The translations under genes and the position numbers were made by a program. A model generated the notes under the pieces. It saw nothing but the letters and a program-made list of their open reading frames with translations, made no database searches and was not told the origin of the DNA. DNA of 32,926 bases from an uncultured Eubacteriales bacterium (GTDB taxonomy: Bacteria > Bacillota > Clostridia > Oscillospirales > Acutalibacteraceae): the NCBI GenBank assembly GCA_900315815.1, contig ONAS01000014.1, positions 1 through 32,926 of the forward strand, in the 5' to 3' direction. Shown one piece after another: positions 1-32,926 of this stretch (position 1 is its first letter; each line of letters opens with the position of its first letter).

Positions 1-1406
1 TCGTTCTGGACATTATTGCGCCCGACGAGGATACGGAAGCCGTCGGCGCTTTGGTATTCGATCGGCGGGAGCGGCTTGTCCTTGCGCTTTGCCGAAGCGC
101 CCTTCTGTGCGCGCAGATAACCCTGCTCGCGCAGCTCGGCACGGATGGCGGCAAGCTCCGCCTCTGTCTCACAGCGGGACAATTCATCCTGCACGCTCTC
201 GATATACTGCAGCTCCTCGGTCGCCTTGGTGATCTGCTCGGTGAGCATCGCCTCGCGGGTCTTTGCCTTGTTGTACTCCTTATAGTAACGCTGGGCGTTC
301 ATCGCGGGCGAGATCGCGGGATTGAGGCGGATGGTGATCGGCGCGTTGTCCTCTGCGTAGTAGTTTTCGACCGTCACGGAGGACGCCCCTTTTTCGATGC
401 GGTAAAGGTTCGCCTGCAGCAGATCGCCCCGGATGCGGAGCTGTTCGCGGTCGGCGCATTTTTTGAGGTCCGCCTTCTGCAGATTGATCTTGCGGGACAA
501 ACGGTCGACGGTATTCGACAGCAGTCGGCTGAGATCGGCGGACTTTGCTTTCATGCGTGCAAGTCGGTCGCGCTCGGAATAGAACGCGTCGAGCAATTCT
601 CCGCAGCTGTCAAAATGACGCACCTCCAGCGCGCCGCCGTACTGGCGGATATCCATGAAGGAGAAATCCATCGGCGAGCCGTCGGTCTTATAAACCAGCG
701 TCGGCTGTCCGGCGCCTGCTTCCACCGCTGCCTTGAGCTGTTCGATCACCGCGTCCAGACCTTCTGCTTCGGCGCGGTACGCCAGCTCGCGGGCGACCAA
801 CGGGGAAACGCCCTGGATCGTATTCAGGATCGCTCTGTCGTCGCCGCCGAGATCGATGATGCGGCGGCAGATATCGGAAACCGACGCCTCTTCGATGCAC
901 AGCTTGTCCTGCATGGCAGGCAGCTCGTAGGGCATTTTCGGAAGGAGTACACGCTCCTCTGACTCGGAGAAATCGATACGCTTGATCGAATCGATCACGC
1001 TGTTGCCGCCGTCGGTGAGGATCGCGTTGGAGTAGCGTCCCATGATCTCGATATAAAGGTGCAGCTGTTCGCGATCGCCGATCTCATTGAGCGCGTCGAA
1101 GCACAGACACAGCACGCGCTCGTTCTTCGGCTGGATGACGTCGGTCAGACGCGCTCCGCCGAGGCGCTTTCTCAGCAGCATGCACATCATCGGCGGGACG
1201 GGCGGGTTCTCTATCGAACAGGCGGAGATATGGACGCGCGGCGAATCGGACAGGCGGATCAGCAGTTTTTTCACGCCGTCGGGGGTGCGGAAGGCGAATA
1301 CCAGTTCATCCCGCGCGGGCTGGTAGATCTGGTTGACCTTCGCGCCGGTCATCTTGTCTTTCAGTTCTTTTCTGACCATCGTCATCATAATGCCGTCAAA
1401 CGCCAT
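1..1406 (-). CDS. rqcH: Ribosome quality control factor RqcH (NFACT family), 3' end cut off
   Basis: RqcH binds the peptidyl-tRNA-obstructed large ribosomal subunit and recruits Ala-tRNA to add C-terminal alanine tails that mark stalled nascent chains for degradation (known for the family). The frame is open from ATG at 1406 to the window edge, so about 468 residues are visible and the C-terminus is missing. Read on the minus strand, it shows an NFACT-N start (MAFDGIMMTMVRKEL), the Asp-Arg pair and then IEIMGRYSNAIL, a helix-hairpin-helix-like stretch (GVSPLVARELAYRA), the middle coiled-coil signature NPAISPAMNAQRYYKEYNKA, and the beginning of NFACT-R (DGFRILVGRNN) just before the edge. It is last in the walJ-rlmH-rqcH group, 30 bp after rlmH. 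Identification is firm; only the length is open. Confidence 0.93.
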   Translation of the reverse strand, partial: MAFDGIMMTMVRKELKDKMTGAKVNQIYQPARDELVFAFRTPDGVKKLLIRLSDSPRVHISACSIENPPVPPMMCMLLRKRLGGARLTDVIQPKNERVLCLCFDALNEIGDREQLHLYIEIMGRYSNAILTDGGNSVIDSIKRIDFSESEERVLLPKMPYELPAMQDKLCIEEASVSDICRRIIDLGGDDRAILNTIQGVSPLVARELAYRAEAEGLDAVIEQLKAAVEAGAGQPTLVYKTDGSPMDFSFMDIRQYGGALEVRHFDSCGELLDAFYSERDRLARMKAKSADLSRLLSNTVDRLSRKINLQKADLKKCADREQLRIRGDLLQANLYRIEKGASSVTVENYYAEDNAPITIRLNPAISPAMNAQRYYKEYNKAKTREAMLTEQITKATEELQYIESVQDELSRCETEAELAAIRAELREQGYLRAQKGASAKRKDKPLPPIEYQSADGFRILVGRNNVQN

Positions 1407-1436
1407 ATGCTCACCCTCTTTCGGTTGTATTTCTGA

Positions 1437-1916
1437 CTATTTGTGATATTTCGTGCCGCGCGAGATCTGGAACGCGCGGTAGATCTGCTCGAGCAGCATC
1501 ACGCGGAACAGCTGATGCGGAAAGGTCATCTTTCCCATGCTGAGCCGGAAATCGGCGCGCGCCTTCAACGCGTCGGACAGCCCCCACGAGCCGCCGATGA
1601 TAAAGTCGACGGTGCCCGCCTGCTGCTGGATGCTCTCGATCTTTGCGGACAGCTCCTCGGAGCTGATGTTTCTGCCCTCGACGCACATCGCGACGACATA
1701 GTCGCTTTTGCCGAGCTTCTGCATGATGCGCGCGCTTTCGGCTTCGACCGTCCGCTGAAGCTCCGCGGCGGAGGGGTTCTCCCCCACGCGCTCCTCCTGA
1801 AGTTCGATCACGCTCAGCCTGCACAGGGGTTTCATCCGTTTTGTGTATTCTTCGACCGCGCCGCGCAGGTAGCTTTCCTTCAGCCTGCCGACGCAGATGA
1901 TATTCACGTTCAGCAT
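1437..1916 (-). CDS. rlmH: 23S rRNA pseudouridine-1915 N3-methyltransferase RlmH
   Basis: SPOUT-class methyltransferase that methylates pseudouridine 1915 in helix 69 of 23S rRNA, acting on assembled 70S ribosomes. The product has 159 residues, the family's normal length. Visible signatures are the N-terminal MLNVNIICVGRLKESYL, the SAM-binding knot region with FIIGGSWGLSD, and the C-terminal MTFPHQLFRVMLLEQIYRA followed by the terminal ISRGTKYHK typical of RlmH. It lies 8 bp after the walJ-like gene and 30 bp before rqcH, so the three are probably co-transcribed. Confidence 0.97.
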   Translation of the reverse strand: MLNVNIICVGRLKESYLRGAVEEYTKRMKPLCRLSVIELQEERVGENPSAAELQRTVEAESARIMQKLGKSDYVVAMCVEGRNISSEELSAKIESIQQQAGTVDFIIGGSWGLSDALKARADFRLSMGKMTFPHQLFRVMLLEQIYRAFQISRGTKYHK

Positions 1917-1924
1917 ATCATCAC

Positions 1925-2713
1925 CTAAAACAGCATGGATCTGCGGTCGGTCTCCATCGGCGCGACGTCGATGATGTAATCGCTGTCTGCCGTCATTCCC
2001 GCCGCGCTGAGCGAGCGCATCGCCTCGCTGACGGCGATCGACGGAAGGTTGTTTTCCGGGCTGAGATGGCCGAGCAGGATGCGCGTCAGTCCCGCCTGAA
2101 CAAAGGACGGCAGCGCCGCGGCGCAGTCGGGGTTGGAAAGATGGCCGTAATCGGAGAGGATGCGACGCTTGATGGGATAGGGATAGGGACCGCTTTTAAG
2201 CATGTTCACATCGTGGTTGGACTCGACGACGGCGAGGTGAGAGCGGGAGATCGCCGCCTTCGCGCTGTCGGTCAGATAGCCGGTATCGGTGACGATGCTT
2301 GCGCGGCGGCCGTCGGGTGTTTCGATAAAATAACCGCAGCTTTCGGCGGCGTCATGAGAGGTCTCGACGCGCTCGACACGAAAATCGGCGGTCTCGACGA
2401 TATCCTCGATCACATTCAGCCGCGCGCAGGCGGGGACCTTGTCGGTACGGACAAGCTCGTCGAGCGTACCGCGCGTCGCGTAAAGCGGGATATCATATCG
2501 CTTGAGCAGTACCTTCAGGGCGCTGATATGATCGGTGTGCTCGTGGGTAACGAACAGCGCGCGGACGTCGCGCAGCGACAGCCCGTTGAGCGACATCGCC
2601 GCCTCAAGCTGTTTGAGGTTGCGGCCCGCGTCGATCAGGATCGCCGTCCCGTTGCCCTGTATGTAATAGGAATTGCCCTTGCTGGACGAAAAAAGAGGTA
2701 CGATCTTTGCCAT
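1925..2713 (-). CDS. WalJ/YycJ-type MBL-fold metallo-hydrolase
   Basis: Metallo-beta-lactamase-fold hydrolase resembling WalJ (YycJ), the enzyme often found near walKR or rlmH in Firmicutes and linked to coordination of cell-wall synthesis with DNA replication. The metal site THEHTDH is clear near residue 60, with further ligands at SNHD and at a late GHLS. The N-terminus MAKIVPLFSSSKGNS is typical of the subfamily. The start is ATG at 2713 because CGGAG lies just upstream; the frame extends further 5' but would run through the murA terminator. The protein has 262 residues. Its leader holds a short perfect hairpin (2739-2754, GAGGAG/CTCCTC, four-base loop) of unknown use. There is no walKR here; the partner genes are rlmH and rqcH. 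Confidence 0.9.
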   Translation of the reverse strand: MAKIVPLFSSSKGNSYYIQGNGTAILIDAGRNLKQLEAAMSLNGLSLRDVRALFVTHEHTDHISALKVLLKRYDIPLYATRGTLDELVRTDKVPACARLNVIEDIVETADFRVERVETSHDAAESCGYFIETPDGRRASIVTDTGYLTDSAKAAISRSHLAVVESNHDVNMLKSGPYPYPIKRRILSDYGHLSNPDCAAALPSFVQAGLTRILLGHLSPENNLPSIAVSEAMRSLSAAGMTADSDYIIDVAPMETDRRSMLF

Positions 2714-2759
2714 GTGTGTTCTCCGGAATGCTGTTTTTGAGGAGGATGCTCCTCCCCTG

Positions 2760-2788
2760 CAAGGAAAAAGGGCACCTAAGTGCCCTTT
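2760..2788 (-). terminator. Rho-independent terminator after murA
   Basis: A 9-bp perfect stem (2767-2775 with 2780-2788, AAAGGGCAC/GTGCCCTTT) with a four-base loop lies 13 nt beyond the murA stop. On the minus strand it is followed by a T-rich run. It separates murA from the walJ group. Confidence 0.85.
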
Positions 2789-2800
2789 CATAAGCTGTTG

Positions 2801-4093
2801 TTATGCGGTTGTCGCGGCGGCGCCGTCGTCGGGAAAATAGACCTTTTTGATGTCCGCGCCGAGCGACTGGAACTTGGTCACAACGTCGGAATAGCCGCGC
2901 TCGATATAGCTGATATTGCTGATGCTGGTGGTACCGTCCGCGACCAAGCCGGCGATCAGCATCGCCGCGCCTGCGCGCAGGTCGGTCGCCTTGACGGGTG
3001 CGGCGGTCAGGTGTCCGCCCTCGATGATCGCCAGTCTGCCCTCGACGGAGATATTCGCGCCCATGCGGACAAGCTCGCTGACATACTGGTAACGGTTATC
3101 CCAGACGCTTTCATTGACGATCGAGGTCCCCTTGACGGTGGTCAGCAGCGCGACGAACTGCGGCTGACAGTCGGTCGGGAAGCCGGGATGCGGCATGGTT
3201 TTGATATTCACGCGGTTGAGCGGACGCTTGGTGGCGTCGATGATGACCGCTTCGTCGTATTCGTCGATCTCACATCCCATCTCACACAGCTTGGAGGAGA
3301 TGCTCTCCAGATGCTTGGGGGTGATATTGCGGACGGTGATCCTGCCGCGTGTCGCCGCGGCGGCCGCCATATAGGTGCCCGCCTCGATCTGGTCGGGAAT
3401 GATGGAATAGGTCACGCCGTGCAGATACTCCACGCCGCGGATCTTGATGACGTCGGTACCGGCGCCGCGGATGTTCGCGCCCATAGAGTTGAGGAAGTTC
3501 GCAAGGTCTACGATATGCGGCTCCTTGGCGGCATTCTCGATGATGGTCTGACCCTCTGCCTTGACCGCGGCAAGCATGACGTTGATGGTCGAGCCGACGG
3601 AAACGGTATCGAAATAGATACGCGCGCCGTGGAAGGACTCGGAGGCGTCAAGCTCGATGATCGCGCCGTTGATCAGGTCGTTCTTCGCGCCCATCAGCTG
3701 GAAGCCCTTAAGGTGCTGGTCGATCGGACGCACGCCGAAATTGCACCCGCCGGGAAGCGCGACCTTTGCTTTATGGAAGCGTCCGAGCAGCGCGCCCAGA
3801 AGATAATAGGACGCACGCATCTTGCGGACGCTGTCCTCGGTCGCCTTGTAGGTCTGGATGGGACGGGGGTCGATATCAAGGGTGTTCTTGTCGACACGGC
3901 GTACCATCGCGCCCAGATCGCGGAGGATGTTGGCGATAACGGTAACATCGGAGATATTCGGGATATTTTCAATGCGGCAGGGCTCATCGCACAGAACAAC
4001 GCCGGGGATGATCGCCACGGCGGCGTTTTTGGCGCCGCTGACAGTGACCTCTCCGAAGAGAGGCTTGCCGCCTGTAATCATAATTTTTTCCAA
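2801..4093 (-). CDS. murA: UDP-N-acetylglucosamine 1-carboxyvinyltransferase
   Basis: Transfers enolpyruvate from PEP to UDP-GlcNAc, the first committed step of peptidoglycan synthesis in the cytoplasm; fosfomycin's target. The catalytic cysteine sits in PGGCNFGVRP, the usual PGGCxxGxRP motif, so fosfomycin sensitivity is expected. The N-terminus (KIMITGGKPLFGEVTVSGAK) and the later GFPTDCQPQ motif are diagnostic. The best start is TTG at 4093: AGGGAG lies 8 bases upstream and homologs begin with the same MEKI-like sequence, giving 430 residues. An in-frame ATG at 4159 would add 22 residues of non-family sequence. Transcribed alone, with its own promoter and terminator. Firmicutes often carry two MurA paralogs; this one cannot be assigned to MurA1 or MurA2 from the sequence alone. 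Confidence 0.96.
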   Translation of the reverse strand: MEKIMITGGKPLFGEVTVSGAKNAAVAIIPGVVLCDEPCRIENIPNISDVTVIANILRDLGAMVRRVDKNTLDIDPRPIQTYKATEDSVRKMRASYYLLGALLGRFHKAKVALPGGCNFGVRPIDQHLKGFQLMGAKNDLINGAIIELDASESFHGARIYFDTVSVGSTINVMLAAVKAEGQTIIENAAKEPHIVDLANFLNSMGANIRGAGTDVIKIRGVEYLHGVTYSIIPDQIEAGTYMAAAAATRGRITVRNITPKHLESISSKLCEMGCEIDEYDEAVIIDATKRPLNRVNIKTMPHPGFPTDCQPQFVALLTTVKGTSIVNESVWDNRYQYVSELVRMGANISVEGRLAIIEGGHLTAAPVKATDLRAGAAMLIAGLVADGTTSISNISYIERGYSDVVTKFQSLGADIKKVYFPDDGAAATTA

Positions 4094-4209
4094 ATCGTAC
4101 ACTCCCTGAGAGTTTCTATCGGAACAAGGACAGGTAGTATGAGGGGATAATCCTTGCATTTTTCAACAAAATCGTTGTACCACAAAACAACGCAATGGGA
4201 TACTGCGTT

Positions 4210-4238
4210 ATAATAAAGATAATACAAAGGAGTGTCAA
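4210..4238 (-). promoter_or_regulatory. Sigma-A promoter of murA
   Basis: On the minus strand, TTGACA (4233-4238), a 17-bp spacer and TATTAT (4210-4215). This implies an untranslated leader of about 110 nt before the TTG start. The whole 4094-4417 gap is AT-rich and holds only this promoter, the murA leader and the comM terminator; a possible 100-residue minus-strand frame across it has no family features and overlaps these signals. Confidence 0.75.
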
Positions 4239-4352
4239 AGTCAACCTTAATACCTTTTTGTAATCAATTTTGGTGATATTGTATGTAATTTTTCGGGTGG
4301 TATGTTGGAAATTTCTATAATTATTATTCTTCTGTGTAATTATTTTGTAATC

Positions 4353-4388
4353 AAAATCCGCCGCACACGGTTTTCCGTATACGGCGGA
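4353..4388 (-). terminator. Rho-independent terminator after comM
   Basis: Stem TCCGCCG/CGGCGGA (4357-4363 with 4382-4388) continues with two mismatches into an inner ACGG/CCGT stem closed by a TTTT loop. On the minus strand it is followed by TTTTGATT. It lies about 30 nt past the comM stop. Confidence 0.75.
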
Positions 4389-4417
4389 AGGGGGGTGACG
4401 CATGAACGGACAGCACA

Positions 4418-5941
4418 TCAGCTGTTCCAGTATTTGCGGTCGAGAGAACGGTACTGGATCGCCTCGGCGATGTGGTCGGCGCGGATGATCTCGCTGTGAT
4501 CGAGATCGGCGATGGTGCGGGCGACCTTCATGATGCGGTCGTAGGCGCGGGCGGTGAGGCTGAGCCTGTCAAAGGCGGATTTCAGCATGCGGTCGGCACG
4601 GTCATCCAGCACGCAGACCTTATCGAACTGCGCCGCCTCGATGCGGGCGTTGCAGGAGGTCGCGGTACCCGCAAAGCGCGCTGTCTGGATAGCGCGGGCG
4701 GCATTGACGCGGCGGCGGATATCGGCGCTCTGCTCCTCGCCGGATTTGGCGGTCAGATCGTCGTATTCGACGGGCGGTACCTCGATATGGATGTCGATGC
4801 GGTCCAGAAGCGGTCCGGATACGCGGTTGAGATATTTATGCACCGCGTTATCGGTACAGGTGCATTCCTTTTTCGGATGGTTGTAATAGCCGCAGGGACA
4901 GGGGTTCATCGCGGCGATCAGCATGAACGCCGAGGGATAGGTATAGGTGCCGTTGGCGCGGGCGATCGATACGACGCCGTCCTCCAGCGGCTGGCGCAGT
5001 ACCTCCAGCGTTGCGCGGGAGAATTCCGGCAGCTCGTCGAGGAACAGCACGCCGTTGTGCGCGAGGGAGATCTCGCCGGGCTTGGGCGTAGTGCCGCCGC
5101 CGGTGAGTCCGATGCGGGAGATCGTATGATGGGGCGCACGGAACGGACGGGTCGTCAGCAGACCTGCACCCTTTTTCAGCGTGCCGGCGATGGAATGGAT
5201 CTTGGTGGTTTCGATGGTCTCCTCAAAGGTCATCTCCGGCAGGATGGTGACAAGACGCTTTGCGAGCATGCTTTTGCCTGCGCCGGGAGATCCGACCAGC
5301 AGGACGTTGTGTCCGCCCGCGGCGGCGATCTCCATCGCGCGCTTTGCTTCGTTTTGTCCCTTGACCTGAGAGAAATCGAGGGCGGTCGGCTCCGGCTCGC
5401 TTGTCGGCTGAAAAACGGCCGGCTCTATCTGTGCGCGCCCTGCCAGGTGATCGAGAAGCTCGAATACCGTATGCACCGGGTAAACGTCGATACCGTCCAC
5501 GACCGCGCCCTCGTTCGCGTTGACGGCAGGGACGTACAGCTTTTTGAAGCCGTGACTGCGGGCGGCGATCGCCATCGGCAGGACGCCGTTGATGCCGCGC
5601 ACCTCGCCGGACAGCGACAGCTCGCCGATGAAGGCGCTGTCGTCGATATTCGCGGTGATGTGGCGCATCGCGCGCAGGATCGTCACCAGGATCGGCAGAT
5701 CGTACAGCGGCCCCTCCTTTTTGATGTCGGCAGGCGCGAGATTCAGCACCAGACGCGAGTTGGGAAATTCGAAGCCGCAGTTTTTCATCGCGGCGCGGAC
5801 ACGGTCGCGGCTTTCCTTGACCGCCGTGTCCGGCAAGCCGACGATATCGAACGCCGCAATGCCGCGCGACAGATCCGCTTCTGTTTCTATCACATAGGTA
5901 TTCAGTCCGAACAAGCCCAGACTGTTGCATTTTTCAACCAT
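4418..5941 (-). CDS. comM: YifB/ComM family Mg-chelatase-like AAA+ ATPase
   Basis: AAA+ ATPase of the YifB/ComM family; in naturally competent bacteria ComM is a hexameric helicase that promotes branch migration during transformation (known from Gram-negative species; the role in Clostridia is unclear). 507 residues, the usual length. Order of parts: N-terminal ChlI/Lon-S5-like domain (residues ~20-140, with AFDIVGLPDTAVKESRDRVR), Walker A GSPGAGKSMLAKRL (~217), Walker B GVLFLDELPEF (~296), the NPCPCGYYN cysteine motif, an arginine-finger region GPLLDRIDIHIEV, and the C-terminal ChlI-C domain with SLTARAYDRIMKVARTIADL. Single gene, divergent from the sigma factor, with its own terminator. Confidence 0.95.
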   Translation of the reverse strand: MVEKCNSLGLFGLNTYVIETEADLSRGIAAFDIVGLPDTAVKESRDRVRAAMKNCGFEFPNSRLVLNLAPADIKKEGPLYDLPILVTILRAMRHITANIDDSAFIGELSLSGEVRGINGVLPMAIAARSHGFKKLYVPAVNANEGAVVDGIDVYPVHTVFELLDHLAGRAQIEPAVFQPTSEPEPTALDFSQVKGQNEAKRAMEIAAAGGHNVLLVGSPGAGKSMLAKRLVTILPEMTFEETIETTKIHSIAGTLKKGAGLLTTRPFRAPHHTISRIGLTGGGTTPKPGEISLAHNGVLFLDELPEFSRATLEVLRQPLEDGVVSIARANGTYTYPSAFMLIAAMNPCPCGYYNHPKKECTCTDNAVHKYLNRVSGPLLDRIDIHIEVPPVEYDDLTAKSGEEQSADIRRRVNAARAIQTARFAGTATSCNARIEAAQFDKVCVLDDRADRMLKSAFDRLSLTARAYDRIMKVARTIADLDHSEIIRADHIAEAIQYRSLDRKYWNS

Positions 5942-5982
5942 TCAGAACCCCCGAAATCGCTTTTATGTTCGATTCTATTTTC

Positions 5983-5991
5983 ATTATATCA
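5983..5991 (-). promoter_or_regulatory. Extended -10 promoter element for comM
   Basis: The minus strand reads TGATATAAT, an extended -10 (TGnTATAAT) about 45 nt before the comM start. No convincing -35 box is seen at 16-18 bp. The region 5942-6100 is AT-rich and separates the divergent comM and sigma-factor genes. Confidence 0.5.
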
Positions 5992-6100
5992 TAAATACCG
6001 ACATTTGCATATCCAAACTTTATGAGGAATAGTTAGTAAATATACACAAAAATTCGAGAATTCTCTTCATTTTCTGCATAATTATATTTTTAAAAATCTG

Positions 6101-6129
6101 TTGACTTTTAGTCGCTTTTTGTTTATTAT
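6101..6129 (+). promoter_or_regulatory. Sigma-A promoter of the sigma-factor gene
   Basis: TTGACT (6101-6106), 17-bp spacer, TATTAT (6124-6129). The expected transcription start near 6136 lies downstream of any conventional in-frame start except the unsupported GTG at 6149, which shapes the choice of start for the following gene. Confidence 0.75.
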
Positions 6130-6163
6130 TATCCTATATAAATATATTGTGAGGTGCTTTATC

Positions 6164-6751
6164 CTGAAAAACCACCAAGACGGTGTTGACGCACGCCTCT
6201 CGGACGAGGAATTGCTTGCTCGCTTTCATGCGGGCGACGACGTCGCTTTTGAGATCATCGCGTCGAGATATCTGGGGTTGATTTCCTCCGCTGCCAAACG
6301 GTACCGCGGGATGTCGCCCGATATCGACAGCAGCGATCTGGTGCAGGAAGGCATGATCGCGTTATTGAACGCCTGCCGCAGCTACAGCAAGGACGGCGGG
6401 ATGAGCTTCAAGAACTATTCGATGGTATGCATCGAGCATCGCTACATCTCTCTTTTGAGACATGTGACAAGCAAGCGATCGGTACCGACACAGAATATTA
6501 TATCTATCGAGGATGAAGAGAGTAAGGCTGTCGATCCTACGAACAGCACGCTGCCCGAAATCGTAGAAACGGAGGAATATATCCACTCGCTTCATCAAAT
6601 ACTTAAGGATAAGCTGTCCGACCTTGAGTATCAAGTAGCACTTTTGCACCTTTCCGGCTGCTCTCGCAAGGAAATCGCGGACAAGCTCCATGTATCCTTA
6701 AAGACAATTGACAATGCACAGACCCGTATACGTCAAAAGCTTTCTAGGTAA
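6164..6751 (+). CDS. SigH-like sigma-70 family RNA polymerase sigma factor
   Basis: A stand-alone sigma factor of about 195 residues with the layout of the sporulation/transition-state factor SigH: region 2 (about residues 30-110, including SDLVQEGMIALLNACRSY and the FKNYSMVCIEHRYISLLRH segment) and region 4 (about 145-195, with a helix-turn-helix ending in SLKTIDNAQTRIRQKL). Start choice is unusual. The first ATG in frame falls inside region 2, and the upstream TTG at 6101 is the -35 box itself. GAGGTG at 6151-6156 sits 7 bases before CTG at 6164, making CTG the best start; a GTG at 6149 lacks a ribosome site. SigH in spore formers drives early sporulation and competence genes; equivalence here is inferred from sequence type, not proven. 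Confidence 0.85.
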   Translation: MKNHQDGVDARLSDEELLARFHAGDDVAFEIIASRYLGLISSAAKRYRGMSPDIDSSDLVQEGMIALLNACRSYSKDGGMSFKNYSMVCIEHRYISLLRHVTSKRSVPTQNIISIEDEESKAVDPTNSTLPEIVETEEYIHSLHQILKDKLSDLEYQVALLHLSGCSRKEIADKLHVSLKTIDNAQTRIRQKLSR

Positions 6752-6826
6752 TACACCCCGAAGAGAAATCAGACGGTGCAACTCCGCCGCGGGGTAAATA
6801 ATATACCAAAAAGTGAGGTACACGCT

Positions 6827-7123
6827 ATGTACGAAGACAAGACTCTCCGTTGCAAGGACTGTGGAAACGAGTTCGTATTCACGGCCGGTGAGCAGGAGTT
6901 CTATGCAGAGAAAGGTTTTGTAAATGAGCCTCAGCGATGTAAGGACTGCCGTATTGCTCGCAAAAATGCAATCAGGGCGAATCGTGAAATGCACACCACC
7001 GTGTGTGCGGACTGTGGCGGCGAAGCACATATCCCATTTAAGCCGATGGAAGGCAAGGATTACTATTGCAGCGAATGTTTTGCTAAAAGGAAGGAAGCAG
7101 AAGAAGCGGCACAAGCTGAATAA
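6827..7123 (+). CDS. Small double zinc-ribbon protein (zf-trcl type)
   Basis: 98-residue cytoplasmic protein with four CxxC pairs at C9/C12, C38/C41, C60/C63 and C81/C84, enough for two zinc ribbons. The first half matches the probable zinc-ribbon domain common in Clostridia (CKDCGNEFVFTAGEQEFYAE, then KGFVNEPQRCKDCR); the second has CADCGGEAHIPF and YYCSECF. The tail is charged and Ala/Glu-rich. Start is ATG 6827 with GTGAGGT 7 bases upstream; a longer frame from 6776 has no ribosome site. It follows the sigma factor by 75 nt, a gap containing a CCCCG/CGGGG inverted repeat without a T-run, and may share its transcript. Function unknown; nucleic-acid or protein binding is plausible. Confidence 0.85.
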   Translation: MYEDKTLRCKDCGNEFVFTAGEQEFYAEKGFVNEPQRCKDCRIARKNAIRANREMHTTVCADCGGEAHIPFKPMEGKDYYCSECFAKRKEAEEAAQAE

Positions 7124-7137
7124 TATGTATTGCTAAC

Positions 7138-7162
7138 AGCGCTCCTCACGGGGCGCTTTTTT
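7138..7162 (+). terminator. Rho-independent terminator
   Basis: Eight-base-pair stem AGCGCTCC/GGGGCGCT (one G-T pair) with a TCAC loop and a run of six T. It ends the sigma factor/zinc-ribbon unit. Confidence 0.9.
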
Positions 7163-7211
7163 CATTGCGCAAAAAAGATGACACACCGGCGCTCCGCGAT
7201 CCAAAATGCTA

Positions 7212-7240
7212 TTGTATTTCGGCGGGTTCTGTGGTACAAT
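7212..7240 (+). promoter_or_regulatory. Sigma-A promoter of the DUF1858-trmK-nif3 unit
   Basis: TTGTAT (7212-7217), 17-bp spacer, TACAAT (7235-7240), followed by AGGAGG (7259-7264) and ATG at 7272. Confidence 0.75.
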
Positions 7241-7271
7241 AACAGTGCAGAAAATATCAGGAGGTATCACT

Positions 7272-7466
7272 ATGATCACGAAAGAATCCATCATCGGCGA
7301 CGTTCTGGACAAGTACCCGGGTACCGCTCCGCTGTTCCTTGCGATGGGCATGCACTGCCTCGGCTGTCCCGCTTCCCGCGGCGAAAGCATCGAGGAGGCC
7401 TGCATGGTCCACGGCGCGGACGCAGACCAACTGGTCAAGGCGCTGAACGACGCTGTCGGCGAATAA
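7272..7466 (+). CDS. DUF1858 redox-disulfide domain protein
   Basis: 64-residue protein that is a complete DUF1858 domain, the small fold also named 'hybrid-cluster-protein-associated redox disulfide domain'. Family marks seen: the N-terminal ITKESIIGDVLDKYP, the GMHCLGCPAS motif with C29 and C32 forming the presumed redox pair, and the trailing SIEEACMVHG. AGGAGG lies 7 bases before the start. Its stop TAA overlaps the trmK start by one base (TAATG), indicating translational coupling. It may serve as a thiol/redox carrier, but no partner enzyme such as hybrid cluster protein is encoded nearby. Confidence 0.92.
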   Translation: MITKESIIGDVLDKYPGTAPLFLAMGMHCLGCPASRGESIEEACMVHGADADQLVKALNDAVGE

Positions 7467-8119
7467 TGAAATTGCTGAACCTGAAGGGGCGGCTGTCCTT
7501 GTGCGCGGAATACGTTCGCGAGGGCAGCCGCCTTGCGGATATCGGGACCGACCACGGCTATCTGCCGATCGCGCTGTGCAAAAGCGGGAAGATCCCTTCT
7601 GCGCTCGCGTGCGATATCAATCCCCTGCCGCTGAGGTCCGCTGAGAAAAACATCGCGCAAAGCGGGCTGAGCGGGCGTATCGCGACGCGCCTTTCCGACG
7701 GCTTGACACAGGTGAGCGCGGACGAGGTCGACGACATCGTGATCGCCGGGATGGGCGGCGAGCTGATCGCGTCGATCCTTTCGGCGTGCGCGTGGATACG
7801 GGACGCATCGAAAAACCTTATCCTCCAGCCGATGACGCGGCATGAAGCGCTGATCGGATGGCTGGCGGAAAACGGCTTTGCCATCGAAGAGCAGGGCGCG
7901 GTCCTCGACGGCGGGAAATACTACACCGTCATGCGCGTTCGCTATGACGGCATACCGCGCGGATGCGATTTATACGAGGCGAGCGTCGGCAGGCTTCGCC
8001 CCGACGACGAGGCGAGCGTCGGCTTCCTGAAAAAGTGCCTGAACAAGCTGAAAAAGCAGCAGATCGGCGACCCGTCGCTTGCGCCGGTCATCGAAAGATT
8101 GGAGGAGCTGTTAGCATGA
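7466..8119 (+). CDS. trmK: tRNA (adenine-22 N1)-methyltransferase TrmK
   Basis: SAM-dependent enzyme making m1A22 in the D-loop of certain tRNAs in Gram-positive bacteria. The 217-residue protein shows the Rossmann SAM motif LADIGTDHGYLPIAL (residues ~27-41), the IAGMGGELI motif (~95) and LQPMTRHEALIGWL, all characteristic of TrmK (YqfN). Start ATG 7466 overlaps the preceding stop, and its own stop overlaps the next start (ATGA at 8116), so it is the middle gene of a tightly coupled trio. trmK followed by the Nif3-like gene is the arrangement commonly seen in Firmicutes. Confidence 0.95.
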   Translation: MKLLNLKGRLSLCAEYVREGSRLADIGTDHGYLPIALCKSGKIPSALACDINPLPLRSAEKNIAQSGLSGRIATRLSDGLTQVSADEVDDIVIAGMGGELIASILSACAWIRDASKNLILQPMTRHEALIGWLAENGFAIEEQGAVLDGGKYYTVMRVRYDGIPRGCDLYEASVGRLRPDDEASVGFLKKCLNKLKKQQIGDPSLAPVIERLEELLA

Positions 8120-8868
8120 CGACTATCCGGAAAATCATGGAATATACGCGGAAGATCGCGCCGTATGAGCTGGCCGACGAATGGGACAACATCGGGCTGC
8201 TGGTCGGCACGGAGGACGCCGTGATCGGCAAAGCCCTGCTGACGCTGGACATTACGCCCGAAACGGCAGAGGAAGCGAAGCTCATCGGAGCGGGGCTGAT
8301 CGTCAGTCATCATCCGGTCATCTTTGAACCGCTGCGCTCTCTGCAGCCGGACAACGCAGTCTATACCCTCGCGCAATACGGCATCGCGGCGCTGTGCCTT
8401 CATACCAATCTCGACCGCGCTCAGGAGGGTGTGAACACACAGCTCGCAAGGGCGCTGGGACTGAAGAATACAGAATTCTATCCGGAGGATTACCTGCTGA
8501 TCGGCGAGCCGGAGCAGGCGATGACGGCAGAGGCTTTCGCCGCGTTCGTCAAGGAACGGCTCGGCGCGCCGTCGGTGCGTTTCACGGACGGCAGGGTAAC
8601 AAAGGCCGCTGTATCCTCCGGCGGCGGAGGCGACGGCGTGGCACTCGCGAGCAGGTACGGCTTTGACGCGTTCGTCACGGGAGAGATGAAGCATCATCAA
8701 TATCTGTGGGCGGTATCACATGGGATCGCTGCCTTTGACGCAGGCCATTTTCCGACGGAAAACGTCGTTATCCGACCGCTCAGAGATATGCTCGCCGAGG
8801 AATTCCCGACGGTGGAATGGGTCATCAGCGAACGAAACGGCTGTCCGTACAGAGCGTGCGATCGATGA
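8116..8868 (+). CDS. Nif3-like dinuclear metal centre hexameric protein
   Basis: Member of the Nif3/YqfO/YbgI family, toroidal hexamers with two metal ions per subunit; the cellular role is not settled (GTP cyclohydrolase-like activity has been proposed for the family). The 250-residue form lacks the PII-like insertion found in the longer YqfO-type proteins. Motifs: DEWDNIGLLVG (residues ~22-32), the metal-binding VSHHPVIFEPL (~63), LHTNLDRAQEGVN (~98), SGGGGDG, TGEMKHHQYLWA, and the C-terminal AGHFPTENVV with the final His and Glu ligands. Coupled to trmK by a 4-nt overlap; a strong terminator follows. Confidence 0.94.
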   Translation: MTTIRKIMEYTRKIAPYELADEWDNIGLLVGTEDAVIGKALLTLDITPETAEEAKLIGAGLIVSHHPVIFEPLRSLQPDNAVYTLAQYGIAALCLHTNLDRAQEGVNTQLARALGLKNTEFYPEDYLLIGEPEQAMTAEAFAAFVKERLGAPSVRFTDGRVTKAAVSSGGGGDGVALASRYGFDAFVTGEMKHHQYLWAVSHGIAAFDAGHFPTENVVIRPLRDMLAEEFPTVEWVISERNGCPYRACDR

Positions 8869-8893
8869 TCCGCCGCCGGAAAAAATCGTTTTC

Positions 8894-8930
8894 AAAAGCG
8901 TTTTCAAAGGTGAAAGCGCTTTTATTTTTT
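8894..8930 (+). terminator. Strong rho-independent terminator
   Basis: A 13-bp stem (8894-8906 with 8911-8923, AAAAGCGTTTTCA pairing with TGAAAGCGCTTTT, one G-T pair) closed by AAGG and followed by A and six T. It ends the DUF1858-trmK-nif3 unit. Confidence 0.93.
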
Positions 8931-9026
8931 GCGCCGGTTCCGAAATATCCCGGTAACCATATTATCAAATAATTAACAGAAAACGCGAAGTCTGTAAAAT
9001 TCTGCACTATATATGTAAAAAAACGA

Positions 9027-9055
9027 TTGCAAAAACCACAAGCATTTGTTATAAT
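9027..9055 (+). promoter_or_regulatory. Sigma-A promoter of trmB
   Basis: TTGCAA (9027-9032), 17-bp spacer, perfect TATAAT (9050-9055), about 70 nt before the trmB start, in an AT-rich stretch after the preceding terminator. Confidence 0.85.
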
Positions 9056-9126
9056 ATTGTAGTGTGTATTACTATATGATGTGATAGTATGCATGAACCG
9101 CACGCTGATGAGGGTATGGAGCGATT

Positions 9127-9786
9127 ATGAGAATCAGAAAAAAGAAATGGGCGGAGCCTGAGCTGGCACAGTGCAGTTACTATGTGACGGACCCCGAAAG
9201 CTATTGCGGACGCTGGAGGGACTTCTTCGAAAACGACTGCCCGATCGAGCTGGAAATAGGCTGCGGAAAATGCACCTTTATCGCCGAAAAGGCAAGGCGC
9301 AACCCTGACGTCAACTACATTGCCGTCGACATCAAGAACGATATGCTGGGCGTCGGCAGGCGCAATATCGAAAGGCTCTTTGAAGAAGAGGGGCACAGCC
9401 CGACCAACATCGCCCTGGTGCGCTATAACGTCGCGATGCTGGACAGCGTGATCTCAAAAAAGGACGGCATCGGCAGGCTGTACATCAACTTCTGCAATCC
9501 GTGGCCGCGGCTCAAGCACAAAAAGCGCCGCCTGACCTATCCGAAAATGCTGTTGATGTACAAGCAGTTCCTCACTCCCGACGCAAAGGTGTTCTTCAAA
9601 ACAGACGACGACGGTCTGTTCGACGACAGTCTGGAATACTTCCGCTTTGCAGGCTATGATATCACCTTCATCACGCGCGATCTGCATCACAGCACCGTCA
9701 CCGGAAACATCGTCACCGAGCATGAAAAAATGTTCTCGGACGAGGGCATCCCCATCAAATATCTGGAGGCGGTCCCCCGCACCTGA
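9127..9786 (+). CDS. trmB: tRNA (guanine-46 N7)-methyltransferase TrmB
   Basis: SAM-dependent enzyme that forms m7G46 in the variable loop of many tRNAs. The 219-residue protein shows the SAM-binding LEIGCGKCTFIAEKA (~residues 40-54), the IAVDIK strand end, and the substrate motif INFCNPWPRLKHKKRRLTYP (~118-137). The common form of that motif is DPWP; here it is NPWP, an Asp-to-Asn substitution. The protein is otherwise complete with a normal C-terminus. A strong promoter lies upstream and the lipoprotein gene follows after 32 nt. Confidence 0.95.
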   Translation: MRIRKKKWAEPELAQCSYYVTDPESYCGRWRDFFENDCPIELEIGCGKCTFIAEKARRNPDVNYIAVDIKNDMLGVGRRNIERLFEEEGHSPTNIALVRYNVAMLDSVISKKDGIGRLYINFCNPWPRLKHKKRRLTYPKMLLMYKQFLTPDAKVFFKTDDDGLFDDSLEYFRFAGYDITFITRDLHHSTVTGNIVTEHEKMFSDEGIPIKYLEAVPRT

Positions 9787-9818
9787 TTTTCACTTATCTT
9801 TCTTTGAGGAGGCTTAGC

Positions 9819-11135
9819 ATGAAAAAACGCCGTGTCATCGCCGCGGCGGCAGTCTGTCTGATGCTGACGGGCTGCAGCGGGCTGGGCCTGAACAGCGCGG
9901 AGCTTCTCACGCCGCCCAAGGCGCAGGGAAATCAGGCTCAGATACAGGAGCTGATCCAGCACAACGCCCCAAACGGGTATGAGATGATCTATCCCGAGGA
10001 GGGCGACTATAAAAGCTCCGTGATCTTTTATGATCTGGACGGCGACAACGACGAGGACGCCGTCGCGATGTATTCGCCGGACAAGGAGAACATCAAGATC
10101 CTGATCGCCGAAAACAACGGCTTCAACTATACCATGAAATCGGAATGCTCGGTGTTCACGCCGCGGCTGAACCGCGTGGAATTCGCCGACCTTAACGGCG
10201 ACGGCACATCGGAGATCGTCGTCAGCTATCCCGGCACGCCGGCGATGCAGTCAATGACCGTCATCAGCATCGGCGGAGACGCAGCGCAGACCGATCTGGT
10301 CAACCTTTGCGCGGAGCATCTTATCCGCGACTTTGACGGCAACGGAAAAAACGACCTGCTGACCATCGCGATCGCCGACGGCGAGAACCTTCCCACCGCG
10401 CGGCTGTGGGTCGACAACGGCGGTTCGCTTTACGAGCAGTCCTCGTGTGAGGTCGCGTCCGATGTCAGGGAATATATCAGCCTCAGCTTCGGAAAGCTCA
10501 GCGACGAGGTCAGCGGAGCGGTCATCGACGCGAAATGCGCCGACGGAGAATACTCCACCCAACTTCTGTGCTACGACTACAACGCCCGCGGCATCGTCAA
10601 TCCGCTGTATGTCAGCAGCAGCTACCAGAAAACCAAGCGCGACGCCGCCGTCACCTCGGCGGATATCGACCGCGACGGCAAGATAGAGATTCCGGTGTGC
10701 CATATGATGGAATACGCGCAGAACGAGGAAAGCTCCTCGGTATGCGACCGGATCGACTGGAGCAGCTACGATTACTCACAGCTGTCCTTAGAGGTCAAGC
10801 AGTCCGCCATCCTCTGCGACAGACTCGGCTTTTTGCTGAACCTGACGCCCGAGCACGCGGATATCGTCACCGCCCGCTACATCGGCGAAAACGCCGCGGC
10901 GGTCTATCTGTGGGAATACAAGCGCAACACTCCCGAGCGCACCTCAAGGCTGCTGACGATCAAGCGGTACGAAAAATCCGCGTATGATAAGGACACCGTC
11001 CTTGAAGCTGTCGCGGGACAGAACAGCGATTATGTCTACACCTACGTCATCGATTCGGTGGAGGGCTTTTACGGCTATACCGACGACGAGGTCATCAACA
11101 ACTTTGTTTTGATCGAGGATCAGATCAAAAGCTGA
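9819..11135 (+). CDS. FG-GAP/VCBS-repeat lipoprotein
   Basis: 438-residue predicted lipoprotein. The signal peptide has a KKRR n-region, an Ala-rich core and lipobox LTGC (C19). The mature part contains several Asp-rich loops of the FG-GAP/VCBS beta-propeller type: DLDGDNDEDAVAMY, DLNGDGTSEIVVSYPG, DFDGNGKNDLLTIAI and DIDRDGKIEIPV, which normally bind calcium. Such proteins sit on the outer face of the membrane and often act as sensors or adhesion factors; no catalytic motif is seen. GAGGAGG lies just before ATG 9819. A 9-bp inverted repeat (11115-11140) straddles its stop codon without a T-run. It is directly upstream of a two-component system, so a link to signal input is possible but unproven. 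Confidence 0.85.
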   Translation: MKKRRVIAAAAVCLMLTGCSGLGLNSAELLTPPKAQGNQAQIQELIQHNAPNGYEMIYPEEGDYKSSVIFYDLDGDNDEDAVAMYSPDKENIKILIAENNGFNYTMKSECSVFTPRLNRVEFADLNGDGTSEIVVSYPGTPAMQSMTVISIGGDAAQTDLVNLCAEHLIRDFDGNGKNDLLTIAIADGENLPTARLWVDNGGSLYEQSSCEVASDVREYISLSFGKLSDEVSGAVIDAKCADGEYSTQLLCYDYNARGIVNPLYVSSSYQKTKRDAAVTSADIDRDGKIEIPVCHMMEYAQNEESSSVCDRIDWSSYDYSQLSLEVKQSAILCDRLGFLLNLTPEHADIVTARYIGENAAAVYLWEYKRNTPERTSRLLTIKRYEKSAYDKDTVLEAVAGQNSDYVYTYVIDSVEGFYGYTDDEVINNFVLIEDQIKS

Positions 11136-11187
11136 TCCTCTCAAATATCATATCGAAATGAATATAACTTGAACGGAGGTTATTTTT

Positions 11188-11889
11188 ATGAAAAAAATAT
11201 TAGTTTGTGAAGACGAAGCTGCCATCCGCGACTTTGTTGTCATCAATCTCAGACGTGCCGGCTACGAGGTCGTCGAAGCCGACAGCGGCGAAATGGCGCT
11301 GCAGAAATACGAAGAGCACGGCGGCGACTTTGACGTAGCGATCCTCGATATCATGATGCCCGGTATCGACGGTCTTCAGGTTTGCAAGGAGCTGAGAAAC
11401 AAGAACTCGGGCATCGGCATCATCATGCTTTCCGCACGTACCCAGGAAATGGACAAGGTCACCGGTCTGATGCTGGGCGCGGACGACTATATCACAAAGC
11501 CATTCTCTCCCTCCGAGCTGACCGCTCGCGTCGACTCGCTGTACCGCCGTGTGTCTCTCGCCGAGCAGAGAAGCGAAAACAACTTTAAGGAAGAGCTCAA
11601 GAGCGGCATCTTCATCCTCAACCTCAGAAACCGCGCCCTGATGAAAAACGGCAAAATGATCGAGCTGACCCAGGTCGAGTTCCAGATCATGGAGTACTTC
11701 TTCTCCAACCCCGGCGTCGCTCTCGACAGGACCGATATCCTCAACCATGTCTGGGGCGAGGCGTATGTCGGCGAGGAAAAGATTGTCGACGTCAATATCC
11801 GCAGACTGAGAATGAAGGTCGAGGACGAGCCGAGCAATCCCAAGTATATCGTTACCGTATGGGGCCTCGGCTATAAATGGGACGCATAA
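11188..11889 (+). CDS. OmpR/PhoB-family response regulator
   Basis: 233 residues: receiver domain (1-~120) with acidic pocket E8/D9, phosphoacceptor D54 in AILDIMMPG, switch S82 and conserved K104 in ITKPF; then a C-terminal winged helix-turn-helix (~140-230) ending VTVWGLGYKW, the OmpR/PhoB signature. GGAGG precedes the ATG by about 8 bases. Its histidine kinase starts 152 nt downstream. Targets cannot be named from sequence; neighbouring envelope genes (FG-GAP lipoprotein, DUF1385 membrane protein) are candidates. Confidence 0.95.
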   Translation: MKKILVCEDEAAIRDFVVINLRRAGYEVVEADSGEMALQKYEEHGGDFDVAILDIMMPGIDGLQVCKELRNKNSGIGIIMLSARTQEMDKVTGLMLGADDYITKPFSPSELTARVDSLYRRVSLAEQRSENNFKEELKSGIFILNLRNRALMKNGKMIELTQVEFQIMEYFFSNPGVALDRTDILNHVWGEAYVGEEKIVDVNIRRLRMKVEDEPSNPKYIVTVWGLGYKWDA

Positions 11890-12041
11890 GCGGCGGCAAA
11901 TCAATCAGTGAATACTGTTTAGCGGATCTATGAGGGAGGACTCTGTCCTCACCTGATTCTGTTGCCAAAGCGCAAAGCGTTTTAGAACAGAACCGCTGAC
12001 CGCCGACTACCATCATCAACGAAAGGAAAGGAGTGACAGGA

Positions 12042-13523
12042 TTGTTCAAGGGCATCACCAAACGCTGGCTGATCAACACCTTCGGCGTGATTCTGGCGAT
12101 CATCATTTTACTGGTCGTCTGCCTTGCTGTCGCTGTACACTCCCTTTGCTATGCTACCGTTGAAAACGCTCTCACCGCCAGATGCGAGGAGCTGAACACC
12201 GTTTTCCCCAACTATCTCTCCCCCAGCACCACCGACTTTGTCGATACCGCCGCCGCATACGCGTCCGGCTTCGGCTACAAGGACGAGATGGAGATCCAGG
12301 TGATCAACTCTGCGGGCAGGGTCGTGCAGACGTCCACGGGCTTTTCCGTCGGCGACGCCGCCAGTATGCCCGATTACCGCGAGGCGCTGGTCAGCGATCA
12401 GGGTATCGGCAAATACAACGGCCGTCTGCAGTCCGGTGAAAAGATCATGGCCGTCACCCGCGTTATCCGCAATGAACAGGGTGAGGCTCTCGGCGCGGTG
12501 CGGTATGTATCCTCGCTGCGCAACGCGGATTTCCGCATTTTCATTTATACGCTGATCGCCGCTGTCGTCGGGCTGATCATTATTACGGTCGTCGCTCTTT
12601 CCGGCTACTATTTTATCCGTTCAATCATCAAACCCGTCCGTGAAATGAGCGAGACCTCAAAGCGCATCGCGCAAGGCGATTTCTCCGCAAAAATCGACAA
12701 GATGTACGACGACGAGATCGGCGATCTGTGCGACAGCATCAACGATATGGCGGCGGAGCTGGACGCGAATGAAAAGCTGAAAAATGACTTTATCAGCCGC
12801 GTATCGCACGAGCTGCGCACCCCGCTGACCGCGATCAAGGGCTGGGCGGAAACCATGCAGTACGGCGTTCCCGACCGCATCACGCTCGAAAAAGGTATGA
12901 GCGTCATCGTCAAGGAAAGCTCCCGCCTGACCTCTTTAGTCGAGGAGCTGCTGGACTTCTCCAAGCTGCAGTCCGGCAGACTGACCATGCAGATGGAACG
13001 CATGGACATCCTCGCCGAGATCGACGAGGCGGTCTATATGCTCAAGGAGCGCGCTCTCGCAGAGGGCAAGCACCTGCTGTATGATGATCCCGAGGAAATG
13101 CCGATCATCTACGGCGACCACAACCGTCTGAAGCAGGTATTCCTGAATATCATCGACAACGCCCTGAAATACACCCCGGAGGGCGGCATGATCGGCGTTC
13201 AGGTCTATCGTGACTATAAAGAAAACACCATCAAGATCGTCGTAGCCGACAACGGCTGCGGCATCAATCCCGAGGATCTTCCGAAGGTCAAGGATAAATT
13301 CTACAAGGCGAATCAGAAAATCAACGGTTCCGGCATCGGTCTGGCGGTAGCCGACGAGATCATCCGGATGCACAAGGGTACACTGGATATCGAAAGCTCG
13401 CCCGAGGTCGGCACGACCGTTACCATTACGCTCCCGATCTACAACGAGGCAGCGATCCTTGACAGCGCAGACGGCTCTGAAGGCGTTCTGCCGCCGGAGA
13501 TCCATCCCGATCACGCAAAATAA
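12042..13523 (+). CDS. Membrane sensor histidine kinase
   Basis: About 493 residues. Order: short cytoplasmic start, TM1 (~13-33), an extracytoplasmic sensor of ~135 residues resembling a single PAS/Cache fold (EMEIQVINSAGRVVQT, then GEKIMAVTRVI and GAVRYVSSL), TM2 (~167-189), HAMP (~190-245), HisKA with phosphoacceptor H256 in RVSHELRTPLTAIKG, and HATPase_c with N box IIDNALKYTPEGG, G1 DNGCGI and G2 GSGIGLAVADE. Start: TTG 12042 has AAGGAG at 8-9 bases; an in-frame GTG at 12033 would abut the ribosome site and add three residues. It partners the response regulator just upstream, giving the PhoR/WalK-like layout. Confidence 0.94.
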   Translation: MFKGITKRWLINTFGVILAIIILLVVCLAVAVHSLCYATVENALTARCEELNTVFPNYLSPSTTDFVDTAAAYASGFGYKDEMEIQVINSAGRVVQTSTGFSVGDAASMPDYREALVSDQGIGKYNGRLQSGEKIMAVTRVIRNEQGEALGAVRYVSSLRNADFRIFIYTLIAAVVGLIIITVVALSGYYFIRSIIKPVREMSETSKRIAQGDFSAKIDKMYDDEIGDLCDSINDMAAELDANEKLKNDFISRVSHELRTPLTAIKGWAETMQYGVPDRITLEKGMSVIVKESSRLTSLVEELLDFSKLQSGRLTMQMERMDILAEIDEAVYMLKERALAEGKHLLYDDPEEMPIIYGDHNRLKQVFLNIIDNALKYTPEGGMIGVQVYRDYKENTIKIVVADNGCGINPEDLPKVKDKFYKANQKINGSGIGLAVADEIIRMHKGTLDIESSPEVGTTVTITLPIYNEAAILDSADGSEGVLPPEIHPDHAK

Positions 13524-13564
13524 GGTCTTCCGTCATCGGAACGGCCGATTCAAGAAGGTCATCT

Positions 13565-14587
13565 ATGAAAAAGCAAGAAAAAAAGGCTGATAAAAAACAG
13601 CAGAAGCGCATCACCTCCATCGGCGGCTCCGCGCTGATCGAGGGCATCATGATGCGCGGTCCGAAGCGCACCACCGTCGCGTGCAGAGTCAACGAGGAAA
13701 CCATCTACACCGAGGATATTTCCATCAAAACCTTTTCGTCACGCGGCAAATTCTTCCGCGTCCCGCTGATCCGCGGTATCTTCGGCATGATCGATTCCAT
13801 GCGTCTGAGCTACAAGGCGCTGGGGCTTTCCGCCGACAAAGCGATGGAAGCAGGCAATATGGAAGAAGAAGAGCCCTCCAAATTCGAAAAATGGCTGGAC
13901 GACAAGTTCGGCGACAAGCTGATGAACGTCATCATGGTCATCGCGACCATCCTCGGCATCGCGCTGGCGCTGGGTCTGTTCGTCTTTCTTCCCTCCTTCC
14001 TGTACGACTGGACCATCAAGCCCAATATCAGCGCGGATATGTCCTCCGGCGCGGTGCAGGTCATCAAATCCGCCTTTGAGGGCGTACTGAAGATCCTGCT
14101 CTTCCTCGGTTATATGCTGCTGGTGTCGCGCATGCAGGATATGCGGCGCGTGTTCCAGTATCACGGTGCCGAGCATAAAACCATCTTCTGCTATGAGAAT
14201 GACGAGGAGCTGACGGTCGAGAACGTCAGAAAGCAGATCCGTTTTCATCCCCGCTGCGGCACCTCGTTCCTGGTCGTCACCCTGCTGATGGGTATTTTTG
14301 TCGGTATGTTCATCCCCGCGGAGCCGTTCGGCGTCGCGTTTCTCAGGCCCGTGTTCCGTATCCTGCTGCTGCCGGTGATGATCGGACTGGGCTATGAATT
14401 CATCAAGCTGTGCGGTAAGCACGACAACAAGCTGACCCGCATTCTCGCGACCCCCGGTCTGTGGGCACAGCGCATCACCACCAAGGAGCCCACCGACGAT
14501 ATGATCGAATGCGCGATCACCGCGATGAAGGCGGTCATCCCCGAGGACGGCTCGGATATTGTCAATGACTGTTCTTGCGCTCAATAA
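13565..14587 (+). CDS. DUF1385 (YqhQ-like) membrane protein
   Basis: 340-residue polytopic membrane protein of the DUF1385 family. Signatures: IGGSALIEGIMMRGPKRTTV near the N-terminus, the soluble PLIRGIFGMIDSMRLSYKAL, and the conserved FQYHGAEHKTIFCYE, followed by RFHPRCGTSFLV. Membrane segments lie at about residues 118-140, 162-182, 236-256 and 262-282. The N-terminus is very Lys-rich. DUF1385 genes sit next to prmC and prfA in many Clostridia; here the gene overlaps prmC by 23 nt. The molecular function is not established. Confidence 0.9.
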   Translation: MKKQEKKADKKQQKRITSIGGSALIEGIMMRGPKRTTVACRVNEETIYTEDISIKTFSSRGKFFRVPLIRGIFGMIDSMRLSYKALGLSADKAMEAGNMEEEEPSKFEKWLDDKFGDKLMNVIMVIATILGIALALGLFVFLPSFLYDWTIKPNISADMSSGAVQVIKSAFEGVLKILLFLGYMLLVSRMQDMRRVFQYHGAEHKTIFCYENDEELTVENVRKQIRFHPRCGTSFLVVTLLMGIFVGMFIPAEPFGVAFLRPVFRILLLPVMIGLGYEFIKLCGKHDNKLTRILATPGLWAQRITTKEPTDDMIECAITAMKAVIPEDGSDIVNDCSCAQ

Positions 14588-15416
14588 CACGCTGAAAAGC
14601 CTTCTTGCCCGCGCCGGCGTCGATAATCCCGACTCCGACGCGGCGGATATCATCCGTGCGGCGCTCGGCTTCGGCAGACCGGAGCTGATCACCCGCGGCG
14701 GGGAAGCGGTCAGCGATGAAACAGCTGAAAATGCAATACGACTCGCGCGCCGCAGAGCAAGCGGTGAACCGATACAGTATGTCATCGGTTCATGGAGCTT
14801 TATGGGGCGCGATTATCTTGTCGGCGAGGGCGTGCTGATCCCGCGCGACGACACCGAAGTAGTGACGCGGGCGGCGCTGGAGCTGATCAGGCCCCTCCCC
14901 TCCCCCGCGGTCGTCGATCTGTGCGCCGGGTCCGGTATCATCGGCGTCACTCTGAAAAAGGAGCGTTCCGATGCGCACGTCAGCGCGGTGGAAAAAAGCG
15001 ATATCGCCTTTGACTACCTCTCCCGCAACGCGGCGCTGAACAGCGCGCGGATACGGCTGATCCATGCCGATCTGCGCGACTGTGCGGAGGACTTTGCGGA
15101 CGGCAGTCTGGATCTGATCGTTTCCAACCCGCCCTACATCCGCTCAACTGAGATCAAAGAGCTGCAAAGCGAGGTACAATACGAGCCGCGGCTCGCGCTG
15201 GACGGCGGCGAGGACGGCTTCGCCTTTTACCGGCTGATAACCGGGCTGTGGACAAAGAAGCTCAAGCAGGGCGGATACATCGCCTTTGAGATCGGCGAGG
15301 GTCAGTATGACACGATCGCCGGGATGCTGGCAGAAAGCGGGTATACCGATATCAAGGCATATTGGGATATCCAAGGCATCCGGCGGGCGATCACCGCTGT
15401 CTATAAAGGGAAATAA
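14565..15416 (+). CDS. prmC: Peptide chain release factor N5-glutamine methyltransferase PrmC
   Basis: Methylates the glutamine of the GGQ motif in release factors RF1 and RF2. 283 residues with an N-terminal helical domain (~1-75, including RRASGEPIQYVIGSWSFMG) and a SAM-binding domain with LIPRDDTE, VVDLCAGSGIIGVTLKK and the catalytic NPPYI (in IVSNPPYIRSTEI). The preferred start is ATG 14565, inside the 3' end of the DUF1385 gene; a TTG six bases earlier is possible. prfA does not follow; recA comes next under its own promoter. Confidence 0.95.
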   Translation: MTVLALNNTLKSLLARAGVDNPDSDAADIIRAALGFGRPELITRGGEAVSDETAENAIRLARRRASGEPIQYVIGSWSFMGRDYLVGEGVLIPRDDTEVVTRAALELIRPLPSPAVVDLCAGSGIIGVTLKKERSDAHVSAVEKSDIAFDYLSRNAALNSARIRLIHADLRDCAEDFADGSLDLIVSNPPYIRSTEIKELQSEVQYEPRLALDGGEDGFAFYRLITGLWTKKLKQGGYIAFEIGEGQYDTIAGMLAESGYTDIKAYWDIQGIRRAITAVYKGK

Positions 15417-15440
15417 ATAGAAATTTTGTTCGAATTTTTC

Positions 15441-15469
15441 TTGATTATTCGACAGTTTCATGGTATAAT
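15441..15469 (+). promoter_or_regulatory. Sigma-A promoter of the recA operon
   Basis: TTGATT (15441-15446), 17-bp spacer, perfect TATAAT (15464-15469), 38 nt before recA. No good match to the Gram-positive LexA box (CGAAC-N4-GTTCG) is seen around it; the nearest resemblance is a CGAAT half-site at 15431. Confidence 0.85.
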
Positions 15470-15507
15470 ATTACCGTCAAATAAACAGAACCAAAGGAGA
15501 AATCACT

Positions 15508-16620
15508 ATGGCGTTGGATAAAAACAAGGCGCTGGAAACCGCCTTATCGCAGATTGAAAAGCAGTTCGGCAAGGGCGCCGTCATGAAGCTCGGTCAGAAC
15601 ACCCATATGAACGTCGGCCACGTATCCACCGGCTCTCTGTCGCTGGATATCGCGCTGGGCATCGGCGGTCTGCCGCGCGGCAGGATCGTCGAGATCTTCG
15701 GACCGGAATCCTCCGGTAAGACGACCCTTTCCCTGCACTGTATCGCAGAGGGTCAGAAGGACGGCGGCAACGTCGCGTTCATCGACGTAGAGCACGCGCT
15801 CGACCCCGTTTATGCCGCCGCTGTCGGCGTTGACGTCGACTCACTGCTGGTTTCTCAGCCTGACACCGGTGAGGACGCGCTTGAGATCGCAGAAGCGCTG
15901 ATCCGCTCCGGCGCGATCGACGTGATCGTCATCGACTCTGTCGCCGCGCTGGTCCCCAAGGCGGAGATCGAGGGCGAAATGGGCGACAGCCACGTCGGTC
16001 TGCAGGCTAGACTGATGTCGCAGGCGCTGAGAAAGCTTGCCGGCGCGATCAACAAGTCAAACTGCGTCGCGATCTTTATCAACCAGCTGCGCGAGAAGGT
16101 CGGCGTTGTCTACGGCAATCCCGAGGTCACCCCCGGCGGCCGCGCGCTGAAATTCTACAGCTCGGTACGTATCGACATCCGCCGCATCGAGACCCTCAAG
16201 GTCAACGGCGAGATGATCGGCTCACGCACCCGCGCGAAGGTCGTCAAGAACAAGATCGCACCTCCCTTCAAGGAAGCGGAATTCGATATCATGTACGGCG
16301 AGGGCATCAGCCGCGTCGGCGAGCTGATCGACCTTTCCGTCAAGGCTGACGTGATCCAGAAATCCGGCGCATGGTTCAATTACGGTGATATCCGTCTCGG
16401 ACAGGGTCGCGACAACGTCAAGGAGCTGCTGAAGAGCAACGACGAGCTGCGCGAGCAGATCGAAAAGGATCTGTGGGCGAATGTCGACAAGCTGCAGACC
16501 CGCGCCAAGAAGCCGGCTAAGGCCGCCGCAGCGAAGATCCCCGCCGCCGCGCCCGCACCTGCTCCCGCTCCCGCGGCAGACAAGAAAAAATCTAAAATTG
16601 ACATCTTAGTCGAAGACTGA
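15508..16620 (+). CDS. recA: DNA recombinase RecA
   Basis: Catalyses ATP-dependent strand exchange in homologous recombination and promotes LexA self-cleavage. 370 residues. Walker [10 protein letters not shown] (~residues 67-75), Walker [16 protein letters not shown], the L1/L2 DNA-binding loops ([35 protein letters not shown]) and the core C-terminal domain are all standard. The tail (~332-360) is an Ala/Pro-rich linker before a short acidic end (DILVED), longer and less acidic than in E. coli. AAAGGAG sits upstream of ATG 15508. First gene of recA-recX-rimO-pgsA; its stop overlaps the recX start by one base. Confidence 0.99.
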
Positions 16621-17234
16621 TGCAGATCACAGCAATAGAGCCCCGCAAAAAGGGGCTCTCTGCCTTATACATCGACGGTGAATTCGCTATGAAGCTCGAC
16701 ACCGAGGTTCTGCTTGCCCATCGCTTTGACGTCGGTCGGGAGATCGACGACGACGACCTGCACGCGTGTGTGCTGGACTCAGACCGCAAGCGGTGCAAGG
16801 ACAAGGCGATGTGGCTGATCTCCTTTCGCGATCACAGCCGTCGGGAGCTTCTTGACAAGCTGAAAAAGGACTATCCTGAGGACGTCGCAGAGGCGGCGGT
16901 CGGAAGGCTGGAGGAGCTCGGACTGGTGGACGACGCCCGCTATGCGCGCCGCTACACCGCCGATCTGATCCACCTCAAGCATCTGGGTGAAAGAGGCATT
17001 CGCCAGAAGCTTTATGAAAAAGGCATCGACCGCGATCTGATCGACGAGATCATAGAGGAAACCGATATCGACGAGGAGGAACAGATCCGCGCCGTTATCG
17101 AGAAAAAGTACGCCCGCGGACTGCATGACGAAAAGATCCGCCGCCGCGCCGTCAGCGCGCTTCAGCGGATGGGATACAGCTACGGCAGCATAAAAGGCGT
17201 GCTTTCCGAATATACCGATATAGAGGAATACTGA
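16620..17234 (+). CDS. recX: Recombination regulator RecX
   Basis: Binds RecA filaments and modulates their extension and recombinase activity. 204 residues made of repeated three-helix units; the central LDKLKKDYPEDVAEAAVGRL, then LGLVDDARYARRYT and ERGIRQKLYEKGI are typical of RecX, as is the final RRAVSALQRMGYSY. Translationally coupled to recA (TGATG) and to rimO (TGATG). A strong hairpin lies in its first codons (16637-16659). Confidence 0.95.
   Translation: MQITAIEPRKKGLSALYIDGEFAMKLDTEVLLAHRFDVGREIDDDDLHACVLDSDRKRCKDKAMWLISFRDHSRRELLDKLKKDYPEDVAEAAVGRLEELGLVDDARYARRYTADLIHLKHLGERGIRQKLYEKGIDRDLIDEIIEETDIDEEEQIRAVIEKKYARGLHDEKIRRRAVSALQRMGYSYGSIKGVLSEYTDIEEY
16637..16659 (+). other. 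Hairpin in the first codons of recX
   Basis: Perfect 8-bp stem AGAGCCCC/GGGGCTCT (16637-16644 with 16652-16659) around GCAAAAA, beginning 17 nt after the recA stop. No T-run follows, so it is not a standard terminator. It could slow ribosomes or stabilise the upstream recA message. Confidence 0.6.
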
Positions 17235-18562
17235 TGCAGAATACTGTTGGAATCGTATCTCTCGGCTGTGCGAAAAACCGCGTTGACGCCGAGATGATGA
17301 TGTACAAACTGAATGAAGCGGGCTTCAGGCTCGTACAGGACGCCGCCATGGCTGACGCCGCGATCATCAATACCTGCGGCTTTATCGAAAGCGCCAAGCA
17401 GGAGAGCATCGATGAGATACTCGAGCTTGCGCAGCTGAAAAAGGAAGGCAAGATCAAGGCGATCATCGTCACCGGCTGTCTTGCCGAGCGCTACAGCAGC
17501 GAGATCATGAAGGAGCTCTCCGAGGTCGACGCTGTCATCGGGATCGGCAAAAATGCCGATATCGCCGAGGTCGTCAGAAAGGCACTGGACGGCGAAAAGG
17601 TCGAGGAATTCCCCGACAAGCTCAACATGCCGCTGGAGGGCGGCCGTGTACAGAGCACCGAACAGCACTGGGCGTATCTCAAGGTCGCCGACGGCTGTGA
17701 CAACTGCTGTACCTACTGCGCGATCCCGCTGATCAGAGGCCGCTTCCGCTCCCGCAAAATGGAAACCATCGTTGAAGAAGCCGAGCGCCTTGTCGGAAAC
17801 GGCGTCAAGGAGATCAATGTCATCGCGCAGGATACCACCCGCTACGGCGAGGATCTTTACGGAAAGCTGATGCTGCCGGAGCTGCTGAAAAAGCTGTGCG
17901 GCATCGAAGGTCTGCAATGGATCCGCATCCTGTACTGCTACCCCGACCGCATCACCGACGAGCTGCTCGACGTCATCCGCGAGGAGGACAAAATCGTCAA
18001 ATACATCGACCTTCCGCTACAGCACTGTAACGGCAGAGTGCTCAAAGCGATGAACCGCCGCGGCGATAAAGAGAGCCTGACGGCGCTGATCAAGCATATC
18101 CGGGAAAAAATCCCGGGCGTTGTCCTCAGGACCACGCTGATCACGGGCTTCCCCGGAGAAAGCGAAGCGGATTTTGCCGAGCTTTCCGAATTCGTCGGGG
18201 AAACCCGGTTTGAACGTCTCGGCTGCTTTGCCTACTCCCAAGAGGAGGACACTCCCGCCGCGTTGATGGACGGTCAGGTGGATGAGGACGTCAAGAACCG
18301 CCGCGCGGAGCTGATCGCCGAGCAGGAGGCGGTCATCATGAACGATTGGTGCGAGAGCATCGTCGGCAGAGAGATCGACGTACTCACGGACGGCTTCGAC
18401 CGCTACGCGGAATGCTGGTTCGGCCGCTCTGCCTTTGACGCGCCGGAGGTCGATCCGTGCGTATTCTTTACCGTGTCCGACCGCAAGCCGCAGCCCGGCG
18501 AGGTGGTGCGGGTGCGGATCACCGACCATATCGACTGTGACCTGACAGGAGAAATGCTATGA
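17234..18562 (+). CDS. rimO: Ribosomal protein S12 methylthiotransferase RimO
   Basis: Radical-SAM enzyme that adds a methylthio group to the conserved aspartate of ribosomal protein S12. 442 residues: UPF0004 N-domain with cluster-binding cysteines in VSLGCAKNRVDAE, IINTCGFIESAKQ and VTGCLAER; radical-SAM motif CCTYCAIPLIRGRFRSR (CxxxCxxC, counting the preceding Cys); and a C-terminal TRAM domain. SLGCAKNRVD and the RGRFRSR loop favour RimO over MiaB. Coupled by single-base overlap to recX and a 4-base overlap to pgsA. Confidence 0.96.
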   Translation: MQNTVGIVSLGCAKNRVDAEMMMYKLNEAGFRLVQDAAMADAAIINTCGFIESAKQESIDEILELAQLKKEGKIKAIIVTGCLAERYSSEIMKELSEVDAVIGIGKNADIAEVVRKALDGEKVEEFPDKLNMPLEGGRVQSTEQHWAYLKVADGCDNCCTYCAIPLIRGRFRSRKMETIVEEAERLVGNGVKEINVIAQDTTRYGEDLYGKLMLPELLKKLCGIEGLQWIRILYCYPDRITDELLDVIREEDKIVKYIDLPLQHCNGRVLKAMNRRGDKESLTALIKHIREKIPGVVLRTTLITGFPGESEADFAELSEFVGETRFERLGCFAYSQEEDTPAALMDGQVDEDVKNRRAELIAEQEAVIMNDWCESIVGREIDVLTDGFDRYAECWFGRSAFDAPEVDPCVFFTVSDRKPQPGEVVRVRITDHIDCDLTGEML

Positions 18563-19224
18563 GCTTTCTGCAAAAAATGAACGTTCCGAACAAGCTGACG
18601 CTACTGCGTATCGCGCTGGTACCGCTGGTCATCGCCGCTATCCTGATCCAGTTTCCGCTCCACTTTTTCGTTGCGGGACTGCTGTTCGGCGCGGCTGCCA
18701 TCACCGACGCCTTTGACGGTAAGATCGCACGTCGGGATAACCTGATCACCGATTTCGGAAAATTCGCCGACCCGCTCGCGGATAAGATCCTGGTGATCTC
18801 TGTCCTCGTCTGCTTTACCAAGCTCGGTCTTTGCGGCGCCGTCCCGCTGATCATCATCATCTTCCGCGAATTCACCGTAACGTCCGTGCGGCTTGTCGCC
18901 GCCGCGAACGGCAAGGTCATCGCGGCAAATATGTGGGGCAAGGTCAAAACCGTCTGCCAGATCGTAGCGATCGTGGCGATCTTCGTCTTTATGACCGCGT
19001 ACGATATCATCTGTGTCGCCGTGACCGGCAGCTTTATGCCGGCGGGCGGTCTGCCGATGCTTACCCTTCTTGATCCGTCCGTGACCGCTTACAGCGGCAT
19101 CCTGACCGTCTTCCGCGTCTTCAACATCATCGGTCAGGTATTGATCTGGATCACCGCGGTCATCACCGTCATCTCCGGCGTCAAGTACCTTGCGGACAAC
19201 AAAGAGGTCATCAGTGATATGTAA
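18559..19224 (+). CDS. pgsA: CDP-diacylglycerol-glycerol-3-phosphate phosphatidyltransferase
   Basis: Integral membrane enzyme making phosphatidylglycerol phosphate, the committed step to phosphatidylglycerol and cardiolipin. 221 residues starting with NVPNKLTLLRIALVPL. The CDP-alcohol phosphotransferase motif DG-x2-AR-x8-G-x3-D-x3-D is intact (DAFDGKIARR, then DFGKFADPLADK). Four to six membrane helices are apparent. It ends the recA operon; the T-box promoter begins 30 nt later. Confidence 0.95.
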   Translation: MSFLQKMNVPNKLTLLRIALVPLVIAAILIQFPLHFFVAGLLFGAAAITDAFDGKIARRDNLITDFGKFADPLADKILVISVLVCFTKLGLCGAVPLIIIIFREFTVTSVRLVAAANGKVIAANMWGKVKTVCQIVAIVAIFVFMTAYDIICVAVTGSFMPAGGLPMLTLLDPSVTAYSGILTVFRVFNIIGQVLIWITAVITVISGVKYLADNKEVISDM

Positions 19225-19253
19225 GACCGCTTTCGCGGCACAATATCTTGTAG

Positions 19254-19282
19254 TTGCAAAACACGCTGTGATTGTGTATAAT
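19254..19282 (+). promoter_or_regulatory. Sigma-A promoter of the cysE-cysS T-box leader
   Basis: TTGCAA (19254-19259), 17-bp spacer, perfect TATAAT (19277-19282), placing the transcript start about 10-15 nt before the base of T-box stem I. Confidence 0.85.
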
Positions 19283-19299
19283 AGAATAGATAGGTAAAA

Positions 19300-19534
19300 G
19301 GCACTGATCGGGAAAAGTAGGTCCACAATACCTCTCAGAGAGGGCGGCACATGCTGAAAGCCGCCTGTGGCAGAGTGGATCGAAGTGCGCCCGTGAGCCC
19401 GCGGCGGGAAAGGATACGAGTATCGCCGCGCGTCTGTCCGCGTTAAGGACATCAAGGGCATGATCGCGTATCATGCCGAATCAGGGTGGAACCACGGCGA
19501 TGTCGTCCCTTCGGGCGGCGTCGCCTGTTCTTTT
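19300..19534 (+). promoter_or_regulatory. T-box riboswitch, tRNA-Cys specific
   Basis: Uncharged tRNA binding favours an antiterminator, letting transcription proceed when the amino acid is scarce. Seen directly: stem I closed by GGC/GCC and CGGG/CCCG; the AGTA loop-E element at 19316-19319; an AGAGAGGG distal segment; the 3' specifier-loop strand containing GAAGTGCG, in which TGC at 19386-19388 is a cysteine codon; and the conserved T-box AGGGTGGAACCACGG at 19484-19498. The TGGA bulge puts A opposite the discriminator, matching the U73 of tRNA-Cys. The downstream genes cysE and cysS agree with cysteine sensing. The exact stem II/III borders were not folded. Confidence 0.93.
19496..19534 (+). 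terminator. T-box-controlled terminator
   Basis: A 13-bp GC-rich stem (19496-19508 with 19513-19525, three or four G-T pairs) with a CTTC loop followed by TGTTCTTTT. Its 5' arm overlaps the end of the T-box sequence, so terminator and antiterminator are mutually exclusive. Confidence 0.9.
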
Positions 19535-19548
19535 GCTCTGTCATTCTG

Positions 19549-19716
19549 ATACTAATCCTTAATAAAAGCTTTTAATATATTGCGCTAGATCCCGCATAGC
19601 TGTGTTTCGTCGGGGACCCCGGGAACGGATAGGCGCCGGCCTGCCTGCGTCGCCTGCCTTGCTCTGCGAAATTTATCGCTGATATCTTTTTCAATCTTTT
19701 TATCAAGGATTAGTAT
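19549..19716 (+). repeat. MITE-like element with 19-bp terminal inverted repeats
   Basis: Two arms match as an inverted repeat at 18 of 19 positions: ATACTAATCCTTAATAAAA (19549-19567) and TTTTATCAAGGATTAGTAT (19698-19716). The 168-bp unit has an AT-rich left part and a GC-rich centre with short palindromes (CGGGGACCCCG at 19610-19620, GGCGCC at 19632-19637). It has no credible open frame. TA dinucleotides near both arm tips would suit a TA target duplication of IS630/mariner-type MITEs, but no longer flanking repeat is seen. It lies between the T-box terminator and cysE, so it is transcribed in the cysE leader. No related transposase is present in the window. Confidence 0.6.
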
Positions 19717-19768
19717 AAGGAGTATTGTTGTTCCGATATGAGATCCCCTCCCGCAGTCGTGACGATCG

Positions 19769-19797
19769 GCGCGGGGATCGATGATCAAACCCCGCGC
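19769..19797 (+). other. GC-rich hairpin in the cysE leader
   Basis: Perfect 8-bp stem GCGCGGGG/CCCCGCGC (19769-19776 with 19790-19797) enclosing a GATC/GATC inner pairing, followed at 19801 by CTTTTGCC. It could act as a weak second terminator or message stabiliser 50 nt before cysE. The stretch 19535-19846 holds nothing else except the MITE-like element. Confidence 0.5.
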
Positions 19798-19846
19798 GTG
19801 CTTTTGCCGCACAGCGTCGCGCAACACTGGAAAAGGATATGAGAAT

Positions 19847-20482
19847 ATGTTCGATACAATCAAAGCCGATCTGCAGGCGGTGATGGACGGCGACCCCGCC
19901 GCCAGAAATAAGGTCGAGGTCTTTCTCCTGTATTCCGGCTACAAGGCAGTGCGCAAATACCGGCGTGCGCACTGGTTTTATCTGCATAATATGAAGCTGA
20001 TCGCCCGCTATCTCAGCCAGCGCGCCAGACACAAGACCGGCGTTGAGATCCATCCGGGCGCGACCATCGGCAAAGGACTGTTCATTGACCACGGCATGGG
20101 CGTCGTCATCGGAGAAACGACCGTGATCGGCGACTACTGTCTGATTTACCAGAACGTCACCCTCGGCGGTACCGGCAAGGATCACGGCAAGCGTCATCCG
20201 ACGCTGGGCAATCACGTGCTGGTCGGATCCGGCGCAAAGGTGCTGGGGCCGTTCAGGGTCGGCGACAACACGCGCATCGCGGCGGGCGCCGTGGTGCTCA
20301 ATGAGATCCCCGAAAACTGTACCGCGGTCGGCGTGCCGGCGCACATCGTGCGGGTCAACGGCATCCGTCCCGAGACACTCGACCAGATCCACTACAGCGA
20401 TCCTGTTGCTCAGGAGCTGTGCAGAATGCGTAATGAAATCAATCTGTTAAGGAAGGAAGTTGAAAAACATGATTCTGTATAA
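19847..20482 (+). CDS. cysE: Serine O-acetyltransferase
   Basis: Acetylates L-serine with acetyl-CoA to O-acetylserine, the precursor for cysteine synthase. 211 residues, the short Gram-positive form. N-terminal helices are followed by the left-handed beta-helix hexapeptide repeats with GVEIHPGATIGKGLFIDHG (catalytic His in the DHG), VVIGETTVIGDYCLIYQNVT, LGGTGKDHGKRHPTLGNH and the closing PAHIVR. The C-terminal helix overlaps the cysS start by 14 nt. AAAGGA lies about 10 bases before ATG 19847. Expression is under the tRNA-Cys T-box. Confidence 0.96.
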   Translation: MFDTIKADLQAVMDGDPAARNKVEVFLLYSGYKAVRKYRRAHWFYLHNMKLIARYLSQRARHKTGVEIHPGATIGKGLFIDHGMGVVIGETTVIGDYCLIYQNVTLGGTGKDHGKRHPTLGNHVLVGSGAKVLGPFRVGDNTRIAAGAVVLNEIPENCTAVGVPAHIVRVNGIRPETLDQIHYSDPVAQELCRMRNEINLLRKEVEKHDSV

Positions 20483-21878
20483 TACCTTAGGCGGCGTCAA
20501 GCAGGAATTTGTCCCCCACGAGGCGGGCAAGGTCAAAATGTACACCTGCGGTCCGACCGTCTACCACTATGCCCATATCGGCAACCTGCGCACCTATATC
20601 ATGGAGGATGTGCTGGAAAAATACCTGCGCTACGCAGGCTATGATGTTCTGCGCGTGATGAACATCACCGACGTGGGACATCTGAGCTCGGACGCGGACA
20701 CCGGCGAGGACAAGATGCTGGCGGGCGCGAAGCGCGAACACAAGAGTGTTCTGGAGATCGCGGACTTCTACACCAAGGCGTTTTTCTCCGACGCCGGCAA
20801 GCTGAACATCAAAACTCCCGACGTCGTGGAGCCCGCGACCCACTGCATCCCGGAATTCATCGAGATGATCTCCGTTCTGCTGGAAAAGGGTTACGCGTAT
20901 CTTGCGGGCGGCAACGTCTACTTCGATACCTCAAAGCTCGACAACTACTATGTTTTCGGCAACATGAACGAGGAGGAATTGCAGGTCGGCGTGCGCGAGG
21001 ACGTCGGCGAGGACGAGAACAAGCGCAACAAAACCGACTTTGTCCTGTGGTTCACTAAATCAAAGTTTGAGGATCAGGAGCTTAAATGGGAAAGCCCGTG
21101 GGGCTACGGCTACCCCGGCTGGCATATCGAGTGCTCGGCGATCTCCATCAAGAACGCCGGCGAATATCTCGACATCCACTGCGGCGGCGTGGACAACGCA
21201 TTCCCCCACCATACCAATGAGATCGCCCAGAGCGAGGCGTATCTCGGTCACAAGTGGTGCAATTACTGGTTTCATGTCCTGCACCTGCTGGATAAGCGCG
21301 GCAAGATGTCGAAGTCCAAGGGCGGCTTCCTGACGGTTTCTCTGCTGGAGGAAAAGGGCTATGATCCCCTCGCCTATCGCTTCTTCTGCTTGCAGTCGCA
21401 TTACAGAAAGCCGCTGGTGTTCAGCTTTGAGAATCTCGACAACTGTGTGCAGGCATACAACAAGCTGGTCGCCCGTGTCGCGAATCTCAAGGCGGACGGT
21501 GCGCCTGACCTTGAAGCCGCAAAGCCGTATCAGGATTCGTTCAGAGAAGCGCTGGACAACGACCTGAACACCTCTCTTGCGGTCACCGCGCTGTACGACG
21601 TGCTCAAGGGCGATATCAGCGACGCGACAAAGCGTTACCTGATCGCTGATTTTGACCGCGTCCTGTCGCTCGGACTGATCGAAGCCGCCGACAAGAAAGC
21701 AGCCGCTCCCGCAGCCGACGTCGACGTCGCACGGATCGAGGAGCTGATCGCGAAGCGTACCGAGGCGCGCGCCAATAAGGATTGGGCGACCGCCGACGCG
21801 ATCCGCGACGAGCTGAAGGCGATGCACATCGTCATCAAGGATTCCAAGGACGGCGTGACGTGGGAGCTTGAGCAATAA
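20469..21878 (+). CDS. cysS: Cysteinyl-tRNA synthetase
   Basis: Class I synthetase charging tRNA-Cys. 469 residues. The zinc/cysteine-binding C27 is in MYTCGPTVYHYAHIGN, which also carries the HIGH-type motif; further zinc ligands appear in WHIECSAIS and GGVDNAFPHHTNE; KMSKS is present as GKMSKSKGGFL. The C-terminal DALR and anticodon region ends with KDSKDGVTWELEQ. A short Ala-rich linker (AAAPAADV) sits before the last helical part. ATG 20469 is preceded by GGAAG and lies inside the cysE end; a TTG nine bases upstream is less likely. Pairing cysE with cysS under one tRNA-Cys T-box ties cysteine synthesis to tRNA charging. Confidence 0.98.
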   Translation: MILYNTLGGVKQEFVPHEAGKVKMYTCGPTVYHYAHIGNLRTYIMEDVLEKYLRYAGYDVLRVMNITDVGHLSSDADTGEDKMLAGAKREHKSVLEIADFYTKAFFSDAGKLNIKTPDVVEPATHCIPEFIEMISVLLEKGYAYLAGGNVYFDTSKLDNYYVFGNMNEEELQVGVREDVGEDENKRNKTDFVLWFTKSKFEDQELKWESPWGYGYPGWHIECSAISIKNAGEYLDIHCGGVDNAFPHHTNEIAQSEAYLGHKWCNYWFHVLHLLDKRGKMSKSKGGFLTVSLLEEKGYDPLAYRFFCLQSHYRKPLVFSFENLDNCVQAYNKLVARVANLKADGAPDLEAAKPYQDSFREALDNDLNTSLAVTALYDVLKGDISDATKRYLIADFDRVLSLGLIEAADKKAAAPAADVDVARIEELIAKRTEARANKDWATADAIRDELKAMHIVIKDSKDGVTWELEQ

Positions 21879-21928
21879 CCGCGATCGCATCCCGCGGGCT
21901 TTGTCCGCATCCGTCATCATAAAATATC

Positions 21929-21955
21929 AGCCGTCGGGTTTTCCGACGGCTGTTG
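21929..21955 (+). terminator. Terminator after cysS
   Basis: Perfect 9-bp stem AGCCGTCGG/CCGACGGCT (21929-21937 with 21943-21951) with a GTTTT loop; the following TGTTG run is only moderately T-rich. Confidence 0.65.
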
Positions 21956-21998
21956 TACTATTTGCGGAGTTCTGCGCATAGACTGTATCGGTGATGAT

Positions 21999-22790
21999 AT
22001 GAAAGTGCTGATACTGACCAGAAAGCGGCTGCTGATCATGCTTGCGTGCGTGCTGATCGCGGCGATCTGTGCGGGAGTCGCCTCCTACAGCGCGCAGAAT
22101 GTCGCGGCGACCATGGGAGAAACGCGGAAGATCCCGATCTACTACGTCGATACGCAGGAAAAAGTCTGCGCCATATCGTTTGACGCGGCGTGGGGTAACG
22201 AACAGACCGAGGAGCTGCTGGATACGCTGGACAAATACAATGTCAAAACGACCTTTTTTCTGGTCAGGCAGTGGGTCGACAATTTTCCCGAATCCGTCAA
22301 GGAGATCGCCGGACGCGGTCATGATATCGGCAACCACAGCGCGACCCATCCGCATATGGCTCAGCTGTCCGCAAGCGAGCAGTGTCAGGAGATCGAAGAC
22401 TGCAACAAGGCGGTGGAGGAGCTGACTGGATGCTGTCCGACGCTGTTCAGAGCGCCCTACGGCGAATATGACAACAAGCTGGTGGAGAATCTGCAGGCAC
22501 AGCACATGTACTGTGTCCAGTGGAACATCGACAGCCTTGACTGGAAAGATCCGTCCGCGGAGGAGATCGTCAGCCGCGTGACAAAAAAGCTGTGTCCGGG
22601 GTCCATCATCCTCCTGCACAACGGCGCGAAGAACACCCCTGAGGCCCTGCCGAAGCTGATCGAAGCGATCCGTGCGGAGGGATACAAAATCGTACCGATC
22701 TCAAAGCTGATCCCCGCGGGTGCGTATTACACCGACCACGAAGGAAAAATGATACTGACCGAAAACAATACCGCGGCGCCAACCGAATAA
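21999..22790 (+). CDS. PdaB-like membrane-anchored polysaccharide deacetylase
   Basis: 263 residues. A basic start and one membrane segment (~9-31) anchor an external NodB/CE4 deacetylase domain (~50-235). Motif 1 is ISFDAAWG, the variant seen in PdaB-type sporulation deacetylases, rather than TFDDG; motif 2 HSATHPHM supplies the two zinc histidines; motif 3 is RAPYGEY; the late LLHNGA supplies the catalytic His region. Expected substrates are peptidoglycan or other N-acetyl-hexosamine polymers. The start has only a weak ribosome site (GGTGATG). No sigma-A promoter is obvious; CATAGACT at 21977-21984 faintly resembles a SigE -10. Related PdaB proteins are needed late in spore formation, but sporulation use here is inferred. 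Confidence 0.9.
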   Translation: MKVLILTRKRLLIMLACVLIAAICAGVASYSAQNVAATMGETRKIPIYYVDTQEKVCAISFDAAWGNEQTEELLDTLDKYNVKTTFFLVRQWVDNFPESVKEIAGRGHDIGNHSATHPHMAQLSASEQCQEIEDCNKAVEELTGCCPTLFRAPYGEYDNKLVENLQAQHMYCVQWNIDSLDWKDPSAEEIVSRVTKKLCPGSIILLHNGAKNTPEALPKLIEAIRAEGYKIVPISKLIPAGAYYTDHEGKMILTENNTAAPTE

Positions 22791-22795
22791 TACAA

Positions 22796-22834
22796 AAAAG
22801 CAGTGGGTCACAACGACTCACTGCTTTTGCTTTT
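22796..22834. terminator. Bidirectional terminator between convergent genes
   Basis: A 14-bp stem (22796-22809 with 22815-22828, one G-T pair) with an ACAAC loop. T-runs follow on both strands, so it can end both the plus-strand deacetylase and the minus-strand lipoprotein gene. Confidence 0.9.
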
Positions 22835-22844
22835 GAGGATCAGA

Positions 22845-23201
22845 TCATTCGCGCTCGAACACCATGCGGAACGGATCGGAGTCCATGACGAGCTGTTTTC
22901 CGTCAAAGGTAAACGGTACCTCCTGATAATCGTCCTCGGAGATACAGGTACCGGACGCGACGTCAAAATACAGCTCGTGGGTATCGGTCATCAGAGAGAG
23001 GGTCGCCCGGTTATCGGCGCGTACCTCAAGATGGATACCCTCCTTGATCCGCATGATATCATAAGAGCCCTCGCCCGCGGCATCGACCAGCCGATAGGCG
23101 CCTTCCATCGAATCCGCGGAGACAGGCGTTTTTTCTTTTGAGCAGGCGGTCAGCAGGCAGAGTATCATCATCAGAGCCGCAAGCAGTATCCGCTTTTTCA
23201 T
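22845..23201 (-). CDS. Small lipoprotein, paralog A of a six-gene beta-domain family
   Basis: 118 residues: signal peptide with lipobox LTAC (C20) and a mature region of about 90 residues that follows the pattern shared by the next five genes (GAYRL at the start, LEVRADNRATLSL in the middle, PFTFDGKQLVMD and a terminal MVFERE). The pattern suggests an all-beta, lipocalin-like barrel outside the membrane; this fold call is inference. ATG 23201 has GGGAAG upstream; a longer start at 23225 precedes the promoter's expected transcript start. It has its own promoter (23221-23250). Function unknown. Confidence 0.82.
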   Translation of the reverse strand: MKKRILLAALMMILCLLTACSKEKTPVSADSMEGAYRLVDAAGEGSYDIMRIKEGIHLEVRADNRATLSLMTDTHELYFDVASGTCISEDDYQEVPFTFDGKQLVMDSDPFRMVFERE

Positions 23202-23220
23202 TCCATCACTTCCCGCAGAT

Positions 23221-23250
23221 ATCATAGCACAGATGAAACGGGTTCGTCAA
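23221..23250 (-). promoter_or_regulatory. Promoter of lipoprotein A
   Basis: Minus strand: TTGACG (23245-23250), 18-bp spacer ending in TGC, and TATGAT (23221-23226), giving an extended -10. Confidence 0.65.
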
Positions 23251-23253
23251 TTC

Positions 23254-23287
23254 CAAAAAACAAAAGACGGCGGGAAAACCCGCCGTC
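23254..23287 (-). terminator. Terminator after lipoprotein B
   Basis: Perfect 9-bp stem GACGGCGGG/CCCGCCGTC (23266-23274 with 23279-23287), AAAA/TTTT loop, followed on the minus strand by TTTTGTTTTTT. It insulates gene A from gene B. Confidence 0.93.
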
Positions 23288-23301
23288 AGATGTGCAAATT
23301 C

Positions 23302-23646
23302 TTATTTCTCGAATACGAGCTTGCCGGAAGCGTCCTCAATGGTGATCTTGTTGCCGTCAACCTTGTAAGGAACCTCTTGGCCCTGGAAGGAAACCTTGCC
23401 GGTGCTCTCGTTGAACTCGAGCTCAGCAGCGGTAATGCCGCTGTAATTCAGAGAAGCCTTGCCGCCGTCCTGAACCTCAAGGGTCAGGCCGTCTTTCATG
23501 CTCTCATAAACCTCAGCGCTTGAGCCGCTCGCTTCCTTCAGCTTGTAAGTACCGGCAGTCAGTTTGCCGCCGCCGCAAGCTACCAGGAAAGACATCATCA
23601 GTACAGCTACCAGTGCAAGAGCTACGATAGAAAGGGTCTTTTTCAT
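23302..23646 (-). CDS. Small lipoprotein, paralog B of the beta-domain family
   Basis: 114 residues: signal peptide with lipobox LVAC (C24), a Gly spacer, then the shared domain: LTAGTYKLKEASG, GLTLEVQDGGKASLNYSG, KVSFQGQEVPYKVDGNKIT and terminal KLVFEK. It is the most regular copy and the shortest. It is flanked by a strong extended -10 promoter and a strong terminator, so it is a single-gene unit, probably highly expressed. No catalytic residues stand out. Similar lipoproteins are common in Clostridia, but I know of no assigned function. Confidence 0.85.
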   Translation of the reverse strand: MKKTLSIVALALVAVLMMSFLVACGGGKLTAGTYKLKEASGSSAEVYESMKDGLTLEVQDGGKASLNYSGITAAELEFNESTGKVSFQGQEVPYKVDGNKITIEDASGKLVFEK

Positions 23647-23698
23647 TATAACATTCTCCTTAACAATTTTTCCGACAGTCGATCCGTCGGTTATCTGT

Positions 23699-23728
23699 AT
23701 TATATCATACGCTATATTATCTAGTCAA
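23699..23728 (-). promoter_or_regulatory. Strong promoter of lipoprotein B
   Basis: Minus strand: TTGACT (23723-23728), 18-bp spacer ending in TGA, perfect TATAAT (23699-23704). The ~50-nt leader can form a CCGAC/GTCGG hairpin before the ribosome site AAGGAGA. Confidence 0.85.
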
Positions 23729-23841
23729 CTGAAAAATAACAAAAATATTACAAAAATGTTTCCGTTATTTGACTTGTTCTTTGTCAGGATGGCATATTTT
23801 TGCACTTTTACCGCGGTCCGCGGGATCTTTATGCGGGATCG

Positions 23842-24195
23842 CTACTTCTTCTTGAAGACAGCCTTATAGCCGTTGTGCTCTACCGTCAGCTTGCCTCCGT
23901 CGAGAACATAGGGGGTGTAATCGGTGCCTCCGTTAAAGGATATCTTGTTCTCATCCGTGTTCACTGTCACGGGCGTTTCCTGACCCATCATCGAGAGGGT
24001 CCCGGTATGATCGGCGTCGATCTCCAGCGTCACGTCGCCCGCGGAGACCTTGAACATCTCGCTGCCGGAACCGGAAACGCCCTTGAGCACATAGGTGCCC
24101 GTGATGTTATCCCGTGAGCCGGCAGTCAGCGCGATGATCGCGGCGACCAAAGCGAATACCAGTATCGCCCCGAGGAAAATCATAGGTTTTTTCAT
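23842..24195 (-). CDS. Membrane-anchored paralog C of the beta-domain family
   Basis: 117 residues. Instead of a lipobox it has one N-terminal hydrophobic segment (~5-25, no cysteine), so it is a signal anchor or a cleaved secretory signal. The exported part repeats the family pattern: ITGTYVLKGVSGSG, VTLEIDADHTGTLSMMG, KISFNGGTDYTPYVLDGGKL and terminal YKAVFKKK. AAGGAG lies 7 bases upstream of the ATG. It follows gene D by 19 nt and is probably the last gene of an E-D-C transcript. The 113-nt gap downstream holds a CCGCG/CGCGG repeat and promoter B. Confidence 0.82.
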   Translation of the reverse strand: MKKPMIFLGAILVFALVAAIIALTAGSRDNITGTYVLKGVSGSGSEMFKVSAGDVTLEIDADHTGTLSMMGQETPVTVNTDENKISFNGGTDYTPYVLDGGKLTVEHNGYKAVFKKK

Positions 24196-24214
24196 GGTTA
24201 TCTCCTTGCGTCAA

Positions 24215-25030
24215 TTAATCTTTTTTATAGACGAGGGTCAAACCGCTGTAATCCAGCGTCAGAACCCTGCCGTCAAAATGATAGGTGCAGTCCTTGTTCA
24301 GCATGACCGCGGTGTCGGAATTTTTATCCATCGTCAGGCTGCCGATGCTGCTGCCGCCGACAGACAGTGTTCCGGTATAATCCGGGCTGACCTCGAGGCG
24401 GCTGTTGGTGAACATCAGCGTCATCAGTCCCGCGTCGCCGCCCTGGATACTCGTCAGCGAATAACCGCCGGTGATCGGAGGGTCGGTAGGCGCCTGTGTG
24501 GGAGCGGCGGTCGCTTCGGTCGCGGCAGAGATTTCCGTTCCGTTTTGACGCTGACCGGACGGGACGATGACAAAAATGATCACCAGTGCCATCGCCGCCA
24601 GCGAAAGGACTACCGCGAAAATGGAAAAATACAGGCTCAGCGACGCTCTAAGCGCGTGTGCCTTTTGCGCGTCGGGCTTCTTCTCTGACAGATGCAAATC
24701 GTCAAAGCTGTCGGTATCGCCGTACTTTTTCTCGCGCATGATGAATACACGCTCTCCCTCGGGCGATGCTTCCGACCCGGCGATCGCAGGCTCGACGGTC
24801 GCGGGCTCATCGATCGCAGACTTTGGGGCAACGGGCTCAACGGTCACGGATTCAGCGGGTGCCGGATCAGCGGGCATAGGCTCGTCCGCATCTGTATTCG
24901 GTTGTTCGGACCGGACTTCATCCGCGGGCTTTGCCTCGTCTGACAGTGTGATCAGCGGTTTGCCGCAGCCGGCACAGAACTTGGTATCGTCCTCAAAGGA
25001 CAGTCCGCAGTCGGGACAATATTTACTCAT
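24215..25030 (-). CDS. Zinc-ribbon/transmembrane paralog D of the beta-domain family
   Basis: 271 residues. Parts: an N-terminal zinc ribbon (C5, C8, C19, C22), an acidic Pro/Ala-rich linker with PA(E)-type repeats (~30-125), one membrane helix (~133-156), a Thr/Ala/Pro spacer, then the family domain (~186-271) with ITGGYSLTSIQGG, RLEVSPDYTGTLSVGG, CTYHFDGRVLTLDYSG and terminal LVYKKD. The zinc ribbon should be cytoplasmic and the beta domain outside. Zinc ribbons of this kind are common at the N-termini of Clostridial membrane proteins. GAGGAA precedes the ATG. Function unknown; a scaffold or signalling role across the membrane is conceivable. Confidence 0.85.
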   Translation of the reverse strand: MSKYCPDCGLSFEDDTKFCAGCGKPLITLSDEAKPADEVRSEQPNTDADEPMPADPAPAESVTVEPVAPKSAIDEPATVEPAIAGSEASPEGERVFIMREKKYGDTDSFDDLHLSEKKPDAQKAHALRASLSLYFSIFAVVLSLAAMALVIIFVIVPSGQRQNGTEISAATEATAAPTQAPTDPPITGGYSLTSIQGGDAGLMTLMFTNSRLEVSPDYTGTLSVGGSSIGSLTMDKNSDTAVMLNKDCTYHFDGRVLTLDYSGLTLVYKKD

Positions 25031-25076
25031 GCCTATTCCTCATTTTGTGGAACAACGGTCGAATCGGACAGACAGC

Positions 25077-25919
25077 TTATTGTCTGACAAATTCGTCGAT
25101 AACGGTCCCTTCCTCGAGCGTCAGCGTCAGCGTATTGCCGTTGAGGGTATAGGTGCCCTCGCTCATGCCGGTGACAGACACCGTGTGAGTAGAGGTATCA
25201 AAGGTCACCGGAACGCTGCTTCCGTCCGCGGCTGAGATCGTACCGGAGTTATTACTGCCGATGGTCAGCGTCATATCGCCGCCCGAGTACTGCTGGATAT
25301 CCTGGCGGCTGAGCGTGATGCCGTGGTCGTTCTGAGAATTCAGATAATAGGAGCCCTGCAGTGATGCAGCGCTTCCGGTACCGCTGCCGCCGAAGCCGGA
25401 GTCTGAACTCCTTGAGGCGTTATTGCTTACGACGATGATCGTCACCACGATGGCGGCGATAACCAGTACGATCGCGACAGTGATCACGATACCGAGAACC
25501 ATTCCCTTGTTCTTCTTTTCGGGGATGCTCTGCTGTTGGAGCGGCGTCGCATAATTGGGCTGTGCCATATTCAGGGGCCTTGCGTAATTTCGCGGGGTCT
25601 CCGGCTGAGCGGGACGCGGCTGATAGGCGGCCTGTGTCGGCTGGTAGGCAGACTGCGTCGGCTGGTAGGTGGTGTCGGAAGGCGGCTGATAGGCAGGCTG
25701 CGTCGGCCGGTAGGCGGTGTCGGAAGGCGGCTGATAGGCAGGCTGCGCCGGCTGAGATACGGGTTCCTGCTGTGTCGGCCTGTAATCCACATCGTCGGCG
25801 ACGACCGTTACCGGTTCATCGTCCGTCGGATATGTGTTTTGAAACGGCGAGCCGCAGGCAGTGCAGACTCTTGCGGAATCATCGGACGGCTGACCGCAGT
25901 TGGGACAATATTTTGCCAT
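25077..25919 (-). CDS. Zinc-ribbon/transmembrane paralog E of the beta-domain family
   Basis: 280 residues. Zinc ribbon C5/C8/C19/C22 with the same spacing as in D and F; a long Tyr/Gln/Pro-rich linker (~45-130) containing 15-residue repeats PAYQPPSDT(A/T)Y(R/Q)PTQ and the motif PRNYARP; a membrane helix (~140-165); a Ser/Gly spacer; and the family domain (~182-280) with LQGSYYLNSQ, MTLTIGSNNSGTIS, VPVTFDTSTHTVSV and EGTYTLNGNTLTLTLEEG. The C-terminus departs from the usual FxKK ending. ATG 25919 has GAGG 7 bases upstream; earlier in-frame starts lie beyond the promoter's -10. Head of the likely E-D-C operon. Confidence 0.85.
   Translation of the reverse strand: MAKYCPNCGQPSDDSARVCTACGSPFQNTYPTDDEPVTVVADDVDYRPTQQEPVSQPAQPAYQPPSDTAYRPTQPAYQPPSDTTYQPTQSAYQPTQAAYQPRPAQPETPRNYARPLNMAQPNYATPLQQQSIPEKKNKGMVLGIVITVAIVLVIAAIVVTIIVVSNNASRSSDSGFGGSGTGSAASLQGSYYLNSQNDHGITLSRQDIQQYSGGDMTLTIGSNNSGTISAADGSSVPVTFDTSTHTVSVTGMSEGTYTLNGNTLTLTLEEGTVIDEFVRQ
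25671..25748 (-). repeat. 45-bp tandem repeat coding for the linker of paralog E
   Basis: A 45-bp (15-codon) unit starting at 25671 repeats at 25716, the second copy matching for its first ~32 bases; degenerate shorter units extend to about 25610. The encoded segment is a flexible Tyr/Pro/Gln repeat. Confidence 0.8.
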
Positions 25920-25957
25920 ATTAAAACCTCGTTTCATGATATATGATTTCACCTATA

Positions 25958-25986
25958 ATAATACTTTTTCAAGTCGATAATGTCAA
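25958..25986 (-). promoter_or_regulatory. Sigma-A promoter of the E-D-C operon
   Basis: Minus strand: perfect TTGACA (25981-25986), 17-bp spacer, TATTAT (25958-25963), 39 nt before the ATG of paralog E. Confidence 0.85.
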
Positions 25987-25998
25987 CCGTTATTAACG

Positions 25999-26025
25999 AA
26001 AAACCGACGGCATCACTGCCGTCGG
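25999..26025 (-). terminator. Terminator after paralog F
   Basis: Perfect stem CCGACGGCA/TGCCGTCGG (26004-26012 with 26017-26025) with a four-base loop, followed on the minus strand by TTTTT. Confidence 0.93.
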
Positions 26026-26043
26026 CAAAAGAGTCTGTTGAAG

Positions 26044-26640
26044 CTATTGTTTTCGGAAGGTATCGGTATAGCCGTCGGTCGTGATGGACAGCAGGTCGTC
26101 GTTGAGCGTATAGGTGCCGACATTCAGCTTTCCGTCCGAGCCGGTAAAGGACGCGGTCTTCTTTTCCGTATCAAAGGTCAGATCGACGGTACCGCTGCCG
26201 TAGTAGGTGAAAACACCGGTGTTATCGTTTTTGATCACCAGTGAACCGGTCGCCCCGTTGGGGCCGTTTGTCCACGTATAGGTGCCCGCGAGCTTGCTGC
26301 CCGTCGACAGAACGATGATCAGCGCGATCACAAAAACCACCGCCGCCATACCAACGCCCAGAAGGATATACGGGAGCCGCTTTTTCGGCTTTTCCGCCGC
26401 AGGACCTGTCCGGGCGGGTGCGGGCTGCTGTTTTGCCGCCGCCTGGATGGGCTGAGCGTAATTTCGCGGTACGGCGCTTTTGACAGGCTGCGCGTTCGCG
26501 CGGGGAGGGATCACCGTTACCCCGTCATCCTCCGAGGTCGCCTGCGCTTGTGTTCCGTTTTCGAAAACAGATCCGCACGCAGGGCAGAAGACGTCGGCGT
26601 CCTGTGTCAGAAAGCCGCAGCTTTTGCAATTCTTAGACAT
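26044..26640 (-). CDS. Zinc-ribbon/transmembrane paralog F of the beta-domain family
   Basis: 198 residues: zinc ribbon C5/C8/C19/C22, a shorter Ala/Pro/Gln linker (~30-85) with PRNYAQP (compare PRNYARP in E), a membrane helix (~89-112), and the family domain (~116-198) with LAGTYTWTNGPNG, GSLVIKNDNTGVFTYYG, VDLTFDTEKKTASFTG and NVGTYTLNDDLLSI, ending in TFRKQ. AAGGAG precedes the ATG. No promoter is evident in the 51 nt after the metallophosphoesterase gene, so the two are probably co-transcribed and end at the terminator at 25999-26025. Confidence 0.85.
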   Translation of the reverse strand: MSKNCKSCGFLTQDADVFCPACGSVFENGTQAQATSEDDGVTVIPPRANAQPVKSAVPRNYAQPIQAAAKQQPAPARTGPAAEKPKKRLPYILLGVGMAAVVFVIALIIVLSTGSKLAGTYTWTNGPNGATGSLVIKNDNTGVFTYYGSGTVDLTFDTEKKTASFTGSDGKLNVGTYTLNDDLLSITTDGYTDTFRKQ

Positions 26641-26691
26641 AACAGAATTCTCCTTCCGATGTATCTGTCATCAAGCATCCAGCGAAAATGA

Positions 26692-29076
26692 TCAGTAACG
26701 GTATTCGATGACCTGCCACTTATCGTCGGCGTTCTTCCGGTACGGATAGTATCCGAAGCCGTCGGCAACAACGGGGATATCCGCTGTCTGCTGAGCGCCG
26801 TCGGTAAAGATCACCTTGGCGTTTTTCGGTACTGTCGCCCGATAAACGGGCTTGCCCTCCGCGGAATCGCTGACATAGGTCATCGCGGTCCCCGGCCATT
26901 GTTCCGTGCCGTCCGTCCACGCATAGACATACGCCTTGCCCCAATTCTCGGTGTCGGTAAAATATACCTCGGCTGTTTCGCCGTCGTCATAGAACCAGTT
27001 CTGTTCAAACACATCGTAGGACACGCTGAACGGAAGGGTAGAGCTGATGGGATAATAGACCCTGCCGGACTGGTCGGTCAGCGGGATATCGACGGATTTC
27101 TTTTTTCTGCCGTTGCTGAGCACAAGCGTATCATAGCGGGCGGTATCGACTGTCAGCGCGAAAACGCCGAAGCCCGAGGAATTATTCTCGATGAACGTCA
27201 TCTTCTGTCCCGGGGACGCTTCGATCTCTTCGCCGGTCACGCTGCTGCTCACATACGCGCGGACATTGTTCAGATACAGCTCGTCTGCCCAATAGACCGT
27301 CGTGAGCCTGACATGCTCTCTCAGCGCGCGGAAATCGCTCAGCGCAGACGCCGCGGCGGTCTCATCGGAGGCATTGTACGCGCGTTTGAGTGCGGCGTAC
27401 GCAGGATAGGACGCGTACTGATAATAAGCGGACAGCTCGGCCTTCGCCGTTGTCAGTACATCTGAGGCGCCGGTCGGAGCGGTGCGGCGTTCGACCGCGA
27501 AGGCATCGATCAGACCCGCGAGCTTTCTCTGGACAGCCGTTGCGTCGATGATATTCAGCTCGTCGTAGCCGGAAACCATCGCCGCGCGATAGCCTTTCGG
27601 AGAAAGGGGCGCCAGCTCGGCAATATGCCGCTGGATCGCCGCTGCATCCAGGATATCCAGCACGCCGTTGCAGTCGGCGTCGCCGTATACAAAGGGCATA
27701 TCGGTGGAAGGCTCGATCGGAATATCCGCCTTCTGCGTATCGCCGACGATATAGGAATAAGCGGGATAGAACTTGTTATAGAAGAAGTTCACGCCGCCGA
27801 GGACGGTCGCGCCGTCATAGACGTCAACCAGATAGCCCTGTGTGGTGTCGTCATAGAAGGTGCGGTCGAGGTCGCTTTTGCCCTTTTCGTCATAGATCAG
27901 ACGGGTAGTGCCCGCGACAGAGGGAATATGGAACATTTTGCAGGCGGTACCGCCTTCGTCGGAATAGTTGACGTTATCGGCAAAGTCGATATGGGTATGA
28001 CCGCTGAACCAGACGACGTCCTTATATTCTTCGATCAGCTCCCGGAAGCGTTTGTTGTTCGGGAACTCTGTGTTCATCGAGCCGCCGTAGGCGGGATTAT
28101 CATGATCGTCGCCCGCACCGTAGCCTAAAATGGCCGAGTGCTGAATCAAAAAGATCTTATGACCGTCGGCGCTGTATTGTTTCAGCAGTCCCTCGACCCA
28201 TGCGATCTGTTCGTCGGAGAATTCGTCGTATTCGTTGGGGCTGGAGCCGTTTTCCAGCGCCATGAAGATAAAGTGATCGCCGGTGGTCGGCTCGGTGATC
28301 TCAAAGTACGGCTTGCGGGCTGCCATCGCCTCCGCGGTGCCGTCAAGACCGGTGTTGATGATAAACTCCTCGATCCCGCAGGAAACGTCGCAGCTGCTGT
28401 ATTTGGCAAAGCGCATCTCGTGGTTGCCGATCGCTTCGTAGACGGGCTTGTCAAAGGAGGATGAAGCGAGGATCCGCTGGTATTCGAGCCACTCGAGCGT
28501 CGTGCCGGAGGCGTTGGTCACCTGATCGCCGGCGGTGATGATAAAGTCGGCGGCTCTGTCGTGACAAACCTCAAGCGCCCGCGCGAAGTTTTTCGACGCG
28601 TTGGTATAGTAGACGTTTTTGCCGCCGTCCTGAACGTCGATATGGATATCCGACAGCGCGGCAAAGCGATAGCTCTTCTGTGTTTGTGCATACGGAAAGC
28701 GCTTTGAAACCGGGATCTCATAAACCGCCGCGGCGTTCGCGACCGTGGGCGCTGTGCCGCTTTCGACCGCGATCAGCTTTGTCGCCTGAGCGGGGATCGC
28801 GACGCGCTCGCCAAAGCGATAGCTGCCCCGTTCGCCCGCGTTCAGCGTGACGGACGCGATCCGGAACCAATCACTGAGAGCGGCGGTGTCATCCGCCCAG
28901 TAAAGGTCGAATTCTCCGTCGGCAGACGCGGTGAACGTCACGGTCCCCTGCGCATAGCCTGCGCGGGCGTCCTCAAAGCGATATTCGATTTTTGCGCTGT
29001 TTTCCGCATTTACCATTATCGTCGACCCCGTGAGCATCATGATACATACCAGTAATAATGACAGACATTTTTTCAT
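26692..29076 (-). CDS. Secreted metallophosphoesterase with dockerin and CBM26-like module
   Basis: 794 residues. Signal peptide (~1-24, cleavage after VNA); N-terminal beta region (~28-120); calcineurin-type phosphoesterase domain (~135-400) with SDIHID, AGDQVT, IGNHEM, LIQHSA and SGHTHID, a full metal-ligand set; dockerin-like pair (~465-524), first loop DADCNGVLDILDA intact, second (SGYDELNIIDA) lacking most calcium ligands; a helical linker (~538-590); and a C-terminal module (~703-778) with VYFTDTENWGKAYVYAW, WPGTAM and KVIFTDGAQQT, typical of starch-binding CBM26. The substrate is unknown. The modules suggest binding to starch or to a cohesin scaffold as in Ruminococcus amylosomes (inference). 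No own promoter is seen downstream of the terminator at 29098. Confidence 0.9.
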   Translation of the reverse strand: MKKCLSLLLVCIMMLTGSTIMVNAENSAKIEYRFEDARAGYAQGTVTFTASADGEFDLYWADDTAALSDWFRIASVTLNAGERGSYRFGERVAIPAQATKLIAVESGTAPTVANAAAVYEIPVSKRFPYAQTQKSYRFAALSDIHIDVQDGGKNVYYTNASKNFARALEVCHDRAADFIITAGDQVTNASGTTLEWLEYQRILASSSFDKPVYEAIGNHEMRFAKYSSCDVSCGIEEFIINTGLDGTAEAMAARKPYFEITEPTTGDHFIFMALENGSSPNEYDEFSDEQIAWVEGLLKQYSADGHKIFLIQHSAILGYGAGDDHDNPAYGGSMNTEFPNNKRFRELIEEYKDVVWFSGHTHIDFADNVNYSDEGGTACKMFHIPSVAGTTRLIYDEKGKSDLDRTFYDDTTQGYLVDVYDGATVLGGVNFFYNKFYPAYSYIVGDTQKADIPIEPSTDMPFVYGDADCNGVLDILDAAAIQRHIAELAPLSPKGYRAAMVSGYDELNIIDATAVQRKLAGLIDAFAVERRTAPTGASDVLTTAKAELSAYYQYASYPAYAALKRAYNASDETAAASALSDFRALREHVRLTTVYWADELYLNNVRAYVSSSVTGEEIEASPGQKMTFIENNSSGFGVFALTVDTARYDTLVLSNGRKKKSVDIPLTDQSGRVYYPISSTLPFSVSYDVFEQNWFYDDGETAEVYFTDTENWGKAYVYAWTDGTEQWPGTAMTYVSDSAEGKPVYRATVPKNAKVIFTDGAQQTADIPVVADGFGYYPYRKNADDKWQVIEYRY

Positions 29077-29097
29077 TGTTAATCATCCTTTGATAGC

Positions 29098-29123
29098 AAA
29101 AATCGGGCGACAGCGCCGCCCGA
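29098..29123 (-). terminator. Terminator after the two-repeat protein gene
   Basis: Perfect stem TCGGGCG/CGCCCGA (29103-29109 with 29117-29123), followed on the minus strand by TTTTT. It lies about 20 nt beyond the stop of the 29142-29603 gene. Confidence 0.85.
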
Positions 29124-29141
29124 ACCGATTCCTTTTGCTTC

Positions 29142-29603
29142 CTAATTCGAATACATGATCGCTTCCATCACCTGTTCCTTTAACCTGTCCAGCGGAGATG
29201 ACGCAGGCATCAGCTCCATTTCGGAGGGCTTTTTTTGAGGCAGGTTGGACGCGGAGTGGAAGCTTTTCATTTGTATGACGATGTGCTCGTTCTTGACCAG
29301 TTCAAACAGCTTGTCGATCGTCGGACAGGTCGCGACCGCATGGAGAAGCTGTTCCTTTGAGTGCTTGCGCGATGCTTCGATCGCCGCCTCGCGCACGTTC
29401 TTTTTCAGCGTTTCCAGCGGAAGAATGCCCGGATTCTTCGGCAGAGGCTTGTACTGGATATTAGACGCGGAGCTTTGGCTGCGCATCTGGATCACGATAC
29501 CCTCGCGGTGTACGAGCGCAAACAGCTCATTGATCGACTGACATTCATCGATCGCCTTCAGCAATTCGCCCAGCGGCATCTTCTGACGTCCCTGTGTCTG
29601 CAC
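29142..29603 (-). CDS. Unrecognised protein with two tandem ~65-residue repeats
   Basis: 153 residues, cytoplasmic by absence of signal or membrane segment. Repeat 1 (~13-76) and repeat 2 (~85-149) share the core ELL.A(I/V).xC.(S/T)I(N/D)xLF.LV, then IVIQM.S..SASN(I/L), then a Pro/Lys spacer and LxxLK..V.EA. Offset is 72 residues. Charged helices around a conserved IVIQM strand suggest a small alpha/beta unit used twice. GTG 29603 is the best start: AAAGGAGG lies 7 bases before it; an upstream ATG at 29663 overlaps the -35 box. A strong promoter and a terminator bracket it as a single-gene unit. I do not recognise the family. Confidence 0.8.
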   Translation of the reverse strand: MQTQGRQKMPLGELLKAIDECQSINELFALVHREGIVIQMRSQSSASNIQYKPLPKNPGILPLETLKKNVREAAIEASRKHSKEQLLHAVATCPTIDKLFELVKNEHIVIQMKSFHSASNLPQKKPSEMELMPASSPLDRLKEQVMEAIMYSN

Positions 29604-29634
29604 GGCTCCGCCTCCTTTCTTACGAGTATCTAAT

Positions 29635-29663
29635 ATTATACTAGAGCTTTTCCGATTTTTCAA
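29635..29663 (-). promoter_or_regulatory. Sigma-A promoter of the two-repeat protein gene
   Basis: Minus strand: TTGAAA (29658-29663), 17-bp spacer, perfect TATAAT (29635-29640). Divergent from the promoter at 29691. Confidence 0.85.
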
Positions 29664-29690
29664 GTAAAAGTAAACTTATTGTGAAGTTTA

Positions 29691-29719
29691 TTTACAATAT
29701 CGGGCTTTTATGATATGAT
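29691..29719 (+). promoter_or_regulatory. Sigma-A promoter of the GH25 gene
   Basis: TTTACA (29691-29696), 17-bp spacer, TATGAT (29714-29719), 45 nt before the ATG. Its -35 box lies 28 bp from the -35 of the divergent promoter, close enough for shared regulation. Confidence 0.75.
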
Positions 29720-29764
29720 TATTGGGTACAAAAACACTTGAATCCTATCATTTACGGAGAGAAT

Positions 29765-30931
29765 ATGGCTTATATTGACGATAACAGCGAGCTTACCGCC
29801 GGCAAGGGAAAGGATCCCCTCAAGGAGCTTGACGACGAGCTGGAGGAGCTTTTGGCACAATTGAATCAAGCGGATGACTCCGATCCTGCACCCCCGGAAG
29901 AACCGAGCGCGCAGGATAGCGATCCCGCAAAGGACGCTCTGCCTGTTGAGCCGGAAGCGGAGATGCCGCCACCCGTGATCACACAGACCCGTCCCTCCCC
30001 TGCTCCCCGTCCGCCGAAAAAACGGAGCAAGGCGCCGATCATCATTGTTGCGGTGGTCCTTGCGGGACTTCTTGTCGCGGGCGGATGGTATCTGATCGAC
30101 CGTCTTGTCGCGGGCGGATGGTATCTGATCGACCGTCTTCTTGCGACAAAGGTCAGCGTCGGCAGCGAGAAAAAGCAGGTTGCGACAGAGACCTTCACCG
30201 ACTCCGAGCTGGGCGAGATCACCGTCAAAAAGGTGGAGGGTGCAGACCTGAACACCTATGACACCAACAATCTGGTCAAAAATGAAAACGGCTTCTATCA
30301 GTACGTCGTCGACGGCAAGGTGACCTCAGAGGTCGGCGTCGATCTTGCCGAGTATCAGGGCGACATCGACTTTGCAGCTGTGAAAAAATGCGGCGTCGAC
30401 TTCGTTATTCTGCGTATCGGCGGACGGTATTATTCTCAGGAAGGCAAGCTGTATGAGGACGGCATGTTCGACACCTACTACGAGCAGGCAAAGGCCGCGG
30501 GGCTGAAGGTCGGCGCGTACTTCTTCTCACAGGCGGCGAATACCGATGAGGCAGCCGAGGAAGCGGGCTACGTCGTCACCAAGCTCAACGGCAGGCCGCT
30601 CGACTACCCCGTCGCGTTCGACTGGGAAACCATCGAAGACGACGAGGCGCGTACCGATAATGTCAGCGGCAAGACCATCACCGAGATGGCGGAAAAGTTC
30701 TGTGATACCATCACCGCGAAGGGATACCAGGCGATCGTCTACTCCAGCACCTCGCTGATGCTCCAGAGCTACGACTTTGAGACCATGAAGGACTATGCCT
30801 TCTGGCTTGCCGATTACCGCGAATTCCCGAATATGTACTATGACTTCGCGATATGGCAGTACGCCAAGGACGGAACGGTCGACGGCATCAGCGGCGCGGT
30901 CGATCTGAACATCTGCTTCAAGCCTTATTAG
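29765..30931 (+). CDS. Membrane-anchored GH25 lysozyme/muramidase
   Basis: 388 residues. An acidic, Pro-rich cytoplasmic part (~1-88) ends in PPKKRSK; a membrane helix follows (~91-112), then a perfect two-copy LVAGGWYLIDR (103-113 and 114-124); a ~60-residue stalk; and the GH25 domain (~190-388). GH25 marks are GVDLAEYQGDIDF, DFVILRIGGRYY, KVGAYFFSQA, the catalytic acidic motif PVAFDWE, and FAIWQYAKDG near the end. The enzyme should cleave the MurNAc-GlcNAc bond in peptidoglycan outside the membrane. GGAGAG precedes ATG 29765. The single N-terminal anchor keeps it at the cell surface, which fits remodelling of the cell's own wall rather than attack on others. Confidence 0.93.
   Translation: MAYIDDNSELTAGKGKDPLKELDDELEELLAQLNQADDSDPAPPEEPSAQDSDPAKDALPVEPEAEMPPPVITQTRPSPAPRPPKKRSKAPIIIVAVVLAGLLVAGGWYLIDRLVAGGWYLIDRLLATKVSVGSEKKQVATETFTDSELGEITVKKVEGADLNTYDTNNLVKNENGFYQYVVDGKVTSEVGVDLAEYQGDIDFAAVKKCGVDFVILRIGGRYYSQEGKLYEDGMFDTYYEQAKAAGLKVGAYFFSQAANTDEAAEEAGYVVTKLNGRPLDYPVAFDWETIEDDEARTDNVSGKTITEMAEKFCDTITAKGYQAIVYSSTSLMLQSYDFETMKDYAFWLADYREFPNMYYDFAIWQYAKDGTVDGISGAVDLNICFKPY
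30071..30136 (+). repeat. Perfect 33-bp in-frame tandem duplication
   Basis: Positions 30071-30103 and 30104-30136 are identical, each encoding LVAGGWYLIDR at the outer end of the membrane helix of the GH25 protein. Confidence 0.97.
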
Positions 30932-30954
30932 GGCTTTTGCGTTCCGACGTATGT

Positions 30955-30982
30955 AAACCCCCGATCTTCATCGGGGGTTTTT
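30955..30982 (+). terminator. Terminator after the GH25 gene
   Basis: Stem AAACCCCCGAT/ATCGGGGGTTT (11 bp, CTTC loop) ending in five T. On the opposite strand the T-run is shorter, but it may also serve the convergent 30999-31229 gene. Confidence 0.93.
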
Positions 30983-30998
30983 GTCGCCTGTGGCGCGG

Positions 30999-31229
30999 TC
31001 ACTGAAAGATGTTCTTCGCGCTGTCGGTCAGATTTTCCATCGCGTCCGCCATCTTATTGACCTTCTTCATCAGCGTCTTTTTGTTGGTGTCCAGCATGAT
31101 CTTGCCGATCACGCCGATGACGATGCCGGACGTCAGTCCCGCCAGCATGCACGGGACGACGCCCGATCCCTTTTTCTCCTTGCATTGCTTATCCTGACAC
31201 ATCATATTGTTCTTTTTATCTTTACACAT
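30999..31229 (-). CDS. Small Cys-rich, YtxH-like membrane protein
   Basis: 76 residues. The N-terminal part is very Lys-rich with cysteines at 2, 11, 16 and 27; one Gly-rich membrane helix follows (~27-46, PCMLAGLTSGIVIGVIGKIM); the rest is an amphipathic helix (KKVNKMADAMENLTDSAKNI) like those of YtxH-type proteins. ATG 31229 has GGAGG 7 bases upstream; a longer frame from 31268 has no ribosome site. The cysteine-bearing segment could bind a metal or form disulfides. Function unknown. Confidence 0.75.
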   Translation of the reverse strand: MCKDKKNNMMCQDKQCKEKKGSGVVPCMLAGLTSGIVIGVIGKIMLDTNKKTLMKKVNKMADAMENLTDSAKNIFQ

Positions 31230-31262
31230 ATCGTTCCTCCGTGAAATGATGATCTTTTTTAC

Positions 31263-31291
31263 TTGCATTCTTAGTATCTCCCGATTACAAT
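31263..31291 (+). promoter_or_regulatory. Sigma-A promoter of trmL
   Basis: TTGCAT (31263-31268), 17-bp spacer, TACAAT (31286-31291). The implied leader is very short, with GAGGTGA at 31300-31306 just before the TTG start. Confidence 0.7.
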
Positions 31292-31312
31292 AGATTCATG
31301 AGGTGAAATGAT

Positions 31313-31819
31313 TTGGAAAATAAAAAAATTTTGAATATCGTTTTGTTTGAACCGGAGATCCCGCAGAATACCGGCAATATCGCCCGCACCTGCGCCGCGA
31401 CGGGCGCAAGGCTGCATCTGGTGCGGCCCTTCGGCTTTGAGATCACCGACCGCAATCTCAAGAGAGCGGGGCTGGACTACTGGTATCTTGTCGACATCAC
31501 CTACTATGATTCTATCGATGATTTCTTTGAAAAGACCGCGGGCGGGGAATACTTTTTCTTCTCTACCAAGGCGCGGCATATCCACAGTGACGTCAGCTAT
31601 CCCGACGGCGCGTATATCATCTTCGGAAAGGAAACCCGCGGCATCCCGGAGCATGTCCTGATGCGTTATCCCGACCGCTGTGTGCGGATCCCGATGATCA
31701 GTGATGCGCGGTCGCTGAACCTCGCGAATTCCGTCGCCGTCGGATGCTACGAGGTGCTGAGGCAGTGGGGATATCCCGCACTGCAGACCAAGGGAGAGCT
31801 GCACCGGCACAAGTGGTGA
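31313..31819 (+). CDS. trmL: tRNA (cytidine/uridine-34 2'-O)-methyltransferase TrmL
   Basis: SPOUT-class enzyme that 2'-O-methylates the wobble base of leucine tRNAs. 168 residues. Motifs: NIVLFEPEIPQNTGNIART at the N-terminus, LHLVRPFGFEITDRNLKRAG, the knot with IIFGKETRGIPE, and RIPMISDARSLNLANSVAVG near the C-terminus, all diagnostic of TrmL. The start is TTG 31313, with GAGGTGA 6 bases upstream; no in-frame ATG gives the conserved N-terminus. Confidence 0.96.
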   Translation: MENKKILNIVLFEPEIPQNTGNIARTCAATGARLHLVRPFGFEITDRNLKRAGLDYWYLVDITYYDSIDDFFEKTAGGEYFFFSTKARHIHSDVSYPDGAYIIFGKETRGIPEHVLMRYPDRCVRIPMISDARSLNLANSVAVGCYEVLRQWGYPALQTKGELHRHKW

Positions 31820-31829
31820 TATCGTCTTT

Positions 31830-31859
31830 GCGCACGCTTGAAAAAGTGTGCGCTTTTTT
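31830..31859 (+). terminator. Terminator after trmL
   Basis: Ten-base-pair stem GCGCACGCTT/AAGTGTGCGC (one G-T pair), GAAA loop, six T. Confidence 0.93.
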
Positions 31860-31890
31860 GCATTTTTACCATTATTATTCCTTTTTGCTA

Positions 31891-31920
31891 TTGCAATAGG
31901 ACGGCGGTTTATTATATAAT
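31891..31920 (+). promoter_or_regulatory. Sigma-A promoter of pgk
   Basis: TTGCAA (31891-31896), 18-bp spacer, perfect TATAAT (31915-31920), giving a leader of about 73 nt. Confidence 0.8.
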
Positions 31921-31936
31921 AAAGATGTATAAATTT

Positions 31937-31972
31937 GGGGTGGATTCCAATCGGTTAGCCGAGGACAACCCC
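31937..31972 (+). other. Structured 5' leader of pgk
   Basis: An outer pairing GGGGT/ACCCC (31937-31941 with 31968-31972) encloses an inner hairpin TCGG-TTAG-CCGA (31951-31962). It starts about 10 nt after the predicted transcript start and ends 27 nt before pgk. No known riboswitch motif is recognised. Confidence 0.5.
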
Positions 31973-31999
31973 TGAGCATACAGAAAGGATTGATTCACT

Positions 32000-32926
32000 A
32001 TGAAACTGAACAAGTACACCGTTGATGACATCAACTTCAAGGGCAAAAAAGTTCTTTGCCGCTGCGACTTCAACGTCCCGCTCAAGGACGGCGTTATCAC
32101 CAACGATAACCGTATCACAGCCGCTCTGCCGACCATCAAAAAGATCATCGCAGACGGCGGTCAGCTGATCCTCTGCTCCCATCTGGGCAAGCCGAAGAAC
32201 GGCCCCGAGGAGAAGTTCTCCCTCGCTCCCGTAGCTGCCCGCCTGAGTGAACTGCTGGGTCAGAACGTTGTTTTCGCCAATGACGACGAGGTCGTCGGCG
32301 CCAACGCCAAGGCTGCTGTTGCCGCGATGAAGGACGGCGACGTCGTTCTGCTCCAGAACACCCGTTTCCGCAAGGAAGAGACCAAGAACCTCGAGCCGTT
32401 CAGCTCTGAGCTGGCTTCTCTTGCCGAAGTATTCGTGATGGATGCGTTCGGCTCCGCTCACCGCGCTCACTGCTCGACCGTCGGCGTAACCGATCATATC
32501 AAGGAAACCGCTGTCGGCTACCTGATGCAGAAGGAAATCGCCTACCTCGGCAACGCGGTAGAGGCTCCCGTACGTCCGTTCGTTGCGATCCTCGGCGGCG
32601 CCAAGGTCGCGGACAAGCTGAACGTTATCAGCAACCTGCTCGAAAAGTGCGACACTCTGATCATCGGCGGCGGTATGGCGTACACCTTCTCGAAGGCACA
32701 GGGCAAGGCGATCGGCACCTCGCTGGTCGACGATACCAAGCTCGATTACTGCAACGAGATGATCAAGAAGGCGGAGGAGCTCGGCAAGAAGCTGCTCCTG
32801 CCCGTCGATACCGTCTGCGCGAAGTCCTTCCCCGATCCGATCGACGCTCCGATCGAGACCGAGATTTTTGCCGCGGGTGAAATCCCCGAGGATATGATGG
32901 GTCTGGATATCGGCCCCGAAACCCGC
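32000..32926 (+). CDS. pgk: Phosphoglycerate kinase, 3' end cut off
   Basis: Glycolytic enzyme transferring phosphate from 1,3-bisphosphoglycerate to ADP. The 309 visible codons run off the window edge; a full enzyme has about 390-410 residues, so the N-domain and part of the nucleotide domain are seen. Motifs: [59 protein letters not shown] (substrate-binding Arg and His), [11 protein letters not shown] and [10 protein letters not shown]. Codon use is strongly biased and regular, as in highly expressed genes. AGAAAGGA precedes ATG 32000. gap is not directly upstream; trmL and its terminator are. Confidence 0.98.

What the first reader, a model, noticed from the sequence alone, without database searches (positions are those of the whole stretch)
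22845..26640. Six adjacent paralogs of one small extracytoplasmic beta-rich domain
Seen: six consecutive minus-strand genes end in the same ~85-residue pattern (GxYxL start; LEV/LxI with a polar GTLS-like segment; a VSF/xFD strand; YxLDGxxLT; often an FxKK-like end). Sequence identity is low but the order of strands is constant. Such local expansion with several separate promoters is unlike housekeeping genes and suggests diversification of a surface-exposed binding module. A lipocalin-like barrel is my inference. I know of no assigned function for this family, and this is the best candidate in the window for an undescribed system.
Basis: partly seen in the sequence, partly recalled or inferred. 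Interest (0 to 1): 0.72.

Follow-up and report, generated by a model that had tools for sequence, protein, structure and literature searches.

The report
Six-gene slim-lipocalin membrane protein cluster
Six neighbouring genes in an unnamed bacterium related to uncultured Ruminococcus encode copies of one small, probably barrel-shaped domain held on the outside of the cell membrane in three different ways; the copies are old and stably inherited, the fold is a known one, and what they bind is unknown.

Summary
Six minus-strand genes (A to F, 22845-26640) end in one homologous domain of 82-94 residues; for 12 of 15 pairs at most 2 of 500 shuffles score as well. Models of two divergent copies, C and F, are confident, with eight strands and no C-terminal helix. 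Their PDB matches are mostly lipocalin-fold proteins, none at E<=0.001. Nearest families: Lipocalin_4 and DUF5640. By my reading A and B are lipoproteins, C has an N-terminal anchor, and D-F are zinc ribbon + linker + TM + barrel. Seven of 161 same-genus genomes have five or more copies. Orthologue groups persist with domain dN/dS below 1 in all usable pairs: an old, stable set, not a rapidly diversifying one. In eight other species read at this locus the domain occurs in one or two proteins, in two of them as the C-terminus of a zinc-ribbon Ser/Thr kinase. A distant genome shows another, apparently independent expansion, including a zinc-ribbon fusion. Best reading: extracytoplasmic recognition or sensor modules, D-F spanning the membrane. 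Ligand and partner are unknown.

The parts
22845..23201 (-). gene A: lipoprotein (L-T-A-C lipobox, my reading) with the barrel domain at 22848-23108; start re-assigned from 23225
   Evidence: ORF; start from promoter overlap and orthologue starts; domain profile hit
23302..23646 (-). gene B: lipoprotein (L-V-A-C lipobox, my reading), domain at 23305-23559
   Evidence: ORF; domain
23842..24195 (-). gene C: N-terminal hydrophobic anchor without lipobox Cys (my reading), domain at 23845-24105; structure predicted
   Evidence: AlphaFold2 pLDDT 92, pTM 0.80
24215..25030 (-). gene D: zinc ribbon (CxxC..CxxC), long linker, one TM (my reading), domain at 24218-24475
   Evidence: zinc-ribbon models below their cut-off, best E 5.4e-4
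25077..25919 (-). gene E: zinc ribbon, Pro/Tyr-rich linker with NYARPL and NYATPL, one TM (my reading), domain at 25080-25361; start re-assigned from 25952
   Evidence: Zn_ribbon_3, Zn_Ribbon_1 and Lipocalin_4 above Pfam cut-off; linker motif; start
26044..26640 (-). gene F: zinc ribbon, linker with NYAQPI, one TM (my reading), domain at 26047-26292; structure predicted
   Evidence: zinc-ribbon models below their cut-off, best E 0.0027; AlphaFold2 pLDDT 96, pTM 0.83
25958..25986 (-). promoter-like site before E-D-C (TTGACA-17-TATTAT)
   Evidence: consensus scan only
23699..23728 (-). promoter-like site before B (TTGACT-18-TATAAT)
   Evidence: consensus scan only
23221..23250 (-). promoter-like site before A (TTGACG-18-TATGAT)
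   Evidence: consensus scan only
26003..26026 (-). terminator-like stem after F
   Evidence: consensus scan only
23266..23287 (-). terminator-like stem after B
   Evidence: consensus scan only

Best explanation
The six genes are a vertically inherited cluster of membrane-tethered slim-lipocalin-like modules. It probably arose by tandem duplication from a lipoprotein gene kept at this locus in related species. Shown by sequence and prediction: homology, an eight-stranded lipocalin-type fold for two copies, conserved orthologue groups, and presence of the same domain in zinc-ribbon membrane proteins and kinases. Inferred from sequence: all six barrels face outward, on two lipoproteins, one signal-anchored protein and three zinc-ribbon/TM proteins. 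Inferred function: each barrel recognises an envelope ligand or protein partner, the role that extracytoplasmic sensor domains play in receptor kinases. D, E and F pass or couple that recognition through the TM helix to their cytoplasmic zinc ribbon and linker, while A-C act as outer-face partners or buffers. My confidence is about 0.95 for the paralogous family, 0.9 for the lipocalin-type fold, and 0.35 for a recognition/sensing role.
For: Paralogy. Fold. Family. Stable orthologue groups and purifying selection on the domain. Domain at the same locus in the eight other same-genus species that I read there: one lipoprotein in G004, G073, G105 and G214; two proteins in G060 and G186; the C-terminus of a zinc-ribbon Ser/Thr kinase in G017 and G166 (Pkinase E 1.3e-31 and 4.4e-31). 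Cytoplasmic linker motif [NHRK]YAxP[LIVM] in 6 of 20 barrel-bearing and 0 of 47 other zinc-ribbon+TM ORFs of the fetched loci, including both kinase fusions; a looser form gives 7 of 20 and 1 of 47. Zinc-ribbon kinases at E<=1e-60 in 54 of 161 genus genomes, including 7 of 7 cluster genomes and both fusion genomes. In another family of the class (G438), four lipoproteins in one stretch plus a zinc-ribbon/TM protein ending in this domain.
Against: No ligand, partner or expression data exist. The inside of the barrel could not be inspected because no coordinates were available, and the structure jobs used alignments that already assume homology of the copies. In the tree the kinase ectodomains group with the single-copy lipoproteins and not with D-F, so D-F are not simply kinases that lost their kinase. 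The linker motif was chosen after looking, is in only 6 of 20, and the rows are related. The kinase co-occurrence (p 3.6e-4) is not corrected for relatedness; among the six non-fused single- or two-copy species only G073 is in the list of genomes with such a kinase. Zinc-ribbon/TM proteins are common in these genomes with many unrelated C-termini.
Confidence: 0.45

Rival explanations
1. The barrels carry or bind a hydrophobic ligand in the true lipocalin manner, for example membrane lipid repair or scavenging, and the zinc-ribbon parts are only anchors.
For: Structure matches include Blc, monomine and fatty-acid-binding proteins.
Against: At 82-94 residues the barrel is smaller than lipocalins of about 160-180 residues (size from a passage of PMC3367933), so a pocket may be absent. 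Fusions to kinases and zinc ribbons are not needed for carriage.
Confidence: 0.2
2. They are inhibitors of hydrolases (protease or lysozyme), like small barrel lipoprotein inhibitors, protecting the cell envelope.
For: F matches potempin E 8ehc (TM 0.62/0.56) and C matches the Erwinia protease inhibitor 1smp_I (TM 0.49/0.44). Genes for a GH25 glycosidase and a polysaccharide deacetylase lie nearby.
Against: I saw no protease gene beside each copy in the ORFs read. The same neighbours occur in species with only one copy. Kinase and zinc-ribbon fusions do not fit an inhibitor. I recognise no inhibitor family in the Pfam or NCBIfam hit lists.
Confidence: 0.15
3. A largely neutral tandem expansion of an envelope lipoprotein, with little specific function per copy.
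For: Only 7 of 161 genus genomes have five or more copies. E is absent from the cluster in G175 and G198 and F in G163, and a second B-like copy is present in G023 and G163. Constraint is weaker than in CysS.
Against: Five groups persist as distinct orthologues with many invariant residues within a group (30 of 85 ungapped columns in A, 32 of 87 in C).
Confidence: 0.15
4. One reading: a surface-exposed binding module under diversification.
For: Low identity among copies and three anchoring modes. Short N-terminal parts of A and C have some pairs with dN/dS above 1.
Against: No computable domain pair with dN/dS above 0.67 (91 of 100 pairs) and orthologue groups kept across species.
Confidence: 0.05

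Closest known systems
Lipocalin_4 (PF13648) and DUF5640 (PF18692), Pfam
   Same: Similar domain length (models of 89 and 85 positions); E passes the Lipocalin_4 cut-off; 17 of 33 cluster domains match Lipocalin_4 and 5 of 33 match DUF5640 at E<=0.1.
   Different: Of the six window copies only E passes a cut-off; the cluster domains look like outliers of these families and three of the six sit on zinc-ribbon/TM proteins.
Slim lipocalin YxeF of Bacillus subtilis (PF11631; PMC3367933)
   Same: Gram-positive lipoprotein with a lipocalin-type barrel and no C-terminal helix (abstract and passages seen).
   Different: PF11631 is not in the hit lists; the domain here is shorter and also carried by zinc-ribbon membrane proteins and kinases.
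SP_0198 lipoprotein of Streptococcus pneumoniae (3ge2, 5cyb)
   Same: Best matches of F by TM-score among the 50 rows shown (0.74-0.75 by query, rmsd 2.5); weak profile match E 0.047 and 0.21.
   Different: Not among the 50 rows shown for C; B scores 17.9 and A 14.6 of the 100 bits of the NCBIfam SP_0198 cut-off, mainly over the N-terminal signal region; that lipoprotein has no zinc ribbon (recalled).
TcaA of Staphylococcus aureus
   Same: Single-span protein with an intracellular zinc finger and most of the protein outside, as predicted in one passage of PMC10328498.
   Different: No TcaA family in the hit lists of D-F; different ectodomain.
PASTA-type receptor Ser/Thr kinases (PknB, PrkC, StkP)
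   Same: In the two fusion relatives: kinase, then TM, then a C-terminal domain in the position of a sensor ectodomain.
   Different: The C-terminal domain is the barrel, not PASTA; the window proteins have no kinase domain.

Membership tests
Lipocalin_4 (PF13648) | Score above the curated cut-off 22.4 bits | tested here: inconclusive
   E passes (23.6 bits); A, B, C, D and F do not list it at E<=1. As separated domains 17 of 33 cluster members match at E<=0.1.
DUF5640 (PF18692) | Score above the curated cut-off 28.5 bits | tested here: not met
   Not listed for any of the six at E<=1; 5 of 33 cluster domains match at E<=0.1, best 5.4e-4.
Lipocalin/calycin fold | Eight-stranded barrel | tested here: met
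   Eight strands predicted for C and F only. That they close into a barrel is inferred from the matches: mostly lipocalins and fatty-acid-binding proteins, but carboxylase chains too; best E 0.0049 (C) and 0.0065 (F, a carboxylase), none <=0.001.
Lipocalin (classical) | G-x-W motif in the first strand (recalled) and C-terminal helix | tested here: not met
   G-x-Y instead (invariant G3 and Y5 in 33 domains); no C-terminal helix in the models.
Slim lipocalin PF11631 (YxeF) | Match to PF11631 | tested here: not met
   Not listed.
SP_0198 lipoprotein (NF040528) | Score above 100 bits | tested here: not met
   17.9 bits for B, 14.6 for A, not listed for C-F.
Lipocalin (function) | Ligand bound inside the barrel | not testable with these tools
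   No coordinates or binding data available.
PASTA receptor kinase | Kinase domain in the same chain | tested here: not met
   No kinase-domain family listed for A-F in Pfam; kinase found in relatives L049 and L076.
Anti-phage defence (PADLOC) | Match of A-F to a defence model | tested here: not met
   5 of 6 have no hit at E<=0.01; E has a weak partial match, E 2.4e-4, to positions 296-414 of 452 of a PD-T4-6 model, probably behind its kinase part.

The most novel reading that the evidence does not exclude
The cluster is the receptor side of a kinase signalling network. Six barrel ectodomains of different specificity sit in the membrane; D-F are kinase-less receptors whose cytoplasmic linkers (YAxP motif in E and F) and zinc ribbons dock to, or are phosphorylated by, the expanded zinc-ribbon Ser/Thr kinases of the same genome. 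In two relatives the barrel, linker and kinase are one protein at the same locus.
Probability: 0.15. Interest if true: 0.65.

Novelty: new variant of a known kind. Interest (0 to 1): 0.38.

Why it matters
It gives a concrete handle on DUF5640/Lipocalin_4 domains: a search of the held library for DUF5640 found no paper, yet DUF5640 matches at E<=0.001 in 40 of 59 related genomes, with a match over the cut-off in 35 of 59. The shared locus, where the same barrel is a lipoprotein, a zinc-ribbon membrane protein or the end of a kinase in different species, links this orphan domain to receptor kinases and makes a sensing role testable.

Tried and rejected
Rejected: mobile or phage origin (the cluster sits between genes that I read as core genes, conserved in several species; no phage-protein library was searched). 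Anti-phage system. Rapid diversification of the domain.

Led nowhere: Pfam on C (no hit); PDB sequence search (17 hits at E<=10, best 0.029); paper searches for zinc ribbon with lipocalin-like domain, for lipocalin-like proteins in Ruminococcus and for potempin, of which I saw listings only; two searches for TcaA, of which one paper was opened for passages; no paper with all four SP_0198 terms. Weak domain hits in proteins that I read as amylases (L077-L079; G109, G021, G181) are probably chance; they are nevertheless inside the count of 26 of 161 genomes. The PdaA rate failed and was redone. The G438 lipoprotein that I scanned had no Pfam hit.
Full report
WHAT IS THERE. Six consecutive minus-strand genes occupy 22845-26640. 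I name them A to F from low to high coordinate; transcription runs F to A. A and B have lipoprotein signal peptides (LTAC, LVAC), C has an N-terminal hydrophobic anchor without the Cys, and D, E and F have an N-terminal CxxC..CxxC zinc ribbon, a polar or Pro-rich linker and one TM helix, preceded by basic residues in E and F. These features are read from the sequence; Pfam confirms the zinc ribbon of E above cut-off and finds those of D and F below it. All six end in a domain of 82-94 residues. Pairwise alignment scores beat nearly all shuffles for 12 of 15 pairs; the three weak pairs (A-E, A-F, B-F) are joined through the others. A profile of the six finds only these six in the own genome at E<=0.01. 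Promoter-like sites precede E, B and A, and terminator-like stems follow F and B, but shuffles give 2.7 promoter-like and 4.0 terminator-like sites by chance, against 6 and 8 found. The sequence moves the likely start of A to 23201 and of E to 25919.

FOLD AND FAMILY. AlphaFold2 with 33 and 15 aligned cluster sequences gives confident models for C (pLDDT 92, pTM 0.80) and F (pLDDT 96, pTM 0.83), each with eight strands and no C-terminal helix. The alignments assume that the copies are homologous, and the other four copies were not modelled. [quoted passage not shown] for F SP_0198 (5cyb TM 0.74/0.69, 3ge2 0.75/0.70), which is not in the 50 rows shown for C. No match reaches E 0.001, and carboxylase chains appear in both lists, at rank 1 for F. 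Pfam Lipocalin_4 is the commonest family hit (17 of 33 domains at E<=0.1), then DUF5640 (5 of 33); only E passes a cut-off for either in the window. The absence of the C-terminal helix resembles the "slim lipocalins" proposed for B. subtilis YxeF (PMC3367933; abstract and passages seen), but PF11631 itself is not in the hit lists.

HISTORY. In a search of 161 same-genus genomes, 26 have a domain match at E<=0.001, three of them (G109, G021, G181) only in amylase-like proteins that are probably chance, and 7 have five or more (window genome, G023, G081, G086, G163, G175, G198). All of A-F are present in the window, G081 and G086. E is missing from the cluster in G175 and G198, and F in G163; G023 ends at a contig edge beyond D; G023 and G163 have an extra B-like copy. 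In a tree of 49 domains, A, C, D, E and F each need one change across species and B two; all groups together need the minimum. The tree has few columns. Median dN/dS of the domain is 0.18 (A), 0.26 (B), 0.26 (C), 0.42 (D), 0.33 (E) and 0.35 (F), against 0.17 for PdaA and 0.07 for CysS; 91 of 100 domain pairs were computable, with a maximum of 0.67. The short N-terminal parts reach 1.35 (A) and 1.41 (C) at most. With dS often above 1 these values are rough. The cluster is thus old and constrained, which counts against a diversifying surface antigen.

THE SAME LOCUS ELSEWHERE. Eight other species of the genus that I read at this locus carry the domain there: one lipoprotein in G004, G073, G105 and G214; two proteins in G060 (lipoprotein and zinc-ribbon protein) and G186; and in G017 and G166 a zinc-ribbon Ser/Thr kinase of 615 and 594 residues whose C-terminal domain, behind a TM, is this barrel (Pkinase E 1.3e-31 and 4.4e-31). 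I chose these because the profile hit there; the other genus genomes were not inspected at this locus. In the tree these ten copies join the extra B-like copies firmly (98/97) and B itself less firmly, so a lipoprotein like B is the likely ancestor of the locus (rooting not tested). In a sample of the class, 5 of 390 other genomes have a match at E<=1e-4, all in other genera. One of them, G438, has four lipoproteins in one stretch plus a zinc-ribbon/TM protein, a lipoprotein with DUF6591, and a cyclophilin protein that carry the domain (zinc ribbon below Pfam cut-off). The combination of barrel with zinc ribbon and TM therefore recurs; that the expansion is independent was not tested by a tree.

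LINK TO KINASES. The zinc-ribbon kinase family is present (E<=1e-60) in 54 of 161 genus genomes, among them all 7 cluster genomes and both fusion genomes, but of the six single- or two-copy species without fusion only G073. The chance of 7 of 7 is 3.6e-4 without correction for relatedness, and the cluster genomes are probably one clade, so this is weak. The own genome has three such kinases; the one read at C115 carries a PASTA-like segment behind its TM (my reading; the NCBIfam PknB_PASTA model matches below cut-off). The linker motif [NHRK]YAxP[LIVM] occurs in 6 of 20 barrel-bearing and 0 of 47 other zinc-ribbon+TM ORFs in fetched loci, among them E and F of the window and both kinase fusions, which hold seven Y[AG]xP[LIVM] matches each; the looser pattern gives 7 of 20 and 1 of 47. 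The motif was chosen after seeing it and rows are related.

MECHANISM. The best-supported reading is a set of outward-facing recognition modules tethered to the membrane, three of which span it to a cytoplasmic zinc ribbon. TcaA is a precedent for that topology (PMC10328498, one passage seen). In receptor kinases the equivalent position binds envelope ligands: PrkC and PknB (PMC5786024 and PMC6428115; titles and abstract starts in the listing). Ligand binding, signalling and kinase coupling are inferred, not shown.

VERDICT. It is a new arrangement of known domain families with unknown function. The names CysS, PdaA, LuxS and TrmL for neighbours are my own readings; of the window's neighbours Pfam was run only on the deacetylase, phosphoesterase, repeat protein and GH25.

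Noticed in passing
G000 C115, C83, C112; G084 C28, G098 C13, G193 C13, G100 C8: A large family of zinc-ribbon Ser/Thr kinases with varied C-terminal parts, in tandem runs in several same-genus genomes.
   Followed up: partly
window 26692-29076 (-): Secreted metallophosphoesterase with a C-terminal CBM26 starch-binding module; a dockerin-like stretch in the middle is my reading and not a Pfam hit. By my reading a relative lies beside the cluster in G086, G163, G175 and G198 but not in G081.
   Followed up: partly
window 29142-29663 (-): Small protein with repeats of the type CPTIDKLFELVKNEHIVIQMKSFNSASNLP, seen at this locus in many of the relatives read, with varying repeat number; no Pfam or NCBIfam match.
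   Followed up: partly
window 30931-31313: A gene that I read as luxS lies between the GH25 and TrmL-like genes in G081 and other relatives, but not at this place in the window: no ORF of 150 aa or more there.
   Followed up: no
L151-L154 (G438): Another, apparently independent expansion of the same barrel in another family of the class: four lipoproteins, an 866-aa zinc-ribbon protein, DUF6591 and cyclophilin proteins.
   Followed up: partly
L055 2956-3866 (G000 C51): Pair of lipoproteins of the DUF5640/Lipocalin_4 type elsewhere in the own genome.
   Followed up: no
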